A stretch of 64,000 bases of DNA from Phycisphaerae bacterium. Lineage in GTDB: Bacteria; Planctomycetota; Phycisphaerae; Sedimentisphaerales; Anaerobacaceae. The notes under the pieces are model-generated. The model did no database searches, was not told where the DNA came from, and saw nothing but the letters and a program-made list of their open reading frames with translations. A program made the translations under genes and the position numbers. Positions 1-64,000 of the stretch are shown piece after piece; positions within the stretch are counted from its first letter, which is position 1; every line of letters begins with the position of its first letter. The stretch spans positions 1 to 64,000 of the forward strand of contig JAAYBV010000002.1 of assembly GCA_012744475.1 (NCBI GenBank), given 5' to 3'.

Positions 1-111
1 TGCTTGCCCCCGGCGCATCTTTCGTTGGCATTCGCCGCGCCGGTTGCTATACTCCGGGCTTCTCGTGGCGATGTGAGCGTGCGAGCCTTTGTGGTGAGGT
101 GGCAACAAGCG

Positions 112-1590
112 ATGATTGGATTGGTCCAAACCATAGCGACGCCCTACCTGATCCTGGGCGTGTCGATCCTGCTGCTGGCCAGTATCCTGGCGAGCAAGGC
201 CTCGGAGCGTCTGGGCGTGCCGGCCCTACTGATGTTCCTGCTGGTCGGCATGCTGGCAGGCTCCGAAGGTCCGGGGGGGATTCACTTCGACGACCCGCAC
301 TTCGTGCGTCTCATGGGCACCTTCGCGCTGGCGTACATTCTGTTCGCAGGTGGACTGGACACGGATTGGCCGAGCGTCCGGCCGGTGCTGCGCAGCGGCA
401 TGGTTCTGGCGACGGTGGGGGTCTTTCTGACCGCAGTTTTCGTGGGGGCCTTTGCGGTCCTGGTCCTGGGATTCACTTGGCTGGAGGGGTTGTTGCTCGG
501 CTCGGTGATCTCCTCCACCGATGCGGCGGCCATCTTCGCGGTGCTCCGTTCCCGCCGGGTCAGCCTGAAGAGACAGCTCAAGCCGTTGCTCGAACTGGAA
601 TCCGCCAGCAACGACCCCATGGCCATCTTTCTGACCGTCACGATGCTGAGCCTGCTGGGCGACCCGCCCCTGCCGTGGTGGTCCGCGATTCCCTCGCTCG
701 CCCGACAGATGATCATCGGCGGCGCCGTGGGGTTCCTGCTGGGTAAGGCCATGGTCGGCATCGTCAACCGAATCCGTCTGGAGTATGAAGGCCTCTATCC
801 GGTCCTGACCATGGCCCTGGTCCTGTTGGTCTTCGGCGTGACGGAGGCGGTGCGCGGCAACGGCTACCTGGCGGTCTACATTGCGGGCCTGGTGCTGGGC
901 AACGCCGACTTCATCCACAAACGAAGCATCGAGCGATTCCATGACGGGCTTTCCTGGCTGGCCCAGATCGCGATGTTCTTGACGCTGGGCTTGCAGGTCT
1001 ACCCATCGCATCTGACCCCTCTGATCGGGTCCGGCCTGCTGCTGTCGGCGTTTCTGATGTTCGTGGCCCGGCCGCTGGCGGTGGCGGCCTGCCTGATCCG
1101 CAGCCGGTGGACCTTCCGTGAGAAGCTGCTGGTCTCCTGGGCGGGGCTGCGCGGGGCCGTGCCCATCGTGCTGGCGACGTTCCCGATGACAACCGGCATC
1201 CGGCAGGGCGAGATGATCTTCAATCTGGTCTTCTTCGTGGTCATTGCCTCGGTGCTTCTCCAGGGCCAGTCTTTGACGCGTGTGGCACGCTGGCTGAAAC
1301 TGGACCGGCCTCTGCGGTCCAAATGGCGCATGCCGCTGGAATTCGACCGGACGGAAGGGACCTTCCGCACCTCGATGGTGGAACTGATCGTCTCGCCCGA
1401 TTCCGCGGCTGCAGGACAGCAGATCATTCACCTGAAGCTGCCCCAGGGCGCGCTGGTCGCCATGATCCAGAGGGACGGAGAGTATATCGTCCCTAACGGC
1501 GGCACCGAGTTCCGCGCCGGGGACGCCGTGCTGGTATTGGGCGACAAAAAGGCGCTGGAGACGGTCACACGCCTGGTGACATCGCCATGA
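112..1590 (+). CDS. CPA1/NhaP-type cation:proton antiporter with C-terminal RCK_C domain
   Basis: Inner-membrane antiporter expected to exchange K+ or Na+ for H+. The 492-residue protein has about a dozen hydrophobic segments over residues 1-390, then a soluble C-terminus (about 395-490) resembling the TrkA-C/RCK_C ligand domain. CPA1 transport-site motifs are visible: SSTDAAAIFAVL, and ELESASNDPMAI with the Asn-Asp pair. RCK_C without a further CorC-type domain makes it shorter than E. coli CvrA/NhaP2. I chose the ATG at 112 because GAGGTGG lies 9 nt upstream; an open frame continues upstream to the window edge but lacks membrane-protein character. Ion specificity cannot be read from sequence. 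It faces the convergent aminotransferase gene. Confidence 0.88.
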   Translation: MIGLVQTIATPYLILGVSILLLASILASKASERLGVPALLMFLLVGMLAGSEGPGGIHFDDPHFVRLMGTFALAYILFAGGLDTDWPSVRPVLRSGMVLATVGVFLTAVFVGAFAVLVLGFTWLEGLLLGSVISSTDAAAIFAVLRSRRVSLKRQLKPLLELESASNDPMAIFLTVTMLSLLGDPPLPWWSAIPSLARQMIIGGAVGFLLGKAMVGIVNRIRLEYEGLYPVLTMALVLLVFGVTEAVRGNGYLAVYIAGLVLGNADFIHKRSIERFHDGLSWLAQIAMFLTLGLQVYPSHLTPLIGSGLLLSAFLMFVARPLAVAACLIRSRWTFREKLLVSWAGLRGAVPIVLATFPMTTGIRQGEMIFNLVFFVVIASVLLQGQSLTRVARWLKLDRPLRSKWRMPLEFDRTEGTFRTSMVELIVSPDSAAAGQQIIHLKLPQGALVAMIQRDGEYIVPNGGTEFRAGDAVLVLGDKKALETVTRLVTSP

Positions 1591-1650
1591 TTGGCGGCTC
1601 TGTGCACCGCTCCTTCGGCGGCCCCGGAAGTTGGAACCCCTCGAGTCGAG

Positions 1651-2886
1651 CTATTTGACCGCTTTGGCCTTGCGGATCGGCTTTTCCTGGAGGTAGCGGC
1701 TGATGTTGCGGATCGCCTGGCGCAGGCGCTGCTCGTTCTCGACCAGGGCGATGCGGAAGTAGCCTTCGCCGTTCTCGCCGAACGCAGCGCCGGGCGAGAT
1801 GGCGACCTCAGCGTGCTCCATCAGGTCCATCGCAAAGTCGATCGTGCCTTTGCCGCGCAAGTGCTCGTCCGGGACATGGGCCCAGACGAACATGCCGGCG
1901 CGGGGCCTGTCCACCTGCCAGCCGATGCGGTCGAGGGCATCGCAGACGACGTCGCGCCGCGTTCGATACACCTCGTTCTGAGCGGCGATGTTGTCATTGC
2001 AGTGCCGCATGGCGATGATGCCGGCGATCTGGACTGCCTGGAAGATGCCGTAGTCGTAATAGCCCTTGATCGTGGCCAGATAATCGATCATCTGGCGGTT
2101 GCCGGCGACAAACCCGACGCGGAAGCCGGCCATGTTGTACGGCTTGCTCATCGTGGTGAACTCGACACCGACGTCCTTGGCGCCCTTGGCCGAGAGGAAG
2201 CTGGGGGCCTTGTAGCCGTCGAAGACGGTCTCGCCGTAAGCGAAGTCGTGGATGACCGCGAACTTGAACCGCTTGGCCAGATCGACGACGGTCTCGAAGA
2301 AGCCATCGTCGACCGTCATCGTGGTGGGGTTGTGCGGGTAGTTGAGGATCAGCAGCTTGGGTTTGGGGAACAGATGCTCGCAGACCATCGCGATGGTGTC
2401 GAGGAACTTCTGATCGTTGCCCAGCGGCACGGTGATGACATTGCCTCCGGCTAGGGCCACCCCGTAATTGTGAATGGGAAAGGCCGGGTCGGGGACGACC
2501 GCGGTGTCGCCGGGACCGAGCAGGGCCAGGCACATGTGGCTGAACCCTTCCTTCGAGCCGATGCAGGCCAGGACCTCATGCTCCCCGTCGAGTTCGACGT
2601 TCCATTTGCTGGCGTACTTCTTGGCCATTTCGTTGCGGAGGCCCTTGATGCCCTTACTGGCGCTGTAACGGTGGTTGCGCGGGTCGCGGGCGGCCTCGCA
2701 GAGCTTCTCGATGACCAGGTCCGGGGCCGGGTCCGAGGGGTTGCCCATGCCCAGGTCGATGATGTCGGCGCCCTGTTGTCTCTTGGCGAGCTTGAGGGCG
2801 TTGAGTCGTCCGAACAAATACGGTGGCAGTCGTGTGATTCGCGTTGCCGGCTCGATCCGGTACTCCCTGTTGTTGTCGCTGTGCAT
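1651..2886 (-). CDS. alaC: AlaC-like alanine/class I aminotransferase
   Basis: Cytosolic PLP enzyme of aminotransferase fold type I, 411 residues. The N-terminus (ITRLPPYLFGRLNALK), DIIDLGMGNPSDPAPD and IGSKEGFSHM match the AlaC group, which makes alanine from pyruvate and glutamate. The PLP lysine is the Lys of TMSKPYNMAGFRVG. The frame is open 150 nt further upstream, but the ATG at 2886 follows AGGTTGG at good spacing and begins where the conserved sequence begins. LL-diaminopimelate aminotransferase is the main alternative, since the two groups look alike; the RLPPY start favours AlaC. It is monocistronic and divergent from the SNF2 gene. Confidence 0.82.
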   Translation of the reverse strand: MHSDNNREYRIEPATRITRLPPYLFGRLNALKLAKRQQGADIIDLGMGNPSDPAPDLVIEKLCEAARDPRNHRYSASKGIKGLRNEMAKKYASKWNVELDGEHEVLACIGSKEGFSHMCLALLGPGDTAVVPDPAFPIHNYGVALAGGNVITVPLGNDQKFLDTIAMVCEHLFPKPKLLILNYPHNPTTMTVDDGFFETVVDLAKRFKFAVIHDFAYGETVFDGYKAPSFLSAKGAKDVGVEFTTMSKPYNMAGFRVGFVAGNRQMIDYLATIKGYYDYGIFQAVQIAGIIAMRHCNDNIAAQNEVYRTRRDVVCDALDRIGWQVDRPRAGMFVWAHVPDEHLRGKGTIDFAMDLMEHAEVAISPGAAFGENGEGYFRIALVENEQRLRQAIRNISRYLQEKPIRKAKAVK

Positions 2887-3267
2887 CGTTCCAACCTGCT
2901 TTTCACAGGGCGGGTTCCGAACCCACCCGATTCCAGTTTCGTCGTGGCCCGCGACGGGCACGATAACCAAGTATTGTAGCATCCCGTCCGCCATTTGCAA
3001 AACTTCCCGCCGGTGCAGTTCACCTGTTTTTCGCAAATTCCCTCCGTCCGCAGAGTTGTCGGGTGTCGCTATGGCCTATCCTGCTCCCGGCGGGTCTGCC
3101 TTGCCGTCTTCGCGCGGGCTACGGTCTGGCTTGTCGGCGTTGCTTCTTGCATCAGACGAGTCGATGGGGTACGCTGGTCGGGTGACTACCGGGTTTCTGT
3201 CCCTGTGAGGGGACTGCGCGTATGGGCAAGGCCTACAAGCCTCCGAATGGAAGGAGATGACGTCCGG
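2887..3267. other. Divergent intergenic region, aminotransferase / SNF2 gene
   Basis: This 381-nt gap separates two divergent genes and should hold both promoters. I found no convincing -35/-10 pair, riboswitch or hairpin in it. The SNF2 reading frame is open across most of the gap, but without a ribosome binding site or conserved-looking sequence. Confidence 0.4.
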
Positions 3268-6200
3268 ATGGATGTCGCCACGGGTCAGTTACGAAAAGGC
3301 AAAGGCAAAGACAAAGACAAGATCGAAGCACTCCACGCCAATCCCCGCCGGACCGAGATGACCCGGCTGCCGGACCTCGATAACGCTGTGCTGACGATGT
3401 TCGCGTTGTCCTTCGGACCGCTGACCAGGAACGATCTGATCGACGCCCTGAGGAAGACGGGACTGACGATGCCCGACGGCTCCACCATTACCGCCCCGAA
3501 GGTCGGGCCTTCCGTCAGCCGATTGCGGCAGAGGGGTTGGATTGCCGAGTGCGGTTCCCAAGTGCCGGAGTGCCCGTCCGACGTCCGCGCCGATGCCCTC
3601 CACGTCGCCCGTGACAAGGGCCTGTTGCAGCGTCTCGGCAACGGTCTGCGGAAGGCCGTGCCCGCGGAACTGTCGCTCGACGCCTGGGACTACCGCTGGC
3701 GTCGACAGCGATTCGTGTCGTTCTGTCATGTCTGCCGCGAGGCGTTTCTGGCTCTGGAGAGAGAAGATCGCAGTGAGCTGGACCGTCTGGCGGCGCTGTG
3801 CAAGCAGGATGAGCAGATCCAGTCGTTGATGCCGGTCCTGTTCGCGGTTTGCGCCGATCCGTTCCAGCCGGAGTACATCGAGCGCCTGGTCGATCCATAC
3901 CGCAATGAGCTGCTGTACGTGATCTTGCGAACCGCTATGTATGAACTGGCGCTGGAGCACCCGGTCTTCGGGTACGCGCGAACCAAGGTGCTGACCGAGC
4001 GTCACGCCTTCGAGAGACCCATCCTGGAGATTTGCGTCAACCACGTGGCCGAGCGTGACATCCTGGCCGGCGATCTGGCCGGCGCGCGAGCCTTGCTGGG
4101 GGCGTTTGCCGACCTGGATACGCACATCGTGCGAGGCATGCTGGAGCTTCTGAGCGGCGATGTCGTTGCGGCGCGGCAGGCCTACGATCGCGCGGTGCAG
4201 CACGCCGGCAGGACCAAGAGGGACCAGATGGCCTATCTCGGGAGCTTCCCAGGGCTGCTGCACACGTTGCTGCTGATCCAGTCCGAGTCGCAGAGCGGAT
4301 CGGGACCGAACCGCCAGCAGGCGCGGACCTGGCTGAACTGGCTGCTCAAGGGCGGGTCGCACGCGGTCTATTACGGCGCATACTTCTTCCTGGATGCGCT
4401 GCTGGCCTTCTGCGAGGGGCGCGCGGCGCCGGACGGGCCGGCGTGGCGACCGTCCTATCGTCAGGAGTCCTCTCTGGCCTGTCTGGCCACCTGCCTGATG
4501 CAGATGTTCTACAGTCTCTACGCCTCCGATGCCAAGGCCCTGAGGGCGCGCGACGGGGCGGCGTTGGCGGATGTGGAGGATTTGCTGGGCCGGTGGGACC
4601 GGCAGGGGGCCCGCTGGCCGGTCATGCAGATTTCCCGCCTGATGGAGCGGCTTGGGGTGGGGCTCCCGGCGTACGTGGCATGCGCCGAATCGTTCTTCCA
4701 GCAAGGTCCGGCCCGGGATCTGTCCGAGCTGTGGACCGTCAAGGAGATGTGGGAAAGCCAGGTCCGTGCCCTCGAGCAGCTCATGCAGGAAAGCGACTCG
4801 GCGTCCGGCGCGATCTCTCAAAAGACGCGTCGTCTGGGTTGGCGACTCTCCGAAGCCTGGGATGGTTTGATCTCGATCACCCCGGTCGAACAGAAGTGCG
4901 CTAAGAAGGGTTCCTGGACGGCCGGCCGCGAGGTGGCCCTGCACCGACTGATGAGTCCTGAGACTAGCGGATTGGACTACCTGACCGACCAGGACAAGGC
5001 GGCTATCGCCGGCGTCGCCAGGAAGCGCACGAGCAGCTACTACGGCTACAGCCACGGTGTGGACCTGGAGCCCGGCCTGGTTCTCCAGCACCTGGTGGGC
5101 CACCCCAATGTCTTCTGGGAGAACGCCCCGGGCATGCCGGTGGAGATCGTCCAGGGCACGCCGGAGGTGCGTATCGTGCCCAGGGGACACAAGCTCTGCA
5201 TCACGATCGATCCGTACCCGGATCCCGACCGGTGGGGCGGCGTCCGGACTGTGGAGAGGGAGTCTGCAAACCGACTGCGCGTCGTCAGGTTCGACCCTGT
5301 GCATCGCAAGATGGCCGAGATCCTCGGGCCGACCGGCATGACGATCCCCAAGGACCGCTCCGAGGAGGCCCTCAAGCGCATTCAGGGGCTGTCTCGCCAC
5401 GTCGCGATCCAGTCCAACGTGGCGCTGGCGGGCGAGGAGGCCGAGACGGTTGAGCCGGATTGCCGTCCGCGACTGCGCCTGCAACGGCTCGCAGGGGGGC
5501 TACAGGTGGAGATGGTCGTCGTTCCCCTCGGCGGCGAATCTCTTCGTGCGTTCACTCCGGGCGCGGGCAACTCGCATCTGCTCGAATCCGTTGCGGGGCG
5601 AACCGTCCAGACCCGGCGCAACCTTAAGGCGGAAACGGCCCGCGCTGCAGAAGCCGTCGCAGCCGTCCCGATGCTCGAGATACAGGATCAACGCGACTGC
5701 GCCTGGACGTTCGACGATCCGGGCGAGGCGCTCGAACTGCTCGAACAGTTGCAGGCGGTCCTGCCGGAACTGCTGACGGTGGAGTGGCCCAAAGGCGATC
5801 CGATTGCGGTGCGCCCCGTCTCGGCCAGGCAGTTCCAGTTCTCCGTTCATTCGGCGCAGAACTGGTTCGAGGTCGAGGCCGCCGTGCAGGTCGATCGCGA
5901 CCTCCTGGTCAAGATGCAGACGCTCCTGGACCAGATCGAGAATAGCGACAGCCGGTTCATCGCGATCGGCAAGGACCAGTACATCGCCCTGACGCGGCAG
6001 CTCCGACGGCAGTTGCAGGGTCTTTCCGCCTGCGGTCAGGCCATTCGCAAGGGCGGCGCGCTGCGCATCCACCCGCTGGCGGCGATCGCGCTGGAGCAGT
6101 GGAAAGACGAAGTAGGGCGGTTCGAGGCCGATGCCGCCTTTCGCGACTGGGTCGAGCGGTTCCGCGCGGTCGAGTCGTATCAGGCGCCGATCCCCTCGAC

Positions 6201-7596
6201 GCTGGCGGCGACGCTGCGTCCCTACCAGCAGGACGGCTTCCTCTGGCTGGCGCGCCTGGCCGAATGGGGCGCCGGCGGCTGTCTGGCCGATGACATGGGC
6301 CTGGGCAAGACCATCGAGGCCCTGGCGCTGATCCTGCACCGCGCGGCCCTCGGGCCGACGCTGGTGGTCGCGCCCACGAGTGTCTGCGCCAACTGGGTCA
6401 GCGAGACGCAGCGGTTCGCGCCGACGTTGCGCCCGATCCGATTCGGCATCGGCGATCGCGGCCGGCGCGACCGGATTCTCGAAACCGTCGGACCGTTCGA
6501 CCTGGTGATCTGCTCGTACACGCTGCTCCAGCAGGAGGCCGATGCATTCGGGGACGTGCACTTCGCGACGATCGTCCTGGATGAGGCGCAGGCGATCAAG
6601 AACGCCGCGACCAAGCGTTCGTCGGCGGCCATGGATCTGGTGGGCGACTTCCGCATGATCTGCACGGGCACTCCCATCGAGAACCGCCTGGCCGAACTGT
6701 GGAACCTCTTCCGCTTCATCAATCCCGGCCTGCTCGGCTCCGAGGACCGTTTCCGCGATCGGTTCGTGCGTCCCATCGAGATCGACCACGACTCCCACGC
6801 GAGAGCGACGCTCAAGGCGCTGGTGCAGCCGTTTATCCTGCGGCGCACCAAGTCGCAGGTGCTCGAAGACCTGCCGGCCCGCACGGAGGTGATGCGGCTG
6901 GTGGAACTGACGGATGAGGAGCGGGCGCTGCACGAGTCGCTCCGCCGCCGCGCGCTGGAGCGGCTTGAAGGGGTCCGTGACATGGACCGGGGCCAGGCCC
7001 ACATCCAGGTGCTGGCCGAGCTGATGAAGCTGCGCCGCTGCTGCTGCAATCCGCGCCTGGTGGTTCCCGACTGCGGTTTGGTGGGCTCGAAGCTCGAAGC
7101 CTTCGCCGAGCTGGTCGAGGAGCTGCTCGAGAACCAGCACAAGGCTTTGGTCTTCTCGCAGTTCGTCGATCACCTCAGCCTGCTGCGCGAGCACCTGGAC
7201 GCCCGGAAGATTCGCTACCAGTATCTCGACGGCCAGACGCCCGCGCGGACCCGCCAAAAGCGGATCGACGCGTTCCAGAATGGCGACGGCGATCTGTTCC
7301 TGATCTCGCTGAAGGCCGGCGGGCTCGGTCTGAACCTCACCGCCGCCGACTATGTGATCCACATGGACCCGTGGTGGAACCCCGCCGTCGAGGACCAGGC
7401 CAGCGACCGGGCGCATCGCATCGGCCAGACCCGCCCGGTGACGGTCTATCGCCTCGTGGCCTGCGAGACCATCGAGGAGAAGATCGTCCAGCTCCACCAC
7501 GCCAAACGCGACCTGGCCGACTCGCTGCTCGAAGGCACCGACACCGCCGGCGCCCTGACCGCCGACGACCTCCTCAACCTCCTGCGCACCCGCTGA
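3268..7596 (+). CDS. SNF2-family helicase-like ATPase with very long N-terminal region
   Basis: A 1442-residue Swi2/Snf2 ATPase, expected to translocate on double-stranded DNA and remodel DNA-protein complexes. The motor is C-terminal: DDMGLGKT (Walker A, about residue 1005), VLDEAQAIKN (DEAQ box, about 1103), then helicase_C with LVFSQFVDHL and the ending AGGLGLNLTAADYVIHMDPW...DRAHRIGQ. The first 980 residues carry no motif I can name apart from a possible winged helix near residues 30-100 (LTRNDLIDALRKTG...VSRLRQRGW) and a helical repeat-like stretch. I chose the ATG at 3268 because AAGGAG sits 11 nt upstream; the in-frame ATG at 3247 has no ribosome binding site. No nuclease or methylase neighbours it, so a defence role is not supported by context. 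Confidence 0.9.
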   Translation: MDVATGQLRKGKGKDKDKIEALHANPRRTEMTRLPDLDNAVLTMFALSFGPLTRNDLIDALRKTGLTMPDGSTITAPKVGPSVSRLRQRGWIAECGSQVPECPSDVRADALHVARDKGLLQRLGNGLRKAVPAELSLDAWDYRWRRQRFVSFCHVCREAFLALEREDRSELDRLAALCKQDEQIQSLMPVLFAVCADPFQPEYIERLVDPYRNELLYVILRTAMYELALEHPVFGYARTKVLTERHAFERPILEICVNHVAERDILAGDLAGARALLGAFADLDTHIVRGMLELLSGDVVAARQAYDRAVQHAGRTKRDQMAYLGSFPGLLHTLLLIQSESQSGSGPNRQQARTWLNWLLKGGSHAVYYGAYFFLDALLAFCEGRAAPDGPAWRPSYRQESSLACLATCLMQMFYSLYASDAKALRARDGAALADVEDLLGRWDRQGARWPVMQISRLMERLGVGLPAYVACAESFFQQGPARDLSELWTVKEMWESQVRALEQLMQESDSASGAISQKTRRLGWRLSEAWDGLISITPVEQKCAKKGSWTAGREVALHRLMSPETSGLDYLTDQDKAAIAGVARKRTSSYYGYSHGVDLEPGLVLQHLVGHPNVFWENAPGMPVEIVQGTPEVRIVPRGHKLCITIDPYPDPDRWGGVRTVERESANRLRVVRFDPVHRKMAEILGPTGMTIPKDRSEEALKRIQGLSRHVAIQSNVALAGEEAETVEPDCRPRLRLQRLAGGLQVEMVVVPLGGESLRAFTPGAGNSHLLESVAGRTVQTRRNLKAETARAAEAVAAVPMLEIQDQRDCAWTFDDPGEALELLEQLQAVLPELLTVEWPKGDPIAVRPVSARQFQFSVHSAQNWFEVEAAVQVDRDLLVKMQTLLDQIENSDSRFIAIGKDQYIALTRQLRRQLQGLSACGQAIRKGGALRIHPLAAIALEQWKDEVGRFEADAAFRDWVERFRAVESYQAPIPSTLAATLRPYQQDGFLWLARLAEWGAGGCLADDMGLGKTIEALALILHRAALGPTLVVAPTSVCANWVSETQRFAPTLRPIRFGIGDRGRRDRILETVGPFDLVICSYTLLQQEADAFGDVHFATIVLDEAQAIKNAATKRSSAAMDLVGDFRMICTGTPIENRLAELWNLFRFINPGLLGSEDRFRDRFVRPIEIDHDSHARATLKALVQPFILRRTKSQVLEDLPARTEVMRLVELTDEERALHESLRRRALERLEGVRDMDRGQAHIQVLAELMKLRRCCCNPRLVVPDCGLVGSKLEAFAELVEELLENQHKALVFSQFVDHLSLLREHLDARKIRYQYLDGQTPARTRQKRIDAFQNGDGDLFLISLKAGGLGLNLTAADYVIHMDPWWNPAVEDQASDRAHRIGQTRPVTVYRLVACETIEEKIVQLHHAKRDLADSLLEGTDTAGALTADDLLNLLRTR

Positions 7597-7716
7597 ACGG
7601 GATGAGCGTCTGAGCTTGCTCTCGCTCGACTGTGGTCCATCACGGTTTCCAGGAGGATCGTCCGGTGAAGAGCACCCGCTTGCGCTACTGAAAGAGGTTC
7701 CATCGGAGTGAAAAGG

Positions 7717-7745
7717 TTCGCCTCCGGGGTCTTTTGTGGTAGTAT
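7717..7745 (+). promoter_or_regulatory. Candidate promoter for the PIN-toxin pair
   Basis: TTCGCC at 7717-7722, a 17-nt spacer, then TAGTAT at 7740-7745. Only six bases separate the -10 box from the ATG at 7752, so transcription would start on the start codon. The -35 match is weak. Confidence 0.4.
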
Positions 7746-7751
7746 GATGAT

Positions 7752-8231
7752 ATGAAACCGACTGTGTATGTCGAAACGAGTGTGGTTGGCTACTGTACCG
7801 GACGTCCAAGTCGCGACTTGATCATCGCTGGGCGACAGGCAATAACGCGCGACTGGTGGGAGAACGAACGCCGGAAGTATTCCCTGCACATCTCGGTCTT
7901 GGTTCTACAAGAATCGCATCGCGGCGAGCCAGAGGCCGTCAGGAAACGCCAAGAGGCCTTGAAGAGCATTCCACTCTTGGGGATGACGGATCTGACGGAA
8001 GAACTGGCGGATGCTCTCGTCCGGAAAGGGCCTATCCCAGGCCAGTACCCGGAGGACGCCCTCCACATTGCCTTGGCTGCGACGAACGCGATGGACTATC
8101 TGCTGACATGGAACTTCCGCCATATCAACAATGCAATGATGAGGTCCGATGTAACAAGGATCATTTCGGACTTCGGGCTGGAGTGCCCTGTTATATGCAC
8201 GCCCGAAGAGCTTTTGGGAGGTTCTCTATGA
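7752..8231 (+). CDS. PIN-domain protein, VapC-like toxin
   Basis: A 159-residue protein with PIN-fold signatures: YVETSVVGY at the N-terminus (Glu-Thr-Ser at the usual first acidic site), an internal Glu-rich helix, and EDALHIALA followed by YLLTWNFRHINN near residues 95-120. PIN toxins are Mg2+-dependent RNases that cut tRNA or rRNA when freed from a partner. The next gene overlaps it by 4 nt (ATGA), the pattern of a two-gene toxin-antitoxin operon with the toxin first. There is no Shine-Dalgarno sequence before the ATG; see the candidate promoter ending six bases upstream. The target RNA is unknown. The PIN assignment is firm, the toxin role is inferred. Confidence 0.85.
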   Translation: MKPTVYVETSVVGYCTGRPSRDLIIAGRQAITRDWWENERRKYSLHISVLVLQESHRGEPEAVRKRQEALKSIPLLGMTDLTEELADALVRKGPIPGQYPEDALHIALAATNAMDYLLTWNFRHINNAMMRSDVTRIISDFGLECPVICTPEELLGGSL

Positions 8232-8404
8232 GGGCTGGCGACTCCATTCTGGAGGAAATCTGGAAGGCGAGGGACGAACACGCTCGTCGTTTTGACTATG
8301 ATCTGAAGAGTATCTGCGCCGATCTGCGGAAGATCGAACGGCAATCCGGCCGACGAGTCATCACGCGAAAGCCTAAGCGGCTTTCGACGCGGCGTGCTGA
8401 GTAG
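8228..8404 (+). CDS. Small putative antitoxin paired with the PIN protein
   Basis: A 58-residue protein whose ATG overlaps the PIN stop codon in an ATGA junction, so the two are probably translationally coupled. The N-terminal half (ILEEIWKARDEHARRFDYDLKS) resembles small proteins of the form EEIRxxRDEHAxRFxYDLxAI, often found beside YVETS-type PIN proteins and usually annotated as hypothetical. The C-terminus is strongly basic (RKPKRLSTRRAE), unlike classic AbrB or RHH antitoxins, and could touch nucleic acid. No DNA-binding fold is recognisable. The antitoxin role rests on context alone. Confidence 0.7.
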   Translation: MRAGDSILEEIWKARDEHARRFDYDLKSICADLRKIERQSGRRVITRKPKRLSTRRAE

Positions 8405-8442
8405 AACGAGCGTTCGCGTTCGTTCCGCTTCGGCCGGTTGTG

Positions 8443-10428
8443 TCACGGGGTCGTGACCGGTTCGATGAGGAGGGCGCAGCCGCCGCGAGGCTCCATCGTG
8501 ATGTACAGGATGTCGGCGCCAGTTGCGCGGATCACCTGGCGATGGGCGTCGCGCGAGCCTTTGACGTCGGAAAAGATCGTGACGCGGCAGGGGACCTGTC
8601 CGTCGAGGAAATCGAGCGGCAGCTCCACCTGCCGGGCGTCTTCGTCGTTCATCCCGCCGATGAACCACCTGAGTCCGCTGCGCCGCGCGATGACCACGCA
8701 GTCACCGGGCTCGGCCTTCAGCACGCGCACATCGTCCCATACGGTCGGCACTCTTTCGAAAAACTCCATCTCCGCTCCGAACCGGTTGCGGCTGCTGTAG
8801 GCGTCGCGGACCGACTGCCGCGCGCCGTGGTAGACCACGAGCTGCGCCAGCTCGAACAGCTTGGTGCGTCCATCCTGTCCGCTGTACAGCGTGGGCGTGT
8901 GATCGTGGGCGCCGACGAGGTGACGCGTGAACGGCAGCATCAGCTCGTGCGTGACCGGCGGGTTTGTCTCGCGTCCGCCGCCGCCTTCCTGCGTCAGCAG
9001 GTTCGGATACGTGCGGCGCATCCCATCGGCGATGTAGCCATCGTGGATGTTCAGGACCAGCTTGTGCTTGGCGGCGATCGCGACGAGTCGGCGCAGCCAT
9101 TGGACATCGTCCTGGCTGTCGCACGCGACGAAGCCCGGCTTGAGCGCCGCAACGCCCCAACTCGCGAGCGTGCGGAAGACCAGATCGACGTCGTGATCGC
9201 CGTAGGGCTTCAGGGTTCCGCCGTTGACGTAGAGCGACAGGCCGACGCCTTTGGATCGGCCGTAGCGGATGACCTCGGGCAGGTCCAGGTCGATGTGACT
9301 GAGCGAGCCGTAGAAGCGCGTCTGGAATTGCAGATACGGCACGTAGCCGCTCGCGACGGTCATCGGGTTGCCGTGCGTGTTCCTGATCCAGTCCTGGCCT
9401 TCGAGCCGCTTGCGGGTGCTCTCGGGCATGTGCTCCTTGAAGTGGGCGATGGCTTCTTCGCTCCACTTGCGTTCGGTGCCATACCAGCTCCAGTCGATGT
9501 GGACGTAGCCGAGGTGGTGCTCGGCGGCGAAGTCCATGTTCCTCTTGAGGTTCTCCGTCTCGATGGGCCCGCAGTTGTCGATGAAGATGCCTGGCTTGAT
9601 CCACGAGGTATCATCGATCGCGCACGGTGGATTGAGATTCTCCACGAGGGTGCGCCGCTCGATCAGTCCGGCCACGTTCGGTGCGAGGATCAAGCCTCGC
9701 CAGGTGAGCGCCGCGGGTGTGGCCAGCGTGAGCTTGCCCTTGCGGAACTCCGGGCGCAGCGTCCGTTCGTCTTTCTGCTTCAACCGGCACGGAGGCTGGT
9801 TCGCCACGTGCGCCTCGATCAGCGATGCCATCGCGCCGTCGCCCAGCTCGATCGTTAGCGGGATCAGCGCGGACTTGCATTCGCGGATCGGCGTGGGCGT
9901 CTCGCTGTAGTGCGCTTCGGTCCACGGGATCGGATAGGCGCCGAGATCGCTGGCGAAGTGGAATTCCGTCGCTTCGCTCGACGCCGTCGCGCCGTCGAGC
10001 GCGGGCTGCTCTGGCAGCACGTAGCGGAACGCGACGCCTTCGTCGTAAGCGCGAAACTCGATGTGGAGCCGGCGTTTCGGTTCGGCCCGCTCCTGCAACC
10101 GGATCGTCAGGTGGTTGTAGCAGTCGCGCACGATATCCCGTTCGCCGACGACGGGCTTCCAGCTCGTATCGACCGCTCCGGCCTGCGTCCCGACGATCTC
10201 GAACGCGCCGAACGGTTTGTCGTCGAGGTTCAGCCCCAGCGCCGAATCGCGGATCACCGCCTTGCCGGCATAGATCACATCGTACCGGGGCGCGCCATCG
10301 ACGAGTTTCAGCGACACCACATTCTGCCCATCCGGCGAAACGCACGTCAGGGCCTCATCCGCCCGGCCCTGAAACGCGCCTGCGCAGACGAGGAATACCA
10401 CGATGTGAATACACGGTCGCTGGAACAT
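8443..10428 (-). CDS. Glycoside hydrolase family 97 (alpha-glucosidase/alpha-galactosidase type)
   Basis: A 661-residue secreted enzyme with a signal peptide (residues 1-23, ending GRADEA). The layout is typical of GH97: an N-terminal beta-sandwich (SPDGQNVVSLKLVDG...YDVIYAGKAV), a central TIM barrel from about residue 280 (YVHIDWSWYG; LSLYVNGG; LNIHDGY; NLLTQEGGGGRE; DHTPTLYSG), and a C-terminal beta-domain. GH97 enzymes cleave terminal alpha-glucose or alpha-galactose. The strand that often reads KVDF in retaining members reads ALKPGF here, so the usual nucleophile Asp appears to be Gly. The ATG follows GGAGG. It lies 54 nt downstream of the beta-helix gene, probably in one operon. Confidence 0.88.
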   Translation of the reverse strand: MFQRPCIHIVVFLVCAGAFQGRADEALTCVSPDGQNVVSLKLVDGAPRYDVIYAGKAVIRDSALGLNLDDKPFGAFEIVGTQAGAVDTSWKPVVGERDIVRDCYNHLTIRLQERAEPKRRLHIEFRAYDEGVAFRYVLPEQPALDGATASSEATEFHFASDLGAYPIPWTEAHYSETPTPIRECKSALIPLTIELGDGAMASLIEAHVANQPPCRLKQKDERTLRPEFRKGKLTLATPAALTWRGLILAPNVAGLIERRTLVENLNPPCAIDDTSWIKPGIFIDNCGPIETENLKRNMDFAAEHHLGYVHIDWSWYGTERKWSEEAIAHFKEHMPESTRKRLEGQDWIRNTHGNPMTVASGYVPYLQFQTRFYGSLSHIDLDLPEVIRYGRSKGVGLSLYVNGGTLKPYGDHDVDLVFRTLASWGVAALKPGFVACDSQDDVQWLRRLVAIAAKHKLVLNIHDGYIADGMRRTYPNLLTQEGGGGRETNPPVTHELMLPFTRHLVGAHDHTPTLYSGQDGRTKLFELAQLVVYHGARQSVRDAYSSRNRFGAEMEFFERVPTVWDDVRVLKAEPGDCVVIARRSGLRWFIGGMNDEDARQVELPLDFLDGQVPCRVTIFSDVKGSRDAHRQVIRATGADILYITMEPRGGCALLIEPVTTP

Positions 10429-10482
10429 AGTTCCTCCAAGGATGAGAATCAGCTTTTTCGTTCCGGCGCTGTCCGGGCAGGA

Positions 10483-12729
10483 TCACCACACGTTCAGCGT
10501 GAGCTGGCCTTCGCCCGGATTCTCGAACGGGCCGGCAGAGGGCTGTGCGTCTCGTTTCTTGCCGAAGTAGTCCGTGTCGATGGTCAGGGGCGTGCTGTCA
10601 GGGTTCTCGTAGGCCGCCTTCGAAACGGCCGCCAGTCCGAGGAGACTCGTCGTCACGGGCGTGGTCTTCGCCGCCTGCCACGATGGATCGACGGTGATGT
10701 GCAGGCGCACGGACTTGCCTTCTTCGGCGATCTGAACCTTCGGATCGGCTTGCGTTCTTACGATGGGGTCCTCTTCTGCGACGCAGGGCTCGGCTCCGTT
10801 GAGATAGACGTTGCCCGCCGCGAAGATCGGACGCGCCGCCTTGTCGTAGACGGCCAGGCCGCTCGGGCCGACGAAGAGGTTGTTGTAGAATCGGTTGTCG
10901 CCGCCGGCGATTTTCAGCAGGCCGGCGACCTCAGTGGAGTGGGGTGTGTGGAAGGGGGTCTCGCGGTTCAGCTCGGGATGCGGCGCGATGCGACCGGCGA
11001 AGAGGTTGTGCGCGTAGGCCCCGCCCTGCGAGACGTCCAGCAGCGAACGGTTCGAGAGGAAGATGTTGTTGTCGACGAGGAAGGGGCCGTGATTGACCTC
11101 GACGAAGAGGTCCTCGGACGCGTTGTTGTCGTGCAGCAGGTTCCGGGTGACGCGCGTGCCCTGCGCCATCCAGTCGAGCCAGATGCCCCGGCAGGTGCGG
11201 TAGATATGGTTGCGGCTGATTTCGGTGTCGATGGCGGCGTGAATTTTGATGCCCGCCATCTCGGCGCCTGTGAACAACTGCCGGATGTGGATGTCGTGAA
11301 TGTCGTTGTCGGTGATCGTGCAGAAGACCGCGCCGAGACTGCCGACGAGACCCGCCTGTTCGCAATGGGAGATCTCGTTGTTGCGCACGATGTGGTGGCC
11401 GATGTTCTCCTTCGACCAGCCGCGATCCAGTCCCCGCTCGATGGTCTTGACGTAACCCTCGGCGGTGTTGGCCGAGGTGTTGTCCCATTGATCGCCGTGC
11501 TTGCCGAGCGTGATTCCCACGCACGTCGAATAGCGGATGTCACAATCCTCGATGATCCAGCCCTTGCTCCAGTGCGTGCCGATCAGGCCGATCTGCTCGG
11601 CGGTCGGCGGCGCCCAGGGCGTGGCGGCGTGCATCATGGTAAAGCCACGCACCGTGAGGTAGTTCACGCCCGGCTCAGCAGGATAGAACACGGTCCGACG
11701 CACGTTGATCTCGACGTCGGCCTCGTTGGGATTGACGTCCTGGAACTGCGCCCAGATTGTCGTGCTCGTCTCGTCCACTTGCGCGAACCACAGCCGGACG
11801 TCCGACGGCCGCGACTGCGAGCCCCGGAACACGAGGCAAAGCGTTCGGACCCCGCCTGTCGGCTCGATCTGCACGTCGAACGATCGCCACGATTGCCACC
11901 CGCCCGTGTTCGGGACCTTGCACGTGCCCAGGAGGCTTCCATCGGGTGCGTTCCGACGGACCTCGATGGTCCCGCCGCTCGTCTCGGACGCGGCGCGAAT
12001 CTCCAACTGCGTGACGGTGCTCTGGCCGAAATCGACTCGCTCGTAGCGGACCCAGTCGCCGTCGTTGACCCAACCGATGCACTGACCGCCCTCGGAGCAG
12101 TCCGCGGTCTGAATACCCTGCTGTGCCGCGAAAGAAGAGGCCGGAACTCTGCCGGCCCCCACGCCGACCGGCCGCAGCCATGCGACGTTCAAAAGGTATT
12201 GTCCGTCGCCCGGCGCGTAGCCCGAAGCCTCGCCGATGGGTTTGAGCGCATCGTCGAGCTTGGACGCCTCGATGAGCCAGTGGCCGTTGAGGTAGACCGC
12301 GCCGCTGTGGTGGTCGCGTCCCTTGCCCTCGAACCAGTCGCCGTGGATCAGGTCGCGATACGGATTGAAGTCGCCGAAGAAGCCGTTGGCGATTGTGACC
12401 TTCCACGTGTCGTTCTGCACCTTCTCCCAGCCCTTGACGATCTCGGAGCCCTTGACCACGACCTTCTCACCGGGCGCGGCCTGATACACGATGCGTTCGG
12501 CGTCCGAGGTTCCGCCACGGGCCGGCGTCACGCGCTCGCGATACGTCCCCCCATGCACCGTGACGACGTCGCCCGGCTGCGCGACCTGCGCCGCCTTCGA
12601 GATCGTCCGAAACGGCTGCGCCGCAGACCCGGCGTTTTCGTCACTGCCCGCAACGGAGACATGAAACTCCCGCGCCGAAACCACCGAAGCGACGAGCACA
12701 GCACAGAATAGCACGTGGAAAGCCTTCAT
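10483..12729 (-). CDS. Secreted right-handed beta-helix protein with inserted CBM6-like domain
   Basis: A 748-residue protein with a signal peptide (MKAFHVLFCAVLVASVVSA). REFHVSVAGSDENAGSAAQPF and TISKAAQVAQPGDVVTVHGGTYRE form the usual cap of pectate-lyase-like beta-helix proteins. Residues about 200-330 look like a family 6 carbohydrate-binding module (CIGWVNDGDWVRYERVDFG; TIEVRRNAPDG; VRTLCLVFRG) inserted into the helix. From about 360 to 640 the coils resume (GWIIEDCDIRYST; HHIVRNNEISHCEQAG; TEISRNHIYRTCRGIWLDW). The likely role is binding and perhaps cleaving a cell-wall polysaccharide; no catalytic residues can be assigned. Start ATG preceded by GGGAGGA. First gene of the pair with GH97. 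Confidence 0.82.
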   Translation of the reverse strand: MKAFHVLFCAVLVASVVSAREFHVSVAGSDENAGSAAQPFRTISKAAQVAQPGDVVTVHGGTYRERVTPARGGTSDAERIVYQAAPGEKVVVKGSEIVKGWEKVQNDTWKVTIANGFFGDFNPYRDLIHGDWFEGKGRDHHSGAVYLNGHWLIEASKLDDALKPIGEASGYAPGDGQYLLNVAWLRPVGVGAGRVPASSFAAQQGIQTADCSEGGQCIGWVNDGDWVRYERVDFGQSTVTQLEIRAASETSGGTIEVRRNAPDGSLLGTCKVPNTGGWQSWRSFDVQIEPTGGVRTLCLVFRGSQSRPSDVRLWFAQVDETSTTIWAQFQDVNPNEADVEINVRRTVFYPAEPGVNYLTVRGFTMMHAATPWAPPTAEQIGLIGTHWSKGWIIEDCDIRYSTCVGITLGKHGDQWDNTSANTAEGYVKTIERGLDRGWSKENIGHHIVRNNEISHCEQAGLVGSLGAVFCTITDNDIHDIHIRQLFTGAEMAGIKIHAAIDTEISRNHIYRTCRGIWLDWMAQGTRVTRNLLHDNNASEDLFVEVNHGPFLVDNNIFLSNRSLLDVSQGGAYAHNLFAGRIAPHPELNRETPFHTPHSTEVAGLLKIAGGDNRFYNNLFVGPSGLAVYDKAARPIFAAGNVYLNGAEPCVAEEDPIVRTQADPKVQIAEEGKSVRLHITVDPSWQAAKTTPVTTSLLGLAAVSKAAYENPDSTPLTIDTDYFGKKRDAQPSAGPFENPGEGQLTLNVW

Positions 12730-12854
12730 AATGGTCCTCCCTGGACATCGATTGCCTGTGAACTCGAATCATCCAACGCGATCCGGCTTCGCATTGAGAC
12801 GTCCACCGGACTGCCTGCCGTATGCATCCGAAAATAACGTTGCGCTTGTGCTGG

Positions 12855-13466
12855 TTAATCTCCCTGGTATCTTGCGTATAGCTCGATGCATGGTTTCACA
12901 ATCCTGATCAGGATCGTGTCACTGTTATTCACCTCAAACAGGGGCATGCTGATGAGATGGCCCTTGAACGAGATACGACTGCCCTTGTAGTCCAAGGATT
13001 CGAGGTTTCCCCGGAACATTTTCTCATCGTGATACTCGATATGCTGCATCGCCTGCTCGAACTTGGTGGGCCATTTTGAACTGGGGTCTTTCTGGATATC
13101 ATATAGCACGCCCGCATGAATCATTGGCTGTGCTGCCTTTTCGTCGTGCAGTATCACTCTCAGATAGAGGGCTTTCGCGGGTTTTTCAATTGAAAGTCTC
13201 GTTTGTCCCTTATCGAGTCTGATCTTGTCACTCGGCGCAAAAAAGACGGCGAGCTTCTTGAGCAGCCACATATTCACATGAACGGGTTCCAGGCCGGACG
13301 AACCTCTGCTGCTGATCTGATAGCCTGATGGCCTGCCGATGACGAAGTCCTCCTCGAGCAGCAGCCCTTCGACCTCCTTGATGAAGTAGGAGACTTCCAT
13401 ATACAACTTTTGAACGAAATCGAATGCCAACCTACACTGGCGGACTATCTGCTCGTTGCTCTCCAT
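12855..13466 (-). CDS. Hypothetical protein, partner of the PD-(D/E)XK-like gene
   Basis: A 203-residue soluble protein that I do not recognise. It has no signal peptide or transmembrane segment, and a mixed alpha/beta composition (FDFVQKLYMEVSYFIKEVEGLL; ARYQGD at the C-terminus). Its start lies inside the 3' end of the upstream nuclease-like gene (35-nt overlap), so the two are co-translated. I chose the ATG at 13466 because GGGAG precedes it by 8 nt; a TTG 15 nt further upstream is less likely. Base composition is clearly lower in G+C than the flanking genes (the line 13021-13080 is 29/60 GC), suggesting arrival by transfer together with its partner. Confidence 0.75.
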   Translation of the reverse strand: MESNEQIVRQCRLAFDFVQKLYMEVSYFIKEVEGLLLEEDFVIGRPSGYQISSRGSSGLEPVHVNMWLLKKLAVFFAPSDKIRLDKGQTRLSIEKPAKALYLRVILHDEKAAQPMIHAGVLYDIQKDPSSKWPTKFEQAMQHIEYHDEKMFRGNLESLDYKGSRISFKGHLISMPLFEVNNSDTILIRIVKPCIELYARYQGD

Positions 13467-14349
13467 CCAGGTTACTCCCAAAGAATATGACTGGTTCTGA
13501 AGGGGTCAAGTGGTCTCGGGTGCTGAAGGGCGTGAAGAAGTTCTTTTCTGATGGGTGTCGCTGTGGCCTGTTCGTATTGGCTGCGTGACCGACAGCGACC
13601 TGCGCGTTCAAGAATATCGAGTCAGGCAGGGTGGCTAGCGCGGCTTCGCAAGACAGAGACGTGACGAAGCCAATGAAATCTCCTCGGAATGCTGCGGTGG
13701 CTGCATCAAAGAATATCGGATCGAATGACTGGGGTTCGTACTTGAAGCTGTCAAAGGACGACGTGCCTCGATACTCTCGCAGGTTCTTCTTGCACAGCAG
13801 GTTATACAGATCTTCTGCGAATTCTCTTTCCGCGCTTGTCAGAGGTTCATCGCTCTCAAGGATACATTGGATCAAGACGGCGATCTTCTGCCAACTTGTC
13901 CATCGGAAGGATTTTCGATGTTCAGGCGACAAGCATAGAAATTTCTCCGGTTTGTAGCAGTAGTCTGCTGTGATGGCTACAAGGGAGAAGCATTCACCGT
14001 TGTCATTCGCCTCCTCTATGCCCCCCTCGATTTCACGCAGCAGTTGTGCCTTCGCTGCACCGCTTTCATCGCCAAATCCTGAATGATATTTTGCCTCGAA
14101 TAGAATGTAATGACCTCCCACCCGAATAACTACGTCCGGCTCGGTATTCTCGTCGAAACGCGGCCAGAAGATGAATTCACAGTGCATGACATCGGGTGCG
14201 GAGACTCCAAAGCCGAGCATCTCAAGATATCTTCTCAGGAATATGGAGCGATCACAGTATCGGAAGAATGAGAAGACATTTGACGTTAGAATGTCTTCAG
14301 CTCCCTCCAGTCTCGAAGATAACTTTCCATGTAGTTCAGCTATGTACAT
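13432..14349 (-). CDS. PD-(D/E)XK nuclease-like protein
   Basis: A 305-residue protein with the pattern of the PD-(D/E)XK phosphodiesterase superfamily: an N-terminal helix with EDILTSNVFSFFRY (residues 19-32), then EPDVVIRVGGHYILFEAKYH, where Asp72 and Glu85-Ala-Lys87 would bind metal. After that comes a helical region (TSWQKIAVLIQCILESDE), and the last 60 residues look unstructured. Proteins of this build are common in defence or mobile contexts, but the substrate is unknown. The ATG follows GAGGTG closely. The gene is A/T-rich (14221-14280 is 24/60 GC) compared with its neighbours. It overlaps the following gene by 35 nt. A possible TATAGA -10 box lies at 14382-14387 on this strand. Confidence 0.75.
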   Translation of the reverse strand: MYIAELHGKLSSRLEGAEDILTSNVFSFFRYCDRSIFLRRYLEMLGFGVSAPDVMHCEFIFWPRFDENTEPDVVIRVGGHYILFEAKYHSGFGDESGAAKAQLLREIEGGIEEANDNGECFSLVAITADYCYKPEKFLCLSPEHRKSFRWTSWQKIAVLIQCILESDEPLTSAEREFAEDLYNLLCKKNLREYRGTSSFDSFKYEPQSFDPIFFDAATAAFRGDFIGFVTSLSCEAALATLPDSIFLNAQVAVGHAANTNRPQRHPSEKNFFTPFSTRDHLTPSEPVIFFGSNLDGEQRADSPPV

Positions 14350-14462
14350 TCACCTCTGCCCCGTATGTCACGTGAGAAGATTCTATACCGCTGAGAGGGT
14401 TCTATCAAGCCGCAGCACCAAAAAGAAGGAGATTGGGTGATGGATAGGAGCTATGGGCCGGA

Positions 14463-14484
14463 AAGAGACCCGTGAGGGTCTCTT
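14463..14484 (-). terminator. Hairpin between the hydrolase operon and the A/T-rich island
   Basis: AAGAGACCC (14463-14471), loop GTGA, GGGTCTCTT (14476-14484): a perfect 9-bp stem just past the stop of the clan GH-A-like gene. The T tract is short on either strand, so terminator function is tentative. Confidence 0.4.
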
Positions 14485-14523
14485 GGTTACTTGCAGGCAT
14501 GTCGTCTCTGTCTTTGCACTATG

Positions 14524-16065
14524 CTACCACCATTTCGGGTTGGCGTCGAGGAATTGGAGGACGGCCTGGTATTTGGGGGCTTCGGCGGGGTTCTGGCCGT
14601 GGTGTTCGAGCAGGCCCCAGGAGCCCCACTTGGAGTACGTGCTCATCGAGCTGAAGATGGCCATCAGCGTGCCGCCGGACTGCTTCCAGCCGGCGAGGTA
14701 GTCGAGGTAGAGCTGCTTCATGCGCGGATGGCGATTGGCGGCGTGGAACAGCTCGGTCAGCTTTTCGTTATTCTCAGCGCCGCCGTAGCCGACGAGGTGC
14801 TGGCCGCCCTCGTAGGCGACCAGACGCAGGCCGCGTTGCTTGGCCAACTCAGCTTGTCTGGAGATTGTCCTGTTGCCTTCTGCGACAAACTCGGCGCATC
14901 GGTCGAGCACCTCGTCCGCGGTCATCCGCGCGGTCTCATCCTGCCGCGTTGGGTCGCCGAGGGCGTTGCCGAAGTAGGGAGCGATGCCGAGCACATCGGC
15001 CCGCCTGTACGCGTCCTCGAAATCCATCACCTGTTCGCTGGTCCAGGGGTTGGCGCTCTGGGCGGCCAGCACGCGGACGAGGCGGTCGGCGCCACCAAAG
15101 ACCTCCTCACAGATGCGGAAGATCTCGACGGATCGCTTGGAGTAGTAGCGCAGTTGAGCCTGATACTCGTTGTCGCTGAGGCCCAACTCCTTGCCCTTGT
15201 CCCGGCAGTAGCGGGCCTGGGCGAAGATGCCGTTCCAGCACTCGTTCGAGTACTCGATGTAGACCTTCAGGCCGGGATCGAGCTGGGCTTTGACCATTCG
15301 CGCGAAGTTCCGCACGTAGTCGTCGCTTGCCCTGTGCGGCATGCAGAACCACGGGTCGGCGCCGAGCGTGTTGCTCAGCCGGTTCATGTACTCCAGCGCG
15401 ACGCCTGCGTCGTCACCCTGTGTCTGGAACGCGGGCGTCGCGCGGTCGGTCCAGTCGGTCTGTTTCGAGTTGTTGGTGCGTTGGAAGTCCATGAAGCGAA
15501 GGGTGCTGAACCGCTCCCATCGCTTGAGGAAGTCCGGATGGAAGGGCTGCTCCTGGTATGTGTTCTCGAAGCTGGGCAGGATCACGCGGATATTGCGGAT
15601 CGGATCGCGTGGATCGGTCTCGGTCAGGCGCAGCGTCAGCATCTCCTGGCTTGCCTTCACGCGGATGCGTAACCGGCCGGGCCGCTCGTCCACGGTCTCG
15701 ACGCCGTATGCGAACGCGATCTTGCCTTTCCCGTCGTACAGGCAGGTGTAGATCCCTTCGGGGTAGCCCAGCGCGGGCCGGCTCAGGACGATCGAGTCGG
15801 CGAACTGACCGCCTGTCGCCAGCGAGCGGACGTAGCCGTCTTCGGTCAGGTCGAGCGGGCCGCCCTGGGCGTGGCCCCTGCCGGGGGCCTGGCTCTTGAA
15901 CGTCTGGGAGTGCTTGAACAGGTCGACGAAGACGATCTCCGACGACCAGTATGTCACGCCGCCCAGATTGATGCCCAGCGAGGCGTCGTCGTTCGGCGCC
16001 GCCGGCGCGCTGCCGGTTAGGCCACTCGCGGCCAGCAGGGCGATGCACAGGAGTCTTGTTCTCAT
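14524..16065 (-). CDS. Secreted clan GH-A-like glycoside hydrolase (planctomycete family)
   Basis: A 513-residue exported protein with a signal peptide (RTRLLCIALLAASGLTGSAPAAP). The mature N-terminus (SLGINLGGVTYWSSEIVFVDLFKHSQTF) is a pattern seen in planctomycete proteins annotated as cellulose-binding or hydrolase-like. Two glutamates sit in clan GH-A style motifs: VYIEYSNECWNG (Glu275, acid/base candidate) and LVAYEGGQHL (Glu419, nucleophile candidate), consistent with a TIM-barrel retaining hydrolase. The substrate cannot be told. GAGGAG lies 6 nt before the ATG at 16065; an in-frame ATG at 16071 abuts it. It starts 22 nt after the GH78 gene and is surely in the same operon. Confidence 0.72.
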   Translation of the reverse strand: MRTRLLCIALLAASGLTGSAPAAPNDDASLGINLGGVTYWSSEIVFVDLFKHSQTFKSQAPGRGHAQGGPLDLTEDGYVRSLATGGQFADSIVLSRPALGYPEGIYTCLYDGKGKIAFAYGVETVDERPGRLRIRVKASQEMLTLRLTETDPRDPIRNIRVILPSFENTYQEQPFHPDFLKRWERFSTLRFMDFQRTNNSKQTDWTDRATPAFQTQGDDAGVALEYMNRLSNTLGADPWFCMPHRASDDYVRNFARMVKAQLDPGLKVYIEYSNECWNGIFAQARYCRDKGKELGLSDNEYQAQLRYYSKRSVEIFRICEEVFGGADRLVRVLAAQSANPWTSEQVMDFEDAYRRADVLGIAPYFGNALGDPTRQDETARMTADEVLDRCAEFVAEGNRTISRQAELAKQRGLRLVAYEGGQHLVGYGGAENNEKLTELFHAANRHPRMKQLYLDYLAGWKQSGGTLMAIFSSMSTYSKWGSWGLLEHHGQNPAEAPKYQAVLQFLDANPKWW

Positions 16066-16087
16066 TCTCATCTCCTCGCGACGCTTC

Positions 16088-18820
16088 TCATCGGGACAGC
16101 TTCGAGTTGAATTCGTACGTCCCCGATTGGGACTCGAACACGACGTAGCCGTCCTCCACGCGGGCGAAACGCACATGGTCGCCCGAGTGGATCGTGCTCG
16201 GTCCTTCCTTGGCGAATTCGTCCTTGTCGCAGGGCACGTACACGGTCGCCGTGGTGTTGGTGGGGACGGCGACCTTCAGCGTGAAGCGGTCGCCTTTGAT
16301 GTCCCAGGCACTGGCGATCGTACCGTACATCGATTCATGCTCGGCCCGGACCCAGGTGACGTCGCCCAGCGGTTGCGGCTTGATGACGATGTGCTTGAAG
16401 GCGACCGCGTCGGGATCGAGGTTGATCCCCGCCAACGCCTGATAGAACCAGGCGCTGACGTGCCCGAACATGATGTGATTGCGGCTAGCGCCGCCGTCCC
16501 ACTGCTCCCAGAGCGTGGTGGCGCCCTGCTCGATCCAACGTCCCCAGCTCGGGTACGTCGTCTGCGTCGCCATCTTGTAGACTACGTCGGCCCGTCCGTC
16601 GGCGGTCAGCGCATCGATCAGGTACTTGGTGCCGAGGATGCCGGCGTCGAGGCGGTTGTCGTTCTTTTCGATCATCTCGACGAGCTTGTCGACAACCCGC
16701 TGCCGCTCGACGGGGGGGACAAGCCCGTGGTACAGGGCGCAGCTCATGGCGGTGTGCGTGCCGCCGGCGTAGAGGGCGGTCGTGGGGTCGAAGAACGCCT
16801 TGTTGAACGCGTCGCGGATACTCATGGCCAGATCGGCGTACCGGCGGGCCTCCTCCGTCCTGCCGAGCATCCCGGCGATCTTCGAGACGATCAGCGCATC
16901 GCGGTAGTAGTAGCCGGTCGAGGTGACCTTGGCGGGCGTCTCGGTCTTGGCGGGCACCCAGTCGCCCAGGCCGATCGAGACGATGCCGTTGTCGGCCTTG
17001 GTCGTGAGGTAATCGACGTAGCGTTTGAGCCGGTCGTAATGCTCGGCGAGGATTCGCGTGTCGTCGCGGTACTGGTACAGGTACCAGGGAATCAGGACGT
17101 AGGCGCTGTCCCAGGCGGGCCCATTGCCCCAGGCGTAGCCCCATCCGGCGGTCGGGACGATGCCGGGCAACTCGCCGCTGTCGCGCTGCTCGTCCTTGAA
17201 GTCGGTCATCCATTTCGTGTAGGCGGGCGCCGGGTCGAAGTTGTAAAGCCCGACCTCGGCGGCCAGGTGGGCGTCGCCCGTCCAGCCGTTCTTCTCGCGA
17301 TGGGGACAGTCGGTCGGGTAGCCGTGGAAGTTGCCGACGTAGGACCAGAGCGTGCAGCGCTGAATCTTGCTGAACAGGTCGTTGGAGCACTCGAAGACGC
17401 CCGCCCGGTCGAACGCGGTGTGCGCGACCCGGCCGAGGATGGTCTCGTCGTCGGGCTTGTCCGGCAGGCCCGTCACCTGGACGTACTGAAATCCGTGGTA
17501 GACGAATCGCGGCTCCCAGGTCTCCGTGCCCTGGCCTCTGAGGATGTAGGTGTCGGTCTGAAACGGTGTGCTCTTGGTATGCACGGCGATGTCCTTCTGG
17601 TCGATGGTCCCATCGTCGTGGAGGCGTTCGGCGTACTGCATGACCACCTTCACTCCGGATGGGCCGGAGACCTTCAGGCGGGCCCAGCCGGCGATGTTCT
17701 GGCCGAAATCGAACACGTACACGCCCGGTTTCGGCGCGGTGATCTTCACGGGCTTGAGCGTCTGCATCACCTTGATCGGCGGGATCATCTGGGCGCTGAG
17801 CGTGCCCTTGGGACCGGGGCTGACCTTCGCCAGCGACCAGTCGGCGTCGCTCAGGTCCGGCGTGTTCCACCCGGGAATCTCACGCCGCGCGTCGTACGTT
17901 TCCCCCTGTCGGATGCAGTTGAACAGGATCGGACTCGGGGCGACCCGCCACGTCTCGTCGCTGGCGATCGTGCGCGTCGAGCCGTCGTAGAATGTCACTT
18001 CGAGCTGGCATCGCAGCGTGGGCCTCGCCCGCCAGGCGGCCTTGTTGAAGTCCCACGCCGCCTGGGCGTCCATGTCGTACCAGCCGTTGCCCAGGAGGAC
18101 CGCGACCGCGTTGAACTCCGCCTTCAACTGCCCGGTGACATCGTACGTGACGTAGAGCACGCGTCGGTCGTAGCGCGTAAACGCCGGATCGAGAACGTGG
18201 TCGCCCACCTTCCGGCCGTTCAGGTGCAGCTCGTAGTAGCCCAGCCCGCAGATGTGCAGCCGCGCCTGCTTGACCGTCTTGGACAGGACGAACGTCTTGC
18301 GAAGGATCGGCGCCGGCGGCATGGTTTTGCCGTCGGTCTGCGGCGCGGAGATCCATTTCGCCTGCCAGTCGTCGGCTTCGAGCAGTCCCATCTCCCACGT
18401 GGCTACCTCGCTGTACGGACTGGGTTTATCGTCCTTGTCCCAGACGCGGACCTTCCAATAGCAGCGAATCCGCGACGTCAGGGGCCGGCCGGCGTAGGCG
18501 ATCTGGATCGAGCGGTCCGATGTCACCTTGCCGGTGTTCCACAGGTCGGCGCGATTGTCCTTGAGCAGTCGCTCGTTGCTGGCGACGAGGATTTCGTACG
18601 CGGTCTGCTTCTGGCCGCGCCATGGCGATTGGAGCTTCCAGCTCAGACGCGGCTGCGTCACGTCGATGCCCAGCGGATTGCAGAGGTACTCGCATCGCAG
18701 ATCGGTCACCCGTACGTCGCTGCCGAGCGTCGGCAGCGGCAGGCCGACCGTCGGCAGGTTCAGTGCAGCCGCAGAGATGCCCGAGACCTGAATCAGCAGA
18801 ATGGTTGTCAGTTGCGTCAT
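16088..18820 (-). CDS. Alpha-L-rhamnosidase, GH78
   Basis: A 910-residue exported GH78 enzyme that removes terminal alpha-L-rhamnose from pectic or other polymers. Seen in order: signal peptide; N-terminal domain starting DLRCEYLCNPLGIDVTQPRLSW; the concanavalin-like Bac_rhamnosid_N region; an (alpha/alpha)6 barrel with TDCPHREKNGWTGDAHL (general acid Glu near 509; the usual RDER reads REKN) and IEQGATTLWEQWDG (Glu near 763, base); and a C-terminal beta-domain with VPTNTTATVYVPC. GGAGGT is 8 nt before the ATG at 18820; another ATG at 18826 is closer. The next gene follows after 22 nt. Confidence 0.93.
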   Translation of the reverse strand: MTQLTTILLIQVSGISAAALNLPTVGLPLPTLGSDVRVTDLRCEYLCNPLGIDVTQPRLSWKLQSPWRGQKQTAYEILVASNERLLKDNRADLWNTGKVTSDRSIQIAYAGRPLTSRIRCYWKVRVWDKDDKPSPYSEVATWEMGLLEADDWQAKWISAPQTDGKTMPPAPILRKTFVLSKTVKQARLHICGLGYYELHLNGRKVGDHVLDPAFTRYDRRVLYVTYDVTGQLKAEFNAVAVLLGNGWYDMDAQAAWDFNKAAWRARPTLRCQLEVTFYDGSTRTIASDETWRVAPSPILFNCIRQGETYDARREIPGWNTPDLSDADWSLAKVSPGPKGTLSAQMIPPIKVMQTLKPVKITAPKPGVYVFDFGQNIAGWARLKVSGPSGVKVVMQYAERLHDDGTIDQKDIAVHTKSTPFQTDTYILRGQGTETWEPRFVYHGFQYVQVTGLPDKPDDETILGRVAHTAFDRAGVFECSNDLFSKIQRCTLWSYVGNFHGYPTDCPHREKNGWTGDAHLAAEVGLYNFDPAPAYTKWMTDFKDEQRDSGELPGIVPTAGWGYAWGNGPAWDSAYVLIPWYLYQYRDDTRILAEHYDRLKRYVDYLTTKADNGIVSIGLGDWVPAKTETPAKVTSTGYYYRDALIVSKIAGMLGRTEEARRYADLAMSIRDAFNKAFFDPTTALYAGGTHTAMSCALYHGLVPPVERQRVVDKLVEMIEKNDNRLDAGILGTKYLIDALTADGRADVVYKMATQTTYPSWGRWIEQGATTLWEQWDGGASRNHIMFGHVSAWFYQALAGINLDPDAVAFKHIVIKPQPLGDVTWVRAEHESMYGTIASAWDIKGDRFTLKVAVPTNTTATVYVPCDKDEFAKEGPSTIHSGDHVRFARVEDGYVVFESQSGTYEFNSKLSR

Positions 18821-18983
18821 GGTCATCTACCTCCAGTGCCAGATGGAAAAGACTCCTCAGGACCGCCATTGTGGCCCAGGACCGCCGGCAACGCAAGCGC
18901 AAGGCTGCAGACGTAGAGAGACGTGTGTGGCAGCCTCAATCCCGATGCACATCGGGATTGGGGATGGTTCACTGGCGACAGGC

Positions 18984-19778
18984 TCAGAACCGACGCAGGA
19001 GGTTGATGCCGACGGCGGGCTCTTCGCGGCTGCCGTGATAGGGCAGCACCTCGAAGCCCGCGATCTCCGGCTTGTGGTTCCGCGCGACGGTGTGGCCGAC
19101 GACCCAGCCGAGCGTGGCGCCGAAGACGACGTCGCTGGCCCAATGGTCGCCCTGGTCCATCATGCGCCAGGCGACGACGCCGGCGCCGACGTAGGCGGGC
19201 AGACCGACCTTCAGGCCGTAGAATTCGTGCAGGACGGAGGCGACGGTGAACGAGCTGGAGGTGTGGCCGCTGGGCCAGGCCCACATTTCGCCGTCGGGCT
19301 GGTCGTTGTCGCGGATGGCCTTCAGGCCGATGGTGACAACGCCGTTGATCGTCAGCGCCGTGAGCATCGTCAGGGCCTTCTGCTTGTTGGGCTCATCCTG
19401 CCTGTCGGCGCTGAGGGCGTACCAGAGCATTGCGGCCGGAATGTGGAAGCCGGGCGAGCCGACCACCTTGAGCGTCGCGCCGCCGAAGTTGTCGAACGTC
19501 TCGTGCCGGTCGAAATGGTCGGCGACGTCGTCGTCGGCGTCGCCGTTGTGCATCGCCACGCTGGCCAGTCCCGCCCAGGCCAGGGCCGCCAGATTGTCGT
19601 TGTGCAAAAACGTGGCCTTGGCGTCGGTCTTGAGCCGGTCGGGGAAGAGGCGCAGATCGGCCTTGGCCGACTCGATCCAGTTGGGCCCAGCCGGTTCGTT
19701 CGGCTCGCCCGCCCAGCATGAAAGCGAAATCGCCAGCACGCCGACCCACAGCAGTCTGTTGTACCCCGGTGACATCAT
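18984..19778 (-). CDS. PAP2-superfamily phosphatase, exported
   Basis: A 264-residue protein with an N-terminal hydrophobic segment (LLWVGVLAISLSC) that acts as a signal or anchor. PAP2 motifs are present: a degenerate first motif near KAIRDNDQPDG, WPSGHTSSSFTVAS (second motif, His near 172), and RMMDQGDHWASDVVFGATLG (third motif, with His and Asp). Such enzymes dephosphorylate lipid or other phosphates on the outer face of the membrane. The usual KxxxxxxRP reads K-A-I-R-D without the Pro at the expected place, so activity may differ. Start choice is uncertain: tandem ATGs at 19778/19775 or a GTG at 19796; none has a strong ribosome binding site. Confidence 0.8.
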   Translation of the reverse strand: MMSPGYNRLLWVGVLAISLSCWAGEPNEPAGPNWIESAKADLRLFPDRLKTDAKATFLHNDNLAALAWAGLASVAMHNGDADDDVADHFDRHETFDNFGGATLKVVGSPGFHIPAAMLWYALSADRQDEPNKQKALTMLTALTINGVVTIGLKAIRDNDQPDGEMWAWPSGHTSSSFTVASVLHEFYGLKVGLPAYVGAGVVAWRMMDQGDHWASDVVFGATLGWVVGHTVARNHKPEIAGFEVLPYHGSREEPAVGINLLRRF

Positions 19779-19876
19779 AGGGCGGAATTCTCGCACAACC
19801 CTGCGCGCAATGCAAGTCTGGAATCCGTGACCTGTGAAGCGCCGTCAGCACGACGTGCGCCGCAGCGTCCTGTGCG

Positions 19877-20509
19877 CTACTTCAGCTCGACAGACCAGTA
19901 GGCATGGTCGAGGAACTGTTTCCAGGAGCTGTAGCGGTCGTGCCCGAGGTGGATGTGGACTACGGGATTGTGTCTGGGCTTGGTCGGCGGACGGAAAAGC
20001 TCCATGCCCGCCTGCTTGGGCGTGCGTCCGCCTTTCTTGACGTTGCATCGCGTACAGGCGCAGACGATGTTCTCCCAAGTGGCCTTGCCGCCCAAGCTGC
20101 GCGGAACGACGTGATCGAGGGACAGTTCGCTGGTGGGGAAGTGCTTGCCGCAATACTGGCAGCGGTTGCGGTCGCGTGCGAAGAGGTTGCGCCGGTTGAA
20201 CTTCACATCGTTTCGCGGCAGGCGGTCGTAGAACAATAGGCGGATGATGCGCGGCACCGCCACGTAGAAATTGACGGTGGAAACCCAATCGTGATCGTCG
20301 GGCTCGAAACGCCGGCGGAACTGGCTGACCTCGCACCAACTGCGGAAATCGTAGTTGGCATACGAACCCTCCTCGAAGGAGACGACCTCCGCCAGTTGGC
20401 GGCACAACAGGGAGAAGGCCCGCTTGACGCCGATGATGCGGATCGCCATGTAGTGCTTGTTGAGGACAAGCACGCTGCAACTCAAGCCGGATTGATTTTC
20501 CCCGAACAT
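19877..20509 (-). CDS. HNH endonuclease family protein
   Basis: A 210-residue protein with a complete HNH/zinc-binding core: RNRCQYCGKHF, LSLDHVVPRSLGGKATWENIV, CTRCNVKKGGRTPKQAGM. The Cys-X2-Cys pairs bind a structural metal, and the His of LDH with the Asn of WEN are the catalytic signature. The N-terminal part (VLVLNKHYMAIRIIGVKRAF) is typical of the stand-alone HNH proteins common in planctomycete and cyanobacterial chromosomes. Their natural role is unclear; repair and restriction are both possible. I chose the ATG at 20509 because GAAGGA lies about 7 nt upstream; the open frame beyond it shows no conserved character. Confidence 0.88.
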   Translation of the reverse strand: MFGENQSGLSCSVLVLNKHYMAIRIIGVKRAFSLLCRQLAEVVSFEEGSYANYDFRSWCEVSQFRRRFEPDDHDWVSTVNFYVAVPRIIRLLFYDRLPRNDVKFNRRNLFARDRNRCQYCGKHFPTSELSLDHVVPRSLGGKATWENIVCACTRCNVKKGGRTPKQAGMELFRPPTKPRHNPVVHIHLGHDRYSSWKQFLDHAYWSVELK

Positions 20510-20722
20510 CGCAAGGTCCTTCTCAAGCCGTCCACTCCGATCATACACCGGATCGCCGGATGATGCAAGAAATACAGCAGAAATCGGCGGGCGAGCCTTC
20601 AGAATGCGCGCCTGGAGGGGGGCCTGGAATCCGGCTGGAATCCCAGGGGGGCCGGAACGGATCAAAAACAGGATCGGCGGAGCCTTTTCCGGCGGCGGGC
20701 GGAACCCCTGCGATGCCCGGGC

Positions 20723-20935
20723 CTACTCGGAAGGCGAAAGCGGCATAACGTTGGTTGCCCGAGGCCCTTTTTCTCCATCGACGATGTCAAACGTGACGGC
20801 GTCGCCCTCGCCCAGCGTTTTGAATCCATCGCCCGAAATGCTCGAATAGTGGACGAAGACGTCGGGACCGTCAGATGTTGCGATGAACCCATATCCCTTC
20901 CGTGGGTTGAACCACTTGACCTTCCCCTGCAACAT
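20723..20935 (-). CDS. Cold-shock domain protein
   Basis: A 70-residue single-domain CspA-type protein, an RNA/ssDNA-binding OB fold. RNP1 (KGYGFIA) and RNP2 (DVFVHYS) are intact, preceded by the usual [11 protein letters not shown]. It probably acts as an RNA chaperone melting secondary structure in mRNAs. A strong AAGGAGCG lies 7 nt before the ATG. Monocistronic on the minus strand, downstream of the HU gene. Confidence 0.95.
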
Positions 20936-21037
20936 AAAGAACGCTCCTTTGGGAGGACGCTGGGTGCGATTTGTTGTACCCGTGCTGCTGTCAGGCGGCC
21001 ATGCCGGCCGGACCCACAGATCGCAGAAAACCTCTTC

Positions 21038-21349
21038 TCACAGCCTTGGCTTGACATCGGCGGAGGAACGGCTGAGGTTCTCCCGCATGAGCCGGCCCAT
21101 CTTGAACTTGACCGTGCGTTTCGATGGCACCTCCACGCGTTCCAGTGTCTTGGGGTTCTGCGCGACTCTCGAAGCCCTCGTCCGGGTCTCAAAAACGCCG
21201 AAATCTCTGAATTCCAACCGATTATCCTGGCACAGCTCCCTGATGATCTCATCAAGAAAGGTCTGAACGATCCGTTTTACCGACACCCTCTTGGCTTGTG
21301 TGCGTTCCGCAATGCGGTCGATGAGTTCTTTCTTGGTCACTGTTGCCAT
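21038..21349 (-). CDS. HU/IHF-family DNA-binding protein
   Basis: A 103-residue histone-like protein. The order is TKKELIDRIAERTQAKRVSVKRIVQTFLDEI (helical dimer body), LEFRDFGVFETRTRASRVAQNPKTLERVEVP (beta arm with the NPKT tip, in which the intercalating Pro is present) and VKFKMGRLMRENL. FRDFGVFE is closer to IHF than to typical HU, but dimer partner and specificity cannot be told. It should bend and compact DNA. GTGAGGT precedes the ATG. A candidate promoter lies about 225 nt upstream, giving a long leader. Confidence 0.92.
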   Translation of the reverse strand: MATVTKKELIDRIAERTQAKRVSVKRIVQTFLDEIIRELCQDNRLEFRDFGVFETRTRASRVAQNPKTLERVEVPSKRTVKFKMGRLMRENLSRSSADVKPRL

Positions 21350-21577
21350 AGACTACCTCACTTGAAGAGAAGATCGCTTCGAAAACAGAAACCGCGTTGG
21401 GTTCCGCCAGAGGCGGTCCAGCCACCGTGACCAGCGAATTGTCCAACAGCGCATTGAGGACATCCTGAACCCTATATGACCGACCCAAGTTCTGTCCGGC
21501 ACATCTGTCCACAGAGCGATTTGGCCACTGTGCAGACGTACAACCACCGAGACGGAAAGGTTGATCGACTGCAACCT

Positions 21578-21606
21578 ACTATACAGTAAAGACTTCTATG
21601 CGGCAA
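21578..21606 (-). promoter_or_regulatory. Candidate promoter for the HU-family gene
   Basis: On the minus strand TTGCCG (21606-21601), a 17-nt spacer and TATAGT (21583-21578). It lies in the 470-nt divergent gap between the HU gene and lepB, about 225 nt before the HU start codon. Confidence 0.5.
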
Positions 21607-21739
21607 GCATTTTGGCCAAAAAAATCCGCCCTCGGGTTGGTGGACCGGGAGCGTGCGGGGCGGGCCGCCCGGCGGTGGAGGGCCCTGCGGCCGGCTGCCG
21701 ACCGGGCCGTACACAATTGCAGGAAGGCGGATACGACGG

Positions 21740-21768
21740 TTGACCGAGTCGTGCTTTGCATGCATAAT
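21740..21768 (+). promoter_or_regulatory. Candidate promoter for lepB
   Basis: TTGACC (21740-21745), 17-nt spacer, CATAAT (21763-21768), leading to a start about 45 nt before the lepB ATG. The rest of the 21350-21819 gap shows no other structure that I can support. Confidence 0.6.
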
Positions 21769-21819
21769 GCGTTTTTTGCTGTCGCGTGGCGTAATGACGA
21801 ACGAACAGGACAATGGTGA

Positions 21820-23469
21820 ATGACTCCAGGCAACCCCCCACAACCGTCCGGCAAGAAAACCGCTCCCAAGCACAAGGATCGCGCCGGGGAGATCGCCAAC
21901 ACCTTTGAATGGCTCATCACGGCGTTCATCCTGGCGTTTGTCTTTCGCGCCTTCGTGATGGAGGCGTTCCGCATCCCGACCGGCAGCATGGCCGATACCC
22001 TGATGGGAGCGCACTTCCGGCTGCGTTGCCCCGAGTGCGGATACGAATACCAGTATGGATTCGTCCCCAGCAGCAGCTTCTACCGCATGCGAGAAGACAC
22101 GATCCCGCCGGGACCCGTCGACATTCAGCAGACCCAGTGCCCCAGTTGCGGCTACCTCGTACCTACCAGCAGCGGAAATCCCGTCGCCAACGGCGACCGC
22201 ATCCTGGTCCTCAAGTGCCTCTATCAGTTCGCCGAGCCCAAACGCTGGGACGTGGTCGTCTTCAAGAACCCGACCAACCCCTCGGAGAACTACATCAAGC
22301 GCCTCATCGGACTTCCCAACGAACGGATCGAGATCATCGACGGGGACATCTACGTCGACGGGCAGATCGCCCGCAAGCCGCCTTGCGTGCAGAGAGAACT
22401 CTGGATGCCGGTCTACGACAACGACTACCGCCCGGTCAATCCGAACCAGCGCGGTGCGTTCAATGGGTATCTCTGGCAGGTGCCGTTCGACCTGGACGCG
22501 TCGGCCTGGGCGGTGGACGAGAGGAATCCCACGGCTTTCGTGTTGGACGGTTCGCCCGACCGGATCGAAACGATGACCTACGGTGGCCGGTCCGCCAACG
22601 ACTTCAAGGTCATGTACGCCTATAATGACATCCGCATGGAATCGCGGATGCCGCAGTGCAGCGACCTGATGGTGCGGTTCTACGTCCAGCCCGAGAGCGA
22701 GGCCGGGCGAGTCGGTGCCACGCTGAGCAAGTACGGCGTGGACTACCGCGCCTGGTTGGACCTGGGCGGCGAGATGGTCCTGTCGCGCTTCGACGGGACC
22801 GAAGAGACCGTCCTGGCCCGCCGGTCGGCCGAGATGCCGGCGCGGGGCGCCTTTACCCTGGTCAAGTTCGCCAACGTGGACCATCAGTTGCTCTTCGAGT
22901 TCAACGGCAACCGCCTGACCTTCGATCTGGGACGGTCGCCCGACGCGCTGGACCGCAGCCGGATCGAGACCGCCGGCGCGCAGGTTTTCGGCGCCGGGAA
23001 ACTGACGTTGTCCCACCTGGCGATCTTCCGGGACATTCACTATCTCGGCCAGTCCGAGGGAGGACGCGTCCCGCGGGCGACCCAGGAGAATCCGTTCACG
23101 CTGAGCGCCGACGAGTTCTTCGTGCTTGGCGACAACAGTCCCAACAGCGAGGATGGTCGCTGGTGGGGGCCGCCGGGCCTCGCCAGCCGAGGCATGGACC
23201 CGCCAAGGGCGGGCGTCGTGCCCAGATACTATCTTGTGGGCAAGGCCCTGTTCGTCTACTGGCCCAGCGGCTTCGAGTTCCCCTGGCCGGCGCCCTTGAA
23301 GAGTTTTCTGCTGAGCAACATCAATCGGAATCTGCCCTCGCGATTGCTCTACACGATCGTCTCGCTGCGTTGGATTCCGAACGTGGGGAAGATGCGTTTC
23401 ATCTACGGCGGAACCGGCGGTCGCGAGAACCCGCCGGAAGCTCTTGCCGCAAAACAAGATATGGATTGA
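21820..23469 (+). CDS. lepB: Signal peptidase I with zinc-ribbon and jelly-roll-like insertions
   Basis: Membrane serine protease that removes signal peptides at the outer face of the inner membrane. One N-terminal TM segment (about 27-46) leads to RIPTGSMADTL with nucleophile Ser56. The catalytic Lys160 lies in YIKRLIGLPNE, and GDNSPNSEDGR is at about 432-442. At 549 residues it is roughly twice the usual bacterial length. Between Ser and Lys sits a four-cysteine ribbon (C70-X2-C73 ... C107-X2-C110). After the Lys box, about 190 residues form an insert with beta-sandwich character (MVRFYVQPESEAGRVGATLS ... LLFEFNGNRLTFDLG). The C-terminus is also extended. The abundance of exported enzymes here fits a heavily used secretion pathway. 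Start ATG with AGGA upstream. Confidence 0.9.
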   Translation: MTPGNPPQPSGKKTAPKHKDRAGEIANTFEWLITAFILAFVFRAFVMEAFRIPTGSMADTLMGAHFRLRCPECGYEYQYGFVPSSSFYRMREDTIPPGPVDIQQTQCPSCGYLVPTSSGNPVANGDRILVLKCLYQFAEPKRWDVVVFKNPTNPSENYIKRLIGLPNERIEIIDGDIYVDGQIARKPPCVQRELWMPVYDNDYRPVNPNQRGAFNGYLWQVPFDLDASAWAVDERNPTAFVLDGSPDRIETMTYGGRSANDFKVMYAYNDIRMESRMPQCSDLMVRFYVQPESEAGRVGATLSKYGVDYRAWLDLGGEMVLSRFDGTEETVLARRSAEMPARGAFTLVKFANVDHQLLFEFNGNRLTFDLGRSPDALDRSRIETAGAQVFGAGKLTLSHLAIFRDIHYLGQSEGGRVPRATQENPFTLSADEFFVLGDNSPNSEDGRWWGPPGLASRGMDPPRAGVVPRYYLVGKALFVYWPSGFEFPWPAPLKSFLLSNINRNLPSRLLYTIVSLRWIPNVGKMRFIYGGTGGRENPPEALAAKQDMD

Positions 23470-23577
23470 CTGACGGAAAGCCTGGACCAGAGTAGAGCGC
23501 CGCAGGCGCGGACTGTACGTCGCGTGGTGTCTGACGGGACAGGGCATGCCGAACGCACGATTAGGAGGTGAACGCGA

Positions 23578-26500
23578 ATGAGGACACGGACGATCATTCT
23601 ACTGACGGTGGCAGCGATTCTCGGGGCGGATAGCCCGGTCGCGGCCGGTATCCTGGGCGGACAGCTCTTCGCACGCGGCGGCAGTCTGACGCCCGACGAT
23701 CTGCGATGCGAGTACCTCGTGGACCCGCTCGGCGTCGATGAGGCCAGGCCGCGACTGAGCTGGATCGTTCGATCGAGCCAGCGAGGTCAGAAACAGAGCG
23801 CCTACCGCATCCTGGTGGCCAGCAGCAAGGAGCTGATCGACAAGAAGGTCGGCGATCTGTGGGACAGCGGCATGGTCGCATCGGACCAGACGGCCCATGT
23901 CGCCTACGCCGGCAAGCCCCTCCAATCGCAGATGCCGTGCTTCTGGGTGGTGCGCGTCTGGGACAAGGATGGCGACCCGTCGTCCTGGAGCAAGGTGGCT
24001 TCCTGGTCGATGGGGCTTCTGAAGCCGGAGGACTGGAGGGCCCAGTGGATCGGCTTCGACGCGTCGCGAAAGCGGGGGGCTGAAGGTGGCCAGATTGATC
24101 TGTCCACGGCCTCTTGGATCTGGTACCCCGAGGGCGATGCGACGGCGGGCGTGCCTGTGGGCAATCGGCTGTTCCGCAGGGAGTTCGACGTTCCGCAAGG
24201 GGCCCAGATCGAGTCGGCGGCCTGCGCGGTCACCGCCGACAACTGGTACAAGCTATACGTCAACGGCCGGCCGGTTCGCGACGGCGGGAACTTCAAAGAG
24301 GCCCTCGTCGTCGACGTCAAGGACAACCTGGCGCCGGGCAAGAACGTCATCGCGATCGATGCGGCCAACCAGGGCGACAGCGCCAATCCCGCGGGCGTCC
24401 TGGCCGTGCTGAACGTGCAGTACTCCGACGGAAGCTCCACGGTCATCGTTTCCGACGATTCGTGGCGGACGGCGCAGACCGGCCCGACGGACTGGATGAC
24501 GCCGGACTTCGATGCCGGCGCCTGGGAACACGCCGCCGTCGCGGCGGCATACGGAGCCGGGCCCTGGGGCGAAATCAAGCTGGACTCGGCGCAGTTGTTC
24601 CTGCCTCCCGCCCAGCTCCTGCGCAAACGCTTCGTTCTCGAAAAGCCCGTCAAACGCGCGACGGTGTACGCCTCGGCCCTCGGTGACTACCGGCTCTATC
24701 TCAACGGCCGGCAGGTCGGCGACGCCTATTTCACGCCCGGCTGGACGGACTACCGGATTCGCGTCTACTACAACACGTTCGATGTCACCAAACAGCTTCA
24801 GAAGGGCTTCAACGCAATGGGCGCCATGCTGGCGGATGGCTGGTACGGTGGATACATAGGCTGGTACCACGTCCGTGACCACTACGGCACCCATCCACGT
24901 TTCGCCGCCCAACTGGTGGTCGAGCACACCGACGGCAGCGTGAAGGTCGTGACAACCGATGGAAGCTGGAAAGCGACGACCGGTCCCATCCTCGAAGGCG
25001 ATTTTCTCATGGGCGAGACCTACGACGCCCGCAAGGAGATTCCCGACTGGAGCGGGCCCGAACTCGATGAATCGCAGTGGTCCGGGGTGGATGTTACCGA
25101 CCGCGTCGCGCCCAAGCTGGAATCGCATCCGGGCGTCTTGGTTCGTCGATTCGGAGAGATCAAACCGGTCGCGATGACCGAGCCGAGCCCAGGCGCCTTC
25201 GTCTTCGACATGGGGACCAACTTTGCCGGCTTCGCCCGCCTGACGGTGGAGGACGCCCAGCCGGGCCAGAAGATCGTTCTGCGTTTCGCCGAGCGGCTGA
25301 ACCCCGACGGTACGATCTACACGACCAATCTGCGCGGCGCCCGCGCCACCGACACCTACATCTGCAAAGGCCTGGGCAAAGAGACGTGGCAGCCGGAGTT
25401 CACGTTCCACGGCTTCCAGTACGTCGAGGTGACCGGCTATCCCGGCCAGCCGCGACTCAGTGACATCCGAGGCATCGAACTGACGTCGGATACGCCCGTC
25501 GTCGGCAGGTTCGAGTGCTCCGACGAGACGGCCAACACGCTGTACCACAACATCTGCCAGACGCAGCGGGCCAACTTCATCGAGGTCCCGACGGACTGCC
25601 CGCAGCGGGATGAGCGGCTCGGCTGGATGGGCGACGCCCAGGTCTACGTCCGCGCGGCGACCTACAACACCGATGTGGCCTCCTTCTTCACCAAGTGGCT
25701 CGTGGACGTCGAAGACGCCCAGCTTCCCAACGGCGCCTTCACGGACGTGTCACCTCGCCTGGTGGCTGAAGCGGGTGGGACCGCCGCGTGGGGCGACGCC
25801 GGCGTGATCTGCCCGTGGACGATCTACGAAGTCTACGGCGACAAGCGCGTCCTGGCCGAGCACTACGACGCCATGACCAAATGGATCGACTATTGCCAGG
25901 GCGCGACCACGAACCTGCTGCGTCCGGCCCAGGGCTACGGCGACTGGCTCAGCATCCAGGCGGACACGCCCAAGGACGTCCTGGCCACCGCCTATTTCGC
26001 CTACAGCACCAAGCTGGTGGCGCAAGCCGCCGAGGTGCTGGGCAAGCACGACGATGCGGCGAAGTATCGCGAGCTGTTCGAGGCCATCAAGCGGTCTTTC
26101 AACGACGCGTACGTCGGCGCCGATGGACGGATCAAGGGCAACACGCAGACGGTCTACGTGCTGGCGCTGGCGTTCGATCTGCTCAGCGAAGAGCGACAGG
26201 CCCAGGCGGTCGAGTACCTGGTCGACGACATCCGCATCCGCAACTGGCACCTGTCCACCGGGTTCGTCGGGACCAAGGACCTGATGGCGACGCTGACGCG
26301 CTTCGGCCGGACCAACGTCGCGTTCGCCCTGTTCCACAACAAGACGTTCCCGTCGTGGGGCTTCTCGATCGAGCACGGCGCCACGAGCATCTGGGAACGC
26401 TGGGACGGCTGGACGCCCGAGAAGGGCTTCCAGGACCCGGGAATGAACTCGTTCGCCCACTACTCCTTCGGCGCCGTCGCCGAGTGGATGTTCAAGACGA

Positions 26501-26901
26501 TCGGCGGCATCGACACGGACGGGCCCGCCTACAAACGCATCGTGATCCGTCCGCGTCCCGATGGGCGTCTCGCCTGGGCCAAGACGAGCTACGACTCGAT
26601 CGGAGGCGAGATCGCCACCTCCTGGAAGATTCGCAAGGCGACCTACCGAGGCGGGTGGGACCTGTCGTGGCATCCGCTGATCGGCAGGGGCAAAGGCATC
26701 ACGCAGCTCAGCCTGGACGTGACGATCCCCGCCAACACGACGGCGATCGTGTATGTTCCGACGGCCGATGCCGCCGGGATCACCGAGGGCGGCCGCTCGG
26801 CGATGGATTCGCCCGGCGTGCAGTTCGTCGGCACCGACGGCGACAACGCGATGTTCGAGATCGGCTCCGGCCGCTACTCGTTCAAGTCGGAGATGCCGTA
26901 G
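23578..26901 (+). CDS. Alpha-L-rhamnosidase, GH78 (long form)
   Basis: A 1107-residue exported GH78 enzyme, paralogous to the one at 16-18.8 kb. After the signal peptide it begins LTPDDLRCEYLVDPLGVDEARPRLSW. Residues about 175-300 form an extra jelly-roll-like domain (WIWYPEGDATAGVP ... NNWYK-like DNWYKLYVNGRPV), absent from the shorter paralogue. Catalytic-domain signatures are canonical: TDCPQRDERLGWMGDAQVY (general acid near 676) and IEHGATSIWERWDGW (base near 932). A strong AGGAGGTG precedes the ATG. It is followed 40 nt later by a perfect intrinsic terminator, so it ends its transcript. Confidence 0.95.
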   Translation: MRTRTIILLTVAAILGADSPVAAGILGGQLFARGGSLTPDDLRCEYLVDPLGVDEARPRLSWIVRSSQRGQKQSAYRILVASSKELIDKKVGDLWDSGMVASDQTAHVAYAGKPLQSQMPCFWVVRVWDKDGDPSSWSKVASWSMGLLKPEDWRAQWIGFDASRKRGAEGGQIDLSTASWIWYPEGDATAGVPVGNRLFRREFDVPQGAQIESAACAVTADNWYKLYVNGRPVRDGGNFKEALVVDVKDNLAPGKNVIAIDAANQGDSANPAGVLAVLNVQYSDGSSTVIVSDDSWRTAQTGPTDWMTPDFDAGAWEHAAVAAAYGAGPWGEIKLDSAQLFLPPAQLLRKRFVLEKPVKRATVYASALGDYRLYLNGRQVGDAYFTPGWTDYRIRVYYNTFDVTKQLQKGFNAMGAMLADGWYGGYIGWYHVRDHYGTHPRFAAQLVVEHTDGSVKVVTTDGSWKATTGPILEGDFLMGETYDARKEIPDWSGPELDESQWSGVDVTDRVAPKLESHPGVLVRRFGEIKPVAMTEPSPGAFVFDMGTNFAGFARLTVEDAQPGQKIVLRFAERLNPDGTIYTTNLRGARATDTYICKGLGKETWQPEFTFHGFQYVEVTGYPGQPRLSDIRGIELTSDTPVVGRFECSDETANTLYHNICQTQRANFIEVPTDCPQRDERLGWMGDAQVYVRAATYNTDVASFFTKWLVDVEDAQLPNGAFTDVSPRLVAEAGGTAAWGDAGVICPWTIYEVYGDKRVLAEHYDAMTKWIDYCQGATTNLLRPAQGYGDWLSIQADTPKDVLATAYFAYSTKLVAQAAEVLGKHDDAAKYRELFEAIKRSFNDAYVGADGRIKGNTQTVYVLALAFDLLSEERQAQAVEYLVDDIRIRNWHLSTGFVGTKDLMATLTRFGRTNVAFALFHNKTFPSWGFSIEHGATSIWERWDGWTPEKGFQDPGMNSFAHYSFGAVAEWMFKTIGGIDTDGPAYKRIVIRPRPDGRLAWAKTSYDSIGGEIATSWKIRKATYRGGWDLSWHPLIGRGKGITQLSLDVTIPANTTAIVYVPTADAAGITEGGRSAMDSPGVQFVGTDGDNAMFEIGSGRYSFKSEMP

Positions 26902-26940
26902 CCGGCAAGCGAACGGATGCACCAGGGTGTAGAAGGCACA

Positions 26941-26969
26941 AGCCCCCTGTTCCGGCAGGGGGCTTTTTT
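26941..26969 (+). terminator. Intrinsic terminator after the long GH78 gene
   Basis: AGCCCCCTG (26941-26949), loop TTCCGG, CAGGGGGCT (26956-26964), then an uninterrupted T run to 26969. A textbook Rho-independent terminator on the plus strand. Confidence 0.92.
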
Positions 26970-27010
26970 CATGTACTCGGTCAAGTCTGCTACGGCAGGA
27001 AGAGCCGTTG

Positions 27011-27481
27011 TCACGTCACCGGGGCGTAGATCTCCGTGAGGAGCTCGTCGGGCGGGACCTTGCGCGGGTCGTTCAGGTACACCTCCCGCGTCGGCCCGGT
27101 CACCTTCTTGTGGTTCTCGGCGATCCAGGCGAACAGCTTCTTGTAGGCCGGGGCGCTCGTCTCGTAGGGGCCCTGGTGGATGATCCTGGCCATCTGACCG
27201 CCTGGCAGTTCGTAGCAGGTCACGCGGTCGGTGCCCGTGACCTTCTTGGCGACGGGCACGGCCACCTCCACGTCGGCGTTGCTTTGTTCGTTGGCCTTCA
27301 TCGCCTCCTTGGGCGTCTCATGGCAGATGAACGTGGGTCGTCCGACGATGTGGGCGCCGCTGCCGGCGGCGAAACGCCATACCGTCACGATCATCGGGCC
27401 GATCTCCGCATACGTGCCGCGCTTGCGCATGCCAACCACCAGTTGCGGTTCCACCTGACAGACGCTAACCTCGGTGTTCAT
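27011..27481 (-). CDS. GyrI-like small-molecule-binding domain protein
   Basis: A 156-residue stand-alone GyrI-like/AraC effector-binding (SOUL-like) domain. Visible hallmarks are EPQLVVGMRKRGTYAEIG at the start, FICHETPKE, DVEVAVPVAKKVTG, YELPGGQMARIIHQGPYET and the ending REVYLNDPRKVPPDELLTEIYAPV. The family binds small, often cationic molecules; some members are hydrolases or regulators. No DNA-binding domain is attached. GGAGG lies 7 nt before the ATG. It stands alone and the ligand is unknown. Confidence 0.88.
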   Translation of the reverse strand: MNTEVSVCQVEPQLVVGMRKRGTYAEIGPMIVTVWRFAAGSGAHIVGRPTFICHETPKEAMKANEQSNADVEVAVPVAKKVTGTDRVTCYELPGGQMARIIHQGPYETSAPAYKKLFAWIAENHKKVTGPTREVYLNDPRKVPPDELLTEIYAPVT

Positions 27482-27615
27482 TACGCGACCTCCTTCGGAT
27501 CGAGCCGCTTTGCCCGGCTTCCCTGCGTATCCGTCCGGTTCAGGGTTTTTGGCTCCGCCGGCTCGAAGGGCACGCGCATCGCGGTCCCTTTTCCCAAATT
27601 TCTATCGCAGAAGGC

Positions 27616-27644
27616 TTGACGAATCCAACCTTTTGGACGATAAT
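27616..27644 (+). promoter_or_regulatory. Promoter of tRNA-Leu
   Basis: TTGACG (27616-27621), 17-nt spacer, GATAAT (27639-27644), 14 nt before the mature tRNA. Confidence 0.75.
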
Positions 27645-27658
27645 TCCTCTTCCGATTC

Positions 27659-27743
27659 GCGGATGTGGCGGAATTGGCAGACGCGCAGGCTTCAGGTGCC
27701 TGTGGGCTTAACGCCCGTGGAGGTTCGACTCCTCTCATCCGCA
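27659..27743 (+). tRNA. tRNA-Leu(CAG)
   Basis: An 85-nt class II tRNA. The acceptor stem GCGGATG pairs with CATCCGC, the discriminator base is A, and the anticodon loop TTCAGGT (anticodon CAG) sits on a CAGGC/GCCTG stem. The long variable arm (TGGGCTTAACGCCC) and T loop TTCGACT are typical of leucine tRNA. CCA is not encoded. Confidence 0.96.
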
Positions 27744-27873
27744 TTCCTTCGGGCTGTCGAGGGGCGAGGCTTTCAGCCGCCGTGTCAGGGCAAGTCCTAA
27801 CGAAATCCGCCGTCATACGCCGATAAGGATAGAGTATGCGCCAAGACCGACGCCGCCGGTTTTGCGGACAGGT

Positions 27874-27902
27874 TTGGCCTGGCGGGCGGAGACCGATAAA
27901 AT
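27874..27902 (+). promoter_or_regulatory. Candidate promoter for the membrane-protein gene
   Basis: TTGGCC (27874-27879), 17-nt spacer, TAAAAT (27897-27902), about 80 nt before the ATG. The 17-mer GATAAAATGCCGAAGAT over the -10 box recurs exactly at the tRNA-Gln promoter. Confidence 0.55.
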
Positions 27903-27983
27903 GCCGAAGATCCCGCCCGAAAGAGGGCGCCAGCGACAGACTCGGGCCAGTGGGGTGCTGCCGCGGATGAACGGGAGTCAAGC

Positions 27984-28667
27984 ATGGGTACGGTGATCTG
28001 GATATTGCTGGTTGCGGCGGCAGAGGAGACCGCACAGAGGCAGGTGGTGCCTCTGGATGTGATGTGGAAGTACATCAGCTCGCTGGGCCTCGTCGAAGCG
28101 TTGACCTTCATCTCGTTCGGCTCGGTCTGTCTATTTTATGGCTGGCGCGTCTTCCGGATCCTCGTGACCATCTGCTTCGGCTTGCTGGGTCTGGGCCTGG
28201 GGGTCTGGGCCAATCAGCGGCTCATCGCGGGCAACGTGATTTGGCTGTCGCTGATCTGCTCGATCTTCTTCGCGGTGCTGTCGGTGCCCTTCATGCGGTG
28301 GGGGGTGACGTTTCTCGGCGCGATCTCCGGGGGCATCCTCACCGCCGGGGTGTGGCTGGCGGCCGGTCTGCCCGAAGAATACGTCTGGGCCGGCGGTCTG
28401 GTGGGCCTGATCGCCGGAGGCATGATCTCGTTCATCGTCTTCAAGATCGCGGTGATTCTCTTTACCAGCCTCGGCGGCAGCACGCTGATGGTCGTCGGCA
28501 TCCTGGCGATCGTCTATCGGTACATCGCCGGGGGCGACGGAGAACGGCTCCAGGTGTTTGCCGAGGCCAATCAGTGGTTTGTACCGACTCTGCTGTTGGT
28601 TCCCATGGCGATCGGAATCTTCCTCCAGAACAAGCTCAGCAAGACCGACCAGAACTGGGCCGGCTGA
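27984..28667 (+). CDS. Multi-pass membrane protein of unknown function (TMEM198/DUF4203-like)
   Basis: A 227-residue inner-membrane protein with about seven hydrophobic segments: ALTFISFGSVCLFYGW, ILVTICFGLLGLGLGV, VIWLSLICSIFFAVL, FLGAISGGILTAGVWLAAG, YVWAGGLVGLIAGGMISFIVF, a segment near TSLGGSTLMVVGILAIV, and VPTLLLVPMAIGIFL. Glycine-rich repeated segments with a conserved-looking SLGGSTL recall the DUF4203/TMEM198 group, whose role is unknown. GGGAG is 6 nt before the ATG. It stands alone between tRNA-Leu and ffh. Confidence 0.72.
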   Translation: MGTVIWILLVAAAEETAQRQVVPLDVMWKYISSLGLVEALTFISFGSVCLFYGWRVFRILVTICFGLLGLGLGVWANQRLIAGNVIWLSLICSIFFAVLSVPFMRWGVTFLGAISGGILTAGVWLAAGLPEEYVWAGGLVGLIAGGMISFIVFKIAVILFTSLGGSTLMVVGILAIVYRYIAGGDGERLQVFAEANQWFVPTLLLVPMAIGIFLQNKLSKTDQNWAG

Positions 28668-29059
28668 TACCGTCTTTCCGCCAACGCCCCTGATGCGTTG
28701 CGCCTGCCACCACGCCGAATCCACCTGTGGCAGGTGTGAGAACCCCGCAGCATGCGTTGTGTGGCAGCGGCAAACGGAGCGAAGCGGAGTTTGCCGATGG
28801 TTTCCGCCGATTCTGAGTAGCTGCTAATGGCGCGCCATAGGCAAGCTCTCGTTTGCCGCTGTCGCACACGGCTCTCTACGCCTGAATGGGGCTTGCCGCG
28901 AAATCTGGACAGACACGCCGCGTGCAGCGCGTGCGGGGCAATTTGGCCTTGCAAAGACCCATCCGAAACCGTAGCATGAGACGATTGCCGACCGGGCCGG
29001 ACGGGACCAGATGTGATGCGGACCCGGGGCTCCGATCTTAGACATTCAGGGGAAATCCC
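28668..29059. repeat. Intergenic region with nested inverted repeats upstream of ffh
   Basis: No gene is supportable here. Arms 28759-28776 and 28850-28869 are near-perfect inverted copies (sharing CAGCGGCAAACG). Inside them CGGCAAAC (28768-28775) and GTTTGCCG (28789-28796) form a perfect 8-bp hairpin, and ATGGCGCGCCAT (28827-28838) is a 12-nt palindrome. I looked for the SRP RNA signature because ffh follows and did not find it. Confidence 0.6.
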
Positions 29060-30490
29060 GTGTTTGAGTCATTGACGGAAAAACTCAATTCGGTCTTCAA
29101 ATCGCTCTCCGGGCGAGGCCGCATCACCGAGGCCAACGTCTCCGACGCCATGCGGGACGTCCGCAAGGCCCTGCTGGAGGCCGATGTCGACTACAATATC
29201 GTCAAGCAGTTCTGCAAGGACGTCCGCGAGGCGGCCCTCGGCGCCGAGGTCGTCAAGAGCCTGCACCCGGGCCAGGTCATGGTCAAGATCGTCAACGACG
29301 AGTTGACGAGGCTGATGGGTCCGGTCGACACGCGGATCTACTTCGTCTCGCCCGGCCCGACGATCATCCTGCTGGCGGGCCTTCAGGGTTGCGGCAAGAC
29401 CACCACTGCCGCCAAGCTCGGCAAGTATCTCGTGTCCAAGGGCCGGCACCCGCTGATGGTGGCCGACGACTTGCAGCGACCTGCCGCCATCGACCAGCTC
29501 AAGATCCTCGGCGAGCAGACGGGCATCCCCGTCTACAGCGAGGACAGCAAGGACGCCGTCAAGGTGGCCCGCAACGCCATCAAGCACGCCAAGGAGAGCG
29601 GCAACGACGTGGTTATCGTCGACACCGCCGGCCGGCTCCACATCGACGAAGAGATGATGACCGAGGTGGCCAACGTCGCCAAGGCCATCACGCCGCACCA
29701 GATCTACCTGGTATGCGACTCGATGACCGGCCAGGACGCCGTCAACAGCGCCAAGGAGTTCAACGAGCGCCTCGAACTGGACGGCGTGATCCTCACCAAG
29801 CTCGACGGCGACGCCCGAGGCGGCGCCGCCCTGAGCGTCAAGGCGGTCACGGGAAAGCCCATCAAGTTCATCGGCGTCGGCGAAAAGCTCGACAAGCTCG
29901 AAGAGTTCCACCCCGACCGCATGGCCAGCCGCATCCTGGGCATGGGCGACGTCGTCACCCTCGTCGAGAAGGCCCAGGAGCAGTTCGACGCCGAGGAAGC
30001 CGCCAAGCTCCAGAAGAAGATGGCCAAGGGCAGCTTCGGCTTCGACGACTTCCTCAAGCAGATGCAGGCCGTCAAGAAGATGGGCGGCATCAAGGACATG
30101 CTCAAGCTCATGCCGGGCCTCGGCGGCCAGCTCAAGGACGTCGATTTCGACGGCGACGAGATCAAGCAGATGGAGGCGATCGTCCAGTCGATGACGGCCA
30201 AGGAGCGGCGCGATCCGGAGTTGATCGACCCGTCCAGGCGAAGGCGGATCGCCGCCGGCAGCGGGACGCAGCCGAACGACGTTTCCACCCTGGTCAAGAC
30301 GTTCAAACGCAGCCGCGACATGATGAAGGCGGTCAGCGGCGGCAGTTTCGGCGGGCTCAAGGCCCTCTTTTCCGGCGGCTTCAACATGGAGGCCATGAGC
30401 GCCCGGATGACCGGCGGCCGCAAGATCAAGCAGCGATCCAAGCGAAAACGGGTCATCAAACGCCGGGGCAAGATCAAGAAACAGCGATAG
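29060..30490 (+). CDS. ffh: Signal recognition particle protein Ffh
   Basis: GTPase that binds signal sequences on ribosomes and delivers them with FtsY to the membrane. The 476-residue protein has an N domain (LTEKLNSVFKSLSGRG), then G-domain motifs GLQGCGKTTTAAKLG (P loop), DDLQRPAAIDQLK (DLQRP in place of the common DVYRP), VIVDTAGRLHID, TKLDGDARGGAAL and GVGEKLDKLEEFHPDR. A methionine-rich M domain follows from about 325. The C-terminal tail is very basic (RSKRKRVIKRRGKIKK), as expected for SRP RNA contact. The GTG start has AGGGGA 7 nt upstream. First gene of an operon with the next three. Confidence 0.97.
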   Translation: MFESLTEKLNSVFKSLSGRGRITEANVSDAMRDVRKALLEADVDYNIVKQFCKDVREAALGAEVVKSLHPGQVMVKIVNDELTRLMGPVDTRIYFVSPGPTIILLAGLQGCGKTTTAAKLGKYLVSKGRHPLMVADDLQRPAAIDQLKILGEQTGIPVYSEDSKDAVKVARNAIKHAKESGNDVVIVDTAGRLHIDEEMMTEVANVAKAITPHQIYLVCDSMTGQDAVNSAKEFNERLELDGVILTKLDGDARGGAALSVKAVTGKPIKFIGVGEKLDKLEEFHPDRMASRILGMGDVVTLVEKAQEQFDAEEAAKLQKKMAKGSFGFDDFLKQMQAVKKMGGIKDMLKLMPGLGGQLKDVDFDGDEIKQMEAIVQSMTAKERRDPELIDPSRRRRIAAGSGTQPNDVSTLVKTFKRSRDMMKAVSGGSFGGLKALFSGGFNMEAMSARMTGGRKIKQRSKRKRVIKRRGKIKKQR

Positions 30491-30536
30491 CCCCGCCCGG
30501 AAATCCGCCGGCACAGACCCCTGCGGATCGATCGAA

Positions 30537-30881
30537 ATGGCCGAAAAACAGCCCAATTCCGTCCCGAAGGCGAAAATATCTCTCGACGAATACCTCGAAG
30601 AGGTTGCCCGATTCTGTGAAAACGAGTATGGTAACACGTTTCGCGGCCGGTTCCAGGACATGGAGGGCAACAGCGAGCTGGCGATGCTGGCGGCTCCGAC
30701 GGCCGCCGAGCTCGCGGAGCTTCGTCGGGCGGTGGCGATCATGACGGCCGCCGAGAAGCACGACGCCGACAAGCTTACGGACGAGCAGGTGGAAAGAATC
30801 GCCGAGGACGCCAAGGTCGATCCGGCCAACCTCGCGATCTTCATCAACGGTTACAGTCTGATGTGCAAACGCGTTTCGTGA
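30537..30881 (+). CDS. Conserved-looking small protein between ffh and rpsP
   Basis: A 114-residue acidic protein of unknown function. The middle is helical and rich in Ala/Glu (PTAAELAELRRAVAIMTAAEKHDADKL). It begins with a charged stretch (KAKISLDEYLEEVARFCENEYG) and ends NLAIFINGYSLMCKR. No signal peptide, TM segment or known motif is seen. It takes the position where many bacteria have no gene between ffh and rpsP and lies 46 nt after ffh and 54 nt before rpsP, so it should be co-expressed with translation genes. The ribosome binding site is weak. Confidence 0.72.
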   Translation: MAEKQPNSVPKAKISLDEYLEEVARFCENEYGNTFRGRFQDMEGNSELAMLAAPTAAELAELRRAVAIMTAAEKHDADKLTDEQVERIAEDAKVDPANLAIFINGYSLMCKRVS

Positions 30882-30935
30882 CGGCACAGGGCCGGTCACG
30901 GAAATTTGACATACGCTATCAGCGAAAGGAACACC

Positions 30936-31436
30936 ATGGCAGTGAAGCTCAGAATGGCCCGTATGGGGCGCCGGCATCGACCGTTCTTCCGAATCCACGC
31001 GATAGAGTCCAGAGCTCCGCGCGACGGACGGGTGATCGAGAAGCTCGGACACTATGATCCCCTCGAAACAGATGCCGCCAAGCAGATCGTCCTGAATCGC
31101 GAGCGGGTCGAATTCTGGCTCGGCCAGGGGGCGGTTCCCTCCGACACGGTGGCTGAGCTTCTGCTTCGCCAGGGGATCAAAACCAAGTACGCCGCGGAAA
31201 AGGCCGCCCGACGGGCCCAGGCCCGGAAGATCGCCCACAAGAGGGGCAAGCTCTTCACTGCCACCGAGCGGATCGCCGCCGAGAAGAAGGCCAAGGAAGC
31301 CGAAGAGAAGGCCAAGGCGGAGGCGGAAGCCAAGGCCGCCAAGGCCAAGGCCGACGCGGAAGCCAAAGCCAAGGCGGAGGCAGAGGCCAAAGCCAAGGCC
31401 GAAGCGGAAGCCAAGGCGGCCGAAGGCGCTGCCTGA
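30936..31436 (+). CDS. rpsP: 30S ribosomal protein S16 with long charged tail
   Basis: Small-subunit ribosomal protein needed for 30S assembly. The S16 core covers about the first 85 residues: VKLRMARMGRRHRPFFRIHAIESRAPRDGRVIEKLGHYDP and RVEFWLGQGAVPSDTV. Family members are usually 80-100 residues; this one is 166 because of a tail built from AEAK/KAEAEAK-like repeats (about 115-166), predicted to form one long charged helix. GAAAGGA precedes the ATG at 30936; an in-frame ATG 30 nt upstream lacks a good site. Confidence 0.95.
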   Translation: MAVKLRMARMGRRHRPFFRIHAIESRAPRDGRVIEKLGHYDPLETDAAKQIVLNRERVEFWLGQGAVPSDTVAELLLRQGIKTKYAAEKAARRAQARKIAHKRGKLFTATERIAAEKKAKEAEEKAKAEAEAKAAKAKADAEAKAKAEAEAKAKAEAEAKAAEGAA

Positions 31437-31452
31437 TAGCTGAACGCACGCG

Positions 31453-32148
31453 ATGCGAATCGATGTTCTTACCCTGTTTCCGGAGATGTTCGAGTCTCCT
31501 CTGGGCTACGGGATCATCAAGCGGGCCCAGGAGCAGGGCATAGTCGACATCGCTCTGACGAACATCCGCGACTTTGCGGTCGGCGAGTACCGCAAGGTCG
31601 ACGACAAACCGTATGGCGGGGGCCCCGGCATGGTCATGATGCCGGGCCCCGTCTTCGATTGCTTCGAGCACGTCCAGTCGCTCTGCCCCCAGCCCGGCCG
31701 GGTCATCCTCCTGACGCCGCAGGGCGTGCCCTTCAAGCAGGCCAAGGCCGCCGAACTCAGCACGCAGGAGAGGCTGATCCTCATCGCCGGTCGCTATGAG
31801 GGCTTCGACGAGCGCATCCGCATCGGGCTCGGCGCCGAGCAGATCTCCATCGGCGACTACGTCCTCAACGGCGGCGAACTGGCGGCGATGGTCGTCATCG
31901 ACGCCGTCGTGCGCCTCTTGCCCGGGGCCCTGGGCGACGAGGACTCCGCCCGCGACGACTCGTTCAGCAACGGCCTGCTGGAGTATCCCCACTACACCCG
32001 CCCCGAGACCTATCGCGGCATGAAGGTCCCCGACATCCTCCTCTCCGGCGACCACGGCAAGATCGCCCAATGGCGCCGCGACCAGTCCCTCGAACGCACC
32101 CGCCAGCACCGTCCCGACCTCCTTGACGACAGGGACACCTCGTCGTAG
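31453..32148 (+). CDS. trmD: tRNA (guanine(37)-N1)-methyltransferase TrmD
   Basis: SAM-dependent SPOUT (knotted) methyltransferase that makes m1G37 in tRNAs reading CUN, CCN and CGG codons, preventing frameshifts. The 231-residue sequence is typical: [76 protein letters not shown] (knot) and [21 protein letters not shown] with the catalytic Asp. It lies 16 nt after rpsP in the order ffh-x-rpsP-trmD; rimM (usually between) and rplS (usually after) are missing here. Confidence 0.97.
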
Positions 32149-32214
32149 GATCGCTCCGATTGGCTCGGTCTTGGCCAGGAAGATGCAAAGCGCCAGCTAC
32201 GGGAGAGAGTGTTC

Positions 32215-33399
32215 ATGCGATGTCCGACGTGCGGTGGCGAGAACACAGATGGAACAACCGAGTGCGCTTCGTGCGGCCAGCCGTTCCGTCGAACACAAGA
32301 TCCAGGAGCCGCTGTAGTGGTCAAGGTCAGCCGCGTGGCGGTTGCCTCGGCAGTCACGGCTGTCTTGAGCTGGCTTTGTTATGTGCCCGGCGTGATCGCA
32401 GCGATGGATCCCTACATTCTGCATCCTCAATCTACCTTCGTCGAACTCACTGCCCTGGGGAACTTCCTCGGCACAGGTCTTGCATTCGTTCTGGGCGTTG
32501 CCGGTCTGAGCAAGATTGGCCGCAGCGGGGGACGCCGAACGGGGTATGGGTTCGCGGCTGTCGGTGTGAGCGCTCCGGCTGTTCTGATCCTGGCAGCGAT
32601 GTACGTGCCCTTCCACGCCGGCAAGATGAACGCGCCGAGAATGAGATGCGGGACGCATCTGGCGGGAATCGGCAAGGCGATGCTGATTTACGCCAATGAC
32701 TATGACGACAAGCTTCCTCTGGCAGGGGGGCAAGGCACAGTCTGGGGTCCAGGACTGGCCGACTGGTGCAGCGAACGGCGAGCAGACGCCTTCAGTCTCG
32801 ACCCGAACGGCGCCGGCGGCCAGGCGACGATCAGTTCGAGCCTGTACCTGCTCGTTCGCTATGGCGACGTGCCTGCCAAGTCCTTCGCCTGTGCAGGCGA
32901 GAGAGGTGTCAAGGAGTTCGATCCGACGAAGTACCATGTCGATGGCAAGAGACTGACGGATGTCTGGGATTTCGGGCCGAACCCGGCGAAGCACTGTAGC
33001 TACGCCTATCAGCAACCCTACGGCCCCTATGCTGTGACGACGTACGCGAAACCCGGCATGGCTGTGGCCGCCGATCACAATCCCTGGATCGATAGTGCGA
33101 GGCGGAAGGCAGGGGACTTCTCCGCCTTCCAGCCCGATCTCGCCCCTCACCGGGGCACTGCGGACCAGGCTCGGCAAGGCAGCGCGAAGGCGCACATGAG
33201 AGACGGCCAGAACGTTCTGTTCCTTGATTCGCACGTGGAGTTTGCGAAGCGCGCCTTCTGCGGTTTGGAGGGCGACAACATCTACACAGCGTGGGATGGT
33301 GACGACAAGGTCCGTGGTGTCCCGCCGAAGGCGTACGAGAGCCAGCCGGCGGATGCGCGCGATTCGCTGCTTCTCAACGATCCGCCACTGAAGCGGTAG
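32215..33399 (+). CDS. Zinc-ribbon membrane protein with pseudopilin-like C-terminus
   Basis: A 394-residue protein. It opens with a zinc ribbon (MRCPTCGGENTDGTTECASCGQPF), continues with three hydrophobic segments at about residues 42-65, 80-102 and 118-136 in a DUF4190-like arrangement (FLGTGLAFVLGVAGLSKIGR), then CGTHLAGIGKAMLIYANDYDDKLP and the terminal HMRDGQNVLFLDSHVEFAK. The last two motifs are those of the H-X9-DG/type II pseudopilin-like families expanded in planctomycetes. The exact role is unknown. GGGAG 9 nt upstream selects the ATG at 32215 over a GTG at 32209. It lies after trmD but is probably separate. Confidence 0.72.
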   Translation: MRCPTCGGENTDGTTECASCGQPFRRTQDPGAAVVVKVSRVAVASAVTAVLSWLCYVPGVIAAMDPYILHPQSTFVELTALGNFLGTGLAFVLGVAGLSKIGRSGGRRTGYGFAAVGVSAPAVLILAAMYVPFHAGKMNAPRMRCGTHLAGIGKAMLIYANDYDDKLPLAGGQGTVWGPGLADWCSERRADAFSLDPNGAGGQATISSSLYLLVRYGDVPAKSFACAGERGVKEFDPTKYHVDGKRLTDVWDFGPNPAKHCSYAYQQPYGPYAVTTYAKPGMAVAADHNPWIDSARRKAGDFSAFQPDLAPHRGTADQARQGSAKAHMRDGQNVLFLDSHVEFAKRAFCGLEGDNIYTAWDGDDKVRGVPPKAYESQPADARDSLLLNDPPLKR

Positions 33400-33422
33400 G
33401 GCATGCAGGCCGCACAGGTCGG

Positions 33423-33780
33423 GTAGGGGCGAATCATCATTCGCCCCTGTGGAGGACGCCGAGGCCGATATTGTCATTTCGACCGGAGCCTGCCGAAGGC
33501 AGGCGCAACGGAGAAATCTGCCTGCGAATCAGGCGCATACCCGGTCTCTGGCCAGATGCTTCGGCTGCGCTCAGCATGACGAGCGAGAGGCGCGCCCCGC
33601 AGGCACAGGGCGCCACGACCTCCCAATCGACACGCGCTTCCCGGTCCGAGGCACATCTCGACCGCCAGCCGTTTGCTGGGGCGAATGATGATTGGCCCCT
33701 ACAGGGTTTCGAGGGCGGCCAGCAAGCGGGGGATGATCTCGGGCTCGGGGATGGTGGCGGTCTTCTGGCCGTGGCGGTAG
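33423..33780. repeat. Direct duplication, copy A
   Basis: This block matches 34336-34693 base for base at a constant offset of 913, without gaps; I count about 35 mismatches over 358 bp. It contains a perfect hairpin (AGGGGCGAAT-CATC-ATTCGCCCCT, 33425-33448), a GTCATTTCGACCGG...CAGCATGAC element (33474-33580), a second GGGGCGAAT hairpin (33677-33701) and the copied tail of ispG. No intact gene lies in 33400-33847. Confidence 0.92.
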
Positions 33781-33800
33781 AGGGCGGCTGCTCCCTCCAT
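33699..33800 (-). pseudogene. ispG: Remnant of the 3' end of ispG
   Basis: The minus strand reads MEGAAALYRHGQKTATIPEP and then EIIPRLLAALETL to a stop. This corresponds to the last 30 or so residues of the intact ispG at 34.6 kb (ADLYRHGQKIATIPEPEI...). The frame is preserved with mostly silent or conservative changes, but the other 90% of the gene is absent. Non-functional. Confidence 0.88.
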
Positions 33801-33812
33801 GGCGTAAGGACG

Positions 33813-33841
33813 TTGAACAAGCGCCTCTGGCGCGGTACAAT
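33813..33841 (+). promoter_or_regulatory. Promoter of the DUF4258/DUF2283 pair
   Basis: TTGAAC (33813-33818), 17-nt spacer, TACAAT (33836-33841). The ATG at 33848 lies six bases after the -10 box, so the transcript should start on the start codon. No Shine-Dalgarno sequence is present. Confidence 0.68.
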
Positions 33842-33847
33842 CGAGAG

Positions 33848-34087
33848 ATGGAATACCGGTACACGGCGTATTTTGAGAATCAGGTGCTGCGCAAGCGTAC
33901 GTACCTTCAGAAGGAGTGGTGCATTCGGGTTGTCGAGAACCCGATTCGTGTCGAGAGGCAGGAACAGAACCGGTTCCGCTTCTGGGGTGTGGTCGAGGAG
34001 TTGGGCGGCGCAGTGTTGCGCGTCGTGACTCTCGAAGACAAGACGACGATCCACAACGCGTTTCCCGACAGGAGATTCAAGAGATGA
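33848..34087 (+). CDS. DUF4258-like protein, putative toxin
   Basis: A 79-residue protein of the DUF4258-like type: YFENQVLRKRTYLQKEWCIRVVENPIR, then RFRFWGVVEELGGAVLRVVTLEDKTTIHNAFPDRRFKR. The fold group is thought to be RelE/ParE-like, so an mRNA- or ribosome-directed toxin is possible, though family activity is not established to my knowledge. It overlaps the next gene by 4 nt (ATGA), the arrangement of a toxin-antitoxin operon. The module sits exactly between the two copies of the 358-bp duplication. No Shine-Dalgarno sequence. Confidence 0.8.
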   Translation: MEYRYTAYFENQVLRKRTYLQKEWCIRVVENPIRVERQEQNRFRFWGVVEELGGAVLRVVTLEDKTTIHNAFPDRRFKR

Positions 34088-34302
34088 AGATGAGCTACTA
34101 TCCCGAGACGGATTCGCTGTATATCGATCTGGTGGACCGGTCGAGCGTCGAGAGTCGAGAGGTCTCGGAAGGCGTTGTCCTCGACTACGATGCGGACGGC
34201 AATCTTGTGGGCATCGACATCGACAACGCCAGCAAGAAGCTCGATCTGCGGGAGCTGACGTTGAGCAAGCTGCCCGCGGAAAGCCAGACGCTTTCGCGGT
34301 AA
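34084..34302 (+). CDS. DUF2283 protein, putative antitoxin
   Basis: A 72-residue DUF2283 protein: MKMSYYPETDSLYIDLVDR, then SREVSEGVVLDYDADGNLVGIDIDNASKKLDL. The YxxxxDxLYI start and the VxxDYDxxGxxVGIxID core are diagnostic. These small proteins often follow a DUF4258 or similar toxin-like gene and are taken as antitoxins. No DNA-binding motif is visible, so autoregulation is uncertain. Coupled to the preceding gene by an ATGA overlap; its stop lies 34 nt before copy B of the duplication. Confidence 0.85.
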   Translation: MKMSYYPETDSLYIDLVDRSSVESREVSEGVVLDYDADGNLVGIDIDNASKKLDLRELTLSKLPAESQTLSR

Positions 34303-34335
34303 GGCATCCGAGATGACGAGGTGCGCGCAGTTCAG

Positions 34336-34693
34336 GTAGGGGCGAATGGTGATTCGCCTCTGTGGAGGACGGCGAGGCCGATGTTGTCCTTTCGACCGGA
34401 GCGTGCCGAAGGCAGGCGCAGCGGAGAAATCTGGATGCGAATCAGGCGTATACCCGGTCTCCGGCCAGATGCTTCGGCTGCGCTCAGCATGACAAACAAG
34501 AGGCGCGCCCCGCAGGCACAGGGCGACCCGATCTCCCAGGCGACACGCTTTTGCCAGCCCGAGGCACATCTCGACCGCCAGCCGTTTGCTGGGGCGAATG
34601 ATGATTCGCCCCTACAGGGTTTCGAGGGTGGCGAGGAGGCGGGGGATGATTTCGGGCTCGGGGATGGTGGCGATTTTCTGGCCGTGGCGGTAC
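34336..34693. repeat. Direct duplication, copy B
   Basis: Gapless partner of 33423-33780 (offset 913). It holds the same two GGGGCGAAT hairpins (34338-34361 and 34590-34614) and the GTC...GAC element, and runs 82 bases into the intact ispG coding region. The hairpin at 34590-34614 abuts the ispG stop and may serve as its terminator. The non-coding part (34303-34611) holds nothing else. Confidence 0.92.
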
Positions 34694-35670
34694 AGGTCGG
34701 CCTTTCCCCGGCCGGCGCAAACGGCGACGTCGGCGTCTGCGGCCTCGCCCGGGCCGTTGACGATGCAGCCCATCACCGCGACGCGGCAGGGCTTCTTGAC
34801 CTTGCGCAGCGCCTTGTCCACCTGTTTGGCGAGCTTGACGACGTCGATCTCGGTGCGTCCGCAGGTCGGGCAGACGATCAATTCCGGCCGCGTCCGTTCG
34901 AGCAGTCCCAACGACATGGCGATGCTCTTGGCGATCTCGGTCTCGATGACCGGGTCGCCGGCGGCGCTGACGCGAATCGTGTCGCCGATGCCCTCGGCCA
35001 GCAGCGTGCCGAGCGCGACGGCCGACGGAATGCTCGCATCGGCCGGCAGGCCCGCGTGGGTCAGGCCCAGGTGCATCGGGTAGCCGAAGGCTTCGGCGAT
35101 GGCCCGGTTGACCTCGATGGTGCGCAGCGCATCGCTGCTCTTGGCGCTAAGGACGATCTGGTCGAAGCCGCGACCCTCGAACAGCCGGATGTAGCTGCGC
35201 ATCTCGTCGAGCATCAGCGCGGTTCGCTTCTCGGGCGGCACGGGGTCTTTCTTGAGGTCGCGGATGCTCGCCTCGTTGACGCCGATCCGCATGGCGACAC
35301 GGTGCATCTTCGCCGCATCGATGATGCGGAAGATGTCCTCCTGCTTCTTGATGTTGCCTGGGTTCAGGCGGACCTTGGCAGCGCCGGCCTCGATGGCCTC
35401 GACGGCGCGGTCGGCGCTGAAGTGCACGTCGGCGATCAGCGGGACGCGGACCTTCTGCACGATCTGGGCGAACGCGATGGTGTCGGCCCGGCGGGGCACC
35501 GCGATGCGAACCAGCCCGCAGCCGGCGCGGACGAGCCGCCTCACCTGTCTGACGCAGCGGTCGACGTCGGTGGTCGGGACCTTGGTCATCGACTGAATGA
35601 CGACGGGGGCCGACGAGCCGAGCTGCACCGATCCGACCCGGACGGAGGATGTATGCCTTCTCGTAATCAC
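34612..35670 (-). CDS. ispG: 4-hydroxy-3-methylbut-2-enyl-diphosphate synthase (IspG/GcpE)
   Basis: Fe-S enzyme of the MEP isoprenoid pathway that converts MEcPP to HMBPP. The 352-residue protein has the short bacterial form: VRVGSVQLGSSAPVVIQSMTKVPTTDV, LVRIAVPRRAD, PLIADVHFSADRAVEAIEAG, KVRLNPGNI, HLGLTHAG. The cluster cysteines are in CPTCGR and CIVNGPGEA. I chose the GTG at 35670 (VITRRHTSSVRVG) because it matches the usual start of the family; the longer frame begins at an unsupported TTG. Its last 82 bases plus downstream DNA exist as a second, partial copy at 33.7 kb. Confidence 0.95.
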   Translation of the reverse strand: MITRRHTSSVRVGSVQLGSSAPVVIQSMTKVPTTDVDRCVRQVRRLVRAGCGLVRIAVPRRADTIAFAQIVQKVRVPLIADVHFSADRAVEAIEAGAAKVRLNPGNIKKQEDIFRIIDAAKMHRVAMRIGVNEASIRDLKKDPVPPEKRTALMLDEMRSYIRLFEGRGFDQIVLSAKSSDALRTIEVNRAIAEAFGYPMHLGLTHAGLPADASIPSAVALGTLLAEGIGDTIRVSAAGDPVIETEIAKSIAMSLGLLERTRPELIVCPTCGRTEIDVVKLAKQVDKALRKVKKPCRVAVMGCIVNGPGEAADADVAVCAGRGKADLYRHGQKIATIPEPEIIPRLLATLETL

Positions 35671-35780
35671 GGGCCGATTGTAGCTTGTCCGCACGCCGGT
35701 CGGCAAGTAGAATCGTCATGTGTCGCGCGGGCTGCGTTGTGTTTGTCGTGCGATGCTCCAAGAACGGTCGTAGGGGTAAT

Positions 35781-36632
35781 ATGGGGTCAATGTGGTTGTA
35801 TCTGGGCGCGGCGGTCGTGGCGGTTTACGCGGGCTTCGGGCTGGTGCTGCTGTTCACGCAGTCGCGGCTGCTGTACCGCCCGGTGCGGGACGTCGCGTTC
35901 ACGCCGGAGGACATGGGCCTTGATTTCGAGGACGTCACGTTCCGAACGCAGGACGGCCTGGCCCTGAACGGCTGGTACGTCGCCGCCGCCGATGCGCCGT
36001 TCACCATCCTGTTCTGCCACGGCAACGCCGGCAACATCATGCATCGCCTCGATACGGTCAGCTTGTTCCACCGCCTGGGCCTGAACTGCTTCGTCTTCGA
36101 TTATCGCGGCTACGGCCGCAGCGAAGGCCGGCCGACGGAGGCCGGGACGTACCGCGACGCCCGCGCCGCGTACGAGTGGCTGAGACAGAGCAGAGGCATT
36201 CCCGCCGAGCAGATCGTCCTGTTCGGTCGTTCGCTGGGAGGCAGCGTCGCGGCGCATCTGGCCGCGCAGGTCGACGCCCGCGCCGTGGTCGTCGAGAGCG
36301 CCTTCACCTCGTACCCCGATATGGGGGCTCGGATCTATCCCTACATGCCCGTCCGTCTGTTCGCCCGGTTCCGCTACAACACGGCAGCGCACCTGGCCGA
36401 GGCGCGATGTCCCGTTCTCGTGATGCACAGCCGGGAGGATCGGCTCGTGCCCTTCAAGTTCGGCCGGCGTCTTTTCGAGGCGGCCCCTGAGCCGAAGCGA
36501 TTCGTGGAGATCCAGGGCGACCACAACGACGGCTACCTGACCTCGGGCGATCTGTACAAGAACGCGTGGATCGAGTGGCTCGATTTCGTGGGCGACAACC
36601 GGCTCGAACCTGCCGTCCGTGAGACCTCGTGA
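35781..36632 (+). CDS. Alpha/beta hydrolase, membrane-anchored
   Basis: A 283-residue alpha/beta hydrolase of the BEM46/YfhR-like type. An N-terminal membrane segment (WLYLGAAVVAVYAGFGLVLLF) is followed by the TQSRLLYRPVRD linker typical of the group. The oxyanion motif LFCHGNAGN, nucleophile VLFGRSLGGS, acid HSREDRLVPF and histidine GDHNDGY complete the triad. Substrate unknown. The ATG at 35781 has AGGGGT close upstream; an ATG at 35790 is also possible. It is divergent from ispG. Confidence 0.86.
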   Translation: MGSMWLYLGAAVVAVYAGFGLVLLFTQSRLLYRPVRDVAFTPEDMGLDFEDVTFRTQDGLALNGWYVAAADAPFTILFCHGNAGNIMHRLDTVSLFHRLGLNCFVFDYRGYGRSEGRPTEAGTYRDARAAYEWLRQSRGIPAEQIVLFGRSLGGSVAAHLAAQVDARAVVVESAFTSYPDMGARIYPYMPVRLFARFRYNTAAHLAEARCPVLVMHSREDRLVPFKFGRRLFEAAPEPKRFVEIQGDHNDGYLTSGDLYKNAWIEWLDFVGDNRLEPAVRETS

Positions 36633-36689
36633 CGGTTCTCGGATTGGCCGGCGGAAATGGGCGTTGCCATGGTCATCCGGAGCGGAGGT

Positions 36690-36845
36690 GCGCTCGTTGC
36701 CGTCACGTTAAGCGAGGCGCAGCGAAGTCGAAAAGCATGCCCTGAGCCTGCCGAAGGGGTCTGGCCAGGGACCAAGCGCGCTCAGCATTCGCGACTGGAT
36801 TTCTCCACTGCGGCCTGGCTTCGGCAGTCCTCCGGTCGGAATGAC
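36690..36845 (-). repeat. Third, inverted copy of the GTC...GAC intergenic element
   Basis: Read on the minus strand, 36845-36740 begins GTCATTCCGACCGGAGGA and contains CTGCCGAAG, GGAGAAATC, GCGAATGCTGAG and CTGGCCAGA, in an order matching 33474-33580. Divergence is far greater than between copies A and B. The rest of 36633-37050 has no gene. Confidence 0.7.
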
Positions 36846-37050
36846 AGGGTCGTTGCGGGATGGGCAGATTTCCTGTTCGTGCGGCCGAATTCGCATGGGT
36901 CCATTCTGCGCCCAGGCCACTGGCTTGGCACACACAGGACCGTCGCAAAGGGTCGAGCGGGGGTGGTGAAAGACGCACTCGCCCCCGCCCGTCCGGCAGA
37001 ATCTCAATGTCTTGGCGTCGCTTGATGACGACGCCGTCGCAGATCGGCGG

Positions 37051-38130
37051 CTAGCGCAGCGTGACCGAGCCGCTGCTGGTTTCCAGATGGAGATTGCCCT
37101 GGCCTTCGCCGATGACGCCTTCGATCTTCTTCTTGCCGATCTCTCCGCTGACGGTGATGGGCCGGTCGGTATGCACCGAGCCATAGTCGGTGGCCAAGCG
37201 GACGCGGCCGGCAAACGCCGGCGGCGCGGTGAATGTCACGCTGCCGTAGGAACTCTTGACGTTGGCGGCCAGGTTCGGCGGACAGGCCTCATTGCAGACG
37301 ATCTCCAGACTGCCACTGCTGGAACTGGCCCGCAGGTCGCTGACGGTGGTCTGCCTGGCATCAACGCGGCCGTAAGAGGTCGTCAGGTCCATCGTTCCAG
37401 CCTCCGCATCGACCAGTTCGATGCTGCCGCTGCTGGAATGCAGGTGAATGCTCTCGCCTCGCAGGGATTGGGCGGTGACCGGGCCATACGAGGTGACGGC
37501 GTCGCATTTCCCGAACGCGGCGTCGGCGATCGCGATCTTGCCGCTGCTGGTCTTGAGAATCAGATCACCTTCGGCGAACCGTTCGCACGTGACCGACCCG
37601 TACGAGCTGGTCAGATCGACGGAGCCTCGGATGTTCTCGGCACGGACCGAGCCGCTGCTGGTCCGCCCGGAGATGGTCCCCTCGATATCGGCCAGTTCGA
37701 GACTGCCGTAGGAGCTGACGCATTCGATGCTTGTCTGCCGGGGCACGACGATCCGGTAGCTGACGCTGATGGAGCGGTTGTTTCCGGTTCGCGGCTTGTC
37801 GGCTCGCACCTTCAGCGTGCGGCCGACCGGCTCGGCCTCGATCGTGACCTGTTCGGCCAGTTCCTGCGCCTCTTCTTCCGTGGGCGCCTGTGCGATGACC
37901 GTCGCGACGATGTCGCAGTCCGTCACATCGGCGCCACTGATCGCGATGGACCCTGCCGACGTCTCGACGTCCAGGGTCGATCCGGCTGCCAGAGGCCGCT
38001 GGGTCGTAATCGTTCTCTCGAACCTCGCCTGCGACCAGTTGCCCATCTGGAAGTCGCAGCCCGCCGTGGCCAGAAGCACCGTGATGGAAAGCGCCATTAC
38101 CATCTGCTGCTTCATGTGAAGTGCCTTCAT
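37051..38130 (-). CDS. DUF4097-like repeat lipoprotein with alternating SSG/SYG rungs
   Basis: A 359-residue exported protein with signal ALSITVLLATAGC, probably a lipoprotein cut before Cys. After a head region (ATVIAQAPTEEEAQELAEQVTIEAEP), about 12 short beta repeats follow, each centred on T/S-x-Y/S-G. They alternate strictly: SSG, SYG, SSG, SYG and so on (TSSGSV, SSYGSV, TSSGKI, TSYGPV, SSSGSI, TSYGRV...). This is the DUF4097 type of predicted right-handed beta solenoid, suggested to be adhesin-like; function unknown. GGGAG precedes the ATG at 38130; an ATG at 38115 is the alternative. Paralogue immediately upstream. Confidence 0.8.
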   Translation of the reverse strand: MKALHMKQQMVMALSITVLLATAGCDFQMGNWSQARFERTITTQRPLAAGSTLDVETSAGSIAISGADVTDCDIVATVIAQAPTEEEAQELAEQVTIEAEPVGRTLKVRADKPRTGNNRSISVSYRIVVPRQTSIECVSSYGSLELADIEGTISGRTSSGSVRAENIRGSVDLTSSYGSVTCERFAEGDLILKTSSGKIAIADAAFGKCDAVTSYGPVTAQSLRGESIHLHSSSGSIELVDAEAGTMDLTTSYGRVDARQTTVSDLRASSSSGSLEIVCNEACPPNLAANVKSSYGSVTFTAPPAFAGRVRLATDYGSVHTDRPITVSGEIGKKKIEGVIGEGQGNLHLETSSGSVTLR

Positions 38131-38155
38131 TCTCGAATTCTCCCGTTCTGCCGGA

Positions 38156-39187
38156 CTATCGGATCGTGATCGATCCATCATGGGTTCTCAGCGTGATCCT
38201 GCCTTCGCCGGCGCCGACCGTCCCGATGAGCGACTTGCCCACCTTGCCCTCCACGGTGATCGGCAAAGACGTGTGGATCGATCCGTCGTTGACGGAAGCG
38301 TCGATGAGAGCCGACAGGCCCGGCGGCGTGGCGAACGTGATACTGCCGTCGGAGGTGGTGACCGACGCTTCCATCGCCTTGGGCGTGTCGGCGGCGCACT
38401 CGATGTGGATCGAGCCGTCGGAGGTGCGGCAGTTCAGACGTGCCACGCAGATGTCTTCGCAGCGAATCTCTCCGTCGCTGGTGTGCAGGTCCAGGCTTTC
38501 GCCTCGCGTCGTCGCGACGGCGATGCTTCCGTCGGAGGTCCGGGCGGAGCCGGACTGCATCGCGGCGTCGACGAGCCTGACCTGACCGTCGCTGGTGTGC
38601 AGGTCGAGCGTTCCGGCCTCGATGCGCGAGCAGTCGATGCTCCCGTCGGAGGTTTTGAGTTTCGTATCGCCCTTGATTCCCTCGGCCCGAATGCTCCCAT
38701 CCGACGTCCTGACGTCCACGGTCCCTTCGATGTTCGCCAGATGGACCGATCCGTCACTGGTGACCAGCGTCAGGCTGGTTCGCGTCGGCACGGTCCCTTC
38801 CAGAGATACGCCGTACCGGGCGTTCCGGATGGTCTCGGGTTTCTCGATGACCACGGTCAGCCCCTCTGCCGACGGTTCCAGACGTACCTCGATCTGCTCG
38901 GCCAGTTCCTGGGCGCGCTCCTCCGTCGTTGCCCGGGCCACGATGGTCGCCGTCAGTCGGCATTCTTCCGTCGGAACCCCTTCGATCCGGATCGATCCGT
39001 CGTTGGTCCGCGCCGACAGCGATGAGCCCGGCGCCAGCGGGGCCGTCAACTCCACCTGCCTCTCGTATTTGACCAGCCTCTCCCAGGAGCCGTCACAACC
39101 ATGCACGTAGACGCAGGAGCTGGCCAGAAACAGGATCAGTCCCAACAGGAAGGCCAGTGAAACACGCGTGCTGATTCCCTTCTTCAT
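38156..39187 (-). CDS. DUF4097-like repeat lipoprotein with TSDGS rungs
   Basis: A 343-residue paralogue of the next gene, with signal LAFLLGLILFLASSC. The same head (ATIVARATTEERAQELAEQIEVRLEP) is followed by about 11 rungs that all carry Asp-Gly: TNDGSI, TSDGSV, TSDGSI, TSDGQV, TSDGEI, VNDGSI, THDGSI. The two proteins align along their whole length but differ systematically at the turn residue. First gene of the pair; 25 nt separate it from the downstream copy. AAAGGG is 7 nt before the ATG at 39187. Confidence 0.8.
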   Translation of the reverse strand: MKKGISTRVSLAFLLGLILFLASSCVYVHGCDGSWERLVKYERQVELTAPLAPGSSLSARTNDGSIRIEGVPTEECRLTATIVARATTEERAQELAEQIEVRLEPSAEGLTVVIEKPETIRNARYGVSLEGTVPTRTSLTLVTSDGSVHLANIEGTVDVRTSDGSIRAEGIKGDTKLKTSDGSIDCSRIEAGTLDLHTSDGQVRLVDAAMQSGSARTSDGSIAVATTRGESLDLHTSDGEIRCEDICVARLNCRTSDGSIHIECAADTPKAMEASVTTSDGSITFATPPGLSALIDASVNDGSIHTSLPITVEGKVGKSLIGTVGAGEGRITLRTHDGSITIR

Positions 39188-39467
39188 GATTTTCCCTTTC
39201 ATTCCGCACAAATGGTCCGACTACATCCGCTTCGGCGGATGCGGTTCATTCTGTCCCAGAGATCCTGCCGCCACCCAATAGAGGCAGAGCCGGCATCCCG
39301 CGTCACGCTGCATAGCCGGCCATTATACACGTTCGGTGCGCATTGGATATAGCACCTCAATCCTCTGTCCTTTCTCTGAAATGTAGTCGCCCCAGGGCAG
39401 GCTGGATTTCACCGAGGCGTGATTTTCTTGCGTCGGTCGCCGGTCGATCGTCTTTCCCATTCGCCAT
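39188..39467. other. Divergent intergenic region, DUF4097 pair / bioY
   Basis: The gap to bioY is 393 nt. Apart from the bioY promoter at its right end I see nothing that can be named; no BirA-type operator or riboswitch was recognised. Confidence 0.4.
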
Positions 39468-39496
39468 TTGACGCGCGAACCTGGCGCGAGTATAAT
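39468..39496 (+). promoter_or_regulatory. Promoter of bioY
   Basis: TTGACG (39468-39473), 17-nt spacer, consensus TATAAT (39491-39496), about 80 nt before the ATG. This is the best sigma70-type match in the window. Confidence 0.82.
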
Positions 39497-39580
39497 CCGC
39501 CGCCGTATTGGGCTTGGGCGGCTTGCACAACGACGGCGGGCTGCCTCCACGAATGGAGAATGTGTTTTCAGGAAGGAATC

Positions 39581-40189
39581 ATGATCGCACAACTGACCAT
39601 GGCCGGTCTGGTCCGGCCGTGCGAGAAGAGCGCTGCCTGGCTGTATGATTTGGCGCTGGTGCTGGGCGGGTCGGTCCTGATCGCCATGTGCACCCAGATC
39701 GCCGTCGGCCATCCGGTGCCCTGGACGGGACAGACGTTTGCGGTGCTGATGGTCGGCGCCCTGCTTGGCTCGCGGCGGGGGGCGCTGTCCGTGCTGATGT
39801 ACCTTCTGGAAGGATCGGCGGGGTTCCCCGTCTTCTCGCACGGCAGGGCGGGTCTGGCGGTTTTTTTCGGGCCTACAGGCGGGTATCTGATCGGGTTCGT
39901 GCTGGCGGCCTATCTCGTGGGGCGCCTGGCGGAACGCGGATGGGACCGCCGGCTGGCCACCACTGTCCTGGCGATGGCGCTGGGCAATGCGGTTCTCTAT
40001 GGCTGCGGCCTGGCCTGGCTGACCTGCCTGGTCCATCTGTTCGGGCGGTCCCTCGGCAGCGTCCTGGCGATTGGGCTCTATCCGTTCCTGCCGGGCGAGG
40101 TGGTCAAAATCGCCTTGGCGACGGCACTTTTGCCCGCCGGATGGAGATTGATTCGTTATTTTGGGTTTGATAAAATGCCGAAGATGTGA
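39581..40189 (+). CDS. bioY: Biotin transporter BioY
   Basis: S component of an ECF-type transporter for biotin, in the inner membrane. The 202-residue protein has six hydrophobic segments and the family motifs VPWTGQTFAVLMVGALLGSRRGALSVLMYLLEGSAGFPVF, GPTGGYLIGFVLAAYLVG and PFLPGEVVKIALA. No bioM/bioN energising genes are adjacent, so it would act alone or with a shared ECF module. GGAAGGA precedes the ATG at 39581. The tRNA-Gln promoter lies inside its 3' end. Confidence 0.95.
   Translation: MIAQLTMAGLVRPCEKSAAWLYDLALVLGGSVLIAMCTQIAVGHPVPWTGQTFAVLMVGALLGSRRGALSVLMYLLEGSAGFPVFSHGRAGLAVFFGPTGGYLIGFVLAAYLVGRLAERGWDRRLATTVLAMALGNAVLYGCGLAWLTCLVHLFGRSLGSVLAIGLYPFLPGEVVKIALATALLPAGWRLIRYFGFDKMPKM
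40148..40176 (+). promoter_or_regulatory. Promoter of tRNA-Gln inside bioY
   Basis: TTGATT (40148-40153), 17-nt spacer, TAAAAT (40171-40176), ending 14 nt before the bioY stop and 46 nt before the tRNA. The -10 region carries GATAAAATGCCGAAGAT, identical to that at 27895. Confidence 0.65.
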
Positions 40190-40222
40190 TAGCTTGGCCA
40201 CCCTTTGGTATGGCAGGCTCTT

Positions 40223-40293
40223 TGGGGAATAGTGTAACGGCAGCACAACTGACTCTGGATCAGTTAGTCAAGGTTCAAATCCTTGTTCCCCAG
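40223..40293 (+). tRNA. tRNA-Gln(CTG)
   Basis: A 71-nt tRNA. Acceptor TGGGGAA pairs with TTCCCCA, discriminator G. The anticodon loop CTCTGGA (anticodon CTG) sits on an ACTGA/TCAGT stem; the T arm is AAGGTTCAAATCCTT. CCA is not encoded. Confidence 0.95.
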
Positions 40294-40299
40294 TTTCCC

Positions 40300-40614
40300 C
40301 TAACTCCTTGCATAGCAGAGACTTCCTATCGACACGCCGCAGTCGTGACCGAGAAACGGTGGGACGGATCGCTGTGGCTCATAGCTGGGGTGGCTCTCAC
40401 ACCAATCCGCGACCTTGTCGTACAACGGCTTGTTCTTGCTGCGGAGATAGTCGAAGTCGAGCAGTTGGCTCTGCGTGAGGCTCCCTCGCTCTGCAGCCGC
40501 CTCGGCCTCCGTCTTTGACCCGTCTTCCAAGTTGAAGCGGTTCACCCCGTGGGTCCCGCAGACATGGTTCTTGCGGCGGGTCGGACAGGCGAACGGCCCT
40601 CGATATGTGGCCAT
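40300..40614 (-). CDS. Hypothetical protein beside tRNA-Gln
   Basis: A 104-residue open frame with host-like GC-rich third positions, read against the tRNA-side strand. Its N-terminal part has Cys/His spacing (FACPTRRKNHVCGTHG) that might bind a metal, followed by a polar helical part (LTQSQLLDFDYLRSKNKPLYDKVADWCE). No family recognised and no good ribosome binding site. It could be the remnant of a gene carried into the tRNA-proximal site. Confidence 0.35.
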   Translation of the reverse strand: MATYRGPFACPTRRKNHVCGTHGVNRFNLEDGSKTEAEAAAERGSLTQSQLLDFDYLRSKNKPLYDKVADWCESHPSYEPQRSVPPFLGHDCGVSIGSLCYARS

Positions 40615-40626
40615 TGGAGATACGAT

Positions 40627-40800
40627 ATGGTAGAAATCGCGATGGACTGCGAGAGGTTGACCCAGTCGGAGGAGGACACCCTTTTTGTCCAGTGCGAGGG
40701 CTATGGGCCGTACGTCGAGCGGCTGACGCTGCCGCGAACCGGCATCGGCAGGGCGGCGACGCAGCAGTCCCCCAGAATCATCCGCCTGAATCCCCGGTAG
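40627..40800 (+). CDS. Small hypothetical protein
   Basis: A 57-residue open frame starting at an ATG with GGAGA 6 nt upstream and strongly GC-biased third positions, which argue for real coding. The sequence (MVEIAMDCERLTQSEED; YGPYVERLTLPRTG) shows no motif that I know. It starts only 12 nt from the divergent frame at 40614, so at least one of the two may be spurious. Confidence 0.42.
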   Translation: MVEIAMDCERLTQSEEDTLFVQCEGYGPYVERLTLPRTGIGRAATQQSPRIIRLNPR

Positions 40801-40834
40801 GGGCGAATCCCGACGTACATCGGGACGCGCCCCT
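40799..40834. repeat. GGGGCG hairpin, possible terminator
   Basis: AGGGGCG (40799-40805) pairs with CGCCCCT (40828-40834), and an inner TCCCGA/TCGGGA stem is present. It shares its TAGGGGCGAAT start with the hairpins of the 33-34 kb duplication. Confidence 0.6.
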
Positions 40835-40865
40835 GCTCATCCCACGATTATATCCATGTCCGCTC

Positions 40866-40895
40866 TTGTATTTCCTTTTGCGGCGGTGCTATAAT
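40866..40895 (+). promoter_or_regulatory. Promoter of the coiled-coil/TPR gene pair
   Basis: TTGTAT (40866-40871), 18-nt spacer, consensus TATAAT (40890-40895), about 65 nt before the ATG at 40960. Confidence 0.6.
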
Positions 40896-40959
40896 CAACA
40901 CGGACTGTGCCTTCTACGTATCTGAGTGCGGCAGGCGGCTTTTGTGTCCTGGAGGCGTT

Positions 40960-43900
40960 ATGCGGCAATGGCCAGGTTCTCCTCGTATCCCTTGGGATCG
41001 CTGTCTTGCGTTTCCCGTCGGGCTGATCGTATTTCTCCTGCTGTCTTCGGGCTTGGCGCGCGCCGAAGGCGAGCAGTGGGGCATCCGCAAGTATGCCGAG
41101 GAACTGCCTCGCTACCGCGCGCTGGTCCAGCAGCTCGAGACCCAAGGGCGGGACCTGGACGCGCGCCGGCAGCGGTGCGCGCAGGCCATCGACGCCGTCT
41201 GGAGCGACTGGACCGTCGAGGAGCGTCTGGCGGGAGAGAAGGCCTACGAGTCGCGCAAGTGGGGCAACAACGCCCTGGGCGGTGGACGAGCCCTGATGCG
41301 GGACCGCATGGAGCACTGCCGCAACAGTTACAGGGAGGCCCTGGAACAGCCCAACCCCGTGGATCCTGCGGGCGACCAACCGGCCCAGCAGGCCTACCGG
41401 GACCTGCTGTGGGGCGCGCACATCAAATACCTGCGCAGCCGCAATCAGTTCTACGACTACGATGCGCGCTATCAGGAGGACAAGCTTCAGTACCTCAAGG
41501 GCTATATCCCCGGCCTGTTCAATCAGTTCATCGGCTTCGATCTCGGCGAGTTCATCGAGGACACGCTCGACGACGCGGGGTACGTGCTCGCGGCCCACGC
41601 CAACGCATTCTTCGACGAGCTTCTCAAGTGCGGCGTGAAAGAGGTGGTCCACTACGTCAAGCAGTGGGCGGTGTACCGGGGGCAGATCGAGCGGTTGGCC
41701 AAAGAGTGGACCTTCAAGGAGCGGTGGAAGAACCCTCCTCAATGGCACCCTGCCCGGCGAGACCTGTCCGGCGGGCCTCAACCCAGCGAGTTCAACAGCC
41801 TGGGCATCGCCGATTGCATCGAGGACGTGACGCGGGCGATGGTCGTCTGCGCGACCGTCAACGGGCTTCGCAAGAACTTCGTCGATGCGATGGTGGATGA
41901 GGGCGTCGACCCCCTGGTCGCTGAGTTCTGGTGGTCCAAGTACATCCTTCAGGAGGAGAAACCCAGCGCCGACGATCCTCGCGCCGCCAGGGTCCGCGGG
42001 GCCTACGACGTTTTCACATCCAGGCTCGAGACGGCCCTGGAATCCGCGTGGACGAAGGACTTCGGCCTGGAGCAGGCGAAGAAGTCCATGGAGGATGAGC
42101 TGGAGCGGCAAGCGTCGAAGCGCATCTACAACGACGTGATGCAGCAGGTCCGCAAGGAAATGGCCGAGGAGATGCGCAGCCTGGATCCGAGCCGGCGTGA
42201 TGGCGCCCAGGCCATGCGGATCCGCCAGAGGGCCGCCGAAAGGGCCAGGGAGCTGGGCAAGGAGAAGGTCCAGAGCGACGCTCACTTGAAGTTCCTCGAC
42301 GCCCTCGACTGGGGCGCCATGCTCATGCAGCAGGCGGTTTCGTCGGGCACCTACGTCAGTCGGTGGTACGACTTCGACACGATCGGGGCGAGTCTGGTCG
42401 AGGAGTACCACCGCATCGAGAACTGCATGGTCAAGCAGAAGCTGACGCTAAGTGGTCCAGCCATCCTGGCGATCTACCAGATGCCGGAGAAGGAGCTTCA
42501 GCAATTCTTCAGTCGTTGCGACGACATCGAGGCCGATCAGCAGATGCTGTGGGCGCAGCGGTTGCTGCCCCAGATGCAGAGGCACCACAACGCCGCCAAG
42601 GCGGCGGCCGATCAACTGGCGTCCGTCTGCGCCGACGGCCCCGGCCGTTTGCAGATGGCCTCGTCGCTGCTGGCGGAGGCCCGCGCCGAGGCCCAGACAC
42701 TGCTCGATCATATCAGGCAATCCTCGCCGCTCGCCTCCCAGATCGAGCCGGCGGTGGAGACGTTCGAGACCCGGGCCGAAGAGGCCGGCCGTCACGCCGA
42801 GGCGGTGGTCGAGGCCAGGACGCTGGCGGAGGCCGAAGCAGAGAAGGCCTGCTCGGCAGCCCAGGACTACCGAGCCGCCCAGGACGCGACGGCCAAGAAG
42901 ACCCAGCAGGAGCAGTGTGAGCTGGCTGCCAAGAGCGCCGAACAGGCGGTCGCCGATGCGGTGGACGCTTTCAACAAATCGGTGGCTCTCCGCGATGCCG
43001 TGAAGGCCGAGGCCGACACCCTGGGGCAGTTGATGGAGAAGCTGCTGGCTGTCTATGACGGGGCCGATGCCGTGCTGAAGAAGGGCACCGAGATCCGCAA
43101 GCTTGCCGACGAGGCGGCGCGCATGGCGTCCACCGCCGACGCCGCATGGGAACGCCTGAAGAAGGCGCGGATCGATGCCGAAGCCGTTCTGAAGAAAGCC
43201 GATGAAAAGGTCGCGCGGACTCAGAATCCGGAAGCACAGGGGCTCCTGGCGAACATCGTGAGCATGGGTGATGACACCTTTGCGTGGGTGGCGTCCTACG
43301 AGAATTGTCCGGCGATGCTGCGCACGGAGGCCGACAAGCTGACGCGGGAGCTTCAAACGTTCGATCTGACAGAGACGGCGATACGCGAGCAGGTGGCGGG
43401 GCTTCCGGACAAGGGCGATCTGACCGCTCTTGAGAACCGCGCCAAGCAGGCCGTGGCCGACGTCGCTTCGGCGGTGGACGTGGGCGAGGCATTTCTGGAC
43501 GTGGCCGGAGAGGCCGGGCGGGACGCACAGACCTGCCTGAAGCTGCTGATCGGCAGCCGCGAGGGCGGTCCGGCGGAGATCGCCGCCGCAGCCGAGGCCG
43601 CTATCGACGCCTGCCGCTTCGACGAGGCGCGCACGCTCATCGACCGGCTGCTCCAGGGGCCGCAGCGCGACCGTCTCATGCAGAAGCTCACGGAGGCCCA
43701 ACGAACCGAGCAGCGTGTCGACGCTCTGCGAAGCGAGGCCGACAGGCTGGCTCAGGCAGGAGATATCGCCGGCGCCAAGTCGAGATTGCAGGAGGCCGGC
43801 GCTCTGAGCGTCTGTCCCGACAAGAGAAGAGAGATCGAGGCGCAATTGGCTTCTCTCGAAAGCGCCGCTCCGCCGACGGACGCCGCGCAGACCTCCACGG

Positions 43901-45978
43901 CGACCGACAACACAGAGCCCAACGCGGCCGGCCAGCCGGACGAGGGCTTTGCCGACCTCGGAACGCAGCCGGAGGATGGAACGCAGGAGACCTCCTCGAT
44001 CATCACGTTCGATGCACCGGTTGAGACTCCGACGAACACCGCCGGGTTCGACGAGTTGCCCGCCAACTTGCGCGACGACGACTTCGCTGATCGGTCCTTC
44101 GACCAAGCCACCACTGCGCCACCGCAGCGCGACGCGAATGACAACGATTTTGCCGATCTGGGCAACGCCGACTCGCAGACGCCCGCCGAGACGGTCACAT
44201 ACTTCGATCGGCCGTGGATGCCGAGGACCTGGCAAATCGGCGACACGCAGTCGACTCAGGTCAACATCTACGACACCGCCAGTTGCCTGGCAATGGCTGC
44301 CGCTCTGGCCAATTGCACCGAGGGCTCCTCCGACACCGCCATTGCCGACCAGATCCGCGCGGCCATCCGCCACATGCAGGCGGCCAACCAGTATTCGTTC
44401 GCGCCGCACAAGGCCTGGCCCGACTGGGAACAGCGGGCCTACCAGTTCAACGTCTGGGCCAAGCGCGTCACGCAGGAGTCGCAGCGCCAACGAGACATCG
44501 CCCGCCAGCAGTTGCACAGCTACCTCAGCGGTCAGGCCAACGGCATGAAGATGCAACTGGAGACGCTGCTGCAAGGCCAGGCCGGCAGCGCCGAGAACTG
44601 CGATTCGTTGCTGTTCCAGATCGGCTATCATCTGGCCTACGCCGCACAGCTTCAGCTCATCGCCGAAGACGGATTGAGCGCGGGCAAAGACCGGCTTTGG
44701 GCCAATCGAATCCTGTCGCGGGTCGACAACAGCAAGGCGACCGCCGGCCGGCTCATGGGCATGGTGCAACCGTCTGTGAACCGCCGGGGGTGCCCGGACA
44801 TGGGAAAGCTCGTCGATCGTGTGCGGGCCGTGCGCACCGACCAGTCCGGCACGGGTCAGACCCTCCTGGCGATCTGGCAGGACAGTCGGGCTTCGCTCCA
44901 GACCCGCAGCTACGATCCCGACGAACTGGCAGGGGAGTGGGCCTTCTCCGGCCTGAAGTGGAGCCAGTTCGACAGCCCCGAATGGAAGAACGAGATCGAG
45001 CCCAAGCTGGACCAGTGGAACCCCGACACGGTGTACCGCTTCGCCGCCTCGGGCAGCGCGTACACAGGGACATTGCTGAAGAACCCGGGCGGCATCGCCG
45101 GCTGGTTCTCCGCCTGGAGCAACGATCCCCGATACCACGGCCATCTGTTCCAGCCGGGAGTGATCCTGTTCCAAATGGAGAAGGTCGGGTCCAATCACTA
45201 CCGGGGCCAGCGCTTCAAGGCCGGCACGCCCGGCGACAACAACCTGTACCCAGAGCCTTTCGAGATCGTCGTCCAGGGCCGGGTCGCCCGCTACGGCGTC
45301 GGCAATCAGGCGGGGGCTCAGGTCTCCGCCAGAGACGCCTATCTGCTGGTGCGGTACGATCCGCCCGCCGAGGGGTCGGTGGTCGATATCGAAGTGGCCG
45401 GGCGTCACGTCTTCGCCAACCTCGCCCAGGACCGCCCGCGCGGCGCCACGATGGAGCCCCCTTCGATCGGCCGGCCGATCATCGGGGACCAGACTTACAG
45501 TATCTTCTTCCGCAGGCCGTTTCGCTTTCCCGCATTCACGAACAACAATCCCGGTGTGAACTTCATCCTCACCTACCGCGGCAAGGATGAGGTCTTCGCC
45601 AATCACGAGGGAATGTGCCGCAACAACAGTCTGCCTACACTGGCCGGCGAGTCGTTCGTCAGACACGACCACCAGGGTCAATGGTGCGTGAAGACGAACA
45701 CGAACAACGAAGGCTGGCTGAGAATGGCCCTGGTCTGGAGCACCGACGACTGGACCCTGTCGATCTGGGCCGACGACTACGCGACCCATCCGGACACGAT
45801 GTTCCGAGGACAGGCGGCCATGGTCCGCTACGGCTTCGAAATGCTCGACAAGCTCGCGCCGCGCATCCAGACGATTCCGTTGACGGGCGGGGCAGAGGGT
45901 GCACCGCCGCCCATGCAGGAGACCGCGCCCCAGACAGCGCCGGGCGGCATCGATCTGTTGGGCATCGGGACGAATTGA
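40960..45978 (+). CDS. Giant exported coiled-coil protein
   Basis: A 1672-residue protein with an N-terminal signal (CLAFPVGLIVFLLLSSGLARA). From about 40 to 530 it is mostly helical; 540-960 is Ala/Glu/Lys-rich coiled coil (AEAEKACSAAQDYRAAQDAT). An acidic linker (about 960-1075) holds three FAD-x motifs (EGFADLG, DDFADRS, NDFADLG, near 996, 1042 and 1063). A helical block follows, then from about 1320 a beta-rich C-terminus (YRFAASGSAYTGTLLKN; VNFILTYRGKDEVF; WSTDDWTLSIWADDY). I recognise no family. GGAGG 4 nt before the ATG at 40960 fixes the start. It lies 33 nt before the TPR-PDZ lipoprotein, presumably in one operon. Confidence 0.82.
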   Translation: MRQWPGSPRIPWDRCLAFPVGLIVFLLLSSGLARAEGEQWGIRKYAEELPRYRALVQQLETQGRDLDARRQRCAQAIDAVWSDWTVEERLAGEKAYESRKWGNNALGGGRALMRDRMEHCRNSYREALEQPNPVDPAGDQPAQQAYRDLLWGAHIKYLRSRNQFYDYDARYQEDKLQYLKGYIPGLFNQFIGFDLGEFIEDTLDDAGYVLAAHANAFFDELLKCGVKEVVHYVKQWAVYRGQIERLAKEWTFKERWKNPPQWHPARRDLSGGPQPSEFNSLGIADCIEDVTRAMVVCATVNGLRKNFVDAMVDEGVDPLVAEFWWSKYILQEEKPSADDPRAARVRGAYDVFTSRLETALESAWTKDFGLEQAKKSMEDELERQASKRIYNDVMQQVRKEMAEEMRSLDPSRRDGAQAMRIRQRAAERARELGKEKVQSDAHLKFLDALDWGAMLMQQAVSSGTYVSRWYDFDTIGASLVEEYHRIENCMVKQKLTLSGPAILAIYQMPEKELQQFFSRCDDIEADQQMLWAQRLLPQMQRHHNAAKAAADQLASVCADGPGRLQMASSLLAEARAEAQTLLDHIRQSSPLASQIEPAVETFETRAEEAGRHAEAVVEARTLAEAEAEKACSAAQDYRAAQDATAKKTQQEQCELAAKSAEQAVADAVDAFNKSVALRDAVKAEADTLGQLMEKLLAVYDGADAVLKKGTEIRKLADEAARMASTADAAWERLKKARIDAEAVLKKADEKVARTQNPEAQGLLANIVSMGDDTFAWVASYENCPAMLRTEADKLTRELQTFDLTETAIREQVAGLPDKGDLTALENRAKQAVADVASAVDVGEAFLDVAGEAGRDAQTCLKLLIGSREGGPAEIAAAAEAAIDACRFDEARTLIDRLLQGPQRDRLMQKLTEAQRTEQRVDALRSEADRLAQAGDIAGAKSRLQEAGALSVCPDKRREIEAQLASLESAAPPTDAAQTSTATDNTEPNAAGQPDEGFADLGTQPEDGTQETSSIITFDAPVETPTNTAGFDELPANLRDDDFADRSFDQATTAPPQRDANDNDFADLGNADSQTPAETVTYFDRPWMPRTWQIGDTQSTQVNIYDTASCLAMAAALANCTEGSSDTAIADQIRAAIRHMQAANQYSFAPHKAWPDWEQRAYQFNVWAKRVTQESQRQRDIARQQLHSYLSGQANGMKMQLETLLQGQAGSAENCDSLLFQIGYHLAYAAQLQLIAEDGLSAGKDRLWANRILSRVDNSKATAGRLMGMVQPSVNRRGCPDMGKLVDRVRAVRTDQSGTGQTLLAIWQDSRASLQTRSYDPDELAGEWAFSGLKWSQFDSPEWKNEIEPKLDQWNPDTVYRFAASGSAYTGTLLKNPGGIAGWFSAWSNDPRYHGHLFQPGVILFQMEKVGSNHYRGQRFKAGTPGDNNLYPEPFEIVVQGRVARYGVGNQAGAQVSARDAYLLVRYDPPAEGSVVDIEVAGRHVFANLAQDRPRGATMEPPSIGRPIIGDQTYSIFFRRPFRFPAFTNNNPGVNFILTYRGKDEVFANHEGMCRNNSLPTLAGESFVRHDHQGQWCVKTNTNNEGWLRMALVWSTDDWTLSIWADDYATHPDTMFRGQAAMVRYGFEMLDKLAPRIQTIPLTGGAEGAPPPMQETAPQTAPGGIDLLGIGTN

Positions 45979-46011
45979 GACTCACCCTTCGGCTGATGAT
46001 GAGAGGATGCT

Positions 46012-47745
46012 ATGACGAATCGCATGCGAGGAGTATCCGGGAGGACGATCCTCACCGTGGTGTGGATTGCCGGGGCGATTGTGGCCGCGATGGGTGCGGG
46101 GTGCAGCAGTGCGAACGCTCCCAACGGCTACATCATGACCGCCAAGCGTATGATCGAGGTCGAGGGCCGCTATGACGACGCGATCGCCTTTCTGCAGGAA
46201 CGCTCGCAGCGCTCGCCGAAGGCGGCGCCCGTCTGGTACTGGCTCAGCATCGCTTACCAAAGGAAGGGCCAGTACGAGCAGGCGGTCAGCGCGATGGACC
46301 GCGCCTTCGCCAGCGATTCGCCGAAGATGTCCAAGATATGGTATCCCAGCGCCTATGACTATCGCGGCTGGGCCCACTACCACACAGGCAATCTGCCGGC
46401 GGCGCTGGCCGACTTCAACCGCGCGCTGGACATCGCCGACAACCCGTTCATCCGCCAGGAAGTCCTGCGAGGGCGCGGCTGGGTCCGCCTGTTCTCCGGC
46501 CAATATCCGGACGCCATCGCCGACTTCACGCAGACCTTCTCGCTCATCGAAGGCAGCAATCGTACTGCGCTTCTCGATGCCTGGCTTGGACGAGCCTGGT
46601 CTCGGTACATGTCCGCCGAGTATTCCGGCGCGCTGGCGGACCTCGAGCTGGCCTGGCGCGCCTCGGACACCAACAACCACGCGGATCGGACGCGGATTCT
46701 CTGGCTGCGTAGTTGGTCCAAGTACTACCTGGGTGATTTCAACGGCGCCATCGAGGACGCGAATCTGTCACTGGCCCTGAACGTCGACGGACGTCCGATG
46801 GGTCTGGACGATCCCCGGCGCGTCCTTGGGTTTGCCCATCTGGCGCTGGGCCATGACGAAGAGGCGCGGAATGCGATAGAAAAGGCTGTTGCCGAACCGC
46901 GCGGTCTGGCCACCGATCGCGATCTGGGCCTGATCTACCTCGTCCAGGGCCAGCGTGAGAAAGCCTTCTCCTTCTGGGGCGGCGCCGGCTGGTTGGGCGT
47001 GGATATCATGGACTATAAAGAAGGCGACGTCTCCGGCGTGCGGATCGTGCACGTGTTCTCTGCGTCGCCGGCCCAGGCCGCCGGTTTGCTGCGGGGCGAT
47101 GTGGTTTTGGCGATCGATCAGCAGCCGACCCGGAGCGCGGCCGAGCTGACGGGGGCCGTCAAGTTGCGCAGGTCGGGAGAGACGGTTCAAGTGGACATCC
47201 TGCGAAACGCAGCTCGATCCAGTCACGCCGTGACCGTCGCGTCGGCGGAATCGCATATGGCCGCTCTGCCGCTCCTGGCGCCGGTGCTCAAGGTTCGTCC
47301 GATCCCGCCGGCGTTGGCTGGGACGCCCGTCCAGACCGTCGCGGATGCTCCGCCTGTCCCGCAGACCGTGTCGGCTGGTGCAGTCGAAGGGGCCGTCGCT
47401 GAACCGTCTGCGGTCGCCACGCCCACGCTCGTCATCAATGCGATGAGGGTCGAGCCCCAGCCTGTGAAGGGGGGAGAGCCTTTCAACGTGAGCATCGATT
47501 TGCTGGCAGAGGACTCGGCTACGTTGGAGATGGAGCTGGAGCTGACGTTGGTCTGTGCCATCACCCAGGATGGCAAGTCGCTCCTGGAGTCGGCGCCTGA
47601 GAAGCTCACGGTGGTCAATGGCGAGCCCAAGACCACCGTCAAGAAGATGCGAGCCTCCAGGGCGGCAGGCGACTACACGTTCCAGGTCACTCTGACGCGG
47701 GGAGAGCAGACGGCCCGTCAGTCCGTGGGATTTCGTATCGAATAG
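46012..47745 (+). CDS. TPR and PDZ lipoprotein
   Basis: A 577-residue lipoprotein: signal ending VAAMGAGC, with Cys as the lipid site. Residues about 40-320 are TPR-like helical pairs (RYDDAIAFLQER; GQYEQAVSAMDRAF; GNLPAALADFNRAL; GQYPDAIADFTQTF; AEYSGALADLELAW; GDFNGAIEDANLSL). A PDZ domain follows at about 325-401 (WLGVDIMDYKEGDVSGVRIVHVF; SPAQAAGLLRGDVVLAIDQQP), and the C-terminus (465-577) is an Ig-like beta-domain. It has no protease domain, so it is a scaffold or receptor. It probably works with the giant coiled-coil protein encoded just upstream. GAGAGGA precedes the ATG. Confidence 0.84.
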   Translation: MTNRMRGVSGRTILTVVWIAGAIVAAMGAGCSSANAPNGYIMTAKRMIEVEGRYDDAIAFLQERSQRSPKAAPVWYWLSIAYQRKGQYEQAVSAMDRAFASDSPKMSKIWYPSAYDYRGWAHYHTGNLPAALADFNRALDIADNPFIRQEVLRGRGWVRLFSGQYPDAIADFTQTFSLIEGSNRTALLDAWLGRAWSRYMSAEYSGALADLELAWRASDTNNHADRTRILWLRSWSKYYLGDFNGAIEDANLSLALNVDGRPMGLDDPRRVLGFAHLALGHDEEARNAIEKAVAEPRGLATDRDLGLIYLVQGQREKAFSFWGGAGWLGVDIMDYKEGDVSGVRIVHVFSASPAQAAGLLRGDVVLAIDQQPTRSAAELTGAVKLRRSGETVQVDILRNAARSSHAVTVASAESHMAALPLLAPVLKVRPIPPALAGTPVQTVADAPPVPQTVSAGAVEGAVAEPSAVATPTLVINAMRVEPQPVKGGEPFNVSIDLLAEDSATLEMELELTLVCAITQDGKSLLESAPEKLTVVNGEPKTTVKKMRASRAAGDYTFQVTLTRGEQTARQSVGFRIE

Positions 47746-47763
47746 TCCCGGAAACGGCGTGCC

Positions 47764-48927
47764 CTAATACTTCTGGAGCAGGTCGAGCAGCTTGCGGTCG
47801 AGCTTGTGGCCGTGCCAGTCCTCATAGGCGACGTCTTCGCGGCCGGAATCGAGGATGCCGAACTGGCCGCGGAAGTTCCACAACGCATAACCGATCCCGT
47901 TGGTCGTCAGGATGTCGAGCACGTCGGCAAACCAGGCGAGGAAGACGTCGTGCGGCGTCTTGATCCAGCAGCCGCACTCCCCGCAATGCACGCCCACACC
48001 CTTCTTCGCCAGATCGATCCAAGGCTGGTAATACTTCTCCAGCCTGGCGCGGTCCCAATGCTGGCCGCCCATCGTGCCGGGCCAGACCGGCGCCGGCAGA
48101 TTCTCCACATTCGCAAACGCCCACGGCGCCTTGTAGTGCGAGATGTAGCCGGGATTGTAGCCCCGACAGCTCTGGGCGATGTTCAGATCGACCAGCTCGG
48201 GAATCACGTCGTTGCCCACGTTGTTGCCGTCGGCGATCACCAGGTGGTTCGGGTTGGCCGCACGGATCGCCTTGGCCGCCGCTTCCGCCACGCGCCGATA
48301 CACCTCGCCCGGCACCGGCCCGCGCTTGGAGTGCTGGTCGTTCATGTCCTCGCGCATGCTCGGCTCGTTGACCAGATCGAAGCTGATCTTCGACGGCGGG
48401 ATGTCCTTGTAGCGTTTGGCCCAGACGCCCCACTGGAAGCAGAAGGCATCGAGCGCTTCGGAGTCCTTCCACAGGTTGAACGGCTCGTGGAAGCCGGCGT
48501 TGACGCAATAGCCGGGGGCGCGGTGCATGTTCAGGCTCACGTGCAGGCCGTACTTGTGGGCCATCTCCACGAGGCGGTCGATGTACTCCAGGGCGCTTTC
48601 CTTGATCTTGTACATGTCGTCGGGCGTGATGCGCTGCGACGGATCGAAATCGATCCACTGCGGATAGGCCATCGGCACGCGGACGAAATCGAAGCCCCAG
48701 TCGCGCATCCAGCGGAAGTCGTCCTCGGTGGTCCGGTTGTGGCTGTCGGGCCGCATCGGGCGGGGGTTGAAGTAGTCCAGAAGATTGAACCCCCTCCAGC
48801 GGGGGATGGCGGTCTGTGCCGCTTGGGGCTTGTCCGACGCCTTCAGCGGGTGCCCCGCCGCGGCCAGCGTCATGGCTGCGCCCGCCGCTTTCAAGAATTC
48901 CCGACGATGCATGCGCCGTCTGTCCAT
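47764..48927 (-). CDS. GH5-like cellulase-family hydrolase, Tat-exported
   Basis: A 387-residue protein with a twin-arginine signal (RRMHRREFLKAAGAAMTLAAAG), so folded export is likely. The catalytic part is a clan GH-A TIM barrel: RWRGFNLLDYF, FDFVRVPMAYPQW, ISFDLVNEPSM (Glu188, acid/base), and GVGVHCGECGCW (Glu317, nucleophile), then GIGYALWNFRGQFG. GH5 members cut beta-glucans, mannans or related chains; the subfamily cannot be told. The ATG at 48927 has GGAGGCAGGAG upstream; an ATG 15 nt further away is possible. Convergent with the TPR-PDZ gene. Confidence 0.88.
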   Translation of the reverse strand: MDRRRMHRREFLKAAGAAMTLAAAGHPLKASDKPQAAQTAIPRWRGFNLLDYFNPRPMRPDSHNRTTEDDFRWMRDWGFDFVRVPMAYPQWIDFDPSQRITPDDMYKIKESALEYIDRLVEMAHKYGLHVSLNMHRAPGYCVNAGFHEPFNLWKDSEALDAFCFQWGVWAKRYKDIPPSKISFDLVNEPSMREDMNDQHSKRGPVPGEVYRRVAEAAAKAIRAANPNHLVIADGNNVGNDVIPELVDLNIAQSCRGYNPGYISHYKAPWAFANVENLPAPVWPGTMGGQHWDRARLEKYYQPWIDLAKKGVGVHCGECGCWIKTPHDVFLAWFADVLDILTTNGIGYALWNFRGQFGILDSGREDVAYEDWHGHKLDRKLLDLLQKY

Positions 48928-49055
48928 GCTCCTGCCTCCCATGCGAGTGGATACTCGGAATCTGCCTTTTGGTGTCGTCTGAGGATACCGAGCGTACCGG
49001 CTATTCCGGCGTCTGTCAACCTCGCCGAGCCGGACGCAGAAGACCGTGTCATTCG

Positions 49056-49093
49056 GATTTACGATTTACGATTGACGATTTGCGATTTACGAT
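49056..49093. repeat. Short tandem repeat, 7-bp period
   Basis: Five tandem units (GATTTAC, GATTTAC, GATTGAC, GATTTGC, GATTTAC) plus GAT. A/T-rich against a GC-rich background, between the GH5-like gene and ppk2. Confidence 0.85.
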
Positions 49094-49177
49094 GGAAGAG
49101 CCTCCAGCGTACGAGGCCAAATAGTGAATTGTGATTCGTAGATCCAAGCGGTCCCATGTCGCTGTGAAGGGAAGCCC

Positions 49178-50053
49178 GTGAAGACAAAGAAGTCCCAGAA
49201 ACGATCGAAGTCGACCGACGGCGCCGCCCGCAAAGGCCCGGCGGTGCGATTCATCGAGCCGCAGAAGAAGGACCGCCGCAAGATCAGCAAGAAGGTCTAC
49301 AATCGCGAGCTGCGGCGGCTCCAGGTCGAACTGGTCGAGCTTCAGGAGTGGATCAAGCAGAAGGGCCTGCGAGTGGTGGTGCTGTTCGAGGGTCGCGATG
49401 CGGCTGGCAAGGGCGGGGTCATCAAGCGCATCACGGCCGAGCTGAATCCCCGCATCTGCCGGGTCGTGGCGTTGGGCACGCCGACCGAACGGGAGAAATC
49501 GCAGTGGTATTTCCAGCGGTACGTCGCGCATCTGCCGGCGGCCGGCGAGATGGTGCTGTTCGACCGGAGCTGGTACAACCGCGCCGGCGTCGAACGGGTG
49601 ATGGGCTTCTGCACGGAGCAGGAGCACCGCGAGTTTCTCCGGTCGTGTCCCGAGTTCGAGTGCATGCTGATTCGCTCGGGCATTCTCCTGATCAAGTACT
49701 GGTTCTCGGTCTCGGACGAGGAGCAGGAGAAGCGTTTCCAGGACCGGATCAACGACGTGGTCAAGCGATGGAAGCTCAGTCCGATGGACCTGGAGGCGCG
49801 CTCGCGGTGGGTGGAGTACTCCAAGGCCAAGGATGAGATGTTCAAGCACACCGACATCAAGCAGGCACCGTGGTACGTGGTGCCGGCCGACAACAAGCGC
49901 CGGGCGCGTCTGAACTGCATCCACCACCTGCTGAGCATGATCCCGTACCGGGACCTCAAGCCGGAGCCGATCAAGCTTCCGCCGCGTCAGAAAGACAAGG
50001 GCTATGTCCGGCCGCCGATCACCGATCAGACCTTTGTACCGGAGGTGTACTGA
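49178..50053 (+). CDS. ppk2: Polyphosphate kinase 2
   Basis: Cytosolic PPK2-family enzyme that transfers phosphate between polyphosphate and nucleotides. The 291-residue sequence has VVVLFEGRDAAGKGGVIKRIT (Walker A, about 69-83), RVVALGTPTEREKSQWYFQRYV, VLFDRSWYNRAGVERVMGF (lid/Walker B, near 128) and WYVVPADNKRRARLN. Single-domain length indicates class I or II rather than the double-domain class. The start is a GTG preceded by AAGGGAAG. Its stop overlaps the next start by one base (TGATG). Confidence 0.93.
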   Translation: MKTKKSQKRSKSTDGAARKGPAVRFIEPQKKDRRKISKKVYNRELRRLQVELVELQEWIKQKGLRVVVLFEGRDAAGKGGVIKRITAELNPRICRVVALGTPTEREKSQWYFQRYVAHLPAAGEMVLFDRSWYNRAGVERVMGFCTEQEHREFLRSCPEFECMLIRSGILLIKYWFSVSDEEQEKRFQDRINDVVKRWKLSPMDLEARSRWVEYSKAKDEMFKHTDIKQAPWYVVPADNKRRARLNCIHHLLSMIPYRDLKPEPIKLPPRQKDKGYVRPPITDQTFVPEVY

Positions 50054-51048
50054 TGCGATTGTACGCTGCAACGACATCCTGGTTGTGTTTCGCTGTCGCC
50101 ATCCTGTCGGCGGCCGGCAGCGCGTGCGCCGCCGATCGCGCGCACGGCCTGGCAAGCCGATACGCAGGCGATGCGGGTATTGCAGAAGACCCCAACGTTG
50201 TCTTCGTAGAGGATTTCGAGGCCGGTTCGCTCGAAGCGGTGACGGCGCGATGGGAGAGCGTCCAGAACGCCGAGATCATGTCGCTGTCGGTCGATGTGCC
50301 CGAGGCCAGCGGCGGAACGCATTCGCTTCTGATGACGCACGTCGGCGGCCGCAGCACGGGCGGACACCTGTACCGCCGGCTCCTGCCCGGCTACGAGGAA
50401 CTTTTCGTTCGCTTCTACGTGAAGTTCGATCCCGATTGTTTTCCCATCCACCATTTCGTTCATCTGGGCGGATACCATCCGCCGACTCCCTGGCCACAGG
50501 GCGGCGCAGGGATTCGTCCCAACGGAGACGAGCGGTTCACCACGGGCGTTGAACCATACGGCAAACAATGGCGATGGGACTTCTACTCGTACTGGATGGA
50601 CATGCGTTCTTCACCCGACGGCAAGTCCTGGGGACATGACTTCATCAACGATTCTGCACTGAAGGTCGAGCGAGGCCGCTGGATTTGCGTCGAGCTGAGG
50701 ATGCAGATGAACGATCCCGTGACGCAGAGCAACGGCGAGCAGTCGCTCTGGATCGACGGAAAGCCCTGGCACAAGGACGGCCAGCTCATCAGCCATTTGG
50801 GCGAGGGCTTCCCGCATGGCAAGTGGGTGTGGGACAGCTTCCTTCCTGATCCGGATGGAACGCCCTTCGAGGGATTCCGCTGGCGGCGTGACGAGGCGCT
50901 GGACCTGAATTTCCTGTGGCTTTTGCTGTACATCACCGATGCGCCGCCCGGCCGCATCAGCCGGGTCTGGTTCGACGACATCGTGGTCGCGCGCCGGTAC
51001 ATTGGACCGATAAACTCATCCTCCGCTCGACAGACCGCGTCCCCCTGA
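50053..51048 (+). CDS. Secreted lectin-like/polysaccharide-binding protein
   Basis: A 331-residue exported protein with a signal peptide (SWLCFAVAILSAAGSACAAD). The body looks like a concanavalin A-type jelly roll of the polysaccharide-lyase-like kind: VVFVEDFEAGSLEAVTARWES, LFVRFYVKFDPDCFPIHHFVHLGG, RWICVELRMQMND, QSLWIDGKPW, LLYITDAPPGRISRVWFDDIVVA. No catalytic pair is recognised. It is translationally coupled to ppk2 (TGATG, GGAGG upstream), an unexpected partnership between a cytosolic kinase and an exported protein. Confidence 0.76.
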   Translation: MRLYAATTSWLCFAVAILSAAGSACAADRAHGLASRYAGDAGIAEDPNVVFVEDFEAGSLEAVTARWESVQNAEIMSLSVDVPEASGGTHSLLMTHVGGRSTGGHLYRRLLPGYEELFVRFYVKFDPDCFPIHHFVHLGGYHPPTPWPQGGAGIRPNGDERFTTGVEPYGKQWRWDFYSYWMDMRSSPDGKSWGHDFINDSALKVERGRWICVELRMQMNDPVTQSNGEQSLWIDGKPWHKDGQLISHLGEGFPHGKWVWDSFLPDPDGTPFEGFRWRRDEALDLNFLWLLLYITDAPPGRISRVWFDDIVVARRYIGPINSSSARQTASP

Positions 51049-51194
51049 GATTTCATCCTGCGGCCACTTGTCGTGATCCCCAATCCCCGATCGGCACGCC
51101 GTTTCGGTCCTGATAAGCATCAAGTCCGCCCCTGAAGCGGCCGATAGCCTTCCATAAGAGTCAATGCGTACAGACTTCTTTCGGGAGTGGTCGA

Positions 51195-53516
51195 ATGAAC
51201 GAAGCCAAGCACATCCTCCGGGTTCTATTGGCGACCGTGGTTATCTGCTGCGGCTTCGCGCAGGCGGGCGACGTGTCCTGGATGGCCGGGACGTCGGGGC
51301 CGTCGGGATGGGCCATCGAGCCGGTCCAGCCTACGGATTCGGACATCATCGCCTTCTCCGGACCGGTGCGCACCTTCCTGAATCGCTGCGTGGCCGAGCA
51401 ATCCCTGGGCGGGCAGCCGAGGCTCGCGATCAACGCCAAGAGCAAGACGATCGAGCTGCAATTCGTGCCTCCTGCGCACGACGACTGCGCCGACTTTCTC
51501 GATCCGGTCAGCGGCCTGGACGGCTCGTTCGGACCGTTGGAGACGGGATCGTGGAGCCTGTTCTGCAGCCAGAAGGACGTCACCTTCTCGCTTTCCTTTG
51601 AAGTCGGGATCGCGGGCGAAATTCCGGACCAGCGTGTCTACTATGTCGATGCGCGCGCTACCGGCCGCAACAATGGATTGAGCTGGACCGACGCGTTCGT
51701 CCATCTCCAGACCGCCCTGGCCGCCGCGGCCGAAGGCGGCGAGATTCGCGTCGCGAAAGGCACGTACCGGCCCGACCAGGGCGCCGGATACAGCGACTGG
51801 AATCCCTACGCCGCATTCTACCTGGCCAAAGGTATGATTCTCAAGGGTGGATACGCCGGCTCCAACGCCGTGAATCCAAACCTGCGCGACATCGTGACCT
51901 ATGAGACGGTGCTCAGCGGAGACATCGATCAGGACGATGAACCGTTGACCTGCTTCGACGACATGGCCGACGACCCCAGCCGTTCGGACAATTGCTTTCA
52001 CGTCGTCGTCACCAGTGGTACGGATGCCACGACGGTGCTCGATGGATTCACGATCACGGGCGGACATGCCTTTGCGAAGGAAACCAGGTACAACTCCGAT
52101 GCTACGGAGGTTCCCGAATACGGCGGCGGCCTCTACAATGACGCCGGCAGCCCGATCATCCGAAATTGCGTGATCACCGGCAACGGAGCCGCTTCCTTCG
52201 GCGGCGGCCTCTACCACCGCGGGCCGACGGCGCCGACGCTGATCGACTGCACGATCAGCGACAACTGGTGCCAGTGGTGGGGCGGCGGCTTGGTCAACGA
52301 CTCGAGCAGCCATCTGACGCTGAGCGGCTGTGCCATCGCGGGCAACGCGGCGCTCTATCGCGGTGGCGGAATCGCCAATCGGAACAACACCCTGCTGACG
52401 ATCTCCAACTGCATCCTGTCCGGCAATGCCGTTATGGAGTCGATCCATGGCCAGGGAGGAGGCCTGTACAACCTCGGCGGGACCGCGGTGTTGAACCACT
52501 GCACCATCGTGGGCAACCAGGCATCGCTCGGACGCGCGATTCTGTGTGATTCTCTGGAGCAGGCCGCCTTCAGTGACGTGCACGTGAGCCACTCCATCGT
52601 CTGGAACGAAGGCGATCCCTTCTGGTGCGCCGATCTGTCCGGCCTCGACGTGACGTACTGCAATGTCGAGGGCGGATGGGCCGGAACGGGCAACCTCGCC
52701 GCCGATCCGTGCTTCATCGAGGTCGGTTACTGGGACCCGGGGGACACCGCGGAGGAGCCCTGCGACGACCTGTGGTACGACGGCGATTATCGTCTGAGCT
52801 GGGATTCGCCGTGCGTCGACCGGGGCAATCCGCTCGATGTGCCCGACGCGGACGCGGTGGATTTCTACGGCAATCCGCGTCTGTCCGGTCCGGCGGTGGA
52901 CATGGGCGCCTACGAGCTTAGGAACGAGCCTCCTGTGGCGATCGCGGGACCGGACGTATCGGGTTTCACGCTCGACAACACGACGGGAACCGTCAGCCTG
53001 GACGCCGGCGCCTCCTACGATCCGGAGGCTCGGCCTTTGACGTACCACTGGTATCGGGATGGAAAGAAGATCTCTACCGAGGCGGCGTTCGACATTGCGA
53101 TCCCGGTCGGCGAGGTGGTCTTTACGCTGATCGTCAACGACGGTGCCAACGATTCCGGGCCGGACACGGTGGTGGCCAGGGTGTATCAGGTGATCGACAC
53201 TTCGATTTCGGCTCCCGAGACGATCTCGCGCGGAAGCAGACGGGGCACCTTCATCGCGGCGATCCGCGTTCCCAACCGCCGGTCGTGGAAGGAGTTCGAC
53301 AACGCCGAACCGCTCCTGTTCTTCCCTGGCGGGATTCAGGCCAGCCACCACAGGGTCGTCCCCTGGATCACCGGTCACACATTCGTCTTCGGCACGTTCA
53401 ACAAGAAGGATTTCCTGGCTGCCGTTCCCCAGAATGGACGGATCGAGGTGCGGATCGTCGGCCGGCTCAAGGATGGGCACTATTTCAGCGGAACCGACAC
53501 CGTCAAAGTCAAGTAG
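51195..53516 (+). CDS. Secreted beta-helix protein with PKD-like domain
   Basis: A 773-residue protein with a signal peptide (LLATVVICCGFAQAG). After an N-terminal beta domain (to about 145), the typical planctomycete cap YYVDARATGRNNGLSWTDAF starts a right-handed parallel beta-helix with repeated GGGLYN/GGG motifs (YGGGLYNDAGSP; FGGGLYHRGPTAP; WGGGLVNDSSS; RGGGIANRNN; GGGLYNLGGTA). Ending DMGAYE at about 570, it continues with a PKD-like domain (PPVAIAGPDVSG; LDAGASYDPEARPLTYHWYRDG) and a beta C-terminal part. Adhesion or polysaccharide binding at the surface is likely. No catalytic site is assigned. Confidence 0.82.
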   Translation: MNEAKHILRVLLATVVICCGFAQAGDVSWMAGTSGPSGWAIEPVQPTDSDIIAFSGPVRTFLNRCVAEQSLGGQPRLAINAKSKTIELQFVPPAHDDCADFLDPVSGLDGSFGPLETGSWSLFCSQKDVTFSLSFEVGIAGEIPDQRVYYVDARATGRNNGLSWTDAFVHLQTALAAAAEGGEIRVAKGTYRPDQGAGYSDWNPYAAFYLAKGMILKGGYAGSNAVNPNLRDIVTYETVLSGDIDQDDEPLTCFDDMADDPSRSDNCFHVVVTSGTDATTVLDGFTITGGHAFAKETRYNSDATEVPEYGGGLYNDAGSPIIRNCVITGNGAASFGGGLYHRGPTAPTLIDCTISDNWCQWWGGGLVNDSSSHLTLSGCAIAGNAALYRGGGIANRNNTLLTISNCILSGNAVMESIHGQGGGLYNLGGTAVLNHCTIVGNQASLGRAILCDSLEQAAFSDVHVSHSIVWNEGDPFWCADLSGLDVTYCNVEGGWAGTGNLAADPCFIEVGYWDPGDTAEEPCDDLWYDGDYRLSWDSPCVDRGNPLDVPDADAVDFYGNPRLSGPAVDMGAYELRNEPPVAIAGPDVSGFTLDNTTGTVSLDAGASYDPEARPLTYHWYRDGKKISTEAAFDIAIPVGEVVFTLIVNDGANDSGPDTVVARVYQVIDTSISAPETISRGSRRGTFIAAIRVPNRRSWKEFDNAEPLLFFPGGIQASHHRVVPWITGHTFVFGTFNKKDFLAAVPQNGRIEVRIVGRLKDGHYFSGTDTVKVK

Positions 53517-53558
53517 GGGATGCGGCGGCGCATCCGGGCGGCGACGGAGCGTCCTCAA

Positions 53559-54329
53559 TCAGATGTCGAATTCTGCCACGACCGGCGTATGGTCGCTGGG
53601 CCGGACCGCCCCGCGAGGACCTTTGTCGATGGTGCATCGCCGGCACCGCTGGGATACAGTCTGCGTTCCCATGATGTGATCGAGCCGCCAGCCAAGGTTC
53701 TGCCGGAAGGCATTCCCGGCGCGGTAATCCCAGAAGCTGTACTGCCCCGGCTCGGAGCAGTGCAGACGAAACAGATCGGTGAACCCCCAGGCCATCACCG
53801 CCTGCAGCGCCTCGTGGACCTCCGGACGGAAACAGACGTGACCAGCCAGCGCCTCCGGATCGTACACGTCGATCGGTTCCGGAGCGACATTCAGATCGCC
53901 CACCCACAGCAGCGGATCGGTCGGCTTGAAGCCGCTGCGGAAATACGCGCCCAGCCGGGCGAACCATTCCAGCTTGTAGCGGAACTTGTCCGAGTCGGGC
54001 AGGAAACCCTGGGGGACGTACGTGTTGACGATCGTCAATCCGTTCACGGACGCCCTCAGCAGGCGGGGCTCGTCCTTAGGCTCATCTGGAAATCCGAATT
54101 CCACCTCGCGGATCGGGTTCGGCGAGAACAACGCGACGCCGTTGTAGCTCTTCTGTCCCCTGAAGATGTATCGGTATCCGATTTCGTCGAAGGCCTCGCC
54201 CGGGAAGTCCGGGTCCTGCACCTTGGTCTCCTGGACCGCCAGCATGTCTGGGCGATTGTCCCGCAGCCAGCCGACTACGATCTCCAGGCGGGCGCGTAAC
54301 GAATTGACGTTGAACGTGGCGACTTTCAC
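53559..54329 (-). CDS. xth: Exodeoxyribonuclease III
   Basis: Metal-dependent AP endonuclease/3' exonuclease of base-excision repair. The 256-residue protein shows all family motifs: KVATFNVNSLRARL, DMLAVQETKV (metal Glu), YNGVALFS, VNTYVPQG, WVGDLNVAPEPIDVYDP, WRLDHIMGT and SDHTPVVAEF. The longer linker between helix and core is unremarkable. Its ATG overlaps the stop of the upstream glycosyltransferase by 4 nt, so the two are co-translated. Confidence 0.95.
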   Translation of the reverse strand: MKVATFNVNSLRARLEIVVGWLRDNRPDMLAVQETKVQDPDFPGEAFDEIGYRYIFRGQKSYNGVALFSPNPIREVEFGFPDEPKDEPRLLRASVNGLTIVNTYVPQGFLPDSDKFRYKLEWFARLGAYFRSGFKPTDPLLWVGDLNVAPEPIDVYDPEALAGHVCFRPEVHEALQAVMAWGFTDLFRLHCSEPGQYSFWDYRAGNAFRQNLGWRLDHIMGTQTVSQRCRRCTIDKGPRGAVRPSDHTPVVAEFDI

Positions 54330-56617
54330 GGCGCTCCCCGGCTTCTTTTCGCATCGGTTGGTTCATTATTCGACGCCTTGTCGATCGTGGCGCAGCTCTC
54401 AATGATCGCCAGAAGAGCGAGCAGAAGACTCACGGTGCTTTCGGCCCCCTGGTTGCCGTTGACTCCGCCGGCCATCAGCCCGTCGGAGCAGCCCCTGGTC
54501 TGGAAGTCGTACAGCGGGACGCGCAGGTCGTTGGCTCCGAGGAACCAATCGAAGGCCTTTCGCTGGAGGGTCAGAAAGTGGGGGTTCTTCGTCGCGTCGT
54601 ACGCGGCGCGGAGCATCAGGACCGTGCCGGCCGCCTCGATCGGCTGCTGGTCGAAGACCGCGCGGGGTTTTCCGCGTTCATACCATCCCTGGCAGCCGAT
54701 GAAGCTGAAATGGTCGCCGTCGAAGGTGTTGTCCAGGAGAAACTCCGCCGTCTTGCCGGCCACTCGGGCGTAGGTTTCGTTGTGGAGGCTGCGTCCGGCG
54801 GCGAAGAGCGCGTGAGGCAGGACGGCGTTGTCGTAAGTCAGGATGTCCTCGAACCACTCCCAGTCGCGCTGGCGGTTCTCCTCGTACTGCCGCACGAGGC
54901 CGTCGGCGGCCAACTCCATCTGACGCTTGATGTCGCTGGCGCCGGGGAACTGACGCAGGTAGTCGCACATGCCCAGGATCGCGTAAGCCATCCCTCGCGG
55001 GTGTTGCTTGTGTACCTGGCCGACCGAATGGTCGAAGCAGTCTTTGGCCAGCGACAGGTGCGCAGGCAACGGCGGGCATGCCATGACGGTGCCGAGCGCC
55101 CAGAGCGTCCGTCCGAGGGCGTCATGGGCAGGTTCATCCTCCCGCCACGTCCGATGGAAATTCATGAAATTCCGGACGGACCCGTCCGGGTTCTGGGCGT
55201 GCACCAGAAAAGACAGATACGTGTCCAGCAGTCGAAGGGCATGAGGATCGGGGTACTGCGAGTAGTACTTGGCCATAGCGATCGCGCCGCGCGCGTTGTC
55301 GTCGGTGCAGTAGCCGTGGGCGCGATCGGGAATGGTGAACCTGGCGTGCTGGTACAGCCCCGTGTCGTCGGTGAGCCGCAGCAGGTGGTCCAGCGAAGGC
55401 TCCGGCGCCTCGATGCTCGAAATGGTTTCCGCCGCCGTCAATACCACTTTGGCGGTCATGTGGACCGGGACCTCGATTTCGCTGAACAGTTTCCAGTACG
55501 CCTGTCCGATCTTCGGCCAGGTCCTGGATCGACCGTAGTCGTACGCGCGCCCGCGCAGCTCGTAGAACAGGCCTTCGTTTTGCAGCAGGTCGAGGATCGT
55601 CTGCGCAAGATGTTCGGAATCGCCGAAGGGGACGAGTCGCCCGCGGTTGTCGGCCAGCAGCTCCATCGCAGCCCAGTAGGGTGTGGAGACGACCGCCTTG
55701 CCGGTCCCGACCGCGAAGGCGAGTGTGCCGCTGGTCAACTGCTCGTGACTGAGGTAGGGTGTGACGTAGATGTCCGCCGCACACAGGAAGTTGTGCAGCT
55801 CCGCGTCATTCACGAACCGGTTATGAAAGATCACGTGGTCTTGCAGACGCAGGTCGCTGACGATCTGCTGGAGGCTGAATCGATACGATTCGCCTTCGTA
55901 TTCCTGGACCAGAGGGTGGGTCATGCCCAGGATGATGTACGTGACGTCGGGGTGCGCCTCGACGATGCGCGGCATCGCGCGGAGCATGACTTCGATGCCC
56001 TTGTTCCGGTTCATCAGGCCGAAGGTCAGGATGGTTCGGCGACCCTCCAGGCCGAACTTGTGCTTGTAGTAGTTGCTGTCGACGAACGGCAGGTCGGGGA
56101 TCCCGTGGGCGATCAGTCGGATCTTGTCATGTCCGACGCCGTAGACGTCGCTGAGCATGTCGACGCCGCGCTCGTTCATGGTGACCACCACGTCGGAACA
56201 CGCGCACAGTTCCATCATGGAGCGCCGATACGCCGGCTCTGGCGACTCCAGGATGGTGTGCAGCGTGGTGACCACCGGTGCCTTCAGACGTTTCAGCAGC
56301 AGGCCCAGGTACGAGCCAGCCTCGCCTCCGAAGAGCCCGAATTCGTGCTGCACCGAAACCAGATCGACGTGGCTGAAATTGATGTAGTCGGCCGCACAGA
56401 TGTAGTCCCGTCGGACATTCTGGCGGATCTCGAACTTCACCGGATCGTTGTATCTCAGGACCGAATCCGATCTCATGGTCACAACGAGCGGTTCGAACTG
56501 CCCGCCGGCAGCGGCTGCCGTGTTCCTGATCAGGTCCGTGGTGAATGTTGCGATGCCGCATTTCCGCGGAGGAAAGCTCGATATGAAGACGACCTTTTTC
56601 CTCGCGTCTTTTCCCAT
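54326..56617 (-). CDS. GT4-type glycosyltransferase fused to an alpha/alpha-toroid domain
   Basis: A 763-residue two-part protein. Residues 1-400 are a GT-B glycosyltransferase: VVFISSFPPRKCGIATFTTDL, VDLVSVQHEFGLFGG, TILTFGLMNRNKGIEVML and HEQLTSGTLAFAVGTGKAVVSTPYWAAMELL. Residues about 420-755 form an (alpha/alpha)6 toroid (DHLLRLTDDTGLYQHARFTIPDRAHGYCTDDNARGAI is the start; WFEDILTYDNAVLPHAL and GTVLMLRAAYDATKNP lie further on), resembling glycoside hydrolase or epimerase barrels. This pairing occurs in proteins annotated as glycosyltransferases. The substrate is unknown. GGAAGGA precedes the ATG at 56617. Confidence 0.85.
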   Translation of the reverse strand: MGKDARKKVVFISSFPPRKCGIATFTTDLIRNTAAAAGGQFEPLVVTMRSDSVLRYNDPVKFEIRQNVRRDYICAADYINFSHVDLVSVQHEFGLFGGEAGSYLGLLLKRLKAPVVTTLHTILESPEPAYRRSMMELCACSDVVVTMNERGVDMLSDVYGVGHDKIRLIAHGIPDLPFVDSNYYKHKFGLEGRRTILTFGLMNRNKGIEVMLRAMPRIVEAHPDVTYIILGMTHPLVQEYEGESYRFSLQQIVSDLRLQDHVIFHNRFVNDAELHNFLCAADIYVTPYLSHEQLTSGTLAFAVGTGKAVVSTPYWAAMELLADNRGRLVPFGDSEHLAQTILDLLQNEGLFYELRGRAYDYGRSRTWPKIGQAYWKLFSEIEVPVHMTAKVVLTAAETISSIEAPEPSLDHLLRLTDDTGLYQHARFTIPDRAHGYCTDDNARGAIAMAKYYSQYPDPHALRLLDTYLSFLVHAQNPDGSVRNFMNFHRTWREDEPAHDALGRTLWALGTVMACPPLPAHLSLAKDCFDHSVGQVHKQHPRGMAYAILGMCDYLRQFPGASDIKRQMELAADGLVRQYEENRQRDWEWFEDILTYDNAVLPHALFAAGRSLHNETYARVAGKTAEFLLDNTFDGDHFSFIGCQGWYERGKPRAVFDQQPIEAAGTVLMLRAAYDATKNPHFLTLQRKAFDWFLGANDLRVPLYDFQTRGCSDGLMAGGVNGNQGAESTVSLLLALLAIIESCATIDKASNNEPTDAKRSRGAP

Positions 56618-56939
56618 CCGCGTCCTTCCAAACCGGTTCGCGAAGACTCTAACGAAGGACAATTGTACCACCTGATTGCGATCTTCGTCGATATGTAACC
56701 CTGATACGCCGATGCCGTTCTATGGTTCGCTCCCCTATATATGGGGCATCAGCGGGAGGCGGACCCCTTTATATTGGTGGTTATGGCAATTCCTCATCCT
56801 GACGCGAGCCACTGGCGCGCTCGCCGCAGGCGCCTTTGGCAAGGCCTGTGACCACCCGCAGTGAACCGGCGACTGGAAAACCCTGTACAACACCGTGAAA
56901 GGGGTGATTTGCAGCCGGGTTTTTTTTGCGGAATTGGTG
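56618..56939. other. Divergent intergenic region with CCCC(TA)GGGG site
   Basis: No gene in the 380 nt between the glycosyltransferase and the rrf2 gene. CCCCTATATATGGGG (56732-56746) is a near-palindrome with GC arms around an AT core; GATGCC and GGGGCATC flank it. Its role is unknown. The rrf2 promoter is listed separately. Confidence 0.5.
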
Positions 56940-56968
56940 TTGACAAATCCGGCAGCTTAGTATATAAA
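56940..56968 (+). promoter_or_regulatory. Promoter of the rrf2-cys-nif operon
   Basis: Consensus TTGACA (56940-56945), 17-nt spacer, TATAAA (56963-56968), 29 nt before the ATG. The adjoining sequence CCAATGGGAATAGTAGGAG could hold an Rrf2 operator overlapping the ribosome binding site; this part is speculative. Confidence 0.8.
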
Positions 56969-56997
56969 TCCAATGGGAATAGTAGGAGATAGTCGAA

Positions 56998-57429
56998 ATG
57001 AAACTCTCAACGCGAACCCGTTATGGCATTCGGGCCGTGATCGAGCTGGCCCAGCATGAGGGCAAACGTCCGCTTCAGCTCAAGGCGATTGCCGAACGCC
57101 AGAGCATCTCGGTCAAGTACCTCGAACAACTGATGAGCTTGCTTCGTTCTTCGGGCTTTGTGCGGAGCGTCCGTGGCTCGAAGGGCGGCTATGTTCTGGC
57201 TCGTCTGCCGGAGCAGATCAAACTCAGCGAGGTTTTTCGCTGTCTCGAAGGTCCGGTCACCACCGCAGAGTGTACCCAGGACAAGGACTATTGCGAGCGC
57301 TCCGCCGACTGTGCGGCACGCGAAGTCTGGATTCAGGTCGAGGAGGCGATCCATCGCGTTCTCGATTCGATCACCCTCGCCGACCTGGTGGACAAGACGC
57401 AGACCACGACAGCCAGCTACAGTATCTGA
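56998..57429 (+). CDS. Rrf2-family regulator, IscR-like
   Basis: A 143-residue winged-helix Rrf2 repressor: [54 protein letters not shown] (recognition helix and wing). Cys92, Cys99 and Cys105 lie in [21 protein letters not shown], close to the positions of the [2Fe-2S] ligands of IscR (92, 98, 104). It probably senses Fe-S or cysteine status and regulates its own operon. The metal-free CymR type lacks such cysteines, which argues for IscR-type sensing here. Consensus promoter and AGGAGAT precede it. Confidence 0.92.
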
Positions 57430-57445
57430 ATTCCAGGAGACCCTC

Positions 57446-58390
57446 ATGAGCGCCGTTTTCGAAGACATCGCTGCGGCCGTCGGCTACACGCCGCTGGTCC
57501 GGCTCAACCGGCTCGATTCGGGCAGGGCCACCGTTCTGCTCAAGCTCGAATCGAAGAACCCCTGCGGCAGCGTCAAGGACCGCATCGCCAAGTACATGAT
57601 CGAGGAGGCCGAGCAAGCCGGCCGGATCGGACCCGAAACGGTGATTGTCGAGCCGACCAGCGGCAACACCGGGATCGGACTGGCCTTCATCTGCGCCGCC
57701 AAGGGGATCTCCCTGACGCTGACGATGCCCGAATCGATGAGCCTGGAACGGCGAAAGCTCCTGCTGCTGCTCGGCGCCAGGATCGTCCTGACGCCCGCCC
57801 AGAAGGGGATGAGCGGCGCCATTCAGAAAGCCGAGCAACTCGTGGCGGAGAATCCCAACGCCCTGATGCTTCAGCAGTTCAAGAATCCCGCCAATCCCAA
57901 GGCGCATCGGGAGACCACCGCCAAGGAGATTTGGGTCGATACCGACGGCCGCGTCGATATACTGGTGGCCGGCGTCGGCACGGGGGGGACCTTGACCGGC
58001 TGCGCCGAGGTCCTCAAGAGCAAGAATCCGGCCCTCAAGGTGGTGGCCGTCGAGCCGGAAGGCTCGCCCGTCTTGTCCGGCGGCAAGCCCGGCCCGCACA
58101 AGATCCAGGGGATCGGCGCCGGTTTCGTGCCCGAGGTCCTGAAGGTCGAGCTGATCGACGAGGTCGTACAGGTGGCCAACGACGACGCTCTGTCCACCGC
58201 CCGGCTGTTGGCGGCCAAGGAGGGCATCCTCTCAGGCATCAGCGGCGGCGCCAATGTCTGGGCCGCGACCCACGTGGCCCGGCGCCCGGAAAACGAGGGC
58301 AAGACCGTTGTAACGTTTATCTGTGACACCGGGGAGCGGTATGTCTCGACGGAGCTATACGAAGGACTGCCTGATCCTGAGACCGCATGA
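57446..58390 (+). CDS. cysK: Cysteine synthase (O-acetylserine sulfhydrylase)
   Basis: PLP enzyme making cysteine from O-acetylserine and sulfide. The 314 residues include [24 protein letters not shown] (PLP Lys44), [36 protein letters not shown] and [15 protein letters not shown]. It is of the CysK/CysM fold II class. It lies 16 nt after the regulator and 25 nt before the serine acetyltransferase gene, so both halves of cysteine synthesis are expressed together. CAGGAGA precedes the ATG. Confidence 0.95.
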
Positions 58391-58415
58391 GGGCCACGCA
58401 GTTTCGGATAAGAAG

Positions 58416-59357
58416 ATGGCGGGCACGAAGTTGACGGACCGCAAGCTGGCCAAGTTCGTCGAGCGGATTGTCGAGACCTATGAAGGGGACTCGGGGATCA
58501 ATTTCATCGACGCGGCGAATCTGCCCGTGCGCGGACAGATTCTCGGGATCCTCGAACTGCTGTTTGAGGTGCTCTTTCCGGGCCACACCGGAAACAAGGC
58601 GGTGACCCGGTCCAACGTCCGATACGTCGTGGGGGACATCCTCAGTCAGGTGTACGCCGAGTTGGCGGACCAGGCGACACGGGCCTACCAATACCAGTGC
58701 CGCATCCAGAAGTGCGGCCACTGCGACTGCGCGAAGATGGGGCAGAGCGCGGCGTTCGAGCTGCTCGGCGAGCTTCCGCGCATCCGCGAGATGCTCAAGG
58801 GCGACGTCCACGCCGCCTTCGACGGGGACCCGGCGGCCAAGTCGTACGAGGAGATCGTGATCAGTTATCCGTGTATCACGGCTATCGCCGTCCACCGGAT
58901 CGCCCACGAGCTGCACGTGCGTCAGGTCCCGCTGATCCCGCGCATCATGTCCGAGTGCGCCCACGCCAAGACGGGCATCGACATCCATCCGGGCGCACGG
59001 ATCGGCCGGAACTTCTTCATCGACCACGGCACCGGCGTCGTGATCGGTGAGACGACGATCATCGGCAGCAACGTGAAGATCTACCAGGGCGCGACGCTCG
59101 GCGCGCTGAGCTTCCCGCGCGACGAACGGGGCCGCATCATCAAGGGGGGCAAGCGGCACCCGACGATCGAAGACGATGTGACGATCTATGCCGAGGCGAC
59201 CATCCTCGGCGACGTGACCATCGGCAGGGGGGCGGTCATCGGTGGCAACACCTGGGTCAAGGAATCGGTCCCGCCCGGTGTCACGGTGTGGAGCCCGAAC
59301 CCCGACCTGATCTATCGCAAGAACAAGAAACCCAAAACGAGGACCCGACCAACGTGA
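58416..59357 (+). CDS. cysE: Serine O-acetyltransferase
   Basis: Makes O-acetylserine for CysK. A 313-residue protein with a long helical N-terminal domain ([30 protein letters not shown]) as in EpsC-type enzymes, then a left-handed beta-helix: [51 protein letters not shown] is the catalytic coil region, and [19 protein letters not shown] closes it. The ATG at 58416 is best placed, 25 nt after cysK. The stop overlaps the nadA start in a GTGA junction. Confidence 0.92.
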
Positions 59358-60295
59358 GTATCACCTTGCAGGACAAGTTGAATGCGAAACTGCTTCATCG
59401 CATCGACGAGCTGAAGGCCCGTCGCCATGCGGTGATCCTGGCGCACAATTACCAGCCGGATGAGATCCAGGAGATCGCCGATTTCAGCGGCGATTCGCTC
59501 GGCCTGAGCATTCAGGCGTCGCAGACGCAGGCGGACGTGATCGTCTTCTGCGGCGTTCGCTTCATGGCCGAAACCGCCGCCATCCTCTCGCCTGACAAGA
59601 CCGTGCTGATGCCCGACCCGAGCGCAGGGTGCCCGATGGCGGACATGATCGAGGCCGAGCCGTTGCGGCAGTTGAAGGCGAAGCATCCGAAAGCCCTCGT
59701 GGTCTGCTACGTCAACAGCTCGGCCGAGGTCAAGGCCGAGAGCGATTACTGCTGCACCAGCGCCAACGCCGTCGAGGTGGTCCGGTCGCTGCCCGCCGAC
59801 CGGCCGATCATCTTTGTGCCCGATCGGCACCTGGGCCGGTTTGTTCAGGAACGGACCGGCCGGGACCTGATCCTGTGGCCGGGATACTGCCCGACGCACC
59901 AGTTCATCGGCGAGCCGGAGCTTCGCGGCCTGCGCGACGAGTATCCGCAGGCGGTGGTGATGGCCCATCCGGAGTGTTCCGAGCCCGTCAAGGCTCTGGC
60001 CGACGAGCTGCTCAGCACGGGGCAGATGCTCAAGTTCGTGCAGAAGAGCCCCGCCCGACAATTTATCGTCGCCACGGAGATCGGCATCCTCCACGCGCTG
60101 CGAAAGGCCCGGCCCGAGGCGCAGTTCATCGCGGCCAGCGCCCGTGGCGTGTGCCCCAACATGAAGAAGACCACGCTCGACAAGGTCGTCGCGTCGCTGG
60201 AGAACATGCAGTACGAGGTGACCGTGCCGGCGGAAATCGCGATCCGCGCCAAGAGAGCGCTCGATCGCATGGTCGAAATTCTTCCGAAGCGATGA
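59354..60295 (+). CDS. nadA: Quinolinate synthase
   Basis: [4Fe-4S] enzyme condensing iminoaspartate with dihydroxyacetone phosphate in NAD synthesis. The 313-residue protein carries [44 protein letters not shown] (cluster Cys66), [40 protein letters not shown] and [12 protein letters not shown]. The start is a GTG in a 4-nt overlap with cysE, so it is translationally coupled. Presence inside an Fe-S/cysteine operon fits its cluster need; nadB and nadC are not here. Confidence 0.93.
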
Positions 60296-60333
60296 CGCTT
60301 CGCGACCGCAGCCTGAAGACTGGAGATGCCCCC

Positions 60334-61617
60334 ATGAGCCAGAACCAATATCGTGCCGAGACACTTGCCTTGCATGGCGGCCAGGAGCTGGATGCCGACA
60401 CGCGCAGCCGCGCGGTGCCCATCTACCAGACGACCAGCTATTGCTTCAAGGACACCGACCACGCCGCAAGGCTGTTCGCCCTGCAGGAGTTCGGCAACAT
60501 CTATACGCGCATCATGAACCCGACGACCGACGTGCTGGAAAAACGTCTGGCGGCTCTGGAAGGCGGGGCCGCGGGCCTGTGCTTCAGCTCCGGCATGGCG
60601 GCGATCACCGCGGCCGTGCTCAACATCTGCCGGGCGGGCCAGCACATCGTCTCGTCCGGCTCGCTCTATGGCGGCACCGTCACGTTGTTCAGTCATACCC
60701 TCCCGAAGCTCGGGATCGACGTGACGTTCGTCGATGCGCGCGAGCCCGCCAATTTCGCCGGAGCCATTCGCGACAACACGCGGCTGATCTACATCGAGAG
60801 TCTGGGCAACCCGAAGAACGACGTGCTCGACTACGCCGAGATTGCCCGGGTCGCGCACGATCGCGGCATTCCGGTGATCTGCGACAACACCGTGATGACG
60901 CCGATTCTGTTCCGGCCGTTCGACCACGGCATCGACCTCGTCGTGCACAGTTGCACCAAGTACGTCGGCGGCCACGGCAGCAGCATCGGAGGCGCCCTCG
61001 TCGATGCGGGCCGGTTCGACTGGAACAACGGGCGGTATCCTGAGTTCACGCAGCCCGACCCGAGCTATCACGGCATGAAGTTTTTCGAGGTGTTCGGCAA
61101 TCTGTCGTACATCCTCAAGGCCCGCGTCACGATGCTGCGGGACACGGGGGCGTGCCTGTCGCCGTTCAACGCGTTCCTGCTGCTCCAGGGTCTCGAAACG
61201 GTGCACCTGCGGATGCCGCGGCACTGCGAGAACGCGATGGCTCTGGCCAAGTGGCTCGAAAAGCAGCCCCAGGTGGCGTGGGTCAACTATCCGGGCCTGC
61301 CTTCGCACCCCGACCACGCCCGGGCGAAGAAGTACATGCCCGCCGGCTGCGGCGGGATTCTCGGATTCGGCATCCGGGGCGGCCGCGACGCCGGCGTGCG
61401 GTTCATCAACAACGTCAAGCTCGCCAGCCACCTGGCCAACATCGGCGACAGCAAGACGCTGGTGATCCACCCGGCCAGCACCACCCACCAGCAACTGACC
61501 GGACAGGAACAGCTTGCCGCCGGAGTAACGCCCGATTATATTCGCGTCTCGGTGGGCACCGAACACATCGACGACATCGTCGCCGATTTCGACCAGGCCC
61601 TGAAGGCCAGTTCTTAG
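60334..61617 (+). CDS. metY: O-acetylhomoserine sulfhydrylase-type enzyme (MetY)
   Basis: PLP enzyme of the Cys/Met metabolism family, 427 residues. The long form and the sequence AETLALHGGQELDADTRSRAVPIYQTTSYCFKD, then HAARLFALQEFGNIYTRIMNPTTDVLEKRLAALEGG, match O-acetylhomoserine sulfhydrylase, which makes homocysteine from sulfide. The PLP lysine is Lys209 (VVHSCTKYVGGHGSS). The end SVGTEHIDDIVADFDQAL is typical. It lies 38 nt after nadA and 33 nt before nifU. GGAGAT precedes the ATG. Confidence 0.93.
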   Translation: MSQNQYRAETLALHGGQELDADTRSRAVPIYQTTSYCFKDTDHAARLFALQEFGNIYTRIMNPTTDVLEKRLAALEGGAAGLCFSSGMAAITAAVLNICRAGQHIVSSGSLYGGTVTLFSHTLPKLGIDVTFVDAREPANFAGAIRDNTRLIYIESLGNPKNDVLDYAEIARVAHDRGIPVICDNTVMTPILFRPFDHGIDLVVHSCTKYVGGHGSSIGGALVDAGRFDWNNGRYPEFTQPDPSYHGMKFFEVFGNLSYILKARVTMLRDTGACLSPFNAFLLLQGLETVHLRMPRHCENAMALAKWLEKQPQVAWVNYPGLPSHPDHARAKKYMPAGCGGILGFGIRGGRDAGVRFINNVKLASHLANIGDSKTLVIHPASTTHQQLTGQEQLAAGVTPDYIRVSVGTEHIDDIVADFDQALKASS

Positions 61618-61650
61618 TGTTGAGTTTTGAGTGTTGAGCAAGGACAGATC

Positions 61651-62532
61651 ATGTGGGAATACACGGACAAGGTGCGAGATCATTTCTTCAACCCGCGAAA
61701 CGTCGGCGAGGTTGAGGACCCCGACGGCGTGGGCGAGGTGGGCTCTCTGGCGTGTGGAGACGCCCTGAAACTGACGTTCAAACTCGGCAAGGACGGACGC
61801 ATCGCCGACGCAAAATTCAAGACGTTCGGTTGCGCCAGCGCGATCGCCAGCAGCTCGGTGCTGACCGAGCTGATCAGGGGCAAGACGCTCGACGAGGCGA
61901 TGAACGTGACGAACAAGGACATCGCCGATTATCTGGGCGGGCTGCCCGAGCAGAAGATGCATTGCTCTGTGATGGGGCGCGAGGCGCTCGAAGCGGCCAT
62001 CGCCAACTATCGGGGCGGCGACACCGCCAAACGCGAGTTGGAAGGCCACGTGGTCTGCACCTGTTTCGGCGTGACGGACGTGGAGATCGAACGCGTCATT
62101 CGTGAGAACGACCTGACGACCGTCGAGCAGGTGACGAACTACTGCAAGGCCGGCGGCGGTTGCGGCGGCTGTCACGGGGAGATCGAGAAGATCATCGAAC
62201 GCATCCAGGGCGAGAAGGCCAAGGCGCACGTGCCGCTGGTGCCGCGAAAAGGCAAGAAACTGACCAACATCCAGAAGATGCAATTGATCCAGCAGACGAT
62301 CAACGAGCAGATCCGCCCGGCTCTGAGGGCCCACGGGGGCAACATCGAGCTGATCGATATCGAGGGCGACAAGGTCACCGTCGCCTTTCGCGGGATGTGC
62401 GCGCAATGCCATTTGGCCGAGTTCACGATGAAGGACGTGGTTGAGAACAAGCTGCGCGAGTTCGTCTCAGACGACATCTTTGTCGAGGAAGACAAGGAGT
62501 CCGTGGAAGAGGGCCACGTTCACAAAGGATAG
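61651..62532 (+). CDS. nifU: Fe-S scaffold NifU (three-domain form)
   Basis: Scaffold on which NifS-derived sulfur and iron are assembled. All three domains are present in 293 residues: an IscU-like N domain with Cys35, Cys61 and Cys105; a Bfd-like [2Fe-2S] domain with C136-x-C138 and C171-x2-C174; and a C-terminal Nfu domain with C250-x2-C253. The C-terminus continues with an acidic tail (EEDKESVEEGHVHKG). No nitrogenase genes are nearby, so this is a housekeeping NIF-type system as in many anaerobes. AAGGA precedes the ATG. Confidence 0.95.
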   Translation: MWEYTDKVRDHFFNPRNVGEVEDPDGVGEVGSLACGDALKLTFKLGKDGRIADAKFKTFGCASAIASSSVLTELIRGKTLDEAMNVTNKDIADYLGGLPEQKMHCSVMGREALEAAIANYRGGDTAKRELEGHVVCTCFGVTDVEIERVIRENDLTTVEQVTNYCKAGGGCGGCHGEIEKIIERIQGEKAKAHVPLVPRKGKKLTNIQKMQLIQQTINEQIRPALRAHGGNIELIDIEGDKVTVAFRGMCAQCHLAEFTMKDVVENKLREFVSDDIFVEEDKESVEEGHVHKG

Positions 62533-62576
62533 GCAATCGCGTCGCAAATAAGCGCAGAACCTCAAATTCCAAGGAC

Positions 62577-62706
62577 GATATTCGAAATCCGAAACAAATC
62601 AGAAGCACGAAACCCGAATGAAAGAAACGCTGACGCCGGGCGAAAGCCCGTTCTGGGGATTGAGATTTCGATCCTTCGTGCTTGTTTCGGGTTTCGACAT
62701 TCGGAT
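62577..62706. repeat. Imperfect inverted repeat between nifU and nifS
   Basis: Arm 62577-62611 (with GAAATCCGAAAC and AGAAGCACGAA) is roughly inverted at 62675-62706 (TTCGTGCTTGTTTCGGGTTT). Between them is a perfect CGGGC-GAAA-GCCCG hairpin (62637-62650). It is A/T-rich compared with both genes and fills most of the 210-nt gap. Confidence 0.65.
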
Positions 62707-62742
62707 TGCGGATTTCTGCAGCGCCAGTTCAGGGGATAGGCA

Positions 62743-63909
62743 ATGAACGTCATCTATTTCGACAACAACGCGACGACGAGGGTGGCCGACGAGGTCTTCG
62801 AGGCCATGCGGCCTTACTTCTGTGAGTTGTACGGCAATCCGTCGAGCATGCACACCTTCGGCGGACAGGTGGGCGTCCGGATTCGCGAGGCCCGTGAGCA
62901 CGTGGCGGCTCTGCTCGGCTGCCACCCGAGCGAGGTGATCTTCACCAGTTGCGGCACCGAGAGCGACAGCACGGCGATCCTTGGGACGCTGGCGGCCGTG
63001 CCGCACCGGCGCAAGGTCATCACCACGCGCGTCGAGCATCCGGCGGTCCTGACGGTCTGCCGCGACCTCGAGAACCGGGGCTACCAGGTGATCGAGCTCG
63101 GCGTCGACAAGCAGGGCCGTCTCGATCTCGGCGAACTGGAGAGCCACCTCGACGACGACACCGCCATCGTCACAATCATGTCCGCCAACAACGAAACCGG
63201 CACGGTCTTCCCCATCGAGAAGATCGCGCGGATGGTGACCGATCGCGGCATCACCTTTCACACCGACGCGGTCCAGGTCGTCGGAAAGATCCCGCTGAAC
63301 CTCGCGGACAGTTGCGTCAATCTGCTGAGCCTCTCGGGCCACAAGCTGCACGGCCCCAAGGGCGTCGGCGTGCTCTACGTGCGCAAGGGTACGCGGATCG
63401 CGCCGCTGCTGCTCGGAGGACACCAGGAGGGCGGCCGCCGCGCCGGCACCGAGAACGTTCCCGGCATCATCGGACTGGGCAAGGCCTGCGAGCTGGCCTC
63501 CCGGTACATGGAAGACGAGAATACCCGCGTCCGGACCCTGCGCGACAGGCTCGAAAGCGCCATTCTGGCGAGCTGTCCCGACAGCCGCATCAACGGCGAT
63601 CCCGAGAACCGACTGCCCAACACCACGAATATCAGCTTCGAGTACATCGAGGGCGAGGCGATCCTGCTGATGCTGGACCGCTTCGGCATCTGCGCCAGCA
63701 GCGGCTCGGCCTGCACGAGCGGCTCACTGGAGCCGTCGCACGTGCTGCGCGCGATGGGCGTGCCGTTCACCGCCGCCCACGGCTCGATTCGGTACAGCCT
63801 GAGCCGCTACAACACCGAAGAAGAGGTCGACTTCACGATCGACAAGATGCCGCAGATTATCGAGCGCCTCCGCGAGCTGTCTCCCTTTGTCGGCCAGGTC
63901 ACCGCGTAA
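62743..63909 (+). CDS. nifS: Cysteine desulfurase NifS
   Basis: PLP enzyme that takes sulfur from cysteine as a persulfide and passes it to NifU. The 388-residue protein has VIYFDNNATTRVADEV, His99 (RVEHPAV), PLP Lys201 (LLSLSGHKLHGPKG), GGGQE-like LLLGGHQEGGRRAGTENV, and the persulfide Cys324 in SSGSACTSGSLEPSHVLRAMG, the loop form of class I desulfurases. Its ATG follows AGGGGATAGGC. Last gene of the operon; an inverted repeat follows. Confidence 0.96.
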   Translation: MNVIYFDNNATTRVADEVFEAMRPYFCELYGNPSSMHTFGGQVGVRIREAREHVAALLGCHPSEVIFTSCGTESDSTAILGTLAAVPHRRKVITTRVEHPAVLTVCRDLENRGYQVIELGVDKQGRLDLGELESHLDDDTAIVTIMSANNETGTVFPIEKIARMVTDRGITFHTDAVQVVGKIPLNLADSCVNLLSLSGHKLHGPKGVGVLYVRKGTRIAPLLLGGHQEGGRRAGTENVPGIIGLGKACELASRYMEDENTRVRTLRDRLESAILASCPDSRINGDPENRLPNTTNISFEYIEGEAILLMLDRFGICASSGSACTSGSLEPSHVLRAMGVPFTAAHGSIRYSLSRYNTEEEVDFTIDKMPQIIERLRELSPFVGQVTA

Positions 63910-63925
63910 AATGCAGCCTTTTCGT

Positions 63926-63979
63926 CCTTTGGTTCCCTCAGGCCTTTTTGGCTCACGAAGGACCAGAGGGAGCCAAAGG
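63926..63979 (+). terminator. Inverted repeat after nifS
   Basis: CCTTTGGTTCCCTC (63926-63939) pairs with GAGGGAGCCAAAGG (63966-63979), one G-T wobble, large loop. There is no T tract, so it may be a repeat rather than a terminator. Confidence 0.4.
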
Positions 63980-64000
63980 CCGGAAATGACTCTCCAAGCC

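Follow-up and report, generated by a model that had tools for sequence, protein, structure and literature searches.

The two overlapping genes at 12855-14349 of the window, the 64,000-nucleotide stretch of a Phycisphaerae bacterium contig analysed here, encode a PD-(D/E)XK nuclease-like protein (A) and a partner protein (B). We give roughly even odds (about 0.5) to the reading that they constitute a horizontally moving two-gene defence module, in which a nuclease effector is accompanied by a non-enzymatic regulator or sensor with a chaperone fold. The pair is most likely a variant of the candidate system PDC-M15, related to it but not identical.

In the model that we favor, A would be a PD-(D/E)XK DNA endonuclease effector, and B, co-translated with it, would be a non-enzymatic partner, probably with the type III secretion chaperone/YbjN fold. 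Fold and position suggest that B may bind A, most likely via the flexible, aromatic C-terminal tail, and that this binding would either keep A silent or load it. Control of this kind is not known from other PD-(D/E)XK effectors. A signal of infection, perceived by B or by the A-B complex, would then free A for cleavage of phage or cellular DNA, which may confer protection.

A catalogue entry that had been known by its nuclease thus becomes a module of two defined genes, with a hypothesis for the fold of B, and the module spans at least seven bacterial phyla as well as archaea. If B works as predicted, the pair would provide a direct test of chaperone-fold proteins as triggers in bacterial immunity.

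The gene pair and its low-GC island

As a first-pass annotation of the sequence had it, the two genes are overlapping minus-strand reading frames (Table 1). The mechanical start of the B frame is a TTG at 13481, and the ATG at 13466 was taken instead. An overlap is also present in many of the A-B homologues, in some of them as ATGA, which points to translational coupling of A and B. Distant homologues keep the C-terminal extension of A (FRGDFIGF...) as well as the entire B, indicating that both frames are real genes. A frameshift in the A C-terminus was considered and ruled out, as L035, L036, L038 and L039 share the extension.

Table 1. Features of the A-B region (window coordinates).
Feature	Position	Strand	Remarks
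Gene A, PD-(D/E)XK nuclease-like, 305 aa	13432..14349	-	Invariant motif, model, PDC-M15A match
Gene B, partner protein, 203 aa	12855..13466	-	Without family-library match; predicted alpha-beta3-alpha-beta2-alpha fold
Overlap of A end and B start, 35 nt	13432..13466	-
Low-GC island carrying A-B	12745..14523	.	GC 50.4%
Hairpin between upstream hydrolase gene and A	14463..14484	-	9-bp perfect stem
Promoter-like TTGATA-17-TAGAAT, 5' of A	14380..14408	-	10/12, consensus match only

The hairpin noticed earlier between the upstream hydrolase gene and A is formed by 14463-14471 and 14476-14484 (-15.2 kcal/mol, z -3.3) and has a short T-run. Three promoter-like sites were found in the region where 1.6 would be expected.

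The lower GC content that had been visible in sampled lines holds for the whole pair: A has 50.2% and B 49.8%, against 63.2% for the entire window, and among all 1500-bp segments (mean 63.2, sd 2.6) A-B has the lowest GC. GC at third codon positions is 0.55 in A and 0.66 in B, compared to 0.85 in both flanking genes.

Both of these flanking genes are kept across the genus. In two congeners (L061 and L062), the interval between them is filled by an oxidoreductase gene, 96% identical between the two and, to judge by its sequence, of the Gfo/Idh/MocA type. A third (L053) has the terminal part of this gene next to the first flank, where its contig stops. DNA similarity to the congeners breaks at about 12744 and returns at about 14524, and no remnant of the oxidoreductase gene is found at the island position in the window. 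The window's genome, which consists of 118 contigs, has an 84% identical oxidoreductase copy on another contig, while the island and both flanks lie on one. Since three congeners carry the oxidoreductase gene at this place, the A-B island occupies the position of a resident gene, which supports the earlier proposal of transferred DNA and rules out a housekeeping origin. Which of the two states is the older is read from three genomes against one, and the order is accordingly tentative.

Gene A: nuclease core and tail

An alignment of 23 A homologues, the window's included, has seven invariant residues: E18, D19, D72, E85, K87, Q102 and W153. The EDxLTSxVF helix and D...ExK core picked out by the first-pass annotation are located at residues 18-26 and, as EPD...EAK, at 70-72 and 85-87; the catalytic residues in them are invariant in the 23 homologues, and the predicted fold agrees with them. 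The A model is confident at residues 1-195 and of low confidence at 197-303. It comprises a helix at 18-31, strands at 58-62, 72-77 and 80-86, a helix at 100-116 and strands at 120-127 and 148-152, with the catalytic D...(D/E)xK placed on a central mixed sheet, so that the PD-(D/E)XK core, whose absence would have spoken against the first-pass annotation, is present in the predicted structure.

PD-(D/E)XK enzymes dominate the list from structural comparison of A, with Z from 5 to 7 (up to 6.9), and the model aligns to BspD6I, Avs4, LmuA, Can2, Cap4, McrC and Shedu. This list supports membership of A in the superfamily while picking out no nearer relative. A search of solved structures with the A sequence gave no match, and the Pfam REase-ARP match to A falls under its cut-off. 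Judged from sequence and model, A has a complete PD-(D/E)XK active site, and would be expected to cleave DNA.

The tail of A is clade-specific, yet many proteins of either clade have a repetitive, aromatic one. In the group of L005 it reads 'WxF...FxW...WRF'; for the window's group the pattern is 'IFF...FRGxFIGF...IFF...', and the number of 'IF/VF' units is five in L030 and four in L038. The tail finishes at the B start codon or slightly beyond.

Gene B: a fast-evolving partner with a predicted chaperone-like fold

BLAST of B alone across the phylum returned only the window's own B, and the family came to light only through the genes neighbouring A. These B homologues are about 177-237 aa long, encoded on the same strand as A and overlapping it or close by. 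They form two clades. In the window's clade (L030, L031, L032 and L035-L039), B is 34-53% identical to the window's B; in the other, identity over the whole alignment is 10-17%. An hhalign comparison of profiles joins the two clades (165 columns, probability 92%, E 6e-07). Among 23 B sequences, only W67 and L176 reach 90% conservation or more, and no polar residue is invariant, which argues against an enzyme.

The first-pass annotation had called the second gene an unrecognised orphan. It is unrecognised in that B matches nothing in any family library searched, but it is no orphan: a B is found at every A locus with downstream sequence, truncated remnants apart. B belongs to a widespread, fast-evolving family. 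A match of PDC-M49B to the N-terminal part of the B of L005 (E 0.0065) was judged too weak; this match, at L005:617-1198, might be a link between the partners of two candidate systems. Sequence matches of B to solved structures (helix-only matches to designed coiled coils and a weak one to the SunS glycosyltransferase at E 0.47) were taken as spurious.

The B model has a mean pLDDT of 91.6 and consists of a helix at 4-37, strands between 71 and 126, helices at 136-150, strands at 158-175 and a helix at 182-199. The order alpha-beta3-alpha-beta2-alpha is that of type III secretion chaperones and YbjN, and among the structural matches at Z 5 or above, most are type III secretion chaperones, YbjN/AmyR, DR1245 and Tll0839. 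Z does not exceed 6.6. Below 8, according to a warning of the tool, a value can stem from a common arrangement, and the similarity is a lead only; Foldseek alone gave no significant match to the B model. The type III secretion chaperone/YbjN assignment is thus suggestive, and the predicted fold fits a protein-binding role. DR1245 is known to bind a partner protein (PMC3575483), and peptide-binding TY-chaperones are predicted alongside restriction-fold domains in other, ADP-ribose conflict systems (PMC9503650).

Pairing, distribution and decay

Full-length A and full-length B occur in the same 8 of the 392 genomes of the phylum, and a B profile search found B without A in none of the 392. The profile includes the sequences of those eight genomes, so that their eight matches are expected and the informative part is that no B occurs without A. 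At all 22 matched A-B loci, B lies directly 3' of A; these loci belong to Planctomycetota, Proteobacteria, Elusimicrobia, Rokubacteria, Nitrospira, Firmicutes, Cloacimonadota and Methanothrix. At the 23rd, L037 (Aminicenantes), B follows an A that has one stop. B is present at all 23 A loci with downstream sequence, truncated remnants excluded, and the neighbourhood survey suggested at the outset thus finds B homologues always beside A. An A-like protein of genome G275 (L016) has a different partner alongside and was left out of the family. The pairwise distances of A and B are correlated (Spearman 0.77, Mantel p 0.0002), a value that still includes shared ancestry.

In two Planctomycetota genomes (L035:5636-10958 and L038:5628-11008), the pair lies between transketolase and sulfatase genes, a shared place from which it follows that the module can be inherited in situ. 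Single-sequence searches with A or B against plasmids and viral contigs gave no match, nor did a search of plasmids and phages with the A of L005 or of viral contigs with alignment A3. On the Cloacimonadota contig L032 (3883-5686), repeated 'SILSILSI' codon runs, present on both strands 5' of A, are a DNA repeat read as protein.

Decay is seen at several loci. In-frame stops occur once in the A of L037 (8001-8840) and once in the B of L028 (7951-8601), the remaining frame being open in each, and A is reduced to a fragment in L041, L042, L044 and L045. On the Halanaerobiaceae contigs, these are truncated A starts (L044:515-640 and L045:5185-5300). The pattern has the look of an accessory module that is gained and lost, although a lone stop in a draft genome could also be a sequencing error.

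A toxin-antitoxin system, with A as a toxic nuclease, B as its downstream antitoxin and element maintenance or dormancy rather than phage sensing as the main effect, would also be composed of two small, overlapping, strictly paired genes with a patchy distribution. The window's pair stands alone among metabolic genes and in place of one, and the intact B behind the interrupted A of L037 is what would be expected if A were the costly half. The reverse is seen in L028, with a stop in B and an open A; moreover, the tail of A is long and divergent, and many defence genes lie near the homologues. We consider this alternative doubtful, and it is compatible with defence rather than exclusive of it.

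Neighbourhoods of the homologues

Within about 6 kb of homologues are found Avs2 (E 0), a type I and a type II methyltransferase, DpdE and GajB-type UvrD helicases. The nearness to known defence genes that had been anticipated is thus seen for several homologues. The neighbourhood scan reports families without naming the member locus, and the Avs2 match probably belongs to L040 and the DpdE match to L029. L040 (2703-7439), from a Pacearchaeota bin, encodes a STAND-type protein of 1396 aa about 300 bases 5' of an A cut by the contig end, and this protein is probably the source of the Avs2 match. A McrB-like protein with DUF2357 is encoded close to a broken A; in L044, the A remnant lies directly 5' of a McrB-like gene (MrcB_N plus AAA_5). 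Other homologue loci, including the window's, lie among metabolic genes, and the window's own pair is surrounded by carbohydrate-active genes, outside any defence island.

A second alternative is modification-dependent (type IV-like) restriction, in which A would cut and B recognise the target with no control of a toxin. MspJI, McrC and BspD6I are among the closest folds of A, an A remnant adjoins the McrB-like gene, and B diverges faster than the A core (mean pairwise identity 21.7% vs. 37.6%), as a recognition subunit might. However, the predicted B fold is no known DNA- or modified-base-reading domain, and the pair is conserved without a methyltransferase, which occurs nearby in L024 and L029 only and is not a conserved part of the A-B unit. 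Type IV-like restriction is thus an unlikely explanation.

A role in DNA repair or another housekeeping process, with A as the nuclease and B as its chaperone, is very improbable: PD-(D/E)XK enzymes are found in repair, the YbjN-like DR1245 partners an SSB-like protein (PMC3575483) and the L031 pair precedes AddAB-like genes, but the pair is present in just 8 of 392 phylum genomes, has low GC with a different gene in its place in congeners, and has no conserved repair neighbour.

Relation to known systems

The two-gene defence module proposed here overlaps with PDC-M15, an anti-phage candidate of PADLOC-DB v2 made up of PDC-M15A and PDC-M15B. The PDC-M15A models match all 23 A proteins (best E 3e-16; 2e-07 for the window's A, whose scores against the four models are a modest 26-29 bits). 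The PDC-M15B model has 211 positions, about the size of B, but an adjacent PDC-M15B gene was not found: the PDC-M15B models match none of the 23 B proteins, even at E 10. It is possible that B is too distant a homologue for the model. The claim of an undescribed module thus stands for the function and for this B, but not for A, already catalogued as PDC-M15A. No mention of PDC-M15 by name was found in the literature searched. The PADLOC PDC entries, most of them untested, originate from a 'guilt-by-embedding' screen (PMC12988326; PMC10855318); PDC-M63, a candidate pair of another kind, gave no defence in its host when tested (PMC12409345). PDLC04460 matched none of the 392 phylum genomes and also had no match in the controls.

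B resembles the type III chaperone/YbjN/TY-chaperone superfamily in the order of its elements and in most of its best structural matches. It differs from it in having no sequence link, a longer first helix (4-37) and no secretion system, and the A-B neighbours are not the ADP-ribose set of the TY-chaperone systems (PMC9503650).

With the effectors Cap4/Avs, LmuA, Shedu, Can2 and McrC, A shares the core fold and the D-ExK-Q residues. Unlike them, A carries no fused sensor (STAND, SAVED, CARF or SMC), and at Z from 5 to 7 none of the PD-(D/E)XK defence effectors is nearer than the others; the sole constant companion of A is B.
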